Positions 1-64,000 of a stretch of 64,000 nucleotides of DNA are shown here, piece by piece; within the stretch, counting starts at the first letter, position 1; the number at the start of each line of letters is the position of its first letter. The translations under genes and the position numbers were made by a program. Location: the NCBI RefSeq assembly GCF_016102005.1, contig NZ_JACFPL010000001.1, positions 62,001 to 126,000 of the forward strand, given 5' to 3'. The notes under the pieces are model-generated. The model ran no database searches. It saw only the letters and a program-made list of their open reading frames with translations, and was not told the origin of the DNA. This DNA comes from Bifidobacterium choladohabitans. GTDB lineage: Bacteria > Actinomycetota > Actinomycetes > Actinomycetales > Bifidobacteriaceae.

Positions 1-1174
1 AGAAGCGAGCCGCCAGCCGAGCACAGGTCGATTTCCCGGAACCCGAAGGGCCGACCAGGGCCGTGACCTCCCCCTCCCGGGCGGTGAAACTCACATCTTC
101 GAGAACCGGCCCGCCTACCGCCTTACCCTCAAGCGCGGGATAGGAAAAGGCAACGTGGTCGAAGACGATATCGTGCCCATCGGGGTGGAATTCCTCACTC
201 CCCTCAGCTACAGGTTCCTCGTTGATGGAGCGAATCCGCCGGGCCGAGCCCTGGGATTGGAAAAGTTCCGAAACCAGCATCAGCGCCTGATCAAAGGGCG
301 AGTAAATCCGTGAGACCATCAGGAGGAATAGGAACATGACCATGAAGTCGATCCTGCCCTGGATGATCAATCCGGCAGCCACCAGGAAGGTCGTTGCCAC
401 ACCCAACCTCAAAACCACCATGGCGGAGTTCAATATAAGGCCATTGGTCATCTCGGTTCGGACCGTAGTGGCTTCGGTGTCATCGATGGTCGAGGAAAGC
501 CTTTCCAGATACCTCTCTTCCTGGTTGGTGGCGTGAATCTCCCGAACGCAGTCAAGCGCCTCCTGAATGCCGTCACTGACCCGAATCTGGGCCTGCCTCG
601 TACGCCGTGACGAAGCTTCAACGAATCGTCGAGTGGCAAAGATGATAGTGAAGGCCACCGGCACGCTCCAGAATGCAGCCAAATCAAGTACCCAATTGAT
701 GGGCAGAAGCGACAGGAATATCAGGACGGATGAAACGACCGCACCGTAGAGCTGGCTCAGCGCATGGGCGTAGGCATGTTCCATGGTGGCCACATCACCC
801 AGAATGGTATCGGTCAGATCAGCCAGGTCACGCCGCCCGAAAAAGGAGAGCGGCAGTTTGCGCAATCGCTCGGCAAGGTCGATCCGCTGGGTTCCGGTCT
901 GACTGAAAACCGCACCGTAGGAATAACTGTATTGAAACCAGGAGGAGCCGAAGAGAATAAGCGCAAAGACCAGGAGACCAACCAGATAGGGCAGGACCTT
1001 CGGTAAAGACGCCCCTGCCGTCAGGTGCTCAACAAAAGCGTTCATGACCAGCAGAAGGGAGGTTGTTCCCGCCATGATGATCAGATTGGTCAGTGTGGTC
1101 CACAGCGTTCCCAAAACCACGATCTTCATGCCTCGGTCGGACAGGGCATACTTCTTCTTGAATGAGGCGAACAC
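1..1174 (-). CDS. ABC exporter half-transporter (permease-ATPase), cut by the window edge
   Basis: N-terminal 391 codons of a fused transmembrane/ATPase ABC half-transporter; the rest lies beyond base 1. Several hydrophobic helices fill about residues 15-310, and the reading ends just after a Walker A motif (GPSGSGKST) near residue 380. The start is a GTG directly after the TAA of the neighbouring half-transporter, whose own last codons (ggaggtgag) provide a ribosome site, so the two are translationally coupled. A pair of consecutive half-transporters implies a heterodimeric exporter. The AraC regulator next door recalls YbtPQ/IrtAB-type iron-siderophore pairs, but the substrate cannot be told from sequence. 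Confidence 0.88.
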
Positions 1175-3193
1175 TTATGTCTCACCTCCTTTCCTCTGGA
1201 TGTCGGAATCACCGGTAGACGAGTCCGTAGCGAATGGCCCGACACCGGGAACGACGTGCTTCTCACCCGCAATGGGGCCTGCGGGATTTTGACCCGCTCC
1301 GGCGGCAGACCTCGGAGAGTTGTCGACCTTCCAGGAGACCGCCCGTTCGTAATCAGACCAGATACGGGCATAGGTACCCTGTACGTCAAGAAGCTGGCGA
1401 TGAGTGCCCTGCTCTACCAGGTGGCCCCCATCCAATACCAGGATTCGATCGACATGAGCCACAGTCGATAGACGGTGGGCAATCATGAGAACGGTTCGCC
1501 GTCGGCCCCCTTCGCCGCGTGTCAATTTGGTCAGCGCCTTCTGTATCAAGAATTCATTCTCGGGATCGGCAAAAGCAGTCGCCTCATCCAGGACCACAAT
1601 GGGAGACTCCTTGAGGATTGCCCTGGCCAGGGCCACACGCTGGACCTCTCCCCCGGAAAGGTAGGTTCCACCTGAGCCGAGCATGGTATCCAGCCCCTCG
1701 GGAAGCTTGTCAACGATGTCCATGCACTGAGCCGCTCTCAATGCCTCCATAACCTGCTCAGGAGCGGCGTCCGGTCTGGCTGCGCGAACGTTCTCCAGCA
1801 GGGTGGTCGAAAAGAGCCTGTTGGTCTGGAAGACAAAGGCGACCTGCCCCATCAGATCATGTGGATCGATGGATCTGACATCAATGCCACCCACAGCGAC
1901 CCTGCCCGAATCCACATCCCAAAAACGTGGCAACAGACTGGCACAGGTCGATTTGCCGCCTCCCGAGAGACCGACCAGAGCGACCATTCCACCCTCCGGC
2001 ACCTTGAAGTCAATCCGATCCAATGCCGGGAGATCAGCACCTGGATAGGTATATGACGCCTGTTCCAGGGAAGCATCTGCCGACTTCGGGCGTTCCGGTT
2101 CGTCAGCTACCGTCAGGGGATCACTGCTGAGCACGCCGGTGATTCTGTTTAAGGCATCGTCAGCCTTGCTGAAGGACTCACTGGAGAACTGCAGACGGGT
2201 CATGGCCGTGGGAACCATGCCCGAGAAGACGGCATAGAAGGCGAAATCGGTCAGGAAAGAGGTAAAGTCACTCTGCCCTGGAGCCAGCAGGATGGCTACA
2301 GGAACAAGGAAAACCACAGTCCCGTTCAGGGCCGTCATCTGAATGGTCTGAGGCAGGTGACAGATCTTCATGGCATAGTTCCTGGCTATTCTGCTGTAAT
2401 GCTCGATGGCCTCATGGAAGGCCTTGAAGGAATAAACCGTCTGCTGGAAGACCTTGACCACTGGAATGCCACGGACATATTCGGTTCCCGTCTTGGACAT
2501 TCGCACCAGGGCATCCTGGTATTCCTTCATAAAGGACTGTCCCTGATCGTTCATCATGACACGGATGCAGACCAGGGCAATCAGGATGGGGAAGAGACAG
2601 GCCAGGCCCATACGCCAGTCGAAAATCAGCATCAGTATCGGCATACCCAGAATCATGGCGAAGGAGCCAGCCGCGTCGGGGAGGATATGGGCGAGCAGAT
2701 TCTCGGCATCGCCCGCCGAGCCATCAATTGCGCGACGCAGCTCGCCGGAGGCATGGAGGTCGAAATACCCCAAGGGAAGGCTCAGCAGGTGGCCTATGGC
2801 CGCTTTGCGCATGTTGGATGCGCTCCGGAAAGCCGCCAGATGCGTCATCAGCAGCCCTGCACAGTACAGAAAGACGGAAGCGGCCGCAAACCCGAATCCC
2901 AGCCATCCATAAATGGCGATTTCCGTAGCCTGAGACCACCCTGGAGCAACGGCGAGGAGGTCTTTTACCGCCAGCCATATGCAGATGTAGGGTCCAAGGC
3001 CAGCAATCGTGGAGAGGGCGGACAGACCACAGCCGAGATAGGAGAACACCTTACGAGGGCCGGCGAAATCAAGCAGCCGCCTGAGGGAACTACGCCCATG
3101 CGACCTCTCACGATTAGGCGCACCTCCCCCGCCCTGTGCTTTACCTTCTGCAGGATCCGGTTTGCTTCTCGAATCCGCCTGATCTGTGGTCAT
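1175..3193 (-). CDS. ABC exporter half-transporter (permease-ATPase)
   Basis: Complete 672-residue half-transporter. A charged N-terminal tail of about 45 residues is followed by a six-helix exporter domain (about 50-345). The ATPase domain has Walker A GLSGGGKST near 409, the signature LSGGEVQRV near 513, Walker B VVLDEAT near 533 and the H-loop AHR near 574. All ATPase motifs look intact. The ATG has a strong ribosome site (ggaggaaagag). The gene is first in a two-gene operon with the truncated partner and is divergent from an AraC regulator. It is probably one half of a heterodimeric exporter in the cytoplasmic membrane; substrate unknown. Confidence 0.9.
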   Translation of the reverse strand: MTTDQADSRSKPDPAEGKAQGGGGAPNRERSHGRSSLRRLLDFAGPRKVFSYLGCGLSALSTIAGLGPYICIWLAVKDLLAVAPGWSQATEIAIYGWLGFGFAAASVFLYCAGLLMTHLAAFRSASNMRKAAIGHLLSLPLGYFDLHASGELRRAIDGSAGDAENLLAHILPDAAGSFAMILGMPILMLIFDWRMGLACLFPILIALVCIRVMMNDQGQSFMKEYQDALVRMSKTGTEYVRGIPVVKVFQQTVYSFKAFHEAIEHYSRIARNYAMKICHLPQTIQMTALNGTVVFLVPVAILLAPGQSDFTSFLTDFAFYAVFSGMVPTAMTRLQFSSESFSKADDALNRITGVLSSDPLTVADEPERPKSADASLEQASYTYPGADLPALDRIDFKVPEGGMVALVGLSGGGKSTCASLLPRFWDVDSGRVAVGGIDVRSIDPHDLMGQVAFVFQTNRLFSTTLLENVRAARPDAAPEQVMEALRAAQCMDIVDKLPEGLDTMLGSGGTYLSGGEVQRVALARAILKESPIVVLDEATAFADPENEFLIQKALTKLTRGEGGRRRTVLMIAHRLSTVAHVDRILVLDGGHLVEQGTHRQLLDVQGTYARIWSDYERAVSWKVDNSPRSAAGAGQNPAGPIAGEKHVVPGVGPFATDSSTGDSDIQRKGGET

Positions 3194-3368
3194 CTCTTTC
3201 CTCCAGGTTCATCCAAAACTCTTGTCGTTCGCTGCCATCGAACGTAATCTGAGAAGTCAATGCCCGGAAGACCGTCACAGAGCGACGGATGAATCCATAA
3301 AAGGTGCGAACGAAAACGAAAGTCCGCCGAGATCGCCATAAAGCCGGCAGGATGAAACCAGGTGAGCC
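3194..3368. promoter_or_regulatory. Divergent control region between ABC exporter and AraC regulator
   Basis: This 175-bp gap separates divergent genes, so both promoters must lie here. An imperfect inverted repeat CCGTC-N7-GACGG sits at 3272-3288. AraC-family proteins usually bind direct half-sites, so assigning it as the operator is only a guess. Confidence 0.35.
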
Positions 3369-4409
3369 ATGACAGACCGGACGATATACTCCGAATCCCG
3401 CGAGATTCAGACCCTGTATCGCCCCCAGGTGGAGCAACTCGGCATGGAACTCCATCACCGATCGGGAGGATTGGAAGGGCAGGTCGATGGCGATATCTGC
3501 CAGGGAAGATTCCAAGCCAATCCGGCAGGTCCTCATTGCCTGGTCATATGGCACGACATCACCTTCCTGCGCGAAATGAACTTTAACGAGTACGCCATGA
3601 CCGACTATGCCTGCCTGACCCTGGATGAAAGCCCGGCAGCCAACCCCGCTCCTTATGGGTTGCAGCCATGTACAAAGCAGGAGGGCAATATGGTCTCCCT
3701 AATCCAGCAGGCGGGATCGGTCACCAACCGCATACCGGCAGGCTCTCGCTCGCGGACCCGGAGCATCTGCATCCTGCCCGGCTATTTCATGGAGCTGGAA
3801 AACCAATGGCCCGGCCAGGTCAAGGGACTCTTTGACGCCTTCCGACAACCCTGGCCATCCGATATTGCACTGGCCGCTTCAACCGCCCTGTCAAAGTTTG
3901 CCCTAGGAAGGCAGGGCCAGACAGAGTTCCTCATCAAAGCACACATCGACCTGCTCCTGGCAAGGCTGGCCCAATCTCCCTCTGCCTTTGTACAGAGCCA
4001 TGAACCGTCATATGACTGTGACCTAGTCCAACAGGCCAAAGCCCACATTCAATCCCACTTGGGCAGTGACCTCTCCATTGATCAGATAGCACAGTCCCTG
4101 TATGTGGGACGCACCCGTTTATGCACCGCCTTCAGGCATCAGACCGGCACAAGTCTGGCCAGGTACATTAGAGAGCGAAGAATGGACCAGGCCCGCCATC
4201 TTCTCTCGTCCACTGGGGAGGACATTGCCTGGATCGGCAGGCAGGTCGGATATATGCGCCCCAGTTCATTCAGCGCGGCTTTCACCAGAGAAACCGGGGT
4301 TGCACCGATCGCTTGGCGCGAAGGGAGCAACTGTATCGAACAAGCTCCCGAAATCGAAGCGCCCGCTGTCACGAAAGCCGGGCATGAGAGTTCCTCGGAC
4401 TTCACTTGA
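3369..4409 (+). CDS. AraC-family transcriptional regulator
   Basis: 346 residues with a C-terminal AraC-type double helix-turn-helix at about residues 217-316, including the second-helix signature IAWIGRQVGYMRPSSFSAAF and the closing G-x-x-P-x-x-WR-like segment. The N-terminal 200 residues look like the sensing domain of the PchR/YbtA group. Because it is divergent from the exporter pair, it most likely controls that operon in response to a ligand carried by it. ATG start with ggtgag just upstream. The gene has normal high-GC codon use, and the low-GC region begins just after its stop. Confidence 0.85.
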   Translation: MTDRTIYSESREIQTLYRPQVEQLGMELHHRSGGLEGQVDGDICQGRFQANPAGPHCLVIWHDITFLREMNFNEYAMTDYACLTLDESPAANPAPYGLQPCTKQEGNMVSLIQQAGSVTNRIPAGSRSRTRSICILPGYFMELENQWPGQVKGLFDAFRQPWPSDIALAASTALSKFALGRQGQTEFLIKAHIDLLLARLAQSPSAFVQSHEPSYDCDLVQQAKAHIQSHLGSDLSIDQIAQSLYVGRTRLCTAFRHQTGTSLARYIRERRMDQARHLLSSTGEDIAWIGRQVGYMRPSSFSAAFTRETGVAPIAWREGSNCIEQAPEIEAPAVTKAGHESSSDFT

Positions 4410-5131
4410 TGATATCGGTCTTCCAGGAGAGAAAGAACTGACAAGTTCATAGGGAATATAAGATTCTTCAAGAAAAAGCCATATTTTCCAGCTCAAGATT
4501 GAAGTTGCGGGGCATCAGCAGCGCTACTAGATGTTTGCTCTTGTCGACTCCGATGATTGATGCTATAATTTACGGTTTAGCCAGAAGCCAGGACAAAGTC
4601 AACTCCACCAACTGTGCATAGCGTTTGGATACCAGTTCTGCCTTCTTGACAATGGCCCTCCTTTTGCTGCATTTCGTCCGGCTGGAAGCGCTTAGCATCG
4701 AATCCCTATTTGCGATCAGTCGGGCAGAGGCTGTGCTAGCCTGAGTGGTAGCGACGTTCTCATACTGGCATAAGAGCTAATCTCGCGTCCTCTTTCCTAT
4801 AGAGTGCTTTGAAGCAACTCTTTAGACTTGATTCCTTCGGAGACAGTTGTACCACTGGCTGGCATGGCTCTTCTCAAACCGACGGCTCAGCGTATTGTAC
4901 AGGTACAGACATCATCCAGTAGTGCCACAACTATTCTGCCAAAATTCAGGGTAGATGTATATTTTACGCACCCACAACCTGCCTGGAAACTGTCTTGCAA
5001 ATATCAAAGACTCTTACAACTGTAGAAGCTCGGGGATTTTATACTAGGAAATTCGAGGAAATTAGAATCACCTGCGGTTGCGGTTGTGAGACAAGTGATT
5101 GTACAATTCTTTTCTGGTGGAGGGATCTATA
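4410..5131. other. 722-bp AT-richer stretch with no convincing gene
   Basis: No recognisable complete gene. On the minus strand an open stretch at about 4580-4780 has no start codon and ends in a Lys/Leu-rich tail (VKKAELVSKRYAQLVELTLS); it may be the decayed C-terminus of an accessory gene. A plus-strand 65-codon ORF (4828-5025) has no ribosome site and no recognisable product. The promoter of the following AT-rich gene should lie at the right end. Composition changes abruptly from the flanking AraC gene, suggesting the edge of acquired DNA. Confidence 0.5.
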
Positions 5132-6568
5132 ATGAACCAAGAACTAGTACAACCTAATGAAAATAATCCTAGAGTTATCACAACTAAAGAGCTGACGGTG
5201 CTGGATAGCAGCCTACAACGCCTATTACAGAGTTTACAGCTGCCATCAGATAAACTGTTCGCTCCGATACAAGAACGCTCAATTGTACTCTACAACATTC
5301 AAAGCGCACTATCATCGCTACAGTCGAATGCACTGGGCAATTCTTACTATGTGTCAAAAATGATTGCGGCATCAACAGTTGGACTTTTTGACGCAGCGCT
5401 AAATTATCTTTGGGACGAGCTAATAGCTTCACTTCGGGAAAGAATAAAAAGTTTCGGACTCAGCTATTTTTACGACGTTGTTTCTGGTTTATCGAACGTA
5501 ACTATAGGAGATCTTAAAGATGAAAGTGATTTAGAAAAAATAAATGACGCTACTCTCTTAATTGCATGCAAAGAAATCGGATTCATAACCAAAGTTGGAT
5601 ACAAAAAGATAGATACCATTCGTTATCTTCGTAATAACGTCAGTGCAGCACATCCAAATGAAGAAAAGATGTCAGGCCTTGAGCTAGCTACTTACCTACA
5701 GGAATGTATTCAAGAAGTAATTAGTCAACCAACAGACACAGTAATGGCTAGTACAGCGCGCTTATTAAGCAATATTAAAAAACGCAGCTTATCTCCAGAA
5801 GAAGTGAATGAGACTACAGCTTATTTCCAAAATTTTACGGCGGAGACAACGGACCGCGTCACGTCTCTGGCGAATGGACTTTTCGGTATGTATGTCGCAA
5901 AAAAAGAACGAACTACAGTTATAGCGGATAATGTGAAACAAATATGGCCAAAATTGTGGCCTCACATTCCCGAAGATTTACGACATAAGTTCGGCCTCAG
6001 ACAAGCTGTTGCTGCCGCCAATGCTGACAGTGATTCTGCTAATGCAGCTTATGAACTTCTAGAAATTGCAGACGGATTACCGTACTTGACAGATGATATT
6101 CTTTCAATCAAATTAAACGAAGCACTAGATCTCCTGCTATCAGCACATCAAGGCTGGAACAACTTCTTTACTGAGCCTGCACCGGCGAAACAACTCAAGA
6201 ACCTTGTTGGAAATGATGGACGTATCCCTGATGCTGTTTCAGGTAAATATCTATCAGTTCTTTTACAATGCTACTTAGGTAATCCTTATGGCGTAAGTGT
6301 TGCAGCAGAACCGTATTACTCTGATCTTCTAAAATTACTTTCCTCAACTGATGCAGGAAAAATACTACATCTAGTACTAGATCCACAATACAATTATATT
6401 CTTTCAAGCAAATCTGGCCAGACTCAGTTCGGAAAATTGCTGGATATCATAGAACCTAAATTAACTAAAATGACTGACGTCAATCTCTTAGAAGCAGTTC
6501 GCAATTTCAATGGAGAACCAAACAAATTATGGACTGACAGCAATATTAGGCGACTTTCAGCACTTTAA
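5132..6568 (+). CDS. HEPN-like protein, possible defence RNase
   Basis: 478 residues from the ATG at 5132, which has a good ribosome site (ggtggaggg); an upstream TTG in frame is less likely. Codon use is strikingly AT-rich compared with all chromosomal neighbours, a sign of horizontal transfer. Residues about 60-200 are helical and contain R167-N-N-V-S-A-A-H174-P, which fits the R-x4-6-H active-site motif of HEPN ribonucleases. The rest is helical, with no membrane segments or signal peptide. HEPN proteins serve widely in abortive infection and toxin systems, but no partner antitoxin gene is adjacent. A terminator follows at 6624. I do not recognise a named family, and the function is inferred only from the motif and context. 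Confidence 0.65.
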   Translation: MNQELVQPNENNPRVITTKELTVLDSSLQRLLQSLQLPSDKLFAPIQERSIVLYNIQSALSSLQSNALGNSYYVSKMIAASTVGLFDAALNYLWDELIASLRERIKSFGLSYFYDVVSGLSNVTIGDLKDESDLEKINDATLLIACKEIGFITKVGYKKIDTIRYLRNNVSAAHPNEEKMSGLELATYLQECIQEVISQPTDTVMASTARLLSNIKKRSLSPEEVNETTAYFQNFTAETTDRVTSLANGLFGMYVAKKERTTVIADNVKQIWPKLWPHIPEDLRHKFGLRQAVAAANADSDSANAAYELLEIADGLPYLTDDILSIKLNEALDLLLSAHQGWNNFFTEPAPAKQLKNLVGNDGRIPDAVSGKYLSVLLQCYLGNPYGVSVAAEPYYSDLLKLLSSTDAGKILHLVLDPQYNYILSSKSGQTQFGKLLDIIEPKLTKMTDVNLLEAVRNFNGEPNKLWTDSNIRRLSAL

Positions 6569-6623
6569 AAATTGCTTTCATTCCAACATACGTTGAGCAA
6601 TTTGAATTGATTACAATCTCACT

Positions 6624-6650
6624 AGGCCTCGCTTCGTCGGGGCTTTTTTT
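6624..6650 (+). terminator. Rho-independent terminator after the HEPN-like gene
   Basis: A stem of 7 pairs with one bulge (AGGCCTCG / CGGGGCT) and a six-base loop is followed by seven T residues. It lies 55 bp after the stop codon of the HEPN-like gene. Confidence 0.75.
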
Positions 6651-6715
6651 ATGAGAACTTTTGTCTCTTAAATGTCACCCAAATTCTTGTTTTGAGGGAA
6701 TTCCCTTAGCAATAG

Positions 6716-6750
6716 AAAAGCCACGTAGCCCTCACAGCTGCGGGGCTTTC
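6716..6750 (-). terminator. Terminator-like hairpin beside the remote tRNA fragment
   Basis: On the minus strand GAAAGCC...GGCTTTTC encloses an inner AGCCC/GGGCT stem. It follows the truncated tRNA-Arg 3' fragment at 6761-6792 just as a terminator would follow a real tRNA gene. Confidence 0.5.
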
Positions 6751-6760
6751 GTGCAGTGCA

Positions 6761-6792
6761 CCAGACAGGGTTCGAACCTGCAACCTGCTGAT
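6761..6792. repeat. Distal att-like copy of the tRNA-Arg 3' half
   Basis: These 32 bases match 12003-12034 in the same orientation with a single mismatch. The shared block covers the T-arm, variable loop and part of the anticodon stem of tRNA-Arg(ACG). The copy lacks the anticodon, D arm and outer acceptor bases, so it is not a functional tRNA. It marks the far end of an element inserted at the tRNA 3' end. Confidence 0.85.
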
Positions 6793-7096
6793 GTACTGAG
6801 AGCAAATACCCCATACTGTGCCGAACTATTTAAAGCTATATAGCAGAAGGGAAAATGATCCGATTAATACGGATAAAACTAGGCTGAGATTGGGAGCAAA
6901 ACGACGTTCATCGTATCTGAACCGTGTCTGGATGTTTCTTTCGTCGCTTCTACGGGGTATGACTGGCTTACGTCATCGTCCTAGACTGAATCTAGGGGTT
7001 TGTTGACCCCACCTCTGGGTTAGGGTAGGTGCGTGGCTTATGGCTGTGGGATGCGCTCTTCCACCATTCAGTTCTTTGTGGTGGTTTGGCTTTTGC
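6793..7096. other. Island DNA without a recognisable gene
   Basis: Just inside the distal repeat. No ORF with a plausible start and product is visible; probably decayed mobile-element sequence. Confidence 0.5.
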
Positions 7097-7597
7097 TTAG
7101 GCCCTTGTGCGTTTAATTACCGCGAAGAGGATGGTAATATTCGCACGCCTGGCTGGGCTGTCCCGCCAGGCGTGACCTGTGTAGGTCATGTACCGGCATT
7201 GCGAGTAGGCTTCTGCATCCATCAGGCCGCGCACCTTGACACCCTTGCGTTCGCCGCACCGGTTCCAGATGTGCAGCCCCTGGCCGGAAGGGTTGATCTT
7301 GGCCCAGACCCTCACCCTCCTCGGACTGCTCCGCTGCGGGCAAGTTGGTCCAGGTGGACGGGTCGGTGCTGGAGGCCAGGGAACCGTCGAAGCGGATCGG
7401 CCTCTTGCTGGTGCCCTCGCCCTGGCGGCCAGCCGCCTGCGCAGCCATCGGTCTGCCATCGCCATGTCCGAGGGCACCGGCATCGTCCTGCCTGCCCGGT
7501 GGGCCCGCTGACGGCAGGCGTCCGAGCAGAACCTGCGCCGGCGACCCCTCCCGGAATGCTCGGGCAGTACTTTACAGCAGTACTCGCATCGAGTCAT
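7097..7597 (-). pseudogene. Frameshifted phage/plasmid zinc-finger and primase-polymerase-type remnant
   Basis: The reading begins with a zinc-finger module (CEYCCKVLPEHSG...FCSDACRQRAHR). It then needs a different frame for KRPIRFDGSLASSTDPSTWT (within 7113-7448), and returns to the first frame for SGQGLHIW and the YMTYTGHAW segment. The order zinc finger, 'KxPI..G.ASSTDP.TW', 'SG.GLH.W' is that of actinobacterial phage/plasmid proteins with a bifunctional primase/polymerase N-terminal region. At least two frameshifts and an internal deletion make it non-functional. Inferred former role: element replication. Confidence 0.65.
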
Positions 7598-8071
7598 GCT
7601 TTAGGCATATCGTGACATAACTCTGAAAACAAGAAAACCAAGCACTATCAGGCATTGAATTCATTACGTGACAACAGTAAAAACACAGGTCCTGTCACGT
7701 AATGCAGACCCAGACGCATTCTCTGGACACCCCTACAAGCAACGGAAACAGACCGCAGAGCGGCGAACGCCATGAGACTCAGAAAAGTCCGGAATCCTGG
7801 CGAAAAATGAAGGGGAGGGCGCACGCATAATCGGAGGTGCTAGCCGGCTGTTATCCCGCGGCCCTCCGGGATGTACCCCCCCCCGGGTTGGATCGATCCC
7901 GGATTGTTTTCGACGGGATGAAGCCTGGTTTTACGGTACCATGAATTGCGCGCTGCGGTTTCTCTTGCGGTTTTGGCTTTATGACAAGCGCTTGAAAGCC
8001 ATTACAGGTTGCCCAGGCTGTTATCGTCGCCGGGAATGAAGGAGAGAAGAGCTGTGGGCAAATACGAGAAA
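7598..8071. other. Island intergenic region without a gene
   Basis: No convincing coding sequence. The minus-strand ORF at 7851-8126 runs through the terminator hairpin and is judged spurious. The stretch contains the inverted repeat at 7663-7703 and a run of nine C residues at 7876-7884. Confidence 0.5.
7663..7703. repeat. Perfect 11-bp inverted repeat, 19-bp spacer
   Basis: ATTACGTGACA at 7663-7673 pairs perfectly with TGTCACGTAAT at 7693-7703. No T tract follows on either strand, so an operator or a replication-related site of the mobile element is as likely as a terminator. Confidence 0.6.
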
Positions 8072-8098
8072 GGGCCGATGGTTTAACACCATCGGCCC
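8072..8098 (-). terminator. Strong hairpin terminator of the DUF4145 gene
   Basis: A perfect 11-bp stem (GGGCCGATGGT / ACCATCGGCCC) with a five-base loop lies 32 bp beyond the DUF4145 stop codon. On the minus strand it is followed by a T-rich stretch (TTTCTCGTATTT). Confidence 0.8.
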
Positions 8099-8130
8099 AT
8101 GTATCGTGAAAGAATCGCAAAAGCACCCTA

Positions 8131-8871
8131 TCAGTTCGTTGCTGCCGTCGAGCTTGGGGCTATTGACCGGCAGTCATTTTTGTTCTCCTTACGCTTTTTT
8201 CTAAGGGCTTTGCGTTTTTGTATGGCTATTGGCTGCTGGTACACATAATCCAGCACGGTATCAAGAAAGCCGAGGATGTCTGAAGCGTCCTCCTTCGACA
8301 CCGGAATATCCGGATCGCCATGGGCCATGTCGTTCCCCAATAGCCGAATTTCATTTGCTTCCTGAGCCAGTTGGTCTGTAATGATGTTCTGCTCTGCAAG
8401 TTCTTCGATTTTCTCATTTAAAGACCCGGAGGTGATGCCCTTGTTTTTGGCGGTTGCTTCCAGCGCCGTTCTGGCCATGAGCACTGCTGAACGATAGGCC
8501 TTGATTGAGCAACACGAATATGCCTCGGAAGCCACAGCAGCTATATCTTCAGGGACATCTTCATATTCCTTCCAGACCGGCTCCCTAGGGATCCAAGTGA
8601 TTATCTGCTCGTCTTCATCATCAGGCTCTTCTTCGTCCTCGAAATCGGCTTCGACTTGGAAAACGCTTTGAGCTTGGCCTGAGTTGATTCTTCTGCCCAA
8701 TAAACTGCTGTCTATCATCCCCAATGTGGCGTACCCGCATGCGTCACACGTGAAAGGAGCGAACCATACAAACGAATCGGCTGCTTTCCCCTTGAGTATA
8801 TCCGAAAAAACTGGCCCTATTTGAGTCATATGCGAAAAACGCTCGCAGTGCCAACAAATTCTTGATGCCAT
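8131..8871 (-). CDS. DUF4145 (HEPN-fold) protein with N-terminal zinc ribbon
   Basis: 246 residues. Two CxxC pairs (C6/C9 and C42/C45) suggest an N-terminal zinc ribbon. After an acidic linker (about 75-90), residues about 105-215 match DUF4145: the Y.DVPEDIA.....A lead-in, the RSAVLMARTALEA helix, and R176-L-L-G-N180-D-M-A-H184. DUF4145 is a HEPN-like helical domain often found in mobile-element and restriction/defence loci. The C-terminus is Lys/Arg-rich. This gene is open and has its own terminator, while neighbouring phage genes are broken, which hints that it is retained cargo. No catalytic role is proven. Confidence 0.78.
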   Translation of the reverse strand: MASRICWHCERFSHMTQIGPVFSDILKGKAADSFVWFAPFTCDACGYATLGMIDSSLLGRRINSGQAQSVFQVEADFEDEEEPDDEDEQIITWIPREPVWKEYEDVPEDIAAVASEAYSCCSIKAYRSAVLMARTALEATAKNKGITSGSLNEKIEELAEQNIITDQLAQEANEIRLLGNDMAHGDPDIPVSKEDASDILGFLDTVLDYVYQQPIAIQKRKALRKKRKENKNDCRSIAPSSTAATN

Positions 8872-8874
8872 ACT

Positions 8875-9672
8875 TCAATGATACCGGTTATGTGAAAGGG
8901 TCGGGCATCTCTGCTTGGCCCTTACTGTAAACAACTGTGTTCTGGTGGCGACGGCGGCTTGGCTGGCGGCGCTGAGGACCTGGCTGCTGTCGTTGAGCAG
9001 GATGGCGCCTGCGGGGGTCTGCATGTTCAGGATGGTGGGGATCCCGTAGATGGCCGGCGTGGGGCTGTTGGCCATGTCGGTGGCGATGAGGGGCCGGTCG
9101 TTCCTGTCGGTGAGCTTGAGCAGGCTGGCCCAGGTACTGTAGCCCATGATGATGCCGGTGGGGCTGCCTCCGTTGTCGCCGACCTTGCCGATGGCGTCCA
9201 GGAGGGGGTTGAGCCCTGTGGCGGCGTTGATGTCTCCCGCGTCGGATCATGTCGGGGGTCAGGGCAGGCCTTTGATGCCGGCTTCGTCGCCCTGCAGGAG
9301 GAGCCAGTCGGCCTTGTCGGTGATGGCCTTGACAATGCCGGCCTGGATGAGGCTGGTGGTCTGCGTGTAGTCGGCGGCTTCGTTGCTGATGGGGGTGAGG
9401 ATGGCAATCTTGTGGGTGTGCACGTACATTTCGCTCAGGTCGGGGTCGGTTTCCGTGATCCTGGTGCCTTCGGCGACGATGGCCGCGTCCAGCCCGTCCT
9501 TGATGTAGGGGATGCGGGCCACTGGCCCGTCGCCGCTGATGGTGCCGCCGACGCTGGTCTGGCTGAAGATGAGCGCGTCGGGCGCGATGGTCTGGGCCGG
9601 GTAGAAGGTGGAGCCGGGCCACAGGCCTTCCTTGCCGGTGCCGGTGGTGATGATGTTGGCGGTGTCCGTCAT
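8875..9672 (-). pseudogene. HK97-type phage major capsid protein remnant
   Basis: From the ATG (MTDTANIITTG) the reading has typical capsid features: a Thr/Gly-rich start, then EGTRITETDPDLSEMYVH, an 'ILTPISNEA' segment, GDEAGIKGLP and later GDINAATGLNPLLDAIG and TGIIMGYSTWASLL. Two in-frame TGA codons near 9250-9261 interrupt it. Reading the short segment between them in another frame restores ALTPDMIRRG, so two compensating indels have occurred. The C-terminus is cut off near 8935 and runs into unrelated sequence. No portal, terminase or tail gene is nearby. Confidence 0.75.
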
Positions 9673-9797
9673 GGTGGTGTTCCTGTTCCGCATGGCGCGT
9701 CGGGAACCTGTCCGGGTATGCGGCGGCCATGCTCATGCTGGTTGATGAGTCGATGTTCATGTTCCCGCGCCGGTCTCCCTGGACCCTGGCGCGGCTG

Positions 9798-9857
9798 GCA
9801 TGGCCTGCACGCCGCTGAAGTTATATAAATGGTGAGGCGTCCGCATGGCCTGCACGC
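9798..9857. repeat. 15-bp direct repeat upstream of the capsid remnant
   Basis: GCATGGCCTGCACGC occurs at 9798-9812 and again at 9843-9857, 45 bp apart, in the gap between the capsid remnant and the next phage-like gene. Role unknown. Confidence 0.55.
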
Positions 9858-9890
9858 GGACACCCTCTTATTATACTCCTCGCGGGCGGC

Positions 9891-10268
9891 TCATGCGGGG
9901 CCCGTCCCGGCCTGTTTCCGCCAGCCGCTGATCGTGGCGTAGGGCAGGCCGAGCCGGTCGCAGGCCTTGAGCAGGAGGGTGCCCGGGTCGTTGCCGCGCT
10001 CCCTGGCCTGGCTTTCCTGCAGGCCCAGGAGGCCTTCGGCCACGTTGCGCAGCACGGCGGCCACCATCAGCCGCGTGCGTTCCGGGGTGTCCGGGTTCGC
10101 GCAGGGCAGGGCCACCCGCACCTCGCCCACGCCCAGCGCGTACGCCCTGCCCGCCAGCAGCACCCAGTCCATCATCACCCGCAGGCCCACGGTCTTCGCG
10201 GCCTGCTCGTCCAGCCGTTCGGCCTCCTCCAGGCGGCGGGCGAATTCGGCGTCCTGTTCCTCACTCAT
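9891..10268 (-). CDS. Small phage-like hypothetical protein
   Basis: 125 residues, largely helical, with an acidic N-terminus and a C-terminal segment (LLLKACDRLGLPYATISGWRKQ) that looks like a terminase-small-subunit or transposase-type helix-turn-helix. Its ATG overlaps the stop of the upstream gene by 8 bp, so the two are translationally coupled. No family is recognised. It could help pack or regulate the former prophage. Confidence 0.55.
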   Translation of the reverse strand: MSEEQDAEFARRLEEAERLDEQAAKTVGLRVMMDWVLLAGRAYALGVGEVRVALPCANPDTPERTRLMVAAVLRNVAEGLLGLQESQARERGNDPGTLLLKACDRLGLPYATISGWRKQAGTGPA

Positions 10269-10719
10269 CGGCGGTCTCCTTGCTTCTGATGGTTTCGATG
10301 ATGGCGATGTAGCGTTGCCCGCGGCGGCACAGGTCGCTGATGTCGGCGAGCAGGGCGCTCCATCCGTGGCCCTGCACCTGCAGGAGCCTGTCCAGGTGGG
10401 TCATGCTGATGATGCCGGTGCGGGCTTCCGTGTTCAGCGTGCGCTGGCTGATGCCGGCCTTCTCGGCCATTTCGGGCACAGTCATCCTCTGGAGTTCGAT
10501 CATGTCCTGGATGACGATGGCGAACGCGGTGAAGGTGCTGGGAGTTGCCGGGTCGAGCATCTGCCGGTCCATGCGCTCCTTCAGCATGCGGCATCGGGGG
10601 CAAATGCCGGCCGGCATGGCGTGGGCGCGTTCCACAAGCATGTGGTCATAGGCCATGGGCCGCCCGCGGCACAGGCTAGTCTTGCATTCCTTGACGCGCG
10701 GTGTTACATACTCAGCCAA
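10261..10719 (-). CDS. Putative phage-type regulator with helix-turn-helix
   Basis: Up to 152 residues; the first codon would be TTG, and internal ATGs (for example at 10656) are plausible alternative starts. A CPRC motif around residue 40 suggests metal binding. Residues about 78-110 (MTVPEMAEKAGISQRTLNTE) fit an XRE-like helix-turn-helix. It overlaps the following small gene. Probably a regulatory gene of the decayed prophage or integrative element; no specific target is visible. Confidence 0.55.
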   Translation of the reverse strand: MAEYVTPRVKECKTSLCRGRPMAYDHMLVERAHAMPAGICPRCRMLKERMDRQMLDPATPSTFTAFAIVIQDMIELQRMTVPEMAEKAGISQRTLNTEARTGIISMTHLDRLLQVQGHGWSALLADISDLCRRGQRYIAIIETIRSKETADE

Positions 10720-10914
10720 GAACCCGGCAAGCGCAAACGTGTCGGAACGGTGGCGAACAAGACTCTATGGCAGGGGCCTCAGGTAGAAGGTCAATTGGTA
10801 CTACCCCAACTCAAGCAGAACCAATACCAGACACATCAAGGCATTCCTCAAGCTGAATATGACGGAATAATACAGAGATGCAGTCGGGTGGCGGGGAAGG
10901 GAAATCTTAGAGGC
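10720..10914. other. Island DNA upstream of the integrase remnant
   Basis: No clean gene. This stretch may include the badly degraded N-terminus of the integrase, but no motif is clear enough to claim it. Confidence 0.4.
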
Positions 10915-11900
10915 AGCAAGTACGTACCGGACGCACTCCGACAACAGACTTCCAGAGAGTTAGCTGAGGACTACCAGAGTTTGAAGCATGGGCTGAAGGC
11001 GTCAAGCATCAATTGATACCGTTGCGAACTGAAGACACAAGTGCTTCCACGATGGGCGACGTGCAACTTAACGCCATAACCGAGACGGACATAAACACCT
11101 GGAGCGAGGATTCCAACAAAGGCGAATCATCTTGTATGTTCGGGGCAACCCGCAAATCCAAGCCACTGTCCCCCAGCATTCACAACATAGTGTAAGTTAC
11201 TTTCGGCAGCGTGTTCCAATATGAGAGGTAACTCCTAAACGTCAGTGGCTTACTATCGACCCACTGTCGGGAACCAAACTCTCACGCAAGCAGATCACAG
11301 ATGAAGCGCTATATCTGACCTATGTGGAAACAGAAGACCGGCAGAAAAAACAGATAAGCTCAATCCATCTATGTCGGACACCTTAGTTCGATTCCTCGCA
11401 TATGTGGATTTGCGGATCGGCAAGACAGCAGCACTGAAAGTCTCAAATATGGACTTCGAGAAGCTGCGGGTCAACATCCTACGAATCTGGACCGAAGATG
11501 ATAAAAGCAAACCAGCCCTAGGATCTGCGAAAACGTGGGAACACAAGCGGGTTGCGATTCCCCTTTTCCTCGTCGTCCCCCCCCTCAAAAGGCTCTGTTC
11601 AGGGCAACCACCCAAAGCCTTCGTTTTCCGCCCCAAACGCGGAGAACACATCAACATAAAGAACTGGTATAACCGCATCTGGGTGAAAGCGGTAGCCGGG
11701 AGCGGACTCACGATACATAGTCTCCACCACACTTTCGCATCTCTATCCATCGCTACGGGGGGGGGGGCTGACGTGAAGATGGTCCAGAACGCCTTGGGTC
11801 ATGCAGATGCCAGCATACCCTGAATGTGTATGCGTCGCTCTGGCCTAACCGTTTAGATGAAGTGGCCGAGATCATAGAAAGCAGCGAGACAGGAAACTGA
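10915..11900 (+). pseudogene. int: Tyrosine integrase, multiply frameshifted
   Basis: Pieces in different frames rebuild a phage-type integrase: SRELAEDYQSLK and YRCELKTQVLP near 10940-11050, then MGDVQLNAITETDINTW (core-binding domain), then the catalytic domain in 11371-11823. Box I has DLRIGKTAALKVS. Box II reads HSLHH instead of H-x-L-R-H, losing an essential Arg. A one-base deletion at about 11818 separates LGHADASI from the Tyr-bearing NVYASLWPNRLDEVAEI, which ends at 11900. It points towards the adjacent tRNA-Arg, its former target. The enzyme must be dead. Confidence 0.85.
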
Positions 11901-11960
11901 ACTAAAGCATTTTCGCCCGTCGTGTCTAATCGTGTCTGAAAGAAAATGATCCTCATATTA

Positions 11961-11991
11961 AATAACCCCTGGAAACTAATGTTTCCAAGGG
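11961..11991 (-). terminator. Terminator of tRNA-Arg
   Basis: On the minus strand CCCTTGGAAAC and GTTTCCAGGGG form a stem with 10 of 11 pairs and a four-base loop. TTATTTAA follows. It lies 8 bp beyond the tRNA 3' end. Confidence 0.8.
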
Positions 11992-11998
11992 TTTCTCG

Positions 11999-12072
11999 TG
12001 CGCCAGACAGGATTCGAACCTGCAACCTGCTGATCCGTAGTCAGCTGCTCTAATCCGTTGGGCTACTGGCGC
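11999..12072 (-). tRNA. tRNA-Arg (anticodon ACG)
   Basis: A 74-nt cloverleaf on the minus strand: acceptor GCGCCAG/CTGGCGC with discriminator A, anticodon stem GCTGA/TCAGC around loop CTACGGA (anticodon ACG), and T arm GCAGG/CCTGT with loop TTCGAAT. CCA is not encoded. Its 3' half is the attachment site of the adjacent decayed element and remains intact. Confidence 0.95.
12003..12034. repeat. tRNA-proximal att-like repeat
   Basis: Chromosomal partner of the copy at 6761-6792 (31 of 32 bases identical, same orientation), lying inside tRNA-Arg. Together the pair delimits about 5.2 kb of inserted DNA. Confidence 0.85.
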
Positions 12073-12178
12073 ATGTCATCTCGACGAGGAACTCGTTTTT
12101 GACAACTCATTTATATTACCGCAACTGTAGATTCTGTCCAGTCTGGTGTGTCGTGCGGGAAGCGGAAAGCCACAGGCT

Positions 12179-12988
12179 TTAAGCCGACTGTGACCAAGAC
12201 AGACAGAGTAGATATTCCATGTTGCCATGGGCACCGGTTATGGGCGACGGCATGGTAGCGTGGACAACAAATCCATGCTCACGCGCACAGGCCAAGACCC
12301 GCTTCAAAGCCTCTTGCCTGCTGTCCTCGTCCGTCACAATGCCATGATGACCCAGCAGGCTACGTCCGACCTCAAACTGGGGCTTGACCAGCAGCATGCA
12401 GTTGGCAACAGGCGCCAGCAAGGCAGGCAGTACTGGAATGACATAGGTCAGCGAGATAAAAGACACATCCGAGACCACATATTCCGGGCGATAAGGCAGG
12501 TCCCCCGGCTGAACTTCGCGTATATTGACACCGCTCATGTCAATCACCCTAGGATCAGCGGCAATCCGTTCAAGCAACTGTCCGTGGCCCACATCAAGGG
12601 CGATAACTCGCCGTGCACCATGCCTGAGCAGGACGTCAGTGAAACCGCCCGTGGAGGCCCCGATATCGAGGCAGAGCCTGTCCCGCGGACCGGCCATCCC
12701 CTGCGTCGCAAAAGTCGTCAGGGCGCCCTCCAGCTTCAGCGCTCCCCGGGAGGCATAGTCATCGCCCGGATCCAGAAGAATCACATCGCCTGGCTGGACG
12801 CTCTGAGCAGGCTTTGATGCCAGATGATGGTTGACCGTAACCCGGCCCTGCCGAATCAACACCTGGGCTCTGGCACGTGAATCCGTCAGCCCTTGTGCAG
12901 ACAGGATACGGTCAAGCCGGTCGCAGGTGTGAGCCACAGTCCTTCGACAACCGTCCCCAGCGCTGACGACCGTGTCCTCAACGTTCAC
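12179..12988 (-). CDS. tlyA: TlyA-family rRNA 2'-O-methyltransferase
   Basis: 269 residues. An S4 RNA-binding domain (about 22-82) precedes an FtsJ/RrmJ-type methyltransferase with SAM motif LDIGASTGGFTDVLL (107-121) and the catalytic Lys in SRGALKLEGAL (K85). TlyA enzymes methylate cytidines in 16S and 23S rRNA in the cytosol; older 'haemolysin A' names are misleading. The GTG start overlaps the upstream stop (GTGA) and has a good ribosome site (gggagggca). It is last in a probable operon with the small acidic protein, the HAD phosphatase and the TPR protein. Confidence 0.92.
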   Translation of the reverse strand: MNVEDTVVSAGDGCRRTVAHTCDRLDRILSAQGLTDSRARAQVLIRQGRVTVNHHLASKPAQSVQPGDVILLDPGDDYASRGALKLEGALTTFATQGMAGPRDRLCLDIGASTGGFTDVLLRHGARRVIALDVGHGQLLERIAADPRVIDMSGVNIREVQPGDLPYRPEYVVSDVSFISLTYVIPVLPALLAPVANCMLLVKPQFEVGRSLLGHHGIVTDEDSRQEALKRVLACAREHGFVVHATMPSPITGAHGNMEYLLCLSWSQSA

Positions 12989-13305
12989 TTGCCCTCCCGG
13001 TTTAGGTCCTGCTGGAGCCCGGTCAGCACCTTGCCGAGCAGCTCAACCTGTTGGGCATCGTCCAGATCGTCCAATTGAGCCAAATCAGGGAAACGTTCCA
13101 AAAGAGGTGCCATAGCCTGCTTATCCATGGGCTCTTCGGGTACTGAGGCAGTCGTATCCTCGTCATCTGCCTGAGAGGACCATCCAGAACGCTCAGACTC
13201 TACAGGCTGCCCGGTCTGGCCGGACTGCTCAGGTGGCCCGTAGTGATTGGACTCCTGGGATGGTCCACTCGCTCCCGGCTGTCCGGAATCGACCTCTTCC
13301 GTCAT
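12985..13305 (-). CDS. Small acidic, largely disordered protein
   Basis: 106 residues. The first 60 are rich in Ser, Gly, Gln, Glu and Asp and probably unstructured; the C-terminal 40 (MAPLLERFPDLAQLDDLDDA) look helical. It lies between the HAD phosphatase (5 bp gap) and tlyA (4 bp overlap). Actinobacteria often have a small uncharacterised gene at this position. No function can be assigned. Confidence 0.7.
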   Translation of the reverse strand: MTEEVDSGQPGASGPSQESNHYGPPEQSGQTGQPVESERSGWSSQADDEDTTASVPEEPMDKQAMAPLLERFPDLAQLDDLDDAQQVELLGKVLTGLQQDLNREGK

Positions 13306-13310
13306 GGCCT

Positions 13311-14378
13311 CTATGCCCCTACGACGAAGGCGGGCAGATCCAGCGCGTCCATGTCTCCGCCACGATCCTGGTACTCCCAGAGCGCACAGGCGCAGGCCCG
13401 CACAGAATCCAGATCGGACAGGGGGTCGCCGCCACCATCAAGAGCATGCAGAGTCACATGCCCATCATCATCATCCACCTTTGCGGTTTGGCCGCCGCAG
13501 TGCCAGGTCTGGTCGGCCTCCTTACTGGGCTGGGGTTGTGGTGCAGTCAGGCCGCGCAGGTCTTCAGCCAGATAGGTAGGCCGCAACTTGGCAGGTGCAG
13601 TCAGAATGGCGGGTGTTCGGGCCACACCCGTCAGGACGAGCATTGAGTCGTACCCGCCCCGGTTGGCTGCCTCGATGTCGGTGTCCAGACGATCGCCCAC
13701 AGGCAGGCACCGGCCGATGTCCAAGCTCTTCTCCTGGCTGTCGGTCAACAGCTGCCGTGCCTCGTCGTACATGGCCGATTCCGGCTTGCCGGCCGAGTCC
13801 TCCGGCTGCTTGCCAGTAGCCAGAATCACCGGTTGGAGCATAGACCCATTCCCGGGCGCCATGCCACCTTCGCGGGGCAGGGTCTGATCCTTGTTGGTGG
13901 TGAAGTAGCGTGCACCGTTTTCGATGGCAAAGGCGGCCTGGGCCAGGTCCTGCCAGCTCAGCTCGGGATACCAGGCCTGAATGACGGCCTCTGGCTTATC
14001 TGCGGCCTTGTTTACCGGCACCATTCCGTTGAGGCGGATCTGATCACGTAGATGATTGGATCCTATGACCAGCACCCTGGCGCCCTCCTGCAGGTGTCGG
14101 CTCAGCATTCGTGCGGCGACTACGGCCGAGGTGATGACCTGGCCATCGTCCAGGGTCAGACCGAACCCGCGCAGCTGATCGGCCACTACATGGGGAAACC
14201 GGGATGCATTGTTGGTGGTGTAGGCCATGCGCATGCCGAGCGCCTGAGCGCGGTCGATGCCCTCGGCCGCATGCTCAACAGGGTCAGCACCCCGGTAGAC
14301 CACCCCATCCAGGTCAAGCAGTGCCAGATGATAGGTCTTTGCCGGAGCGTCGTCAGTTCCTTTGAGGAATACGGTCAC
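13311..14378 (-). CDS. HAD-IIA family hydrolase (NagD-like phosphatase)
   Basis: 355 residues. Motif I LLDLDGVVYRG supplies the nucleophile D22 and D24; motif II TTNNAS follows near 54; the motif IV region PVGDRLDTDIEAA is near 225. This domain order is typical of NagD/p-nitrophenylphosphatase-like HAD-IIA enzymes acting on small phosphates such as 2-phosphoglycolate or sugar phosphates. About 80 extra C-terminal residues lack a recognised domain. The GTG start shares its G with the TAG of the TPR gene (TAGTG), so the genes are tightly coupled. Confidence 0.88.
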   Translation of the reverse strand: MTVFLKGTDDAPAKTYHLALLDLDGVVYRGADPVEHAAEGIDRAQALGMRMAYTTNNASRFPHVVADQLRGFGLTLDDGQVITSAVVAARMLSRHLQEGARVLVIGSNHLRDQIRLNGMVPVNKAADKPEAVIQAWYPELSWQDLAQAAFAIENGARYFTTNKDQTLPREGGMAPGNGSMLQPVILATGKQPEDSAGKPESAMYDEARQLLTDSQEKSLDIGRCLPVGDRLDTDIEAANRGGYDSMLVLTGVARTPAILTAPAKLRPTYLAEDLRGLTAPQPQPSKEADQTWHCGGQTAKVDDDDGHVTLHALDGGGDPLSDLDSVRACACALWEYQDRGGDMDALDLPAFVVGA

Positions 14379-16561
14379 TATTCAGTCCTAGCTTCATCAG
14401 GCGTATCGGACTCATTGACCTGCTCATCCTTGGCCTGTTCAGTTTCATGATCGATAGTGCCTGCCTCGGATCCTGCAGCCTGGACAGTCGCGTCACCGTT
14501 GTCAGCAGCAGATTTATCGGCGACAGCCACGTCAGCTTCGCTACCGTTCTGGTCACTTTGAGACCCATCGTCCGAAGTTTCTGCATCAAGGCGAGAGGAC
14601 TCCCCCCCGGGTTGCTTCACAGTATCTGACGATTCCGGCACTTCAGATTCCGACACTTCAGATGAAGCAGTTGAGTCGGACGAACCAGTCGAATCAACCG
14701 CGTCGGATGTATCAGTCGAATCAGATGTATCAGTCGAATCGGATGAGTCACCAGTGTCAGTTGAGTCCGCTGAATCGTCCGAAGCAACTGATTCTGGAGA
14801 TTCCTCAACCAGGCTGTCATCGGCACCCTGATCGGATGCATCACTGACATCAGACTCGGCGGCCTCAGTCTCAGTTTCAGCCTCATCCGAATCATCCTCG
14901 CCGCCATCCGGGTCAATGGAGAGATCCTCCATCATGGCCGAATCCAGGTGCTCCAGGTCGTAGTCGATCAGGATCTCCTCGGACTGTCCGTCCTTCTGGC
15001 CATCCTCGTCCTCATCCTCGTCGGCATACTCCGCTTCCAGCCGATCCAGCAGGGGTTCCAGCTCCAGGGCCTCCTGGCTGCGACCAGCCTGTTCGAGGAA
15101 GTTCTGCTCGGCCTGCACGGCACGCATCCGGTAGTCGCCGCTGAGCCCACGGGCCTTGGCCAGGGCCTGAACGGTCTCGATGGCCTTGTCCCACAGGCCC
15201 AGATCGCCCAAGGCTCCGGCATAGACCAGGAACATCTCCGCCTTGGACTCGCCCTGGAGCTGGCTGCCTTCCTCAGAGGTGGCCTCCTCAATGGCCTTGC
15301 GGGGATTGCCCAGACCACGCTCGCAGTCGGCGATGAAGGGCAGATAATCGGAATAGCCGTTCATGCGGTGTGCAGTGCGGAACTCCTTTAAGGCAAGCTT
15401 GTAGTCGCCTTGACGGTAGGCCACCAGGGCCAGCGTCTCACGAGCGAGATCGATCCGCGAGGCCTGCCGTGCAGCCCACTTGGCATGAGCAAGGGCCCCC
15501 TGGGGATCGGTCTCCTCCAGCGCGTAGGCGGCCAGGATGTGCAAACCGATGTTCTCGGCATGCTCCTTGCTCAGCCCGCGCAGGCGCAGACGGTCATCCT
15601 TGGAGAGCATGGACCATTCAAGGCCCTTGGGCATCTTGGGCTCGCCAGGCCGGCGATCCGTGTAGGGGTTCTGCGAAGGATAGGAGATGGTCCCGTCTGA
15701 GTTGCGGCGACCACGGTCATAGCCATTCTGGCGGTCACGCTGATAGGTCCCGCGACGGTCGTCATGGCGACGGTCATCGCGGCCACGCTGGCCCTGGTAG
15801 CGGTCGCCATGGTAGCGGTCGCCCCGATAGCCGCCTTGACGATGGTCGTCACGGGAACGGTCGCCGTAGGAGCGGTTGCCGTAGGGACGGTCCCCATGTG
15901 AACGGTCTTGACGTGGACGGTCATCCCGCGAGCGGTTGTTCCACGGGCGATCCCCGCCGGACCGCTCATTCTGCCGACGATCAAACCTCCGGTCGTCACC
16001 CCGACGGCGGTCCCCGCGGAAGCCCTGACCACGATCACGGTCACGGTCATGCCGCTGGTAGCCGCGACCGGAACGACGATCACCATACCCCGACCGACCG
16101 CGGTCGTTGTCATGATCGCGATGCCTGTAGCCGCCATTCCCGTTGGCATGGAAATCCCGACGTGGACGGTCGCCATCCTGCCGACGGCCGTGGCGGTCGT
16201 CACGCTTGTCGAAATGCCGGTCCCGGTCGGAATCCCTACGGAAGCCGCCGTGACCATCCTGACGGTCATGCCTGTATCCGCGATTGTCACGGTCGAACCG
16301 GTCGTGCCCTCGCCCGCGGAAGGGCCGCTGGCCATTCCTGTTCTCGGAACGACGCTCTTCGCCGCCTTCGCCGTCATGGTTGTGGAAGTTGCCGGAACGG
16401 TGACCTCCAGAACGATAGCCTCCGGAGCGGTATCCGCCCGAGTGCGAACCCCCCTTGTGGAAGCCCGAAGAGCGACGGCCGCCCGACCGGAAGCCGCCCG
16501 GACGCGAACCGCCCCGGCCCCGTCCGCGATCGCCCCGGGAATGATTGTGTTCTTCTGCCAT
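14378..16561 (-). CDS. Charge-partitioned low-complexity TPR protein
   Basis: 727 residues in three blocks. Residues 1 to about 290 are extremely rich in Arg, Gly, Asp, His and Tyr, with RGG-like and GGYRSG repeats; about 310-505 are helical TPR-like repeats (HAKWAARQASRIDLARETLA, DYKLALKEF, LWDKAIETVQALAKA); about 510-727 are highly acidic with Ser/Thr-Asp repeats. There is no signal peptide or membrane segment. The RGG-like part suggests RNA or ribosome association, and the tyrS neighbour and tlyA downstream fit a translation context, but this is inference. ATG start with aagga upstream. Confidence 0.75.
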   Translation of the reverse strand: MAEEHNHSRGDRGRGRGGSRPGGFRSGGRRSSGFHKGGSHSGGYRSGGYRSGGHRSGNFHNHDGEGGEERRSENRNGQRPFRGRGHDRFDRDNRGYRHDRQDGHGGFRRDSDRDRHFDKRDDRHGRRQDGDRPRRDFHANGNGGYRHRDHDNDRGRSGYGDRRSGRGYQRHDRDRDRGQGFRGDRRRGDDRRFDRRQNERSGGDRPWNNRSRDDRPRQDRSHGDRPYGNRSYGDRSRDDHRQGGYRGDRYHGDRYQGQRGRDDRRHDDRRGTYQRDRQNGYDRGRRNSDGTISYPSQNPYTDRRPGEPKMPKGLEWSMLSKDDRLRLRGLSKEHAENIGLHILAAYALEETDPQGALAHAKWAARQASRIDLARETLALVAYRQGDYKLALKEFRTAHRMNGYSDYLPFIADCERGLGNPRKAIEEATSEEGSQLQGESKAEMFLVYAGALGDLGLWDKAIETVQALAKARGLSGDYRMRAVQAEQNFLEQAGRSQEALELEPLLDRLEAEYADEDEDEDGQKDGQSEEILIDYDLEHLDSAMMEDLSIDPDGGEDDSDEAETETEAAESDVSDASDQGADDSLVEESPESVASDDSADSTDTGDSSDSTDTSDSTDTSDAVDSTGSSDSTASSEVSESEVPESSDTVKQPGGESSRLDAETSDDGSQSDQNGSEADVAVADKSAADNGDATVQAAGSEAGTIDHETEQAKDEQVNESDTPDEARTE

Positions 16562-16592
16562 CAGTGTCCTTAATTCCTACGTTTCTACGTTC

Positions 16593-17924
16593 CTACTTGC
16601 CGGCCCGGCGCTCAAGCGCGCCCAAGGCCTTCTTTCCTCTGCGAACCAGGGCGAAGCGCCCATGCAGAAAGTCCTTGTTGCCCAATACCTGATCCGGATC
16701 CTCGACCCGCTGGTTATTCAGATAGAAACCGCCCGATGCCACAGTCTTACGAGCCTCGGATACCGAACGGAAGAGTCCGGCCGCAACCCCGGCCTCCACC
16801 AGACGCTGACCCTCGCGGGCTGCGGGCAGAGCTCGCCCGCCTTGACCATCATCGACCTTGAGGCCGTCCAGTGCGGAATCCAGCACATCCTCGTCCAGCT
16901 CCTCCAGGGTCTTGCCGCGGCCGAAGAGGGCGCCCGAGGCATCGATGGCCCCCTGGGCGGCATGCTCTCCGTGCACATAGGAGGTCACCTGCCAGGCCAG
17001 AACCTTCTGGGCCTCGCGAGCGCCCGGATCCTGGGCGGTCCGCTCCTCCAGACGCTCGATCTCGGCCTTGGGCAGGAAGGTGAAGGTCTTCAACAGCTTG
17101 ACCACCTGGTCATCGGGCTGGTTGAACCAGAACTGGTAGAAGCGGTAGGGGCTGAACATGGTGGGATCCAGCCAGACCGCGTTGCCCTCGGACTTGCCGA
17201 ACTTCTTGCCCTGGGAGTCCGTGATCAACGGGCTGGTCATGACGTTGACGGAGGCATTGCGCACCTTGCGGATCAGGTCCAGACCGCTGGTCAGGTTCCC
17301 CCACTGGTCGCTGCCGCCCAGCTGCAGACTGCATCCGTAGCGGTCGAAGAGCTCCAGGAAGTCGTTGCCCTGGAGCACCTGGTAGCTGAACTCGGTAAAG
17401 GAGATGCCCTCGTCGGAATTCAGACGGCGGGCCACCGTGTCCTTGGCCAGCATGGTGCCCATGCGGAAGTTCTTGCCCACATCGCGCAGGAAGTCGATGG
17501 TGCTCATGGACCCGGTCCACTCATAATTATTGACGAACCGGACGGGGTTGTCCCCCTCGGTATCCAGGAAGCGCCCGATCTGACCACGAAGACGCTCGGT
17601 CCACTCGGCCACGGTCTGCTTGGGATTCAGGGTGCGCTCACCCGACTGCCGAGGGTCGCCGATAAGCCCTGTGGCCCCGCCCACAACGGCGATGGGATGC
17701 AGACCGGCCGCCTGCAGGTGGCGCATGTTGAGCAACTGGACCAGATTGCCCACGTGCAGTGAAGGAGCTGTGGGGTCGAATCCGCAATAATAGGTCACCG
17801 AGGGGTCGGCCAGCACCTTCCTGAGCTCGGACTCGTCCGTGCACTGGGCAATGAGACCGCGCCACTTGAGTTCGTCGAAAAGCGAGTCGAAACCCGCCTG
17901 CCTGAAATCGGTGACCTGCGACAT
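16593..17924 (-). CDS. tyrS: Tyrosyl-tRNA synthetase
   Basis: 443 residues of a class I synthetase charging tRNA-Tyr. The HIGH-like motif SLHVGN is at 55-60, the tyrosine/tRNA pocket [10 protein letters not shown] at 201-210, and the KMSKS-like loop KFGKS at 241-245. A C-terminal S4 RNA-binding domain (about 375-440) completes the bacterial TyrRS layout. ATG start with ribosome site gggag. No T-box leader is visible in the 240 bp upstream. The TPR gene follows after 31 bp on the same strand. Confidence 0.97.
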
Positions 17925-18168
17925 GAGAGGCTACTCCCTATCGAATACTTGATGAATGTATGCTAAACCCTACTATTCTTGCAACAGATACCGACACGGC
18001 AGAGCCCCGGACCGCCGCAGACAAGGCCTCACCAAGCAGAAATCCCCAGGGGGCGAAACCGGATAATCACTGTGAATCGACCACTGCGGATTGGCGATTA
18101 ACCGCTGGCTGCTTTTGCCAAGACGGGGCGGCCGACTGAATCCTCTCAGCAAAACCACCGCGTCTAAG

Positions 18169-18900
18169 TCAGGAACGCGCAGACACAGACAACTGATTGA
18201 TCAGGTCTTGAGGGATGTGGTCGACCACGCAGGCGGCCATGCGCCGGTAACCTTCAACCCCCGGATGGAAGTGATCGATGCCCCAGAAGTCGGGTCGATC
18301 GGTGCCGACATCGTCGCGGGTGGCATCCACGAAGGGCACCGAGGCATCTTGACAGACCTGACGACTGGTCTGAGTCTGGCGGGCTATCCGACGCTCCACC
18401 TCGGCCCTGAGTGCCCGGCCCAGGGCAGGATCCCGATAAAGTTGACCGGAGCTCAGGACCAGCACCTGGCGGCCCTTGTTTTTGGCCAGCTCGATGCTGG
18501 CAGCCAGGTCATCCCGCCACTGCTCATCGGTGCGATTGGCCATGATGTCGTTGGATCCTGCACACAGGACCAGCAGATCGGGATGGTCCTGCAGGGCGGG
18601 CAGGAACCGGTAGCGCACCCTGCGGATGGTGGCCCCCAGCCGACCCTGGGTCGACCAGGATACCGGACGCCCCAGCCGGGTGGCCAGGCAGGCGGCTATG
18701 TCAGGAACGAAGCCCTGGCTCTGGTCCTTCACCCCGCAGCCGACCGCCATGGAGTCGCCCACCACCAGCATGGTCAATGGCTCCGGGTCGCGGCCTTGGT
18801 TCGGAGGCGAGCACAGCCCCTGGCGGGAACCGGGCGGCTCCTTGGCCAGAGTGATGTGCTGCTTGGCCCACCAAGCCTGGACCAGTGCCACCGGATTCAT
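18169..18900 (-). CDS. SGNH/GDSL-family hydrolase
   Basis: 243 residues from the ATG at 18900; an in-frame GTG at 18933 is an alternative. Block I VVGDSMAVG gives the Ser nucleophile (S50), a Gly lies in the TQGRLGA region, block III GSNDIM gives N117, and block V DHFHP gives D209 and H212, so the SGNH tetrad is complete. No signal peptide is evident, suggesting a cytosolic esterase or lipase-like enzyme; substrate unknown. It stands alone between argH and tyrS. Confidence 0.85.
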   Translation of the reverse strand: MNPVALVQAWWAKQHITLAKEPPGSRQGLCSPPNQGRDPEPLTMLVVGDSMAVGCGVKDQSQGFVPDIAACLATRLGRPVSWSTQGRLGATIRRVRYRFLPALQDHPDLLVLCAGSNDIMANRTDEQWRDDLAASIELAKNKGRQVLVLSSGQLYRDPALGRALRAEVERRIARQTQTSRQVCQDASVPFVDATRDDVGTDRPDFWGIDHFHPGVEGYRRMAACVVDHIPQDLINQLSVSARS

Positions 18901-18993
18901 AATCACCGCCGCCTTTCGCTGTTTGCCGTTCACCTTGATGGATTGCCGTTGGGCATTCTAGCGCGGCCATCGGTCCGACGCAGACCAGAAAGA

Positions 18994-21707
<2,714 letters not shown>

Positions 21708-21766
21708 GGCGATCCTCTTTCCTTCTAATTTCACACTTGCAGATATTCAGTTCGCGCTTTCACCGA

Positions 21767-22303
21767 TCATCGGGCCCGGGAGTCCTCCTGACCGGAGACG
21801 ATGGTCATGAGCCAGTCGGCCCGGGATGATGCCGCTTCATCGTCGGCTGCGATGATCAGAATCGTGTCGTCCCCGGCTATGGTGCCCAGGATGCCCTTGA
21901 TCGGCTGACGGTCCAGGGCGGAAGCCGCATACTGGGCGGCGCCGGCCGGGGTTCTTACCACCAACAGGTTGCGGGCCCGGGCCACCGAGGTGATCAGCCC
22001 GGTCAGGATCTTGGCCAGGTAGGCGTCGGTCTTGTTCTCCCCCTCGACCTCAGGCCCTTCGGCGGCAGCGGCCTCCATGGCCTGCTGATCGGTGGTGGCG
22101 GGAATCCAGTAGGCCATGCTCCCGTCTGCATACCGCAGCTTGGTGGCATGCAGGTCGTCCAGGTCCCGGCTCAGGGTGGCCTGGGTCACCTCGATGCCCT
22201 GCTCAGCCAGGAGGGAGGACAGCTGCTGCTGGGAGTTGACCCGATGTCGGTTCAAGGCCTGGCGGATGGCATCCAACCGGGCCACCTTGGTCGTCGGACG
22301 CAT
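21767..22303 (-). CDS. argR: Arginine repressor
   Basis: 178 residues from the ATG at 22303, which overlaps the argF stop (TGATG); a GTG six bases upstream is an alternative. The N-terminal winged helix (about 5-70, with TQATLSRDLDDL) binds ARG boxes. The C-terminal domain has GTIAGDDTILI, the oligomerisation and arginine-binding segment. It is expected to repress this same operon through the sites upstream of argC, giving feedback by arginine. Confidence 0.96.
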   Translation of the reverse strand: MRPTTKVARLDAIRQALNRHRVNSQQQLSSLLAEQGIEVTQATLSRDLDDLHATKLRYADGSMAYWIPATTDQQAMEAAAAEGPEVEGENKTDAYLAKILTGLITSVARARNLLVVRTPAGAAQYAASALDRQPIKGILGTIAGDDTILIIAADDEAASSRADWLMTIVSGQEDSRAR

Positions 22304-23277
22304 CAGCACACCCCCTGCAGGAGGGATTCGTCACCCCGGGAGCGGGCCACCAACCAGGTCATCAGTGCCTTCTGGGCGTGCAACCGGTTTTCAGCCTCGT
22401 CCCAGACCACGGACTGGGGGCCGTCGATGACCTCGGCCGTCACCTCCCGGCCCCTGTAAGCGGGCAGGCAGTGCTGGAAGAGGGCATCCGGGCGGGCATG
22501 GGCCATAAGTCGGGCGTTGACCTGATAGGGCAGGAAGGGATGGGAGCGAACGTCGTACTGGTCCTCCTCGCCCATGGAGACCCAGGTGTCGGTAAAGACG
22601 CAGTCGGCGTCCTCCACGGCCTGGACCGGATCCGTGGTGACCAGAATGGATCCTCCGTTTTCAGCGGCCAGGGTTCGCGCCTGTTCCACCAGGCTCGGAT
22701 CTGGCAGGAAGCCGTGGGGGCCGGCAATCCGCACGTTCATGCCGGCCACCGCCCCGCCCAGCAGATAGGAGTTGGCCATGTTGTTGGCTGCGTCGCCCAA
22801 ATACGCGATGGTCATGCCGGCCAGGGCGTCGACCCCGCCCCGGTGCTGGGCCAGGGTCAGGAAGTCGGCCAGGACCTGGCAGGGGTGGAAGGAGTCGGTC
22901 AGCGCATTGATGACGGGCACGGTGGCATGGGCGGCCATGGTCTCCACCCGATCCTGGCCGAAGGTGCGCCAGACTATGGCGGATGTCATCCGCGTCAGCA
23001 CGTTGGCGGTGTCCGCCACGGGCTCGCCACGGCCCAGCTGCGAGCCTGGGCTGTCGATGACCATGGGGTAGCCGCCCAGCTGGGCCACGCCTACGCAGAA
23101 GCTGGTTCTGGTGCGCGTGCTGGGTTTGTCGAAGATGATCGCCACGGCTTGAGGACCCAGGAAAGGCCTGGACAAATAGGGATTGGCCCTGAAGGCCATG
23201 CCCAGCCGAAGCACCTCCAGCTGCTCCTCGTGGTTGAGGTCGTCGTCACGAAGCATGTGCCGCAAACCGCTGTTCAT
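22303..23277 (-). CDS. argF: Ornithine carbamoyltransferase
   Basis: 324 residues. It carries the carbamoyl-phosphate motif STRTR (53-57), HPCQ (131-134) and the ornithine-binding HCLP (269-272); all key residues are present. It makes citrulline from ornithine and carbamoyl phosphate. The position inside the biosynthetic operon, rather than beside arcA, marks it as the anabolic enzyme. Confidence 0.97.
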   Translation of the reverse strand: MNSGLRHMLRDDDLNHEEQLEVLRLGMAFRANPYLSRPFLGPQAVAIIFDKPSTRTRTSFCVGVAQLGGYPMVIDSPGSQLGRGEPVADTANVLTRMTSAIVWRTFGQDRVETMAAHATVPVINALTDSFHPCQVLADFLTLAQHRGGVDALAGMTIAYLGDAANNMANSYLLGGAVAGMNVRIAGPHGFLPDPSLVEQARTLAAENGGSILVTTDPVQAVEDADCVFTDTWVSMGEEDQYDVRSHPFLPYQVNARLMAHARPDALFQHCLPAYRGREVTAEVIDGPQSVVWDEAENRLHAQKALMTWLVARSRGDESLLQGVC

Positions 23278-23325
23278 CTCTGCCTCCCTTACGGTGTCGT
23301 CACGATTGTCTCTGAATGCTGTAAA

Positions 23326-24642
23326 TCACCGATCACCCTGCGGCGGATCCACGTCCCCGAGACGGGTCGGGACCTTGGAAAGAATGTCAACGGCCAGGTC
23401 GATCTGATCGGCCTGGATGATCAGCGGCGGCGCCAGACGCAGGGCATCAGGGGCCACGGGATTGACTATCAGCCCGTGGTCCAGGCACCAGGCGGCCACC
23501 TTGCTGGCACAGGGGGACCTCAGCTGGATGGCATCCAGCAGACCCCTGCCTCTGACCGAAGTGAAGAGGGGGTGGCCGCAGGCGGCTATGCCATCGCGCA
23601 GCCTCTTCCCCATCCGCTCTGCCCGTTCCAGCAGACCCTCCCGCTGGATGGTCTCCAGGGTGGTCAGCGCCAGGGCCGATCCCAGGGGGTTGCCGCCGAA
23701 GGTGGACCCGTGTGTACCTGGGGTCAGCAGACCGGAAGGCCCGGAGCCGAAGGTGATCATCCCGCCCATGGGGAAACCGCCGGCCACCCCCTTGGCGAAG
23801 GTGAGCACATCAGGGCAGGCACCGCCGGACAGGCTTTGATCCTGGAAGGCGAACCAGTGGCCGGTTCTGCCCATGCCGGTCTGCACCTCGTCAAGAATCA
23901 TCAATGCACCATGCTGGCTGCAGAGCTCACGCACCTTTTGCACATAGTCGGGCTCCAGCGGCAGCACGCCAGCCTCACCCTGGATGAGCTCCAGTATGAC
24001 AGCGACCACTGGCTGGTCGGAAGCCTCTTCTCCGGTGAAGGCCTCCTCCAGGGCTTCGGGGTCGCCGGAGGGCAGGAAGCCCATACCCGGCACCAGGGGC
24101 TGGAAGGGCTCGCGGATGGCAGGCTTCCAGGTCAGGCTCAGCGAGCCCATACTGCGACCGTGAAAACTGTGGGTCAGGGCCAGGATCCGCCCGGGATGGC
24201 CGCCCATGCGAGTGCCATGCAGCCGGGCCAGCTTGATGGCCGCCTCATTGGCCTCGGTTCCGGAGTTGCAGAAGAAGACGCGTGAACCATCCGGGGCCTG
24301 GGCCAGCTCCAGCAGCCGCTCGGCCAGTTCAATCTGAGGCCGGGAGGCGAAGAAGTTGCTGATATGGGCCATCTTGCCGGCCTGCTCGGCCAGGGCCTTG
24401 TTCCAAGCAGGATGGGCGTAACCCAGGGCATTGACCGCGATCCCGGCCAGCATGTCCAGATAACGATTGCCGTCAACGTCCCATATCCATGCGCCTTGGC
24501 CGTGGTCCATGACCCTGCCCGGCCTTCCGAAGACCTGCATGTGGACATGGTCATAGCGATCGGCCCATTGGCGACTCCGGGGACCCTCAACCGTTTCGGC
24601 TGGCTCCGCGACGTTGGCGCAATGTTGATCAGCCTTGTTCAT
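23326..24642 (-). CDS. argD: Acetylornithine aminotransferase
   Basis: 438 residues of a class III PLP aminotransferase. The PLP Lys lies in [14 protein letters not shown] near residue 280, preceded by [13 protein letters not shown] with the cofactor Asp. It converts N-acetylglutamate semialdehyde to acetylornithine. The ATG has a clear ggaggag ribosome site and overlaps argB by 14 bp. The N-terminal 25 residues vary and may be an extension. Confidence 0.96.
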
Positions 24643-25594
24643 GGCTCCTCCTCATGACCATTTCATGACCCGGCACGACGACGGTGCCGATCCCGTTTTG
24701 GGTGAAGATTTCGGTGAGCATGGAGTGCGGTTGTCGCCCGTCAATGATGTGGGCCTGGCTGACTCCGGCACGCACAGCCTGCAGGCAGGCCTCCATCTTG
24801 GGACGCATGCCTGCCTTCATTTCTCCGAGCAGACCATCCAAACGATCCACTCCAATGCTGGAAACCAGGGAATCGGTCTGAGGCCAGTTGGCATAGAGTC
24901 CCTCGACATCAGTAAGAATGACCAGTTTTCTGGCGCCCAAGGCCGCAGCCAGGGCAGAGGCGGCGGCATCGGCATTCACGTTGAGCACCTGGGTGGCGTC
25001 CTGCTCGTCCGGGGCCACCGAAGAAACCACAGGTATCCGCCCGGCATCAATCAGATCCTCCACGGCCGAAGCATCCACAGCCACGACTTCGCCCACCAGG
25101 CCCAAGTCCACCGGGTGACCATCCACCATAGCGGTACGACGGGCAGCGCTGAACAGACCGGCATCTTCTCCAGACAGACCGACGGCCATGGGACCATGGG
25201 CATTGATGGCACCGACCAAATCCCTGCCCACCTGACCGGTCAGGACCATGCGGACCACCTTCATGATTTCCGGCGTGGTCACACGAAGACCACCGCGGAA
25301 CACCGAGGGGATACCCAGGGCCTGAAGCATGGCAGAGATCTGGGGGCCTCCCCCATGGACAACCACCGGGTGCATGCCGACCTGCCGCAGGAAGACCATG
25401 TCCTGGGCAAAGCACCGGCGCAGGTGGTCATCAACCATGGCATGGCCGCCGTACTTGACCACGATCCGCTGACCTGCAAACTCCTCCAGCCAGGGTAGGG
25501 CCTCAATCAGCACCTGGGCCTTGCTGACATCGTCCAGGGCCCGTTCGGCTTCTGCCTCCTGCTCGCCATCTGCCATCCTTTTCCCTTTCCTCAT
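24629..25594 (-). CDS. argB: Acetylglutamate kinase
   Basis: 321 residues from ATG 25594. GTG 25630 and ATG 25576 are alternative starts, and the first 30 residues are variable. The amino-acid kinase fold shows [21 protein letters not shown], the acetylglutamate-binding [10 protein letters not shown] and [18 protein letters not shown]. It phosphorylates N-acetylglutamate and is the usual feedback target for arginine. It sits between argJ and argD. Confidence 0.95.
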
Positions 25595-25640
25595 TGCCGC
25601 TTCTGCCTCCGGTGCCTCACGCTCGTGCACAGGTGCCGGA

Positions 25641-26810
25641 TCAGGTGTGGTAGTCGGCGTTGATGGTCACATATTCGTGGGTCAGATCGTCTGTCCAAAC
25701 CGTGGCCTGGCGGTCGCCCTGGCCAAGATCGATATCGATATGGACCTCGGGCACGTGCAGGTCGACCAGGGACGAATCCTGGCCGGGGCGGCCTCCTTGG
25801 CAGACTTTGACTCCGTTGAAGCTGACATCCACACGGTCAGGATCATAGGCCGCCGTCGAGGCCGGCACGGTGCCCAGGGAGGCCACTACGCGACCCCAGT
25901 TGGGATCCTCGCCAGCCACGGCGCACTTGAGCAGGGTGGAGCCGGAGACAGCGCGGGCACAGGCCAGGGCCGCGTCCTCGCTTTCGGCCCCTTCCACCTG
26001 GATGCGGATACGGTGGCGGCTGCCCTCACCATCGGCCACAATGCGGCGGGACAGCTCACCGCAGGCCTGGCTGAGCAACTCCTGGAACTGATCGGGGTCA
26101 GGCCGAACGCCAGAAGCGCCCGAAGCCATGAGCAGGACTGTGTCATTGGTGGACATGCAACCGTCCACATCAATCCGGTTGAAGCTGAGCCGGCAGGCTT
26201 CAGACAGAGCGCGGCGGGCCTGGTCAGGCTCAACAATGGCATCAGTGGTGATCAGACAGATCATGGTGGCCAGCTGCGGGGCAATCATCCCCGAACCCTT
26301 GACCATGCCGCCCAGCCGCCAGCCGGAGCCGTCCAGGGCCACGGTCTTGGTGCAGGTGTCGGTGGTCAATATGGCCTTGGCTGCCGCCTCGCCTGCCTCC
26401 TGGCTGGTCGACAGCTCCTGGGCCGCCTGGTCGATGCCGGCCAGTATGGGGTCCAGGTGCAGCAGGTGGCCGATGATCCCTGTGGAGCAGACGGCAACCC
26501 GCTCGGCTGGCAGACCCAGATTCCTGCCTGTCCGCTCAGCCATGGCCTTGGCCTGGTCCAGACCCTCTGAACCCGTGCAGGCGTTGGCATTGCCCGAGTT
26601 GATGACCACGGCTCCTGCCCGACCCTCTTCCAGAATCCTGCTGGTCCAGATGACCGGAGCGGCCCGGAAGCGGTTGGGAGTGAAGACGCCTACAGCAGTG
26701 TCCAAAGGCCCCTTATTGACAACCAGGGCCAGGTTGCGGCGACGTGAGCCTCCCGGGCGGTGGGCGATGGCGGTGCCTGTCTGGAAGCCCGCGGCGTAGG
26801 TGATGCTCAT
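25641..26810 (-). CDS. argJ: Bifunctional ornithine acetyltransferase / N-acetylglutamate synthase
   Basis: 389 residues. The self-cleavage site is APQLATM with the nucleophilic T182; KGSGMIAP precedes it as in all ArgJ proteins. It recycles the acetyl group from acetylornithine to glutamate; whether it also uses acetyl-CoA cannot be read directly. No argA or argE occurs in the operon, which fits the cyclic pathway. The start overlaps the argC stop by 4 bp (ATGA). Confidence 0.97.
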
Positions 26811-27898
26811 GGTGCCACTCCTATGGTTGTCAGACCGGTTTCCTCGGGCAGGCCCAGGGCCAGGTTGACGGCCTGAAGGGCCTGGCCGGCGGTGCCCCGG
26901 GTCAGGTTGTCGATGGCTGCGAAAGCATAGAGACGGTCCGCGCGTTCGTCCGTGAGGACCTGAACCTGGGCCAGGTTCGAACCGTACACGTCGGCTGTGG
27001 AGGGGAGCCTGCCTTGGGGCAGCAAATCAACGAACGGCTCCTTGGCATAGACCTTTTCCCATACAGCGCGAATGCCCTCCGCACCCAACGAACGTCCACG
27101 CGCATTCAGTTTGGCCGAAACCACGGCCAGGATCCCTCGCGACATGGGCACCAGGATGGGGGTCAGCCCCAAGCGAATCGGCTGACGATCTCCACCGAGG
27201 TCCGGATCGGCAGATTCTGCCTTGCGCAGGTTCTGCAGGATTTCAGGGATGTGCCTGTGGGTGCCGCCGACCGAATAGGGATGGGCTGAGTTGATGGCCT
27301 CGGCCGCGAGCAGATCCATCCTGCTGCTGGAGCGACCGGCACCCGAGTAAGCCACGGCAAGATCGGCCACCAGGTCGTCGGCCTGCACCAATCCGGCAGC
27401 CAGGGCCGGTTGGAAAGCCAGGGTGACTGCGGTTACGTTACAACCCGGACCTGCTATCCGGCGGGCGTGTTTGAGCAGTTCACGCTGACGGACGCCTTCT
27501 GCTGTCAATAGTTCCGGCATCCCGTAGGTCCAGGGGGAGAAAAAGTGGCCGCCGTAGTAGTCCTGCCAGTCGGCCGGATCCTCCAGCCGATGGTCGGCAC
27601 CCAGATCGATCAGCATGGATTTCGGATCCAGCTGTTCTGCCAGGGGACCAGAGGCACCATGGGGCAGAGCCAGCACCACCAGATCATGGCCAGCCAGGAC
27701 CTTCGGATCCGTGGTCTGAATCTGTAGCGAGGCCAGTGAATTGGGAAGATTGGGCGAGAACTCCCCCAGCTGTCGACCCGCTGAATCGCGCCCAGTGACC
27801 GTGCATACCCGGAAGGCGGGGTGAGCAGCCATGAGCCGGATCATTTCAGAACCGGCATACCCGGAGGCTCCCACCACGGCCACTGTATATTGGTGCAT
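26807..27898 (-). CDS. argC: N-acetyl-gamma-glutamyl-phosphate reductase
   Basis: 363 residues from ATG 27898 (ribosome site ggagcg). The N-terminal NADP-binding motif VVGASGYAGSE and the catalytic Cys in GPGCNVT (C153) are intact. It reduces acetylglutamyl phosphate to the semialdehyde. First gene of the arginine operon, 48 bp downstream of the palindromic ARG box. Confidence 0.97.
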   Translation of the reverse strand: MHQYTVAVVGASGYAGSEMIRLMAAHPAFRVCTVTGRDSAGRQLGEFSPNLPNSLASLQIQTTDPKVLAGHDLVVLALPHGASGPLAEQLDPKSMLIDLGADHRLEDPADWQDYYGGHFFSPWTYGMPELLTAEGVRQRELLKHARRIAGPGCNVTAVTLAFQPALAAGLVQADDLVADLAVAYSGAGRSSSRMDLLAAEAINSAHPYSVGGTHRHIPEILQNLRKAESADPDLGGDRQPIRLGLTPILVPMSRGILAVVSAKLNARGRSLGAEGIRAVWEKVYAKEPFVDLLPQGRLPSTADVYGSNLAQVQVLTDERADRLYAFAAIDNLTRGTAGQALQAVNLALGLPEETGLTTIGVAP

Positions 27899-27923
27899 GA
27901 ACGCTCCTTTCACCGGGCACCAT

Positions 27924-27959
27924 CATAAATAGTCATGCGACAAAATGCATAATTATGCA
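27924..27959 (-). promoter_or_regulatory. Paired ARG boxes (ArgR operator) upstream of argC
   Basis: TGCATAATTATGCA at 27946-27959 is a perfect 14-bp palindrome that fits the ARG-box core. A second imperfect site (CATAAATAGTCATG, 27924-27937) is centred about 22 bp away, near the two-turn spacing of ArgR-bound pairs. Both lie 26-61 bp before argC, so they should govern the whole operon. Confidence 0.85.
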
Positions 27960-27972
27960 ATCTGGCGTGTCG

Positions 27973-28575
27973 TTATGCTTTCGACCGTGCAAAAGCGTCA
28001 TAACCGGACTCCCGGTTGCGGATGTATTCCATCTGGGTGCTGGCCTTGTCCGCAGCCTCGGGCCCGCAAGTATCTTCAACATAATCCAAGGCCATATCGA
28101 TGCCAGCCGAGATGCCCGAGGAGGTGCGGAACTTTCCATCGACCACCCAACGGGCCTCTTTGATCCAATCCACCCTCTCACCCGTGCTGACCACCCAGTC
28201 AAAGGCCAGATCGTTGGAGGTGGCCCGCCGACCATCCAGAGCACCGGCAGCAGCCAGCAGAGCCGAACCCGTGCAGACAGTCAGCACCTGCGAAGACTGC
28301 GCAACCAGGCTCCGCAGATTGTTTAGCCAGCGGTCATCGTCAACCAGGGCGCGCGTACCCGACCCGCCCGGTATAAGCAGAACCCCCCTGGGATCGATCT
28401 CCTCTGGTCCCAGGGCCTCGACCCTGGCACCGCCCTCGCTGACTTTCACGCCAGGACCATCCAAGGAGAATATCCGCACGCAGGCGCCATCTGTGTTGAT
28501 GAAAACCTCAAAGGGCCCGAAGACATCCAGGGGTTCGAATCCGTCGAATACGACAATATTGACATCCGGCACCAT
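27973..28575 (-). CDS. DJ-1/PfpI superfamily protein
   Basis: 200 residues from ATG 28575 (ribosome site ggggagagg); longer upstream starts lack a site. A glutamine-amidotransferase-like fold with the nucleophile-elbow Cys C101 in LTVCTGSALLAAAG, and FDGFEPLDVFGPFEV at the N-terminus as in isonitrile-hydratase/ThiJ-like members. The reaction could be glyoxalase, amidase or hydratase; it cannot be settled. It ends 13 bp before the ARG boxes, so it is a separate unit from the arg operon. Confidence 0.85.
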   Translation of the reverse strand: MVPDVNIVVFDGFEPLDVFGPFEVFINTDGACVRIFSLDGPGVKVSEGGARVEALGPEEIDPRGVLLIPGGSGTRALVDDDRWLNNLRSLVAQSSQVLTVCTGSALLAAAGALDGRRATSNDLAFDWVVSTGERVDWIKEARWVVDGKFRTSSGISAGIDMALDYVEDTCGPEAADKASTQMEYIRNRESGYDAFARSKA

Positions 28576-28725
28576 TCGAATGAACCTCTCCCCACTGGCA
28601 GACCTGCAACTCATCAGTCTCAAGGCTGACATCAGTCGCACAGGCATGAATACTCATTGGCGCCAATGCTCGCTTCCGGGAAGTGACATCACCGCCTCAA
28701 TCGATGGTACCGCCAGGCCCATAAC

Positions 28726-28744
28726 TGCCAGGTTCTTCCTGGCA
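28726..28744. terminator. Short hairpin between DUF4190 and PfpI genes
   Basis: TGCCAGG-TTCTT-CCTGGCA forms a perfect 7-bp stem about 95 bp beyond the DUF4190 stop. No T run follows on the minus strand, so a terminator role is tentative. Confidence 0.4.
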
Positions 28745-28839
28745 CTCTTTCACAGCTTCTTGCTCTCAGCCCACGGGGTATGAGCTTGCACAGGTGCGCA
28801 AACTTCTGCTGACACTGGCGGCACCTGTACCTTGAGAGT

Positions 28840-29451
28840 TCAGGCGCTGACGCCATCCCCGCCAGAGCCGCCGCCACCCGTTGAGGGCGACGGCATCATC
28901 TGCTGGTAGAAGTCGTTCAGGGAAATGCCGTTGGCCAGCAGCCAGAGCCAAGCCAGAGTGAAGAGCAGGTTGATGATCAGGGCAGCCATGGCCAGCCCGT
29001 AGCCCTTCATATGCAGGTGACGTGTCCGATACATGGAAATGCCGCCGAGCAGAGCTGGAACCACAGGCATTGGAAGAAAGAGGGCCATGAAAAAGGCGAT
29101 GATGGCACAGGGATCCCAGTGACCGTAGACAGGATTTTGGGAGGGATCGTTCAAATTGGGCATGCCCTGGGGAGGCCATCCCGGAGTGCCAGGACGGGCT
29201 GTTTGGGGATTGCCAGGATTCCCGCCGCCACCGGGGCCCGGCTGCCCCGCCATGGGCATGGGCCGGTTGGTGGGGCTACCCTGGGACGAGTCGGATTCCT
29301 TGGCCTTGGGTTCGGGATCCGGGCGACCGTATATGTACGGATTCCATCCTGGATAACAATCGGCGCGCGCGCCGTACAAGGGCTGGTCGCCCCCATCATG
29401 ATCCTGGCGGTCAGGTCCTCCAGCTGTGCCCTGTTCTTGAGAATCCGTCAT
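28840..29451 (-). CDS. DUF4190-type small membrane protein
   Basis: 203 residues from ATG 29451 (ribosome site accgaggg). About 110 N-terminal residues are Pro/Gly/Asn-rich and disordered. Two membrane helices follow (AIIAFFMALFLPMPVVPALL and LAMAALIINLLFTLAWLWLL) separated by a short loop with YRTRHLHMKGYG, the DUF4190 pattern, and the tail is Gly-rich. Function unknown; such proteins are common in actinobacterial envelopes. It lies 25 bp after pheT on the same strand. Confidence 0.75.
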   Translation of the reverse strand: MTDSQEQGTAGGPDRQDHDGGDQPLYGARADCYPGWNPYIYGRPDPEPKAKESDSSQGSPTNRPMPMAGQPGPGGGGNPGNPQTARPGTPGWPPQGMPNLNDPSQNPVYGHWDPCAIIAFFMALFLPMPVVPALLGGISMYRTRHLHMKGYGLAMAALIINLLFTLAWLWLLANGISLNDFYQQMMPSPSTGGGGSGGDGVSA

Positions 29452-29476
29452 GTCCCTCGGTCCCCTTGATGCCCGG

Positions 29477-32083
29477 TCAGGTGCGCAATACGGCACCCAG
29501 ACCCGCAGTCTTGTCAACGATGGCCTGGCGCAGGGATTCGCTATCCTCGGACGTCAATGTACGGTCCGGGGCACGGAAAGTGACTGCGAAGGCCAGCGAT
29601 TTTGCATGCTCACCGATCTGATCGCCAGTGAAAACGTCGAACAGCTCGATGGATTCAAGACTAGACCCAGCCGCTTCTCTGATGGCGGAAGTCAGGTCCG
29701 CTGCCGAGACCGTGTCCGGCACGGTGAAAGCCAGATCCTGGCGGACCGGCGGGAAGGTCGAGACCGGCTTGGCCTGCAGGGGCGTGTAGTCCAGGTGGTC
29801 CAGCACCGTGTCCAGACTCAGCTCGAAGGCGGCCGAATGGGCAGGAAGGCCCAGAGCCTGATCAACCCGGGGATGCAGCTCGCCCACCATACCGGCAAGC
29901 GTGCCATCATCGAGGAGCAGTCTGGCGGTACGGCCCGGATGCCACTGATCGGGCACCTGCTCGGCCGGGGGCTGCTCCAGCCGATAGTCGGCGCCCAGCC
30001 TATCCAGAACCCGACGAGCCGATTCGACTGCATCGGTCCAATCCACATCCCTGCTGTCCTTGAGCCAGCCGTCCTCCTGGGCGCGGCCAGTCAACAGGGC
30101 CGCCACATGCAACCGCTGCTCCGGCAGACCCTGGTCGAGTCGGGCCAGATCCTCGTCGCTGGGCCGCACGCCGCCAGGAAGGGTGGGCACAGCAGGAGCC
30201 TGAGGGTCGCGACGGAAGACATAGCCGATCTCGAAGAGACGCACATCCGTGTTGCCGCGGCGCAAGTTGCGCTCCACGGTATTGGCCAGTGGCAGCAGCA
30301 GGCTCTGCCGCAGGTAGGGCCGGTCAGCGGCCATGGGATTGGCCAGCTCCACGCTGTTGACATGGACCTCGTCAGGATCCATGCCAAAGGCCTTGAAATC
30401 ATTATCGCCGACGAACGGGTAGTCCAGGACCTCGGTCAGCCCGTACTCGGCCAGGGTGTCAGCCACCCAACGGCGACGCTGCTGGCGATCGGTCAGACCA
30501 ACCGCACCGGACACCTTGGGTGATGGCACGGTGACGGGGATGCGATCGTAGCCCACCAGGCGGGCCACTTCCTCGACCAGGTCGCAGCCCTCGCCCAGGT
30601 CGGGCCTCCAGGTCGGCGGGGTCACCGACAGCCGGTCCTGAGGATCACCCTGGACCGTGCAGCCGATGTCACGCAGGATGGCCACGATGCGCTGGGGCTC
30701 CACCTCCAGTCCGGTCAGACGTGCCACCTCGCTGACCGCAAAGTCGATGACCGGCATGGGCTTGGTCTGGTTCATATCAAGCGGAGCATCCAGGTCCTGG
30801 CCACCGGCAAGGCGATGCAACAGGTCGGCGGCCATGGCTGCAGCGGCCGGCTGCATCTGCGGATCAACACCACGCTCAAAGCGCTTGGAGGCCTCCGAGG
30901 GCAGCTTGTGGCGACGGGCGGTCCGGGCGATGGTCACCTGGTCGAAGTGGGCGGACTCGATCAGGATGTTCTTCGTCTGATCGGTCACCTCGCCATACAG
31001 ACCTCCCATGACTCCGGCCAGTCCCAGGATGCGGGAACCCTCTTGTCCCTCGGGTGAGTCGGTGATGAGCAGATCTTCGGTGCTGAGCTCGCGATCCTTG
31101 CCGTCAAGGGTGGTCAGGTGCTCGCCCTGCCTGGCCCTGCGGACGACGATGGGGCCGCTGAGCTTGTCCAGATCGTAGGCGTGCAGGGGCTGGCCCAGGT
31201 CCAGCATGACGTAGTTGGTTATGTCCACCGGCAGGCTGATGGAGCGCATGCCGGCCCGAACCAGCCGACGACGCATCCAGCTGGGAGTGGCGGCCTTGGG
31301 GTCACACCCGGTCAGGGCCCGCAGATAGTACCGGTCACAGCCGGGCTGACCATGAATCGGGTTCTTGTCCTCAACATGCACGGCCATCGGAGCCTGATCC
31401 TCCTGAGCTGCGGAGGCCGGTACGGTCTTGTTCAGCTCAATTACCGGATCCGTGTACTCTGCACCAGTGGAGTGGTGGTATTCCCGTGCAACCCCCCGGT
31501 AGGAGAAGGCATAGCCGCGGTCAGGGGTGATGTTGATTTCAAGCACGGGCCTATTCATATGCAGGAGGCTCATGGCATCGTCCCCCGGTTTGAGCTGCTC
31601 GTACTGCTCGGGGGTGAACCCGTAGTTGCGTAGCAGGATGATGCCCTGATGGTCCGAACCCAGCCCCAGCTCACGCTCGGAGGCGCACATGCCGTCCGAG
31701 ATGTGGCCATAGGTCTTGCGTGGTTCGATGCGGAAATCCCCAGGCAGGACCGCCCCCGGCAGGGTCACCACCACCTTCTCGCCCGCAGCCATGTTGGGGG
31801 CCCCGCAGACGATGCCCCGGGGCACCTTGCGGCCCTGGTCGTCCACGGCGTTGTACTGCTCGCCCACATCCACATGGCACCAGTTGATGGTTTTGCCGTT
31901 CTTCTGAGGCTCGGGCTCGGCATCCACCACATAGCCGACCACGATGGGACCGGTCACCGTGGACTGGTGGATGTCCTCTTCCTCCAGACCGACCCGGACC
32001 AGGTCCTTGGCCAACTGTTCATAGGTCAGATCCTCAGGGACCTGCACATGCTCCTTGAGCCAGTCGATATCTACCATTGGCAT
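29477..32083 (-). CDS. pheT: Phenylalanyl-tRNA synthetase beta subunit
   Basis: 868 residues. It has an N-terminal tRNA-binding (EMAP-like) domain at about 45-165, the B3/B4 editing region in the middle, B5 (about 420-495), the catalytic-like core, and a C-terminal ferredoxin-fold anticodon-binding domain (KPVSTFPPVRQDLAFTV onward). It forms the alpha2-beta2 enzyme with pheS, whose stop lies 7 bp upstream. Two close ATGs (32083, 32077) follow a gggggag site. Confidence 0.97.
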   Translation of the reverse strand: MPMVDIDWLKEHVQVPEDLTYEQLAKDLVRVGLEEEDIHQSTVTGPIVVGYVVDAEPEPQKNGKTINWCHVDVGEQYNAVDDQGRKVPRGIVCGAPNMAAGEKVVVTLPGAVLPGDFRIEPRKTYGHISDGMCASERELGLGSDHQGIILLRNYGFTPEQYEQLKPGDDAMSLLHMNRPVLEINITPDRGYAFSYRGVAREYHHSTGAEYTDPVIELNKTVPASAAQEDQAPMAVHVEDKNPIHGQPGCDRYYLRALTGCDPKAATPSWMRRRLVRAGMRSISLPVDITNYVMLDLGQPLHAYDLDKLSGPIVVRRARQGEHLTTLDGKDRELSTEDLLITDSPEGQEGSRILGLAGVMGGLYGEVTDQTKNILIESAHFDQVTIARTARRHKLPSEASKRFERGVDPQMQPAAAAMAADLLHRLAGGQDLDAPLDMNQTKPMPVIDFAVSEVARLTGLEVEPQRIVAILRDIGCTVQGDPQDRLSVTPPTWRPDLGEGCDLVEEVARLVGYDRIPVTVPSPKVSGAVGLTDRQQRRRWVADTLAEYGLTEVLDYPFVGDNDFKAFGMDPDEVHVNSVELANPMAADRPYLRQSLLLPLANTVERNLRRGNTDVRLFEIGYVFRRDPQAPAVPTLPGGVRPSDEDLARLDQGLPEQRLHVAALLTGRAQEDGWLKDSRDVDWTDAVESARRVLDRLGADYRLEQPPAEQVPDQWHPGRTARLLLDDGTLAGMVGELHPRVDQALGLPAHSAAFELSLDTVLDHLDYTPLQAKPVSTFPPVRQDLAFTVPDTVSAADLTSAIREAAGSSLESIELFDVFTGDQIGEHAKSLAFAVTFRAPDRTLTSEDSESLRQAIVDKTAGLGAVLRT

Positions 32084-32090
32084 CTGACGG

Positions 32091-33158
32091 TCACTCCCCC
32101 ATCTCGAACTGCTGGCTGAACCGCACGTCGCCCTCGACCAGGTCGTGCATGTCGTTGATGTCGTGGCGCAGGAGCAGGGTCCGTTCCATGCCCACGCCGA
32201 AGGCGAAGCCTGAGTACCGCTGCGGGTCCACGCCGGCCGACCTCAGAACGTTGGGATTGACCATGCCGCAGCCTCCCCATTCGATCCATCCGGGACCGCC
32301 CTTCTTGTCGGGGAACCAAAGATCCATCTCGGCGCTGGGCTCGGTGAAGGGGAAGTATGAGGGCCGCAGTCTGGTCCGGGCCTCGGGACCGAACATGGCT
32401 ACGGCGAGCTTGTCCAGGGTGCCCTTGAGGTCGGCCATGGTCAGGTGCTCGTCGACGGCGATGGCCTCGCATTGGTGGAAGACCGGGGTGTGGGTGGCAT
32501 CCAGCTCGTCGGTGCGGAAGACCCTGCCCGTGCAGGCCACGTAGAGCGGCACACCACGGGTTATCAGGGAACGGGCCTGGTCGGGTGAGGTATGGGTGCG
32601 CATGACCATGTTGGACCCGACGAAGCCGGCGGCATCCCTGGCCTGGCTGCCCTTGACGTAGAAGGTGTCCTGCATCTGGCGGGCAGGATGGTCGGGGCCG
32701 AAGTTGAGGGCATCGAAGTTGTACCACTCGGCCTCCAGCTCAGGACCCTGCGCGATGCTCCAACCCATGGAGACGAAGAAGTCCTCCACGTCCTCCATGA
32801 GTTTGGACAACGGGTGGCGGGCGCCCTGGGGACGGCGGTTGACCGGCAGGGTCATGTCCACCTGTTCGGCGGCCAGGCGGCGGGACTCCTCCTCCTGGCG
32901 CAGCTGCCGCTCCTTGAGCCCGTAGGCACGGCCGAAATCAGCCTTGAGCTTGCCTGCCAGACGCCCGGCGGTCTTCTTCTGATCCGCTGGCAGCCGTCCG
33001 ATGATCCGTCCGGATCCGGCCAGGGCTGAACCTGTCCCCGCATATTTGGCCTTGATCGCCTTGAGTTCTTCCAGATCGGAGGCTTCGCGAATCCTGCCGA
33101 TGCCCTCGTTGACCTCGTCGGTCATCGCCGCGGGGTCGAATTCTTCCTGTGCCACCAT
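32091..33158 (-). CDS. pheS: Phenylalanyl-tRNA synthetase alpha subunit
   Basis: 355 residues from ATG 33158 (ribosome site gtggaaagg). An N-terminal coiled-coil (about 15-85) binds tRNA. The class II core has motif 2 VFRTDELDATHTPVFHQ and motif 3 GFAFGVGMERTLLLRH. It charges tRNA-Phe with PheT. No T-box or leader-peptide attenuator is visible in the 70 bp before it. Confidence 0.97.
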   Translation of the reverse strand: MVAQEEFDPAAMTDEVNEGIGRIREASDLEELKAIKAKYAGTGSALAGSGRIIGRLPADQKKTAGRLAGKLKADFGRAYGLKERQLRQEEESRRLAAEQVDMTLPVNRRPQGARHPLSKLMEDVEDFFVSMGWSIAQGPELEAEWYNFDALNFGPDHPARQMQDTFYVKGSQARDAAGFVGSNMVMRTHTSPDQARSLITRGVPLYVACTGRVFRTDELDATHTPVFHQCEAIAVDEHLTMADLKGTLDKLAVAMFGPEARTRLRPSYFPFTEPSAEMDLWFPDKKGGPGWIEWGGCGMVNPNVLRSAGVDPQRYSGFAFGVGMERTLLLRHDINDMHDLVEGDVRFSQQFEMGE

Positions 33159-33227
33159 GGACCTTTCCACTGTTGCCAATGCCGTGTCCGGGCCGCGAAT
33201 CAGCGGAAATCCCGGTCGTTGACGCCT

Positions 33228-34148
33228 TCACATTCTTTCAATACGACTCGACATGGCCATGGCGTAGAGCAGCACCGCCGCCGAGGTGGCCAAGTTGAGT
33301 GATTCAGCCCGCCCGTATATGGGTATGCGGACGATCTGATCCATGGACTGCAACAGGTCATTGGGCAGTCCACGTGCCTCATTGCCGAAGAGCAGGGCCA
33401 TGGGCTGACCGGCCGAGTCTGGCTTGGCCAAGGCAGCGCCCGCCATCCATTCAGTCAGAGAGCGGACCGGTTTGTCCGGCGTGCCATAGACATCGGCCGC
33501 CACCATGATCCGTCCCTGCCGTCTGCACAGGGCCAGGAAGTCCTCGGTGCCCATAGTTATCAGAGGTATATGAAAGGCCGATCCAGCTGTGGAGCGAATG
33601 ACCTTAGGATTGGCGGGTTCCACGCACTGGTCCACAAGGATGACCGCCCTGCAACCGGCAGCGTCGGCGGTGCGTATGACGGTTCCGGCGTTGCCTGGAT
33701 CACGAATCTGCCAGAAGGCTGCCACCAGGTCGGACCCCTCCCCGGTCAGGCTGCGGGGATCGTCAAGGTCCGTCGGCTGGGCCTGGAATCCGTCCGTGCG
33801 CGCCTGAGCCAGGATCCCCTGGGCGTTGCCGCTGATGGCACGCATGACCCGGGCGGAAACGAAGTGCCCGTAGCAATCAGGCAGCTCCCTGGCCTGCTCC
33901 ATGATGGCGCCTACGGTCTCGTTGAGCGGGCGCAGATGGCTTCCCTGGGCTGCAGGAGAGGACTCATCCGCCTGAATATAGAGGTCAGTCAGCAGGTCGG
34001 GACGCCAGCGGACCGCCTCGCGCACGCTCTGCGGCCCCTCTATCAGGAAGCGGCCATGACGCTGCCGGGCCCGCCGATCCTGCAGTTCAGCCAAGCGATG
34101 AACGCGTTGGGCACGGGGATTGTCAAGAAGGGTGTCATCAAAGGGCAT
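33228..34148 (-). CDS. TrmH/SpoU-family RNA 2'-O-methyltransferase
   Basis: 306 residues from ATG 34148; two GTGs just upstream are alternatives. An N-terminal substrate-binding domain (RHGRFLIEGPQSVREAV) is followed by the SPOUT trefoil-knot domain with motif 1 NPGNAGTVIRTADAAG, motif 2 LLFGNEARGLP and motif 3 IPIYGRAESLNLATSAAVLLY. It methylates a ribose in rRNA or tRNA using SAM; the exact target is not predictable. It is 69 bp upstream of pheS on the same strand and divergent from sodA. Confidence 0.9.
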   Translation of the reverse strand: MPFDDTLLDNPRAQRVHRLAELQDRRARQRHGRFLIEGPQSVREAVRWRPDLLTDLYIQADESSPAAQGSHLRPLNETVGAIMEQARELPDCYGHFVSARVMRAISGNAQGILAQARTDGFQAQPTDLDDPRSLTGEGSDLVAAFWQIRDPGNAGTVIRTADAAGCRAVILVDQCVEPANPKVIRSTAGSAFHIPLITMGTEDFLALCRRQGRIMVAADVYGTPDKPVRSLTEWMAGAALAKPDSAGQPMALLFGNEARGLPNDLLQSMDQIVRIPIYGRAESLNLATSAAVLLYAMAMSSRIERM

Positions 34149-34202
34149 GGGCACCACTCTAGCCCCGCCAGTCGAGAGCCCCGCAGTCCAGAAGCCTGCG
34201 GC

Positions 34203-34281
34203 TTCACCTCGGTGAATCTACATCTGTGGGAAAGTTCACTGAAAGAAAGGTCTGCGCCCCTTGTGCTCGGCGAACAAGGGG
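34203..34281. promoter_or_regulatory. Two inverted repeats upstream of sodA
   Basis: TTCACC-TC-GGTGAA (34203-34216) and CCCCTTGT-N9-ACAAGGGG (34257-34281) are perfect palindromic arms in the gap between the divergent methyltransferase and sodA. They may be operators for sodA or the divergent gene; a terminator role is unlikely because no gene ends here. Confidence 0.45.
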
Positions 34282-34383
34282 CTAGTGTGAAAGAACCGGT
34301 CGGGTCGACCACGTCCGTCGTTGGTATGGCGCAGACCGACCATCACTCATCTGGCTTGGCCAGAATCATTGTGAGGAGACGAT

Positions 34384-35004
34384 ATGCCCGTATACACACT
34401 TCCCGATCTGCCCTACGACTACTCGGCGCTGGAGCCGTACGTGTCCGGCAAGATCATGGAGCTGCACCATGACAAGCACCATCAGGCTTATGTGAACGGT
34501 GCCAACAAGGCCCTGGAGCAGATCCACGACGCGGCCGAGTCCGGCAACGTGGCCCAGTCCAACCTGCTGGAGAAGAACCTGGCCTTCAACCTGGCCGGGC
34601 ACAAGAACCACTCCATCTTCTGGAAGAACATGGCCCCGGCCATCGGCCAGGAGCCCACTGGCGAGCTCAAGGCCGCCATCGAGGACCAGTTCGGGTCCTT
34701 CCAGGGCTTCCAGACCTACTTCGAGTCCATGTGCGCAGGCATCCAGGGCTCCGGCTGGGCCGTCCTTGCCTGGGATACTCTGGGCGAGCGCCTGGTCACC
34801 CTGCAGATGTACGACCACCAGGGCAACCTGCCCGTCACCATCTTCCCGCTGGTTCTGCTGGACCTCTGGGAGCACGCCTACTACCTGGAGTACCTGAACG
34901 ACCGGGCCAGCTACGTCAAGGCATGGTGGCACATCGTCAACTGGGAGGATGCCTCCAAGCGCTTTGACGAGGTGCGCAACATCAACACCACACTGGCCAG
35001 GTAA
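34384..35004 (+). CDS. sodA: Superoxide dismutase, Fe/Mn type
   Basis: 206 residues. It contains all four metal ligands: H28 (ELHHDKHH), H76 (GHKNHSIFW), D160 and H164 (DLWEHAYYLEY). The N-terminal helical hairpin and C-terminal alpha/beta domain are full length, and no signal peptide is seen, so it acts in the cytosol to dismutate superoxide. Residues near the metal (Gly72, the GWAVLAW segment) do not cleanly decide Fe or Mn. Strong ribosome site gtgaggaga. Most bifidobacteria lack SOD; it is known from the B. asteroides group. Confidence 0.96.
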   Translation: MPVYTLPDLPYDYSALEPYVSGKIMELHHDKHHQAYVNGANKALEQIHDAAESGNVAQSNLLEKNLAFNLAGHKNHSIFWKNMAPAIGQEPTGELKAAIEDQFGSFQGFQTYFESMCAGIQGSGWAVLAWDTLGERLVTLQMYDHQGNLPVTIFPLVLLDLWEHAYYLEYLNDRASYVKAWWHIVNWEDASKRFDEVRNINTTLAR

Positions 35005-35030
35005 AAGACCAGCGCTTCCACCCACAGGCA

Positions 35031-35078
35031 GACCCCGGTCCTTTCCCCTCTCTGCGGGAGGCGGAAAGGACCGGGGTC
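35031..35078. terminator. Long hairpin between convergent sodA and ECF genes
   Basis: A perfect 16-bp stem (GACCCCGGTCCTTTCC and its complement) with a 16-base loop lies 27 bp after sodA and 39 bp from the end of the convergent ECF gene. There is no T tract, but its strength and position suggest a bidirectional terminator. Confidence 0.7.
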
Positions 35079-35116
35079 CCTCCATATCCGGAGTCTGCTG
35101 CAGAAATCCCCGACAG

Positions 35117-37612
35117 TCAGTTGCCAAAGAAGGCGATGGAGCCGGTCAGTGCAGCCACGGTAAGGGAAATCGCGGGCACGGCCAGGCATATGAGCAGGAA
35201 GCCCGCATCACGTGGTCTGATCTGGGAGACCCGGGCATGGGTGCGCGGTGTGCTGCCGCCGAAGCCCCTGGCCTCCATGGCCGTGGCCAAGGTCGTCGAA
35301 CGCCTGATGGACAGGACCAACAGGGCGAAAGCCTGTGGCATAAAGGCCTTGAAACGGTTCTCATCGCCCAGTCCACGGCTGCGGCGCGAGGCGGTCAGGG
35401 CCGACCAATCGTCCTTGAGAACTGTAAAGAGCCGCATGCCGGCCAGCCCCCCGTAGACGAAGCGATCAGGCAGGTGGAGCACCTGGCTGAAGGCATCGGC
35501 CAGATCGGTGGCGTCTATTCCCAGTACGGTGATGATGGCGGGGATTCCGATGGCCAGGATTCGCAAGGCAGTGGCCAGGGCCAGATCCAGCGAGCGCTGG
35601 GTGATGTGGATCATTCCCCACTGCCAGAAGGTCGCGCCACCGCTCTTGCCATAGAGGATGATCGCCAGGGCCGAACCTGGCGCCCCCAGGAAGATGGGCC
35701 AGGTGGATCTGACCACGCGCAGGGGCGTGAAGCCTGCCGAGCCCAGCAGCAGGAACTCCAGAATCAGGGCCGTCGTGGCCGAGACCGGGTCCAGGCTGAT
35801 CAGCAGGGGCAGAGCCGCCAGAAAGGCCCCGATCAGACGGAAGGCCGGATTGATGGAGGCTATGTATGGCGACCGGCTGGCCGGCTTGACCGGCTCTTCC
35901 CGCTGGTCCATGGGTGTGACGGTCAGCCTGGCGGCAACAGTCTTCTGAAGAGTGTGCAAATCTGACCCGGCTGCAGGCCAGACGGTCTTCTGGGCTCCCG
36001 GAGGCGTCATTTCCACCAGGCGGGCATCCAGGGCCTGGACCAGCTCCCGGTCGTGGGTGACCAGGATGATGCAGGCTCCCTGGTCGCGCAGGCCAGCAAT
36101 CAGCTGGGCCATGCTGACCCAGGTGTTCCTGTCCTGGCCGAAGGTGGGCTCGTCAAGAATCAGCACCTGGGGTGCAGCGGCCAGGGCCGAGGCCACGGTG
36201 AGCCGCCTCTTTTCGCCGCCCGAGAGCGTGTAAGGGTTGGCGCGGGCGTACTGCCTCAGCCTGAAGCGGCCCAACAGTTCCTGGGCGCGAACCTGGGCCT
36301 GCTCCTCGCTCATGCCGGTGCGGATGGGGGCCAGTTTGACCTCATCCATTACTGTGCCCCGGGCGAACTGATGCTCAGGATTCTGAAAGACGTAGGCGAT
36401 GCGCGCGGCCAGCTGGGATGAGGTCCACCGGATGGGCTCGGGCTCCGCAGGCATCCGCCCTTGGGGTCCCCGAAGCAGGCGATCCCGGGCAAGGACCGAA
36501 CCGGTCACAGGCTCCAGCAGACCAGCCAGGGTCATGGCCAAAGTGGACTTGCCGGCCCCGTTGGCCCCCACAAGGGCGGTGACCTGACCGGCCCTGAATT
36601 CCAGATTGATGTGCTCGGCCACTGCCGTGCCCTGACGACCCACCGCCAGATCCTGAGCAGCCAGCAGGACGGGATGACCATCCTGGCCGGAGCAGGATTG
36701 CCTTGACCTGGCCTGGACCCGTCCAAGCTCAGGGAGCGAATCCCCGGCGCTCCTGTAGGCTTCTGGAACCCAGACACCCAGGGATGCCAGGTCCAACCCG
36801 GAATCAGTGAAGACCTCCTGGGGGCTGCCGTCGGCCATGATCACAGTCTTGCGATAGGCCGCAGCACCCGAACCGCCGGTGCCATCTTCAACCTCGCCCA
36901 GCCCAAGCACGATGACCCGGTCGATCATGTCCATCCAAGGCCCTGCCCGGTGCTCGACCAGAACCATGGTGGAGCCTTGCCGGTCCAGGACCTTCCTGAC
37001 GGCATCTACTATCTGCTCGACGCCGACCGGGTCCAGGTTGGCCGTAGGTTCGTCCAATAAGAGCAGCCCAGGCTGCATGGCCAGGGCGCCGGCCAGGGCC
37101 AGACGCTGCATCTGCCCTCCGCTCAGGTGCATGGTGGACCGGGTCAGTTGCAGGTCAGCCAAACCCACCTCGGCCATGGCCTTCCGCACCCGTGGCCAAA
37201 TCTCCTGGCGGGGCAGCCCCATGTTCTCGGGCCCGAAGGCCACATTGTCACCCAACCGTTGAAAGATGGCCTGAGCATCCGGATCCTGCAGGACCAGGCC
37301 CACACGCCCCCGGCTGGAGACAGCGGGATTACCGTCAATCAGGACCTGGCCCTGGGTCACCCCGCCCTCGTCATCCTCTACCTGGTCCTGGCTGCTCTGC
37401 GGGGCATGATCGCCCAGCAACCCGGCCACACCCTCAAGGATTGTCGATTTGCCAATGCCGGAAGCTCCCAGCAGAAGCACCCGCTGACCTGCAGGAATGC
37501 TCAGGGACAGATCCCTGACGGCGAAGTGGTTCCGGTAGGCATGCCGATAACCCCAGCCGCGCAGTTCCAAGGCCGCTGGTCGGTAGGGGTTGTCCTGGAT
37601 GCTCTGGTCCAC
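35117..37612 (-). CDS. ykoDC-like: Single-chain ECF transporter ATPase-ATPase-EcfT
   Basis: 831 residues from GTG 37612, 10 bp after the stop of the substrate-binding gene. The first ATPase has LLGASGIGKST (near 55) and signature LSGGQMQRLALAGA. The second has LVGANGAGKST (near 350) and LSGGEKRRLTVASALA. The last 270 residues form an EcfT-type membrane protein whose arginine signature helices lie near ASRRSRGLG. Fusing both ATPases and the T subunit puts the whole energising module on one chain. With the YkoE-like S component and TPP riboswitch it should import thiamine or its hydroxymethylpyrimidine precursor. Confidence 0.9.
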   Translation of the reverse strand: MDQSIQDNPYRPAALELRGWGYRHAYRNHFAVRDLSLSIPAGQRVLLLGASGIGKSTILEGVAGLLGDHAPQSSQDQVEDDEGGVTQGQVLIDGNPAVSSRGRVGLVLQDPDAQAIFQRLGDNVAFGPENMGLPRQEIWPRVRKAMAEVGLADLQLTRSTMHLSGGQMQRLALAGALAMQPGLLLLDEPTANLDPVGVEQIVDAVRKVLDRQGSTMVLVEHRAGPWMDMIDRVIVLGLGEVEDGTGGSGAAAYRKTVIMADGSPQEVFTDSGLDLASLGVWVPEAYRSAGDSLPELGRVQARSRQSCSGQDGHPVLLAAQDLAVGRQGTAVAEHINLEFRAGQVTALVGANGAGKSTLAMTLAGLLEPVTGSVLARDRLLRGPQGRMPAEPEPIRWTSSQLAARIAYVFQNPEHQFARGTVMDEVKLAPIRTGMSEEQAQVRAQELLGRFRLRQYARANPYTLSGGEKRRLTVASALAAAPQVLILDEPTFGQDRNTWVSMAQLIAGLRDQGACIILVTHDRELVQALDARLVEMTPPGAQKTVWPAAGSDLHTLQKTVAARLTVTPMDQREEPVKPASRSPYIASINPAFRLIGAFLAALPLLISLDPVSATTALILEFLLLGSAGFTPLRVVRSTWPIFLGAPGSALAIILYGKSGGATFWQWGMIHITQRSLDLALATALRILAIGIPAIITVLGIDATDLADAFSQVLHLPDRFVYGGLAGMRLFTVLKDDWSALTASRRSRGLGDENRFKAFMPQAFALLVLSIRRSTTLATAMEARGFGGSTPRTHARVSQIRPRDAGFLLICLAVPAISLTVAALTGSIAFFGN

Positions 37613-37622
37613 GCCCGGGCCT

Positions 37623-38297
37623 CTACTTCCCGGCCGTACGAATATCGCGGCCGGAGGCGAAGCGGTCCAGAGCCCCGGTCGCGGCGATGGCCTTGTAGAG
37701 GTACCAAACCAGCACTCCGGCAATCAGAGCACCCGAAATCAGGGTGGCTATCAGATAGATCACCCCATAGGGACCGGTCAGGTTGATGGCCTGCAGGTGC
37801 GTGCAGAAGGAATACAGCCAGCAGCCGAAACCAGCGGCAGCGCCCGACAGTGCCACCGTGGACATGTTCCAGCGCCGGTAACGCAGCAGTATGAAGACCA
37901 GCTCGGCCATGAAGCCCTGAAGCAGACCGATCAGTATGGTCTCCACAGGCACCCAGAGGCTACCCAGCAGCGACTCCAGGATGGCTGCCACCAGCTCGGC
38001 GTAGACGGCGGCCCCCGGCTTGCGCACGATGACTAGGGCCAAGGGCCCGGCGAATAGATAGAGACCGTTGAGGATACCTCCCAGACCGGGCACAACCCCG
38101 TCCAGGAAGGACCAGGGAATGGTGGTCACCATGGCGACCACCCAGTAGATGACGGCGGAAGCCACACCGATGACCGAGGCGACGGCGATATCCACCACCC
38201 TCCACCGTTTGGAGGGGATTCTGACCTGGGAGGGAGTCCCCCCGGACTCCGGCTGTGATCCGGAAGCAGTGTTGTTTATGAAATGACCATCGGTCAT
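37623..38297 (-). CDS. ykoE: YkoE-family ECF substrate-binding component (thiamine/HMP)
   Basis: 224 residues from ATG 38297 with a good site (gaggaaagg). Five to six membrane helices begin at about residue 33. Features typical of YkoE include VIYWVVAMV, GLYLFAGPLALVIVRKPGAAVYAELVAA and LQGFMAELVFILLRYRRW. It binds the vitamin outside and is energised by the downstream fused ECF chain. The TPP riboswitch in its leader supports a thiamine-pathway substrate. Confidence 0.9.
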   Translation of the reverse strand: MTDGHFINNTASGSQPESGGTPSQVRIPSKRWRVVDIAVASVIGVASAVIYWVVAMVTTIPWSFLDGVVPGLGGILNGLYLFAGPLALVIVRKPGAAVYAELVAAILESLLGSLWVPVETILIGLLQGFMAELVFILLRYRRWNMSTVALSGAAAGFGCWLYSFCTHLQAINLTGPYGVIYLIATLISGALIAGVLVWYLYKAIAATGALDRFASGRDIRTAGK

Positions 38298-38360
38298 GAT
38301 CTTGTGCCTTTCCTCGGGGCGCTCCCTATGAGCGCCATCCCGTTCAGGCACGGGTCCAGT

Positions 38361-38457
38361 GACATCCGTGCGCCGGCATTGCCCGGTAAACGTTCGTCCG
38401 GTTGAGGCTGAGCCTCCTCTCAGCCGCACGCCCTCAGGCATACGGCCCCCGTGTCAC
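38361..38457 (-). ncRNA. TPP riboswitch (THI element)
   Basis: On the minus strand the leader shows the conserved THI-box blocks in order: a GGGGG 5' strand, GGCTGAGAGGAGGC, AACCGGACGAACGTT, ACCGGGCAATGCCGGCG and a closing CACGGA segment. It ends about 63 nt before the YkoE ATG, leaving room for a ribosome-site-masking or terminator helix. It should shut off uptake when thiamine pyrophosphate is plentiful. Confidence 0.92.
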
Positions 38458-38465
38458 CTGCCATC

Positions 38466-39842
38466 CTAGAACATACGATGGTCAAGGGAATCCAGCAGAA
38501 GGGCCTCGGTGATGATGTTGTCGACCAGGCCCTGCAGGGAGATGGACTCGTTGGGGCTGTGGGCGTTGGACTGGGGATCCTCGGGACCGGTCACCAGGAC
38601 CTGGGCCTCGGGGAAGAGCCGCTTGAGTTCGGGAATGAAGGGGATGGATCCGCCCTCGCCCTTGTTGACCGGGTCGCGTCCGAAGGCCTGCCGCATGGCC
38701 TCCTCGGCCTGCCGGACCACCGGACTGCCGGCGTCCATGGCCCATCCCATGCCCATGTCGCCGGGCGTGACCTCCACCCTGGCCCCATGAGGGGCATGGG
38801 CAATCAGGAAATCGGCCAGTGCCTGCGCGGCCTGCTCGGGCCGCTGGGTGGGGGCGGTGCGCAGGGAAATGCGGAAGCGGGTCTTATCGGCCAGCACGTT
38901 GAAGGACCCCTCCACCGGGTGGGCATCGAAGCCGATCACCGCCGCTGCAGGTTTGGTCCAGAGCCGGGAGGCCAGGGAGTCGGTTCCGGCCAGCCGGTAG
39001 GAGTCCACCACCCCGGCATCGGCACGCAGCTGGGCCTGGTCCAGGTCACGCTGCAGGCCGCCGATGGGTTGGCCGCCCTCCAGGCCGGGCACGGCAAGCT
39101 GGCCCTGGTCGTCATACATGGAGGCGATCAGCATGGCGGCCAGGGTGTTGGCATCCAGGATAGGCCCGCCGAACTGCCCGGAATGGACCGGGTGCTCCAG
39201 GGCTGTGACCGTGACATCCAGGTCAGCATTCCCTCGTAGGGAGGTGGTCAGGCTTGGGGTGTCCGCCGACCAGTTGCCCGAGTCGGCCACGATGATCAGG
39301 TCCGATGCGAAGTCGTCCCGATGAGCCTGGAGGAAGGGGATGAAGCTGCGCGAGCCCATCTCCTCCTCCCCCTCGATGAAGACCTTGACGTTGACGCGCA
39401 GGTCCTTGTCCAAGGCGTGCAGGGCCCCCGAGTGGATGGCGATGCCGCCGCCGTCGTCGGCCGATCCGCGTCCGTAGAGCCGTCCATCCTTCTCGACACC
39501 GGTAAAGGGATCAGTGGACCACTGGGAGGAATCGGGCACCGGCTGCACATCGTGATGGGCATAGAGAAGGACAGTCGGGGCATCGGGATCCACCTGCCGG
39601 GATCCAATCACCTCGAAGGCGCCCGGGGTGCCGTCAGGATTGGTGGCCTGGACCACCCGGGCATCCACACCCACCTGTCTAAGCTGCCCGGCCACATAGT
39701 CGGCCGAGCGGCGCATGTGATCCCCGGTGATCCCCTTGGCCGAGACCGAGGCCAGGGCGATCTTGTCCTTGAGCAGATCGACGATCCGGCTCCTATCGTC
39801 CTGCACACGGGTGCGGATCGTCTCCAGGCCCAGTCCCGCCAT
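38466..39842 (-). CDS. M20-family dipeptidase
   Basis: 458 residues. Zinc ligands and catalytic groups appear in YAHHDVQPVP (His, Asp), GRGSADDGGG (bridging Asp), EGEEEMGS (general base Glu-Glu), VADSGNW and the late H in SNAHSPNE. The lid domain lies about 200-320. It matches the PepV/CNDP-like group of cytosolic dipeptidases. The ATG has a perfect ggaggt site. Its stop lies just before the TPP riboswitch, so the transporter has its own promoter inside or after this gene. Confidence 0.92.
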   Translation of the reverse strand: MAGLGLETIRTRVQDDRSRIVDLLKDKIALASVSAKGITGDHMRRSADYVAGQLRQVGVDARVVQATNPDGTPGAFEVIGSRQVDPDAPTVLLYAHHDVQPVPDSSQWSTDPFTGVEKDGRLYGRGSADDGGGIAIHSGALHALDKDLRVNVKVFIEGEEEMGSRSFIPFLQAHRDDFASDLIIVADSGNWSADTPSLTTSLRGNADLDVTVTALEHPVHSGQFGGPILDANTLAAMLIASMYDDQGQLAVPGLEGGQPIGGLQRDLDQAQLRADAGVVDSYRLAGTDSLASRLWTKPAAAVIGFDAHPVEGSFNVLADKTRFRISLRTAPTQRPEQAAQALADFLIAHAPHGARVEVTPGDMGMGWAMDAGSPVVRQAEEAMRQAFGRDPVNKGEGGSIPFIPELKRLFPEAQVLVTGPEDPQSNAHSPNESISLQGLVDNIITEALLLDSLDHRMF

Positions 39843-39908
39843 CGCTACCTCCTATAATTGCTTGCGTATCAATGCTTGCGAGTCTAGGCGTCACCGTAAC
39901 CTGTTCGC

Positions 39909-40535
39909 ATGACATGGAACCCCTTCTCACGCAAGGATCGACGGGACAAAGAGGCGGAGGCGGACCAGAAGGCCTCCACTGAAGAGGCACGAGGCAAGGG
40001 ACGCCCCACCCCTAAGCGCAAGCAGGCCGAGGCCCGGAACCTACGCCCTCTGGTCCCCAAGGACCGCAAGGCCTCACGCAAGGCCGCCAAGGCCAGGATC
40101 CGAGCCCGTGAGGATGCCCAGTACGAGGCCATGAGGACCGGCGACATCGACCACATGCCCAAGTCGGAGCGCCTTCCCTGGAGAATCTACATCCGCGACT
40201 ATGTGGATGCCCGCTTCAATCTGCTGGAATGGATCTTCCCGGCCATCATCCTCATGTTCGTGGCCACCCTGATGGGTATGTTCGTGGGTCCGCAGCATTA
40301 CGCCACTTTCACCATGGTGGTGACCATCCTTCTATATGGCTACCTGATCGTGGCCCTGATCGACACCTGGCTGATGTGGCGCAAGCTCAAGCGGCTGCTG
40401 ATCGACAAGTTCGGCGAGCGCTCGGTGGCCAAGGGTTCCCGCTCGGCCTCCTATGCCTGGCAACGGGCCATGATGGTCCGGCGCTGGCGGGTCCCCAAGC
40501 CCAGCCAGAGCAAGCGTGGGCACTGGCCCAAGTGA
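39909..40535 (+). CDS. DUF3043 membrane protein
   Basis: 208 residues. A very basic, Lys/Arg/Ala-rich N-terminal half (1-95) precedes two close membrane helices (about 112-150: WIFPAIILMFVATLMGMFVG and TMVVTILLYGYLIVALIDTW), then a basic tail. This is the actinobacterial DUF3043 pattern; function unknown. No ribosome site, and a -10-like TAACCT lies 7 nt before the ATG, suggesting a leaderless mRNA. Divergent from the dipeptidase. Confidence 0.85.
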   Translation: MTWNPFSRKDRRDKEAEADQKASTEEARGKGRPTPKRKQAEARNLRPLVPKDRKASRKAAKARIRAREDAQYEAMRTGDIDHMPKSERLPWRIYIRDYVDARFNLLEWIFPAIILMFVATLMGMFVGPQHYATFTMVVTILLYGYLIVALIDTWLMWRKLKRLLIDKFGERSVAKGSRSASYAWQRAMMVRRWRVPKPSQSKRGHWPK

Positions 40536-40577
40536 CAGCCGGTTGTCCTGACTTACCGACCCATCGATTAGCCGCGC

Positions 40578-40610
40578 CGCCCGGTTCCACTTGAGGTTCC
40601 GGGCGTTCTT
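40578..40610 (+). terminator. Terminator after the DUF3043 gene
   Basis: CGCCCGG and CCGGGCG form a 7-bp stem with a 14-base loop, followed by TTCTT, 42 bp past the stop codon. Confidence 0.65.
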
Positions 40611-40676
40611 CGTATTCACTCCACATTCTGCTGATGGTCTTCATTCTCCCAGCCTGTACGGCTAGCATGGATTGCT

Positions 40677-42164
40677 ATGCAGCAATCGATCAACCAACCC
40701 GGCACAGAGTTTCTTGACCCCTGGGATGCCGACAGCCGCCAGTACGACACCATCATCATCGGATCCGGTCCGGGCGGCTATGCCACGGCCCTGCGCACGG
40801 CAGAGCTGGGCGGACGCGTAGCCCTGGTCGAGCAGGACCTTGTGGTCGGCGGCGTCTGCCTGAACCGCGGATGCATCCCCACCAAGGCCCTGCTGACCGC
40901 CACCCAGGTTCTCGAACAGGCTGACCTTGGGGCCGCCATGGGCATCAACGTCAAGTCGGCCGACATCGACTACCAGAAGCTCCAGGATTATCAGGACCGA
41001 ATGGTGGACGCCATGACCGGCGGCCTGTCGAGCCTGCTGAAGCAACGCGGCATCACCGTGGTGCACGGCCACGGCACCATCGTCGGCGACGGCCTGGTGG
41101 AGGTGACCGACGATGACGGCAATCGAACCCGCCTGACAACCTGCGACACCATCCTGGCCACCGGTTCTCATGCCAGGGCCCTGGAAGAACTCCCCTTCGA
41201 TGATCTGGTCATCGACACCGACCGAGCCCTGACCCTCAAGCCTTTCCCCCACCGGGCTCTGATTATCGGATCAGGGGCTGTGGCCCTGGAATTCGCCACC
41301 ATTTGGAATCAAGCCGGTTGCCAGGTGACCCTGATGATCAGACGGGACCGGGTGCTCTCCCACTGGGGTCGGCGGACCGGTCAGATTCTGACCCGGGAGT
41401 TGGAGCGTCAGGGAATTCAAATCATCACCCACGCCCGCTGTTCGGGCGGACACCGTCTACCCGCTGATGGAGGCATTCAGGTCGACTACCAGCCAACGGA
41501 CGACAAGGGCCAGGCGGGAACGATCGAGACTGATCTGGTCCTGGTGGCCATCGGCAGGGACCCCAATACCGATCCCGAGCACATGAAGGAGCTGGGCATC
41601 GATCTGGACGACCATGGCCAGGTCCTGACCGACTCCCAGGGGCGCACCAGCCGTGACCGGGTCTGGGCCCTGGGCGACATCACCCCGGGTCACCATCTGG
41701 CCCACAGGGCCTTCCAGCAGGGCATCACCCTGGCCGATGCCGCCTCCGGCCTGGACCCCGAGCCGGTCAACGAGGCCACCATCCCCCGCGTGGTCTTCTC
41801 CTCCCCCCAGGCCGCAGCTGTGGGCTTCAGCCGTCAGGAAGCCGAGGACGATCCATCGCTGAACCAGGTCAAGGAGACCATCTACCCCATGATGTCCAAC
41901 TCGCGCATGCGCATGAGCGGCATGCAGGGCACCCTCAGCCTGATCACCGCCTGCCCGGCCACCGACATGGAGAAGCAGATGGTTGTCGGTCTGGAGATGG
42001 TATCCCCCCAGGCCTCCGAGAACATCGCCGAGGCCCAGCAGCTGGTTGGCAACCAGATCCCCCTGCACCGTGCGGCCGGGCTCATCCACCCCCATCCCAC
42101 CTTCTCGGAAGCCATTGGAGAGGCCCTGCTCAAGGCTGACGGCAGACCCCTGAACATGCGGTAG
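40677..42164 (+). CDS. lpdA: Dihydrolipoyl dehydrogenase-type flavoprotein
   Basis: 495 residues. FAD-binding IIIGSGPGGYATALRTAE, redox disulfide C61/C66 in GGVCLNRGCIPTK, an NAD-binding GSGAVALEFA motif near 200, a second FAD motif ALGDITPG and the dimer-interface HPHPTFSEAIGEALL with catalytic His-Glu. This is the E3 layout. No E1/E2 or glycine-cleavage genes lie nearby, so its partner is unknown. TAGCAT sits 8 nt before the ATG and no ribosome site is seen, consistent with leaderless translation. Confidence 0.92.
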   Translation: MQQSINQPGTEFLDPWDADSRQYDTIIIGSGPGGYATALRTAELGGRVALVEQDLVVGGVCLNRGCIPTKALLTATQVLEQADLGAAMGINVKSADIDYQKLQDYQDRMVDAMTGGLSSLLKQRGITVVHGHGTIVGDGLVEVTDDDGNRTRLTTCDTILATGSHARALEELPFDDLVIDTDRALTLKPFPHRALIIGSGAVALEFATIWNQAGCQVTLMIRRDRVLSHWGRRTGQILTRELERQGIQIITHARCSGGHRLPADGGIQVDYQPTDDKGQAGTIETDLVLVAIGRDPNTDPEHMKELGIDLDDHGQVLTDSQGRTSRDRVWALGDITPGHHLAHRAFQQGITLADAASGLDPEPVNEATIPRVVFSSPQAAAVGFSRQEAEDDPSLNQVKETIYPMMSNSRMRMSGMQGTLSLITACPATDMEKQMVVGLEMVSPQASENIAEAQQLVGNQIPLHRAAGLIHPHPTFSEAIGEALLKADGRPLNMR

Positions 42165-42212
42165 GCATGCGGTAGACTGGTCAACCAGTGAACGTTTCCA
42201 AGTGAGGATGGC

Positions 42213-42947
42213 ATGGCTACAGAGGACACCAAGGGCAAAAAAGCAAAAAAGAAGACCAGCACGATCAGCCAGATCGTCAAGATCTACCAATTCACTTACG
42301 CAGAGGACAAGGCCCTTCCCTGGCTGCTGGCCGCGGCCATTCTGGTACCCACACTGATAGCGGTGGTGATCTGCCTGCTGGCCCACTTCGGCTGGCTGTC
42401 ATGGATTCTGACCGTGCTTCTGGGCATCATGGTCGGCCTGCTCCTGGCCACCATGACCCTGACCAGACGCTCCGACCGGGTCGGCTACGCCAAGATGGAG
42501 GGTCGTCCAGGTGCCGCCGCCGCCGTGCTGAGCAGCATCTCCAAGGCAGGCTTCTCCTTCCCCCAGGAACCCGTCTGGATCGACGCCAAGACCAAGGATG
42601 CCGTCTGGAGGGGCACCGGTCGCACCGGGGTCTACCTGATAGCCGAGGGCGATTACAACCGCGTCAACAAGGCCATGAACCGCGAGGAGGAGAAGATCCG
42701 CCGCATCACCCGCGGGTCTGCCATACCCATATACCGGATCAGCGTGGGCCACGGTCCCGACCAGGTTCCGCTGAACAAGCTCCAGCGCACCGTGGTCAAA
42801 AAGAAGATCAAGCTGACCGCCACCGAGCTGGAGACCCTGAACGACCGGCTGGTCACCCTGCAAAAGCGGCAGAGCGCCCTGGGGATGCCCAAGGGCATCG
42901 ATCCGACCAAGATACACGTCAGCCGCAAGGCCATGCGCGGGCGCTGA
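42213..42947 (+). CDS. DUF4191 membrane protein
   Basis: 244 residues. Lys-rich N-terminus, two membrane helices (about 40-85: LLAAAILVPTLIAVVICLLA and WILTVLLGIMVGLLLATM), then a cytosolic domain with PVWIDAKTKDAVWRGTGRTG and a basic C-terminus. This is the DUF4191 pattern of actinobacteria; role unknown, though it often lies beside lipoate/glutamine synthetase genes as here (between lpdA and glnA). Ribosome site gtgagg. Confidence 0.85.
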   Translation: MATEDTKGKKAKKKTSTISQIVKIYQFTYAEDKALPWLLAAAILVPTLIAVVICLLAHFGWLSWILTVLLGIMVGLLLATMTLTRRSDRVGYAKMEGRPGAAAAVLSSISKAGFSFPQEPVWIDAKTKDAVWRGTGRTGVYLIAEGDYNRVNKAMNREEEKIRRITRGSAIPIYRISVGHGPDQVPLNKLQRTVVKKKIKLTATELETLNDRLVTLQKRQSALGMPKGIDPTKIHVSRKAMRGR

Positions 42948-42953
42948 TGTTTT

Positions 42954-42995
42954 GAAGGTCCCGGCATCTTCCAGCAGGGAGGCGCCGGGACCTTC
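42954..42995 (+). terminator. Hairpin terminator between DUF4191 and glnA
   Basis: A perfect 12-bp stem (GAAGGTCCCGGC / GCCGGGACCTTC) with an 18-base loop starts 6 bp after the DUF4191 stop. Confidence 0.7.
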
Positions 42996-43091
42996 GCATG
43001 AAACACCCCCGTAACCTCAGTGGCGAATTGCCGAAAAAACCGGTCCCCTAGACTGGGTGACCGTTACGGTTTCCACGAAAGGAGCAGTTCA

Positions 43092-44528
43092 GTGAGCGAA
43101 CTTAAGTCAAAGGCCGATTGCGAAGCTCTGATAAACCAGGAGGGCGTGGAATATGTCTCAGTCAGGTTCACGGACCTGATCGGGGTCCAGCAGCACTTCA
43201 CCGTCCCCGCCAGCGAATTCCTCAAAGAGGCTTTCACGGACGGCATGGCCTTCGACGGCTCCTCCGTCCAAGGCTTCCAAGCCATCAACGAGTCCGACAT
43301 GAAGCTGATTCCGGATCCTGAAACAGCCTATCTGGATCCCTTCCGCCGCCACCGCACTTTGAATGTGGCCTTCTCCATCGTGGACCCGGTGACCGACGAG
43401 CCCTACTCCCGCGACCCCCGGCAGATCGCCTCCAAGGCCGAGGCCTACCTGCGCTCCACCGGCATCGCCGACACGGCTTCCTTCGCTCCTGAGGCTGAGT
43501 TCTTCATCTTCGACAAGGTCCGCTTCGAGAACAGCATGCAACGCTCCTTCTACGAGGTCGACTCCATCGAGGCCCCCTGGAACTCGGGCGTGGATGTCGA
43601 GGAGGACGGCTCCGACAACATAGGTTTCAAGAACCGGGTCAAGAAGGGCTACTTCCCAGTACCGCCAATTGACCACTATCAGGATCTGCGCGACGACATG
43701 GTGGCCAACCTGCAGAAGGTGGGCCTGATTCTGGAGCGCTCCCATCACGAGGTGGGCGGCGCCGGCCAGCAGGAGATCAACTACCGCTTCAACACCCTGC
43801 TGCACGCTGGCGACGACCTGATGAAGTATAAGTACGTGGTCCACGAGACCGCTGCCCTGGCCGGCAAGGCGGCCACTTTCATGCCCAAGCCCATCGCCGG
43901 GGACAACGGAACCGGCATGCACTGCCACCAGTCCCTCTGGAAGGATGGCAAGCCCCTCTTCTATGACGAGAATGGCTACGGTGGGCTCTCCGACATCGCC
44001 CGCTGGTATGTGGGCGGCCTGATCGAGCATGCCTCGTCCGTCCTGGCTTTCACCAACCCCTCCACCAACTCCTACAAGCGGCTGGTGCCCGGGTATGAGG
44101 CCCCGGTCAACCTGGTCTACTCCGCCCGGAACCGTTCGGCGGCCATCCGCATCCCCCTGGCCGGCACCTCACCAGCTGCCAAGCGGATCGAGTTCCGTGC
44201 CCCTGACCCCTCCTGCAACCCCTTCCTGGCCTTCTCGGCCCAGCTGATGGCGGGACTGGACGGCATCCTCAACCACACCGAGCCTCCGGCACCCATCGAC
44301 AAGGACCTCTACGAGCTGCCTCCGGAGGAGCACGCCCAGATCAAGCAGGTGCCCGGCTCCCTGGAGGAGGCCCTGAACGCCCTGGAGGAGGACCACGACT
44401 TCCTCAGCGAGGGCGACGTCTTCACCGACGATCTGATCCAGACCTGGCTGGACTTGAAGCGCGGTGAACTGGACCAGACCCGTCTGGCCCCCACCCCCCT
44501 GGAGTACGAGCTCTACTTCCACATCTGA
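43092..44528 (+). CDS. glnA: Glutamine synthetase type I
   Basis: 478 residues from GTG 43092, set by an aaaggag site; a longer frame lacks one. It has [16 protein letters not shown], the ATP/Glu-binding [16 protein letters not shown] and [16 protein letters not shown], and NRSAAIRIP. The adenylylation-site motif [11 protein letters not shown] is present, so GlnE-type control is expected. It forms dodecamers that make glutamine from glutamate and ammonia, the main nitrogen-assimilation step in bifidobacteria. Confidence 0.96.
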
Positions 44529-44572
44529 GTTCGCATGGCGACCGAGGCCGGCTGATCAGCCGGGTCGCATAG

Positions 44573-44607
44573 GGTCCGATCCTTCCTGCTGAAGGGTCGG
44601 GCCTTTT
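44573..44607 (+). terminator. Terminator after glnA
   Basis: A 13-bp stem with two G-U pairs (GGTCCGATCCTTC / GAAGGGTCGGGCC), loop CTGCT and a TTTT tail, 45 bp past the glnA stop. Confidence 0.85.
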
Positions 44608-44728
44608 ACATTGTCACGGCCGTCGGCATCCGCCCATTGATGGCAACACGCCAGCCCCGGCATCCCGGCAGGCGGTCAGGCCAGAATGAGGAGAGGTACG
44701 AAAACGGATCCGATGGAGGTGGAGATCG

Positions 44729-46075
44729 ATGCGCTGGCTGCGTGAGTTCATGGAGTTGCCCGTATATCTGCGCGCCATGCTCATCGTGGACCTCATGTGC
44801 AACTTCGGCATCGGCCTGGTCATGCCCATCGAGCTGCTCTTCGCCACCCATTCCCTGGGCGCCACCATGAGCGAAGCCGCCCTTCTGGTGACCATCAGCT
44901 CGGTGGGGTCCCTGATCTCCAACCCCATCATCGGATGGGTCTCGGACCGCCGCTCCTCCTGGCTGGCCATGCATACGGCCATGATCTTTTCGGTCATCGG
45001 CCCCCTGATCTTCACCGTGGCCCACGATTATCGGGCAGCAGTGGCGGGAGCCTTCGTCTCGGGCCTGGGGATGGGCATGCAGACCTCCTGGGCCAGCATT
45101 CTGACGCAGATCTCCACCAGGGAGCAACACCGGATCGTCTATGGAATCAACCAGGCCGAGCTCAACCTGGGCATCGGCCTTGGGGCGGCCGTTGGCGGAC
45201 TGCTGGCCGCAGGCGGTCAGGACTTCCTCTATCGCATCGGCTTCGGCGGCAGGGCCCTGGGATTCGCTCTGCTCAGCCTGTCCCTGCTGGTCATCGAACG
45301 CCACTGGAGGCTGCGTCGGTTGACGGCTGAGCTCAAGGCCAAGGCGGAGCGGGAGGCCATCAAGGAATCCGCCGGGGCGTCCCACTCTCTTCAGGCCAGC
45401 CAGCCGAACAGCAAGAAAAACACAACCATCAACGGCACCTTCGGAGGGCGGACCAGCTCACTGACCAGGGTGCTGGCATCCATGGCCCTGCTGACCCTGG
45501 GCACCTTCTTCATGGACCTGTTCGGCTACTCCCAGTTCGACGCCGGTCTGGTCACCACATTGATTTCGGATCCGCACATCCCCCGCTGGTCCCTGTCGGT
45601 GGTGGACGTGGTCAACACCTTCTCAGTGGTCATCATGAACATCGTGCTGCTGCCCCGCCTCAAGGATGCCAACCATGTGCGAATGCTGCGCACCGTGCCG
45701 GTCTTCTGGGCTGCGGCCTGGGTGATCATCGTCCTGGGCCTGCGCCTGGATTCCACTCCCGGCGCCCTGAGCGTGGCCTCCCTGGGCATCACCATCTTCG
45801 GACTGGGCGAGGTCATGATGGGCATCTCCCAGCCGGTGGTGGCCGCCGAGCTGGCGGGACCCTCGTTCAGCGGTCGCATGTTCGGGCTGCTCAACACGGC
45901 CGCCTCCCTGGGCTACATCGTGGGACCCATGTTCGCCTCCTACATCCTGGCCGGACATGAGGTCATCCCCTTCCTGGCCATGTGCGCCATCGGCCTGGTC
46001 GTGCTGGCCGTCCCCTGGTTCCTGGCCATCCCCTCGCGGCAGATCACCAGCCAGAAGAGCCCGGTTGCCGTCTAG
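44729..46075 (+). CDS. MFS transporter
   Basis: 448 residues with about 12 membrane helices split by a basic/polar loop at about 195-240. GWVSDRRSSW between helices 2 and 3 is the MFS motif A, and the C-terminal half repeats the pattern less clearly. It resembles drug/sugar efflux carriers of the major facilitator superfamily; no substrate can be named. Strong site tggaggtggag. Convergent with the Mrp gene. Confidence 0.85.
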   Translation: MRWLREFMELPVYLRAMLIVDLMCNFGIGLVMPIELLFATHSLGATMSEAALLVTISSVGSLISNPIIGWVSDRRSSWLAMHTAMIFSVIGPLIFTVAHDYRAAVAGAFVSGLGMGMQTSWASILTQISTREQHRIVYGINQAELNLGIGLGAAVGGLLAAGGQDFLYRIGFGGRALGFALLSLSLLVIERHWRLRRLTAELKAKAEREAIKESAGASHSLQASQPNSKKNTTINGTFGGRTSSLTRVLASMALLTLGTFFMDLFGYSQFDAGLVTTLISDPHIPRWSLSVVDVVNTFSVVIMNIVLLPRLKDANHVRMLRTVPVFWAAAWVIIVLGLRLDSTPGALSVASLGITIFGLGEVMMGISQPVVAAELAGPSFSGRMFGLLNTAASLGYIVGPMFASYILAGHEVIPFLAMCAIGLVVLAVPWFLAIPSRQITSQKSPVAV

Positions 46076-46190
46076 TCTCGGACAAGGCGCGGAAACGGAT
46101 TGAAAACTTTGAAGGGTGGTCGATTCGAAGCACGGCCGAGAAGGCATACCGGCAGTGGCCAGTGCAGCAGACCATGTTATCTCTTGAGAG

Positions 46191-47387
46191 TCAGTCCTCG
46201 CCGGCTGCCCGACGGGCATCACCAGGCTCAGAACCCGCCATCAGGGTCTTGGCCAGGTCCACAAACCGTCTGGTCAGCGGCGAATCATCCAGGGAGCCGT
46301 CTGGTCTGAGTACAGCCGGACGTCCGGACTCCCCCGACTCGCGCAGGTCGGTCTGCAGGGGCAGCTGCTCCAGCAGAGGCACCTGATACCCCAGATCCCG
46401 GGTCAGCTGGTCGGCCACACGCTGGCCGCCTCCCTGACCAAAGATGCGCAGCCGCTCACCATTGTGCTCGTACCAGGACATGTTTTCGATCACACCCTGG
46501 ACCTTGGTGGGCAGCTGGAGGGCCACCAGCCCTGAACGCACGGCAACCTGCGAGGCCGAAGGTTGGGGGGTGGTGACCACGATCAATCGGCTGTTGGGCA
46601 GGGCCTGGGCCACGGACAGGGCCATGTCTCCGGTGCCTGGGGCCAGATCCAGCAGGAGCACGTCGGGGTCGCCCCACCAGACATCGGAGAGGAACTGCTC
46701 CAGCGAGCGCTGCAGGCGCGGACCCCTCCAGAGGATGGCCCGATCCGAACCGGCGAACATGCCGATGGAGATCAGCTTGACCCCCCAGGCAGTGACCGGC
46801 ATCAGCATGCCGTGCAGATTGGTGGGCCTGCTGTGCACGCCGAAGAGCCCAGGCAGGGAGAACCCGTATATGTCCGCGTCGATGGCGGCCGTGTCATAAC
46901 CCAGTGCTGCCAGCGTGGCCGCCAGATTGACGGTCACCGAGGACTTGCCCACGCCTCCCTTGCCCGAGGCGATGGCGAAGATGCGGGTGCCCACGCCAGG
47001 CTTGGAGAAGGGATTGCTGCGCCGGGCCGCCTTGAGGTCGGCCACCAGGTTGTCCAGCTTCTCCCGACTCATGGAGGAGACATCGATATGCGGGCGCAGC
47101 CGGGCTCGCGGATAGGAGGTCACGGTCCCGTTGATCTGGTTGGTGATGGTGGTCGACAGCGGGCATCCCTTGATGGTCAGCTCTACCCGCACGGTCACCT
47201 CATAGTCGGCCTGGGCATCCCTGGCTGGCTCGACAATGATGTCGGTGATCATGCCCAGATCGGTGATGGACCGTCCCAGTTCTGGATCGATGACCCGACT
47301 GAGCCGCTCATAGACCTCCCCCTTGATTCTTCGAGGCAGCTCCTCCAGATCCCGGGTCCCTTCCTTGCGATGCTCTACTTGTTCCAT
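46191..47387 (-). CDS. mrp: Mrp/NBP35-family Fe-S cluster carrier ATPase
   Basis: 398 residues. An N-terminal MIP18/DUF59 domain (about 20-110, with VIDPELGRSITDLGMI) is fused to a P-loop ATPase with deviant Walker A ASGKGGVGKSS near 145 and LLLDLAPGTGD. It is thought to carry Fe-S clusters to apoproteins. The CxxC cluster ligands of E. coli ApbC are absent here (the region reads NMSWYEHNGERLRIFG), as in other actinobacterial members, so cluster binding may differ. Confidence 0.9.
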   Translation of the reverse strand: MEQVEHRKEGTRDLEELPRRIKGEVYERLSRVIDPELGRSITDLGMITDIIVEPARDAQADYEVTVRVELTIKGCPLSTTITNQINGTVTSYPRARLRPHIDVSSMSREKLDNLVADLKAARRSNPFSKPGVGTRIFAIASGKGGVGKSSVTVNLAATLAALGYDTAAIDADIYGFSLPGLFGVHSRPTNLHGMLMPVTAWGVKLISIGMFAGSDRAILWRGPRLQRSLEQFLSDVWWGDPDVLLLDLAPGTGDMALSVAQALPNSRLIVVTTPQPSASQVAVRSGLVALQLPTKVQGVIENMSWYEHNGERLRIFGQGGGQRVADQLTRDLGYQVPLLEQLPLQTDLRESGESGRPAVLRPDGSLDDSPLTRRFVDLAKTLMAGSEPGDARRAAGED

Positions 47388-47456
47388 GCCGTCACCATAT
47401 CGCGCCCAGCCATCGGCTGCCAGGGCGGGGCTGGTCGGATATTGCGAATGTCACAA

Positions 47457-53475
<6,019 letters not shown>

Positions 53476-53483
53476 GTCGCCGT

Positions 53484-53490
53484 TAGAATA
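53484..53490. promoter_or_regulatory. Overlapping divergent -10 elements
   Basis: The 7-bp TAGAATA reads as TAGAAT on the plus strand and TATTCT on the minus strand. Each hexamer ends 9 nt before an ATG (53499 plus, 53475 minus), so both mRNAs would start at or near the start codon with no ribosome site. Confidence 0.6.
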
Positions 53491-53498
53491 AAACCGTG

Positions 53499-55754
53499 AT
53501 GACTCTGCCAGCCCTGCGACGCCCCACCCCGGCCAGGGGCACGACCATTCGACTGCTGGTAGCACTCATTGTTGTGCTTATCCTCGAACTGGGGGTATTC
53601 AACCTGGCTCATTGGCAGTCGCTGGCGGGTTCCGCCTCGGGCTCTTCGGCAGGGACTGCGGGCAGTATCCAACCCCGACCGGAAAGGCTGGGCCCAGGGC
53701 TGTCCCCGCTGCATGGCGGAGGATTAAAGATCACCGATCCGGCTGGTGCCTGGGTGGATGTCCCCGTCGCAGATGGACAGGCATCCTTCGTCCAGGCCCA
53801 CTTTGCAGAGGACATCGAGGGTTCATTCCTGTCGCAGATCCATGTACGTCTGGATCTGCGCTTGGCCGGCGACAAGGGCTGGACCCAGGGCACCCGAGGA
53901 CTGATCTGCCCCGGTCAGTCCCGCAGCCACTACCTGCGCATCAGAGGCAAACCCAGCGGAGCCCGGATCCAGGCCATGCGACTGTGGATACAGGAGCCCA
54001 TCGGAGCCCGGCTGCAGCTGACCGGAATGACTCCGGCAAAGGTGGTCCCCCTGGACCTCAACCCGGCACGGATACTGATGCTGGTCTGTCTGGCAGCGCT
54101 GATCCTGGGCTACCTGCCCGGCTCGGTCCTCTGGCGGACCCGGTTGAATACAGGCTCAGTAGGTCAGCGTTTGGTCCTGGCCCTGATTCTTGCTCCGTTG
54201 GCAGCCTGGTCCTGCTGGAACATCCAGCACGATCTGTCCACCTTCACTCCCATGGCCTACCACCAGCCGAATGCATACGTCTACGACTTCAACCAGTACG
54301 ATCACGTGGCCCAGGCCCTGCTGCATGGACGACCCTGGCTGAATCTTGGCCAAGCGCCGGGTCTGGCCAAGGCAGCCAACCCCTTCGATATAGCCACTCG
54401 AAACGCGCTGCTGGCCCAGGACCAGCAACCCATATATTGGGACTACGTATACCGGAACGGCCATTGGTACTCCTACTTCGGTGTCCTGCCAGTGCTGCTG
54501 CTCTTCCTGCCCTACCGTGTGATAACCAGCCTGGTGCATCCGGGCGGCTATGCCCTGCCCACCAGCTCGGCTGCGGCCCTGCTGGTCGCGGCGGCAACCA
54601 TCATGACCGCCCTGGCCACCATCCGCCTGCTGGCCCGCTGGTTTCCCCGGGTCAACCTGGCCGTGGTCGGCATGGCCCTCATGACCATGCTGGGAGGATC
54701 CGGCATGTTCTACCTCTGGTGCCGCCGCAACTTCTATACGATTCCCTTCGATGCCTCCCTGCTGGCGGTCATGACAGGACTCTGGCTCTGGATGGGGGCC
54801 AGACGGATCCAGCGACAATCTGTGGACGCCGGTGAGCATTCGGGTCGTGGATCAACACGGATGTGGACCGTGGAGGATGGGGACCGACCCTGGCATCTGT
54901 CCGGATCACGGCTCTTCCTGGGATCGCTGTCAGTGGCTGCCACCCTGGGCTGCCGACCAACCTTCCTGGCTGCCGGACTGCTGGCGCTGCCCCTGTTTGC
55001 CAAGGAGATAAGGGCAGTCATCAACGCCCTGTTCACGCGCGGGAACCAGCCTGCCAACCTGTCTCGGAGGCGGGCGCTGTCCTTGCTGGTCTGCGGCCTC
55101 TTGCCGGTCCTCCTGGTCGCCGCCCCCCTGCTCTTGTACAACCGCTGGCGCTTCGGATCCCTGCTGGACTTCGGCAACCGGTATCAGATGACCGTCCTGG
55201 ACCTGACCAACTATCATCCCGGCACCCGCGGCCTGCTGCAGATCTTTGGCTACTACCTGCTGCAGCCGTTGACGACCCTGCCGGTCTTCCCCTACCTGCA
55301 ATTCTCCCCCGCTCCCATGCGGGTCTGGCACTTCACCGAACCCGGCCTGGGCGGGCTTCTGGTCACCACCCCGGTACTTGTACTGGCCCTTGCTCTTCTT
55401 GCTCTGCCTCGGGTGCGAAAAGAACTGCATCGTCGGGGATGGATGCCCGCCTCGATCATGGCCCTGGCCCTGGCAGTCCTGGTCATGGTTGCAGACTCAT
55501 ATCTGGGTGGATTCTCGGTGCGCTACACCATCGATTTCGCCTGGCTGATCTGCCTGGCAGCTGTTGTGGTCATGGCCACCGCATCCTCAACATATGAAGA
55601 CGGCCGCTCCACAGCGGGAGCGGCCGTCATGAGCCTGCTAACACTGGCCTGTCTGGCTGGACTGGTCCTGACATTCATCAACGCCATGGTCCTGCTGGAG
55701 CACTTCGACCTCAGTCAGGCCATGAACGTAGCCGTCTGGTTTATAGCACCCTGA
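53499..55754 (+). CDS. Polytopic membrane protein, GT-C-like
   Basis: 751 residues; GTG 53496 is an alternative start. One N-terminal helix, then an extracytoplasmic domain (about 40-175), then 10-12 membrane helices. The loop with YVYDFNQYDHVAQALLHGRP and the large polytopic C-terminal half resemble GT-C glycosyltransferases of the arabinofuranosyl/mannosyltransferase type, but no Asp-Asp motif is clear enough to assign the reaction. Probably active in building the cell envelope. A strong hairpin lies inside the 3' coding region (55599-55628). Confidence 0.7.
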   Translation: MTLPALRRPTPARGTTIRLLVALIVVLILELGVFNLAHWQSLAGSASGSSAGTAGSIQPRPERLGPGLSPLHGGGLKITDPAGAWVDVPVADGQASFVQAHFAEDIEGSFLSQIHVRLDLRLAGDKGWTQGTRGLICPGQSRSHYLRIRGKPSGARIQAMRLWIQEPIGARLQLTGMTPAKVVPLDLNPARILMLVCLAALILGYLPGSVLWRTRLNTGSVGQRLVLALILAPLAAWSCWNIQHDLSTFTPMAYHQPNAYVYDFNQYDHVAQALLHGRPWLNLGQAPGLAKAANPFDIATRNALLAQDQQPIYWDYVYRNGHWYSYFGVLPVLLLFLPYRVITSLVHPGGYALPTSSAAALLVAAATIMTALATIRLLARWFPRVNLAVVGMALMTMLGGSGMFYLWCRRNFYTIPFDASLLAVMTGLWLWMGARRIQRQSVDAGEHSGRGSTRMWTVEDGDRPWHLSGSRLFLGSLSVAATLGCRPTFLAAGLLALPLFAKEIRAVINALFTRGNQPANLSRRRALSLLVCGLLPVLLVAAPLLLYNRWRFGSLLDFGNRYQMTVLDLTNYHPGTRGLLQIFGYYLLQPLTTLPVFPYLQFSPAPMRVWHFTEPGLGGLLVTTPVLVLALALLALPRVRKELHRRGWMPASIMALALAVLVMVADSYLGGFSVRYTIDFAWLICLAAVVVMATASSTYEDGRSTAGAAVMSLLTLACLAGLVLTFINAMVLLEHFDLSQAMNVAVWFIAP

Positions 55755-55772
55755 GCCCAGCCGACAGTGATG

Positions 55773-58010
55773 TCAGGAGTCCAGACCCTGTTGCTTGAGG
55801 GCCTGGTGATACCGGTCGACCATGTCAGCCACGATGCCATTGCCATCGCCACCCGATAAGGTGATGACCGAGGCCAGTGGCATGGTGTCGAAAAGCTGAG
55901 CTGTGTTGGGATCGTCGGGCAGCGGTATGCCATCCTGATCGATACGATCGCGCAGGATAGGTCCGCCAATCGAATTCTCGCGCCACTCGGCCATGGTCGA
56001 TTCGGCATTCAGTGGAATGAACCGGCCGTCGCCATCCACCTGCAGGTTCTCTTCTGCAACCAGATCGCGGCTGGAAGTACCCACCTGGATGCGGTAGGTG
56101 CCCGCCTCTACATGCCAGGCATCCATGGCCGTCGACCAGTAAGCGAAGTCGCGCTCGGTCAGGTCCATGCTCACCCGGCTGGACTGTCCCGCCTTCAGGA
56201 AGACCTTGGTGAAGGCCTTGAGCTCATGGCTGGGCCGATTCACCTGGCTGGCGCAGGGGGCCACATAGACCTGCACGGTCTGAGCGCCATCCACCTGCGA
56301 GGTGTTGGTCACGGTCACCTCCACCCGAGCCGAGTTGGCTCCGGTCTTGGTCACCACGACCTGATCCAAGTCGAAGTCGGCATAGGACAGGCCGAATCCG
56401 AAGGGGAAGGCCACCGGACGCTGGAAGGTGTCGTAGTAGCGGTATCCCACGTAGACGCCCTCGCCGTAGCGGGAGTGACCCTCCTCGCCGGGGAAGGAGG
56501 TGATAGTGGGGTTGTCCTCCAGCCGAACCGGGATGGTTTCAGGCAGATGGCCCGAAGGGTTGGCGGCACCGGTCAGCACATCCACCACGGCGCGTCCACC
56601 CTCCTGGCCCAAAAGCCAGGTCTCCAGCAAGCCCTTGGTCTTGTCCATCCAGTCGGTAACAGTCACCACGGCTCCATTGGAGAGGACGGCGACCACCCGG
56701 TCGTTGACCTCGGACACGGCCTTGAGTAGAGCCACCTGCTTGTCGGGAAGATCCATGCTGGTGCGGTCGAAGCCCTCGGACTCGGCATCTTCAGGCAATC
56801 CCAGGAAGAGCACCACGGTGTCGGCTCCGCGCGCAACTTCAAGCGCCTGCCGGGTCAGGGCGGGATCCTGTTCCTTCTCGTCCAGCGTGAACCCGGGCGC
56901 GAAGTCCACATTCATGCCAGCTTCTTTGAAGCCGTCCAGGGCCGAGGAGACCTCAGTAGGCGTGATGTGCGAGGAACCTCCACCCTGGTAGCGCGGGGTC
57001 CGGGCGAACTCGCCGATGACCGCAACTTTCTGCTTGGGATCAAGGGGCAGAATCCTGTCCTCGTTGCGCAAGAGGACGATGGACTCCTGGGCCGCTCGAC
57101 GGGCCATGTTGTTGTGTTCCTGGACATCGTAGCGATAACCCTGCTGGGACATGGCCGGACGGGCCTTGTCGATCAGGTCCAGGATCCCCTGGGCCATCCG
57201 GTCCAGCTGTTCCTTGTCCAGCTTGCCAGCCTGTACGGCCTGGACCACCTGGTCGTCAGTGCGGGAGGGCGGCATCTCCAGGTTGAGTCCGGCCTGCAGG
57301 GCGTTGACCCTGTTGTGGACGGCACCCCAGTCGGACATGACCATGCCCTGGTAGCCCCACTCCCCGCGCAGAACGTCCGTCAGCAGCCAGCGGTTTTCCG
57401 AGCTGAAGACCCCGTTGATCTTGTTGTAGGCGCACATGATGGTCCAGGGCTTGGCATTCCTGACCACATATTCGAAGGCCGGCAGGTAGATCTCACGCAG
57501 GGTGCGCGCGTCCACGTCAGAGCTGACCCTGAGCCGGTCGGTCTCCTGATTGTTGGCTGCAAAGTGCTTCAGAGAGGTGCCCACCCCCTTGGACTGGACC
57601 CCTTCGACCAGACCTGCAGCTTCATGACCGGCCAGCACAGGATCCTCCGAGTAAAACTCGAAGTTGCGGCCGCCCAGCGGGCTGCGCTTGATGTTGATGC
57701 CGGGGCCCAGAATGACGGCCACCTTCTCCTGGATGCACTCCTCGCCCATGGCCTGGCCCACCTGGTAGGTCAGATCTGGGTTCCATGAAGAGGCCAGTCC
57801 GGCGGTCGGGGGGAAGCAGGTAGCCGGGACCGAGCCATAGACATCGGAGCCAGTGGCCTTGCGCAGTCCGTAGGGGCCGTCGGTGATCATATAGCCTTCA
57901 TAGCCCTTGTCGGGCAGGCCCTGCAGGTGCCAGGAGTCGGATCCCGAGGTCAGCGAGGCCTCCTCTTGCAGATTCAGATCCTTGGCTTTGGTATGCGATT
58001 CTTCTGTCAT
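55773..58010 (-). CDS. GH3 beta-glucosidase
   Basis: 745 residues from ATG 58010 (site aaaggaaaaag). The family 3 N-terminal barrel carries KHFAANNQE (K148-H149) and the nucleophile D227 in MVMSDWGAVHN. An alpha/beta sandwich and a C-terminal fibronectin-like domain (about 590-660) follow. No signal peptide, so it should hydrolyse imported beta-glucosides inside the cell. The MFS gene directly upstream on the same strand is the likely importer. Confidence 0.92.
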   Translation of the reverse strand: MTEESHTKAKDLNLQEEASLTSGSDSWHLQGLPDKGYEGYMITDGPYGLRKATGSDVYGSVPATCFPPTAGLASSWNPDLTYQVGQAMGEECIQEKVAVILGPGINIKRSPLGGRNFEFYSEDPVLAGHEAAGLVEGVQSKGVGTSLKHFAANNQETDRLRVSSDVDARTLREIYLPAFEYVVRNAKPWTIMCAYNKINGVFSSENRWLLTDVLRGEWGYQGMVMSDWGAVHNRVNALQAGLNLEMPPSRTDDQVVQAVQAGKLDKEQLDRMAQGILDLIDKARPAMSQQGYRYDVQEHNNMARRAAQESIVLLRNEDRILPLDPKQKVAVIGEFARTPRYQGGGSSHITPTEVSSALDGFKEAGMNVDFAPGFTLDEKEQDPALTRQALEVARGADTVVLFLGLPEDAESEGFDRTSMDLPDKQVALLKAVSEVNDRVVAVLSNGAVVTVTDWMDKTKGLLETWLLGQEGGRAVVDVLTGAANPSGHLPETIPVRLEDNPTITSFPGEEGHSRYGEGVYVGYRYYDTFQRPVAFPFGFGLSYADFDLDQVVVTKTGANSARVEVTVTNTSQVDGAQTVQVYVAPCASQVNRPSHELKAFTKVFLKAGQSSRVSMDLTERDFAYWSTAMDAWHVEAGTYRIQVGTSSRDLVAEENLQVDGDGRFIPLNAESTMAEWRENSIGGPILRDRIDQDGIPLPDDPNTAQLFDTMPLASVITLSGGDGNGIVADMVDRYHQALKQQGLDS

Positions 58011-58080
58011 GTCTTTTTCCTTTCGGGTTCGATTAGCCGGGCCACTGCTCAGCACAGGTCCGGATTACAGGTTTTCAGAC

Positions 58081-59457
58081 TCACTTGACCTTGCGAATCA
58101 TCATGATGAAGACGGTTCCCACCAGCAGGCAGGCGATGGCGACTGGGAAGATCATCCTGTAGCCGCCGAAGAGGCCAATAACCAGCGTGGTGCACCCGGG
58201 GGCGATCACCTGGCCGATCGTATTGGCCAGGTTGAGGATGCCCAGGTCCTTGCCGGCCTCCTTGGCGTTCGGCAGCACATCGACGTTCAGCGCCTGGTCG
58301 ACTGACATGTAGCAGCCGTTGCCGATTCCGGCCAGAGCGGCATAGAAGTACATGCCCGTGGCGGTTGGCATCAGGAAGGGGAAGAGTATGCCGACGGCGA
58401 GAATCAGACAGCTAGTGGCTACAATCACCTTCCGCCTGTGCAGGAAGTCCGAGAGGGGACCCGAGACCACGGAGGCCAGGATGGTTGTCACCACCGAAAT
58501 CAAGGCCATGACCTTGAGTGTGGATGCGGCCTGGGCATCGCTCAGGTGGCAGTACTTCTGCAGTATGTAAAGTTGGTAGCCCTGAATCATGAAGCAGCCG
58601 ACGACGAAGGTGAACCTGCCCAGAAGCGCCAGGTAGAAGTCGCGGCTGTTTTTGGTGGGCGGTATGAAGGACCGGCCGACATCCGCCCAGGTTCGTTCCA
58701 CGACCGTGTTGGCAGCCGATTTCTCCCGGGGCCAGATCAACACGGTGAGAATACCAGAAAAGAGGAAGATGATCATGGCGACCACCAGGCCGGTGTGGAT
58801 GTTGGCCATGAACGAGCTGCCGATGATGGTTCCCAGTTGCTGGCCGATGACCTGGCTGGCCCCATAGAGTGCCGAATAGGTTCCCCTGGTCGACTCGGGA
58901 ATCCTGTCGGAGAGGACCGCCACGGCCGGGGCTATCAGGCAGTTGATGCCCACCTGAACAATGCACCAGCCGAAGATGATCATGGGGAGTGTATGGGACT
59001 GGATGACCAGCAGGAAGCCAAGAGAGCCGATGATGCCGCCCAGCACGATCCAGGGGGTGCGCTTGCCGACCCGGAACCTGGACATATCCGAGAGAGCGCC
59101 GAAAACAACATTGGCCACCAGGGCGAACACACAGCCAATCGAATTCATTGTCCCCAGAGCCGCTTCAGCGCTGACTCCATGCAGGGAATTGAAAATCTGA
59201 GGCAGGAGGACCCCGGACCCCATGGTAAAGGGCGCGGCCCAGAGCAGGGATACCAGGACGAAGCCAATGGCAAAGCGGACCTTCTCCGCATTGTTGAGCC
59301 TTCTGCCCGTATCCGGAGCCAGGCTTGGATCCACGCCTTGATTCGCCACAGCACCTCCGGTCTCATCTACAGAGGCCATGGCCTTGATGTTTTCCCCGAT
59401 CCGGGCACCAGCCCCGTCGGCTGGGTCTCCCCTTCGATCCTTATTTTCGTCTACCAT
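58081..59457 (-). CDS. MFS sugar transporter
   Basis: 458 residues from ATG 59457 (site gaaggag). A polar 55-residue N-terminus precedes 12 membrane helices. GALSDMSRFRVGKRTPWIVLG is typical of MFS glycoside/sucrose-type carriers (GPH or MFS/sugar). The second half has GPLSDFLHRRKV. Position 70 bp upstream of the GH3 gene suggests an operon for uptake and cleavage of beta-glucosides. Confidence 0.85.
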   Translation of the reverse strand: MVDENKDRRGDPADGAGARIGENIKAMASVDETGGAVANQGVDPSLAPDTGRRLNNAEKVRFAIGFVLVSLLWAAPFTMGSGVLLPQIFNSLHGVSAEAALGTMNSIGCVFALVANVVFGALSDMSRFRVGKRTPWIVLGGIIGSLGFLLVIQSHTLPMIIFGWCIVQVGINCLIAPAVAVLSDRIPESTRGTYSALYGASQVIGQQLGTIIGSSFMANIHTGLVVAMIIFLFSGILTVLIWPREKSAANTVVERTWADVGRSFIPPTKNSRDFYLALLGRFTFVVGCFMIQGYQLYILQKYCHLSDAQAASTLKVMALISVVTTILASVVSGPLSDFLHRRKVIVATSCLILAVGILFPFLMPTATGMYFYAALAGIGNGCYMSVDQALNVDVLPNAKEAGKDLGILNLANTIGQVIAPGCTTLVIGLFGGYRMIFPVAIACLLVGTVFIMMIRKVK

Positions 59458-59540
59458 CGTTATCACTCCTTCGTGTGCAGCCTTGCAATCAGTGGCTCAT
59501 CATTGAGCCGTACCAATCTCCCCCTTCCATAACCGGCAAT

Positions 59541-59568
59541 TGTTCCGAACATATTATCGGAGCGAACA
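59541..59568. promoter_or_regulatory. Candidate operator before the MFS-GH3 operon
   Basis: TGTTC...GAACA (outer) and TCCGA-N8-TCGGA (inner) arms lie in the 125-bp gap upstream of the MFS gene. A LacI-type repressor site is plausible, but no regulator gene is adjacent and the arms are not concentric. Confidence 0.3.
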
Positions 59569-59582
59569 GTGCATTACGTGGG

Positions 59583-60770
59583 TTATAAACAGGTTATTTT
59601 TCCGATAGCTGAGACGACTGAGTTCACATTTCGGCGGAATTCCGAGGATTCCGGCAGGAGCGACAGGGCCAGATATCCGTTGCCTGGCATGTCGAAAAAG
59701 TATCCGGGCTGGCCAGTCAACCCGTAGGACCCAATCAGGCGAAGAATCAGCTCCTCCTCGTCGATGACCTGAGGAAAACGCAACAGAACGTTCCAGCCTC
59801 CCTCAGGCCTGAGCAGGGAGACGCAGGACTCCTTTTGGCCCAGTGTCTGTCTGAGGATTCCGAGATTGCCCCTGATACGCTCCCCCACCCGACTGGTCTG
59901 GCCAGGGATATCCGAGAGCATGGCTTCCATATCCTTGGTAATCAGAAGGCTCATGGGCAGGTAATCGTCGGCTATCAGGTCAAGATGACGCTTGGCGGCG
60001 GCAACCTGGTCGGCCGGCCCGGAAACCTGGATCCAGCCCAGCTTGGCGTGAGGAGCTGCCAGGCTCTTCGAGAACCCGTCCAGGGCAAAAGTCAGCACCC
60101 GATTCTCACCAGCCAACCGGGCACGACCCGGCAGAGGATCCAGAGGGTAATCGAAAAAGACCTCATCCGCTATGATGGCCACCCCCTGCCGCTGACAGAG
60201 TTCCATCAGTGACTGGCGTTCTTCCGGATGAATGTAGGAACCGGTAGGGTTGTTGGGGTTGATAAGGACCAGAGCACGGATGCGATCGCCTCCGGGTCCC
60301 TCCAGGGCCTGCCTGACCGTGGCCAGGTCAAGGACCCAGGACCCGTCGTAGGCCAGGCGGTATGGGATTGTTCGGACGCATTCCAGGCCGGCAATGGATT
60401 CGATCAAGGGATATCCGGGCCTGGGCTCCAGAATGGCGTCATCCGGGTCGCAGAGGAGCTTCATCAGCCATGAATAAGCCTGTGATGTGGATGAGAGCAG
60501 GTAGAGGTCATCAGGATCGACCGCCGCACCGTCCTCGCTCTGGCTCAATTCCTGACGCCCGGTCAGAAACTCGGCCAGGGCCTGTCGGGCCTTACGAGGT
60601 CCTCTCGGTTCCGCCTCATATACCTGGGACAGGAATGAGGGGGCCAGCCCGAAGTGCGTGGGGTTGGAATCATTCAACCTGCCCAGCTTGAGACCCTGGG
60701 AACGTGCCTCCGACTCGGCCAGAGCAATGCGATTGGGGTGGTCGGACCCGGTACGGTGAGAAAAATGCAC
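59583..60770 (-). CDS. Class I/II PLP-dependent aminotransferase
   Basis: 395 residues. PLP-binding K235 in DGFSKSLAAPHAKLGW, NPNNPTGSY near 171, and ADEVFFDYPL with the cofactor Asp near 202. It resembles aspartate-type or MalY/kynurenine-like fold I aminotransferases; the amino acid used is unknown. GTG start with ggaggagga upstream. It ends just before the sugar-operon promoter. Confidence 0.85.
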   Translation of the reverse strand: MHFSHRTGSDHPNRIALAESEARSQGLKLGRLNDSNPTHFGLAPSFLSQVYEAEPRGPRKARQALAEFLTGRQELSQSEDGAAVDPDDLYLLSSTSQAYSWLMKLLCDPDDAILEPRPGYPLIESIAGLECVRTIPYRLAYDGSWVLDLATVRQALEGPGGDRIRALVLINPNNPTGSYIHPEERQSLMELCQRQGVAIIADEVFFDYPLDPLPGRARLAGENRVLTFALDGFSKSLAAPHAKLGWIQVSGPADQVAAAKRHLDLIADDYLPMSLLITKDMEAMLSDIPGQTSRVGERIRGNLGILRQTLGQKESCVSLLRPEGGWNVLLRFPQVIDEEELILRLIGSYGLTGQPGYFFDMPGNGYLALSLLPESSEFRRNVNSVVSAIGKITCL

Positions 60771-60845
60771 GATTCTTCAGCTCCTCCTCCGATCCGGCAG
60801 TCGCCAGAACGCCCAATACAGGACAGTCGCAGAAAAAGCCCTGCT

Positions 60846-61616
60846 TCACCCCAGATGCTTTTGCCGTAGATCAGCAAGATAGGCGGCGCCAACGATGCCG
60901 GCCTGATTGCGCAACTTGGCAGCAACGATGGGAGTCTTGATGTCGATGTGAGGCAGGAACTTCTCGCTCATCCGACTGACACCGCCGCCGACGACGAAGA
61001 AATCGGGATTGAAGTAGTGCTCAAGCAGTCGGTAGTACTTGGTCAGACGGTTGGCCCACTTCTTATAACTCAGCTTCTTGCGGTCGCGCACCGAAGAGGC
61101 TGCGTACTTTTCCGCATCCTTGCCGTCCAGCGTCAGGTGGCCCAACTCACTGTTGGGAATCAGCACGCCGTTGTATATCAGAGCCGTGCCGATGCCGGTG
61201 CCCAGTGTCGTGGCGATGACCAGACCCTTCTGTCCCTTGGCCGCCCCATACTGCACCTCGGCCAGACCAGCTGCGTCCGCGTCGTTGACAACACTGACGG
61301 GCCTGCCGCAGGCCTTGGAAAGGACCTCCTGAACATTGGTACCCACCCATGCCTGGTCCAGGTTGGCCATGAAATCGAGCGGCTTGTCAGGCTTGACAGG
61401 AGCAGGAAAGGCGATACCTACAGGCACATCCGAGGAAACCTCGAATCGATCCAAGAGCTCCTTGACCACAACCCCCACAGCTTCTGGCGTGGAGTGCTCG
61501 GGAGTCAGAATTTTCTTGCGAGGCTCTGCAAAATCGCCGATCGTCAGGTCAACAGGGGCAGCCTTGATACCGGATCCACCGATATCCACTCCGAAAGCCT
61601 GCGCTGTTTCAATCAT
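60846..61616 (-). CDS. ppgK: Polyphosphate glucokinase
   Basis: 256 residues of a ROK-type sugar kinase. GVDIGGSGIKAAPVD binds phosphate, TLGTGIGTALI and VVGGGVSRMSEKF complete the kinase core, and NDADAAGLAE carries the catalytic Asp. The short length and SSVRDRKKLSYKKWANRL segment match actinobacterial polyphosphate/ATP glucokinases. It phosphorylates glucose, for example that released by the beta-glucosidase. The ATG has a clear aaggagc site. Confidence 0.9.
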   Translation of the reverse strand: MIETAQAFGVDIGGSGIKAAPVDLTIGDFAEPRKKILTPEHSTPEAVGVVVKELLDRFEVSSDVPVGIAFPAPVKPDKPLDFMANLDQAWVGTNVQEVLSKACGRPVSVVNDADAAGLAEVQYGAAKGQKGLVIATTLGTGIGTALIYNGVLIPNSELGHLTLDGKDAEKYAASSVRDRKKLSYKKWANRLTKYYRLLEHYFNPDFFVVGGGVSRMSEKFLPHIDIKTPIVAAKLRNQAGIVGAAYLADLRQKHLG

Positions 61617-61789
61617 TGCTGCTCCTTAGCTGATCAAAGATGAGGGTCCGAACCGGCACGGTAGCGATTGTACCCCAAGCCATGCCTCTGCGACCCCTGG
61701 CAGTGGCACAAACCGGACCAGGCGCGGACTCTTCCGCCGGCCTTGTGCCACCACCTGCAGGAAGCGGAATTGGGTGGGATAATGAGGTT

Positions 61790-62569
61790 ATGACCGAACA
61801 TACACAGCTTATTGACGCAGTCAACGTGCGCATCACCACCAGAGAATACGACCCCAAACCCATCGATCCCGACCTGGCCAGACAGCTGGGCAGCACCCTG
61901 AACGCCCTGAATACGCTGAGTGGCCTGGACATGCAGCTGGTCCTGGGCAAACCCGACGCCTTTGCGGCCGACAACGCTTCCGGTCACCTGGCCAATGCGG
62001 CCAACTACCTGGCCCTGGTCGGACCCAAGAATGATCGCGAAAGCCTGGAAAAAGCCGGCTTCTATGGCGAGCGCATGGTTCTGGCCGCCACCCTGTACGG
62101 ACTGGGGACAGGATGGGTGTCGGGCAGCTGGGATCGTCAGGCGGCCGAGCGCCACTGTCGGATAACCCCCAGCCAGTCGCTCTATCTGGTGGTCACCATC
62201 GGCTATCCGGCTGACCAGATCGGCTACGGCAACCAGGACTTCGACAAGCTTTGCCAACGACAGAGCGAGCATCGACCCTCCAAGAGCTATGAGGAGTTGA
62301 CCTCAGCCATGAGCGCGCAGGACCGCCGGGATGCTCCGGAATGGTTCAAGGCCGGCGTGGCTGCCGCCGCCAAGGCTCCTTCGGCCATGAACGGACAGCC
62401 GGTGGTTTTCGCCTTGGACAAGGATTCAGGCGATGCGATCGCCACCCTGGACCCCTCGGTCTCCTACGGGTCCGCAGTCGACCTGGGCATAGCCAAAATG
62501 AACTTCCAGATCGGAGCCGGCGGCGGCACATGGACCTGGGGCGACGGGGGCCGTTTCATCAGGTCCTGA
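61790..62569 (+). CDS. Nitroreductase-fold protein (TM1586-like)
   Basis: 259 residues from ATG 61790; longer frames start inside the divergent ppgK promoter region. A tandem of two nitroreductase half-domains: the first with VRITTREYDPKPID, the second with KAPSAMNGQPVVFAL and the closing KMNFQIGAGGGTWTWGDGG. This is the TM1586-type pattern of FMN-dependent reductases; substrate unknown. GATAAT lies 6 nt before the ATG and the only site is agg, so it may be leaderless. Confidence 0.8.
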   Translation: MTEHTQLIDAVNVRITTREYDPKPIDPDLARQLGSTLNALNTLSGLDMQLVLGKPDAFAADNASGHLANAANYLALVGPKNDRESLEKAGFYGERMVLAATLYGLGTGWVSGSWDRQAAERHCRITPSQSLYLVVTIGYPADQIGYGNQDFDKLCQRQSEHRPSKSYEELTSAMSAQDRRDAPEWFKAGVAAAAKAPSAMNGQPVVFALDKDSGDAIATLDPSVSYGSAVDLGIAKMNFQIGAGGGTWTWGDGGRFIRS

Positions 62570-62621
62570 CCATAGCTGTACCCCGGTGACCCGGCAAGGG
62601 GGCCGTGTAGGGTGATGAACT

Positions 62622-63395
62622 ATGAACAATGGAGCATCTTCATCACAATCCGTCGCCGAACCGGGCGCTGAAGCAGGTTCGACAACCCTTTACCTGACCC
62701 GGCACGGCAGGACGACGGCCAACGTCATGCATCTGATGCAGGGCTGGTCCGATTTCCCCCTGACCAGGCAAGGTCGTGAGGATGTATGCCAGTTCGGCCG
62801 GGGACTGCGCCCCATTCGTTTCCGTGCAGCCTGGAGCGGCAATCTGAGCCGACAGTATGAAACGGCCCGCCTGGCCCTTGACATGTCCGGCAATGGGGAT
62901 CTGCGTGTGGGCGTGGACCCTGACCTGCGCGAGGACAACTTCGGCAGTTTCGAGGGCCGGGACGAGCGCACCACTCTGGACCAGGTCTGCGCCGCCATGG
63001 GGTTCAAGGACTTCGCCGCAGCCAAGGCAACCTACGGCAGGGACATTCCCGTCCATATGCAGGATACCTTCCATCGGCTGGATGCCCAGGACGTCCTGTC
63101 CGCAGGACTGGAGAAAGAGGATCGGGCTGAGACCACGGCCCAGGTCCGTAGCAGAATGATCGGCGCACTGACGCGCATCTCCCAGTCTGCCATCGAAGAG
63201 GGCGGCGGGCCCGTCCTGGTGGTCTCCTCGGGCATGTGCCTGCAACAGTTCCTGGTGGCCATCGACGACCACTGTCCCATCCCTGACATGGACAACACCG
63301 CAGTCACCAAAGTGATTTATGGGGATGAGGGCTTCCGCTTGGCGGGCCCGGTCAGCTCCATGGAGTATTTCCAGGCAGGGAGTCAGGACAAGTAG
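62622..63395 (+). CDS. Histidine-phosphatase family protein
   Basis: 257 residues. The N-terminal phosphoacceptor motif LTRHGRTTAN (H28) and the acidic LREDNFGSFEG are typical of phosphoglycerate-mutase-like phosphatases. The second catalytic His, normally in VSHG, is replaced: VVSSGMCL has Ser203. This should weaken or change catalysis. A -10-like TAGGGT 7 nt before the ATG suggests a leaderless mRNA. Cytosolic; substrate unknown. Confidence 0.8.
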   Translation: MNNGASSSQSVAEPGAEAGSTTLYLTRHGRTTANVMHLMQGWSDFPLTRQGREDVCQFGRGLRPIRFRAAWSGNLSRQYETARLALDMSGNGDLRVGVDPDLREDNFGSFEGRDERTTLDQVCAAMGFKDFAAAKATYGRDIPVHMQDTFHRLDAQDVLSAGLEKEDRAETTAQVRSRMIGALTRISQSAIEEGGGPVLVVSSGMCLQQFLVAIDDHCPIPDMDNTAVTKVIYGDEGFRLAGPVSSMEYFQAGSQDK

Positions 63396-63539
63396 CGGGC
63401 AGAGCTTTCAAGCGCGCTGCACTTCTTCGGCCATTAGATTTTTAGTGGTTTTGTTTCCTTCCTGGCCTGTCTGGAAATGCACCGGCAGCGAGAGGGAATT
63501 GACCATTCCAGGGACCGCAGCTATATTGAAAGCGTCAGT

Positions 63540-63665
63540 TTCAGGGAAGGTGAAAGTCCTTACTGGCGGTATCCGGCTAAATGCCGGGAGCCCGCGACCC
63601 GCGCAAGCGGTGGATATCGGTCAAAATCCGAAGCCAACGGTTACAGTCCGGATGGAAGAAACGAG
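63540..63665 (+). ncRNA. FMN riboswitch (RFN element)
   Basis: It holds the RFN blocks in order: TTCAGGGAAGGTGAAAGTCC, TACTGGCGGTA, AGCCCGCGACCCGCGCAAG, TGGATATCGGTCAAAATCCG, AAGCCAACGGTTACAGTCCG and GATGGAAGAAA. It ends 8 nt before the ribU ATG region, so FMN binding probably blocks translation initiation. Confidence 0.96.
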
Positions 63666-63672
63666 GCCCTCT

Positions 63673-64000
63673 ATGAGCATGCCCAATTCTCATTCACATA
63701 CCACTACAAACAAGGACACGCGCTTCAACGATGTCCACTCCACAGGTGCAGGCGGTTCAGGACGCTGGTCGACCAAGCGAATCGCGGTCTACGCGCTTTT
63801 CGTAGCCCTGGCCATGGTTCTGAGCTTCTTCTCCTTCCCGATCTTTCCTGCCGCCCCTTGGCTCAAATACGACCCTTCAGGCATCGTCGTGCTGGTTTGC
63901 GGCTTCGCCTTCGGACCGGCGGCTGCAGCCATCATCTCCATCCTGGGATTCGTACCGCACCTGTTCACCAACCCGTTCGGCGCCCTGATCTCGATGATTG
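63673..64000 (+). CDS. ribU: Riboflavin ECF transporter S component, cut by the window edge
   Basis: 109 residues of the N-terminus are visible. A polar, His/Thr-rich 35-residue tail is followed by membrane helices with VYALFVALAMVLSFFSFPIF and LKYDPSGIVVLVCGFAFGP, the RibU pattern. It imports riboflavin with an ECF energising module. Control is by the FMN riboswitch directly upstream. ATG start with gagg site. Confidence 0.92.
   Translation, partial: MSMPNSHSHTTTNKDTRFNDVHSTGAGGSGRWSTKRIAVYALFVALAMVLSFFSFPIFPAAPWLKYDPSGIVVLVCGFAFGPAAAAIISILGFVPHLFTNPFGALISMI

Follow-up and report, generated by a model that had tools for sequence, protein, structure and literature searches.

The closest known systems to the locus described here are the candidate PICIs of Mycobacterium, among them phiRv1 and phiRv2. 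Some of these lie at tRNA genes and have tyrosine integrases, helicase and scaffold genes are present in some, and some carry a terminase (PMC10654092); the likeness drawn here is one of description. The Streptomyces satellites Mulch and Flayer are reported to carry encapsidation machinery without key replication genes (PMC10690885). A survey of bifidobacterial prophages gave a size mode of 9.9 kb and a median of 14.3 kb (PMC8705816). No description of such elements in Bifidobacterium was found in the titles and abstracts of the open-licence literature.

This study concerns a stretch of 64,000 nucleotides from Bifidobacterium choladohabitans (contig NZ_JACFPL010000001.1, positions 62,001 to 126,000), referred to as the window, in which a preliminary description made from the letters alone had placed a decayed integrative element at a tRNA gene. 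The data suggest, with a probability of roughly 0.85, that this element is a decayed member of a compact, capsid-encoding, satellite-like family inserted at tRNA-Arg(ACG).

Results

The integration target, tRNA-Arg(ACG) at 11998..12072 on the minus strand, is whole and was identified with ARAGORN and Rfam (RF00005, 62.7 bits). Repeat comparison showed that its 3' part stands as a direct repeat at both ends of the element, with a tRNA-side copy at 11998..12034 and a distal copy at 6756..6792 (both minus strand). The repeat covers tRNA positions 39-75, from the 3' end to just beyond the anticodon. The preliminary description had reported a 32-bp block at 6761-6792 that recurs, with one mismatch, inside tRNA-Arg at 12003-12034; the repeat, its shared orientation and its place in the tRNA all hold, and its extent is now 37 nt with 2 mismatches. 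When up to 3 mismatches were allowed, the inner 31 nt occurred twice in the window and in none of 100 shuffles, and the repeat is not due to chance. Seven empty-site relatives and the occupied relative G011 all match the tRNA-side copy at 37/37 nt. The distal copies of G011 and G009 have 0 mismatches, so the distal copy in the window has probably drifted.

The empty site that insertion at tRNA-Arg(ACG) predicted is present, since in seven of 12 close relatives the two flanks, once joined, give one unbroken alignment over the junction. The other five comprise G011, which holds a decayed sister element at the same site with the same inner edges; G025 and G008, which have an integrase end with integrase remnants at this same tRNA; G009, with two junctions near two contig ends; and G022, in which 270 bases left of the tRNA match neither flank. 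The empty sites and the sister element demonstrate site-specific insertion at tRNA-Arg(ACG) and define its edges, as had been proposed. That the element might be shared core genome is ruled out by the seven empty sites of 12. Quite different islands, with gene kinds judged by eye, were also seen at the same tRNA in G025, G008 and G002, and a partial case of a decayed copy with the same gene order lies near a tRNA-Gly in G025.

It is evenly balanced whether the window strain and G011 took up related elements in two separate insertions or share one old insertion that was lost from G019. The first reading draws on the tree, where the empty-site relative G019 falls together with G011 (support 98/97), and on the integrase stretch of the window, which is 86.7% identical to that of G011 and no closer to it than to that of G025 (85.7%), whereas the flank is nearer to G011 (94%) than to G025 (88%). 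Identity along the element is also uneven, at 83-97%. However, the window and G011 have inner edges in common and two small gaps that are in neither G025 nor G008, and fast drift of unselected DNA could account for the low identity, given that their native left flanks match at only 70% across 93 aligned bases. Either answer is compatible with the satellite-family explanation.

A terminator-like hairpin at each repeat had been taken earlier as a sign that each copy once followed a functional gene. Such hairpins do adjoin both repeat copies in a consensus scan, in which 11 were found in the region against a shuffle mean of 5.7, so any single scan match counts for little. Folding gave a strong signal for the tRNA-side hairpin (11964..11993, minus strand; z -4.57), whereas the distal hairpin (6716..6750, minus strand) did not stand out from shuffles (z -0.25). 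The tRNA-side hairpin lies within DNA common to G011, G025 and G008 that is not in the seven empty sites; the alignment holding it extends on in those three relatives, and in the empty sites it starts at the repeat (11 bases earlier in G019). The flank with the distal hairpin joins the tRNA directly in the empty-site relatives. Thus the hairpin on the tRNA side arrived with the element and is part of its DNA, and the distal, weathered one lies in the native 3' flank of a single tRNA gene, displaced by the insertion. The folding and the flank alignments of the relatives rule out that each hairpin marks a formerly functional gene.

Beside the tRNA 3' end, as the preliminary description had it, lies the element's own integrase in broken form, a tyrosine integrase remnant at 10712..11885 on the plus strand (PF00589, E 7.8e-10). 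Comparison by tblastn with the intact integrase of the relative G023 spread it over three frames with 2, 6 and 0 stops. The same small element holds an HK97-type major capsid protein remnant at 8878..9645 on the minus strand (PF05065, E 6.1e-7, and tblastn) with two in-frame TGA. This capsid piece has no phage match and no relative among viral contigs, and it matches at one named genome locus. Two small frames on the minus strand are open: one of 152 aa at 10261..10719 with a weak Cro/C1-type HTH match (PF13443, E 0.0062, under the cut-off), and one of 125 aa at 9891..10268, whose product shares 28% identity with a protein of 109 aa encoded upstream of the capsid in the G023 element (115 aa in its G005 counterpart). 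An open 246-aa DUF4145 gene at 8131..8871 on the minus strand (PF13643, E 4.6e-19), with a terminator-like hairpin from the consensus scan at 8072-8098, is probable cargo; it gave a weak PADLOC match to PD-T7-4 (E 1.3e-7), and a 489-aa neighbour gene gave none. A primase/polymerase-domain fragment at 7097..7597 on the minus strand matches phrog_8643 (E 1.8e-21) over profile positions 123-177 of 179, no more than the final third, and has a zinc-finger-like start (PF06467, E 0.0018, under the cut-off). The earlier statement that integrase, capsid and replication genes are broken is borne out by stops and frames for the first two, while the replication gene is a fragment. By itself the window copy is ordinary decay; it may now be fixed, as had been stated, but a related integrase might still excise it in trans.

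Intact cousins, with genes called by a custom script, place this copy in context. G023 carries a 9.1-kb element at tRNA-Arg(TCT) with the same repeat geometry (spacing 9,082, 37/37 identical), an open integrase of 426 aa and an open capsid gene of 279 aa, and G005 has a 21-nt repeat at tRNA-Pro(CGG) with integrase and capsid both open. Among 22 Bifidobacteriaceae loci, examined out of 24 open capsid places (G108 and G170 were left out), the capsid family lies inside a 6.9-9.1 kb element bounded by a tRNA-end repeat in 20, with a median size of about 8.3 kb. The repeat test required at least 14 nt, and 8 of 28 tRNAs in the same stretches gave none; the two remaining loci, L085 and L094, have no bounding repeat. 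The earlier size of about 5.2 kb is correct for the window copy, but since intact cousins measure 6.9-9.1 kb, part of the window element is probably missing. In the cousins, a replication ATPase, an excisionase and a scaffold are encoded in the interval from integrase to capsid; tblastn detected none of these in the window, so its membership rests on the integrase, the capsid, the small upstream protein and the att geometry.

A non-phage island at a tRNA hotspot that gathered phage genes piecemeal, with the capsid fragment as a passenger, would fit the differing islands in G025, G008 and G002, but is very improbable given that the window and G023 share an order (integrase by the tRNA, small upstream protein, capsid on the other strand) and that the window and G011 have integrase and capsid in common.

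In 15/20 bounded elements a gene of 139-247 aa lies next upstream of the capsid on the same strand; in a sixteenth (L096) the upstream gene is integrase-like. Head scaffolding families match few proteins among the matches listed, and a statement that most elements have a scaffold was dropped on that account. In an order-wide search the capsid family was found at E <=1e-20 in 25/396 genomes, of which 4 are Bifidobacteriaceae. Nine loci of this kind outside that family, some in stretches cut by contig ends, had an integrase match in 6/9 and a tRNA-end repeat of at least 17 nt in 4/9, so that a spread beyond Bifidobacteriaceae is only indicated.

As far as it was recognised, the virion gene set of the cousins is incomplete. 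Pfam recognised no terminase, portal, tail or lysis gene in 12 of the 20 bounded elements, whose 132 proteins of at least 60 aa match 17 families. Across a set of 25 genomes no TerL (PF03354) or portal (PF04860) match lay beside a strong family capsid; over the cut-off, TerL was found in 1/25 and portal in 6/25, and G000 matched neither model, though these two models do not span all terminases and portals. PHROGs comparisons covered the best 25 of 70, 32 and 47 families, and 87% of PHROGs are without function, so an unrecognised packaging gene is possible. Besides a capsid, cfPICIs bring a terminase, a portal, a protease and connectors, none of which was recognised in the elements here by the two models and the Pfam list.

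These observations bear on whether the element is what is left of a normal tailed prophage of full size, most of whose genes disappeared once it had integrated at the tRNA. The capsid and integrase genes and the piece of a primase would fit this, and the bifidobacterial survey treats regions below 13 kb as likely remnants (PMC8705816). However, the closest relatives of the capsid with an open frame sit at 20/22 loci in 6.9-9.1 kb repeat-bounded elements with no terminase, portal or tail recognised, and not in full-size relatives. In addition, the G023 capsid had no phage record at 80% coverage (the best-covering matches reach 76% at 26-28% identity), and the window piece matched no phage. A worn-down full phage is unlikely, and membership of the satellite-like family is the best read.

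Discussion

The anatomy of the locus suggests that a tyrosine-recombinase element recombined its own att with the 3' half of tRNA-Arg(ACG), the likely enzyme and direction of insertion both being read from that anatomy. Insertion left the tRNA whole and supplied an element-borne terminator on the tRNA side; the other 37-nt copy, together with the original 3' flank, now stands 5.2 kb away. Members of the family carry genes for an integrase, for proteins resembling HTH regulators and excisionases and for replication ATPase or primase proteins, with one HK97-type capsid protein and, in some, a scaffold as the virion genes recognised. Family members are most likely phage satellites, a function predicted here from gene content: each would make its own shell but depend on a helper phage for packaging, tail and lysis. 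In the window strain, frameshifts, stops and probably deletions have disabled the element, in which the DUF4145 gene, probable cargo, and a pair of short frames with HTH-like products are still open.

On balance, and by a narrow measure, we favor the broader view that Bifidobacteriaceae, and probably other Actinomycetales, hold a discrete satellite family of about 8.3 kb with capsid, replication genes and in some a scaffold, without terminase or portal, that prophage surveys may count as remnants, and of which tRNA-Arg(ACG) holds several dead members. On that view a helper phage would have to fill and finish a shell made by the satellite. The value of the window copy is as a pointer to elements of uniform size, bounded by repeats, in which one capsid gene is open. 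Should they prove to be satellites, bifidobacteria would allow a direct test of helper dependence and small capsids, and the number of remnant prophages counted in Bifidobacterium may need revision.

The family resembles several known systems and departs from each. Like actinobacterial candidate PICIs, its members pair an integrase with a major capsid gene in one small element that falls short of a full virion set as far as recognised, and the window copy shows the pair as remnants. Compared with the Mycobacterium candidate PICIs, the elements here are in Bifidobacteriaceae, fall in a narrow range of 6.9-9.1 kb and have no recognised terminase, and the window copy is broken. Unlike cfPICIs, with their terminase and portal, the bifidobacterial elements have neither recognised. 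They are like cfPICIs in being satellites that would make their own capsid (PMC11389934). With Mulch and Flayer they share an actinobacterial host and encapsidation genes, but the bifidobacterial elements have replication genes, and their virion genes are a capsid and, in some, a scaffold. The small remnant regions of the bifidobacterial survey resemble the family in size range (PMC8705816). That survey takes regions of less than 13 kb to be probably decayed, whereas the repeat-bounded cousins speak for about 8 kb as a native size of one family.

Insertion at tRNA-Arg(ACG) and its empty counterpart

The tRNA-Arg(ACG) gene (11998-12072, minus strand), the sole tRNA gene in the window, contains one copy of a 37-nt direct repeat (11998-12034) whose other copy, with two mismatches, lies at 6756-6792. 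The preliminary description had reported a repeated 32-bp block; the repeat is present, and that block is only its inner part. The repeat corresponds to tRNA positions 39-75: it begins shortly after the anticodon (first base at position 35) and runs to the last base of the tRNA. With as many as 3 mismatches allowed, the inner 31 nt of the repeat occur twice in the 64 kb and in 0 of 100 shuffles.

When the tRNA and its right flank were used as a query, all 27 genus genomes (the window's own counted) gave matches, 13 of them over at least 1303 of the 1308 query bases. The left side was compared in 12 close relatives drawn from these 13, using window 6500-6755 joined to 11998-12400 as an empty-site query. 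A single alignment ran through the junction in seven (G019, G003, G018, G010, G004, G007 and G020), with a left-flank share of 125-133 bases in six and 41 bases in G007. The preliminary description had proposed that such an empty site would reveal an insertion, and the intact junction in 7 of the 12 supports it; the DNA is an insertion at tRNA-Arg(ACG) with these edges. Among the other five relatives, an element was present in G011 and the integrase end of one in G025 and G008. In G009 the distal junction is some 1.2 kb short of a contig end while the tRNA-side junction opens another contig, and G022 has just 270 bases left of the tRNA, with neither flank matched. A shorter junction-spanning alignment, starting 13 bases before the repeat, was found in the more distant G013 and G014.

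A consensus scan found terminator-like hairpins on both sides, but it marked 11 such hairpins in the region compared to a shuffle mean of 5.7, so a single scan match is weak. Folding against shuffles gave z -4.57 for the tRNA-side hairpin and z -0.25 for the distal hairpin, and the G019 empty-site flank matching the distal hairpin had an intermediate fold (z -1.93). Alignments of the tRNA-side hairpin run on into G011, G025 and G008, whereas in the seven empty sites the alignment starts at the repeat, or eleven bases before it in G019. Because the tRNA-side hairpin is shared with those three genomes and not with the empty sites, the element carried in its own terminator and displaced the native tRNA flank. 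The idea that each repeat copy once followed a functional gene does not hold, as the tRNA-side hairpin is element DNA and nothing points to a second functional gene.

Decay and history of the element

The window element has decayed. Its integrase remnant matches PF00589 and, compared with the intact integrase of a relative in G023, falls into three frames with 2, 6 and 0 stops. All four readable nucleotide-similar integrase copies at tRNA-Arg(ACG) (window, G011, G025 and G008) are in several frames each, and the more distant integrase adjoining the same tRNA in G002 is also split, into two frames. The capsid remnant matches PF05065 with two in-frame TGA codons, its G011 counterpart is split into two frames, and the match of a primase-type frame (7097-7597) to phrog_8643 is confined to the final third of that model. 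Two HTH-like frames (125 and 152 aa) and a 246-aa DUF4145 gene (8131-8871) are still open. Relatives of the DUF4145 protein occur in 11 of 189 family genomes, the window's own included, and a second one elsewhere in the same genome is 66% identical with one stop. PADLOC links the protein weakly to PD-T7-4 (E 1.3e-7), so a role as anti-phage cargo is possible but only suggested.

Runs of G or of C of at least 8 occur three times in the 64-kb window (7876-7884, 11577-11584 and 11757-11767), all within the 5.2-kb element. They are sparse in the whole genome, with at least 72 and at least 77 overlapping matches on the two strands. The runs in the element may reflect run expansion in unselected DNA or assembly error.

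The G011 element measures 4,853 nt from repeat start to repeat start, neither of its repeats differs from the tRNA copy, and immediately inside its distal repeat the sequence is nearly identical to that of the window. Identity between the two elements was 86%, 83%, 97% (the capsid segment) and 86% over four segments, compared to 95% for the right flank and 70% over 93 bases for the left. The window integrase stretch is 86.7% identical to G011 and 85.7% to G025, so G011 is no closer there; in the search with the tRNA and right flank, flank identity to the window was 94% for G011 versus 88% for G025. A tree of the 2.7 kb right of the tRNA placed the window genome next to a pair (support 98/97) made up of G019, which is empty, and G011, which is occupied. 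Either a single insertion was later lost from G019, or two related elements arrived separately.

Open relatives

Of 189 Bifidobacteriaceae genomes, 36 gave matches to a two-row capsid profile; these include 24 open near-full-length places (spanning 261 or more of the 301 positions) in 22 genomes. Of these places 22 were fetched, G108 and G170 being left out, and in 20 of the 22 stretches both capsid and integrase lay between the copies of a tRNA-end direct repeat 15 nt or longer; L085 is cut by a contig end, and in L094 no tRNA was found. The same test on all 28 tRNAs in the fetched stretches left 8 without a repeat of at least 14 nt. An integrase match was present in 21 of the 22 stretches (absent in L085), and bounded elements ranged from 6,948 to 9,118 nt with a median of 8,342. 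Small relatives of the element that are still open and lie between tRNA repeats do exist.

The capsid family is open in G023 and G005. The G023 element lies at tRNA-Arg(TCT) between two identical 37-nt repeats, 9,082 nt from start to start, equal in length and tRNA position to those of the window. It encodes a 426-aa integrase, two HTH proteins (a regulator and an excisionase-like one), a DUF3631 protein, proteins of 109 and 166 aa, the latter with a scaffold match below threshold (PF06810, E 0.001), and a capsid protein of 279 aa, for which the best match among solved HK97 capsid sequences has E 3.8e-8. The G005 element, at tRNA-Pro(CGG) with a 21-nt repeat, has a similar gene order with an AAA_25 ATPase.

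Across 25 genomes, the TerL model PF03354 gave matches in 2, one of them over cut-off, and six had a match to the portal model PF04860; neither model matched beside a strong family capsid in any of the 25. Weak capsid matches beside portals in G025 (C1:566039) and G066 (C1:442700), in longer frames of 433-435 aa, look like ordinary prophage capsids and served as a positive control. Genes were called with a custom script in 12 of the 20 bounded elements, giving 132 proteins of at least 60 aa. Pfam recognised 17 families among them (integrase parts, capsid, HTH, ATPase/primase types, DUF3631, DUF3987, HNH and AbiEi_4) and no terminase, portal, tail or lysis family. Among the best 25 of 70, 32 and 47 PHROGs families were head scaffolding families, in a few proteins, and HNH endonucleases; rarer genes may lie beyond these.

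A partial family copy in G025 (L072, 8063-10666) lies about 1.8 kb from tRNA-Gly CCC (12498-12569), with a helicase end matching the G023 protein at 74% identity; its capsid frame is open but shortened internally and shares 83-87% identity with the piece in the window. The capsid family was also seen outside Bifidobacteriaceae, in other families of the order, in stretches of roughly 7.5-9 kb (L101, L104, L105 and L108) that lie between tRNA-end repeats 17-57 nt long at tRNA-Ser, Ala, Ala and Tyr, respectively; their contigs showed no PF04860 portal.

Other genes at the tRNA

A 489-aa open gene at 5099-6568 strongly matches phrog_27609, a family without assigned function (E 5.2e-56), and its G+C is about 38-43% versus 54-59% in the window's first 4 kb. 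Neither Pfam nor PADLOC matched it at E 0.1, and no alignment to it was found in the 18 stretches compared from relatives. The product contains an R-x6-H motif (RNNVSAAH) reminiscent of HEPN ribonucleases, and the gene, adjoining a tRNA hotspot, is a candidate defence gene. Other islands occupy the same tRNA-Arg(ACG). Those of G025 (L045, 6739-16802) and G008 (L046) adjoin a broken integrase of the element's family and carry, judged by eye, apparent sugar-acid metabolism genes (permease, oxidoreductase, isomerase-like, kinase and GntR-type regulator). A 13.1-kb island in G002 (L049, 4005-17179) has, by the same judgement, apparent peptide modification genes (radical SAM, E1/ThiF-like, peptidase-like, methyltransferase and ABC exporter).

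Mechanism and comparison with known elements

The element's own integrase would have carried out the insertion, and the repeat-bounded relatives are probably mobile. These relatives probably provide their own capsid and take packaging, tail and lysis functions from a helper phage; no resident helper was detected with the TerL and portal models, neither of which matched the window's own genome. The host, taken to be a bifidobacterium, may be kin to the bee-gut Bifidobacterium asteroides group. A bee-gut genome survey reported intact prophages in 3 of 12 B. asteroides isolates (PMC10259446), and in a survey of human bifidobacteria the modal size of prophage-like regions was 9.9 kb, those below 13 kb being treated as likely remnants (PMC8705816). 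The most unusual trait of the element family is a lone capsid without a recognised terminase; among known kinds, capsid-forming PICIs (cfPICIs) are reported to make their own capsids (PMC11389934).
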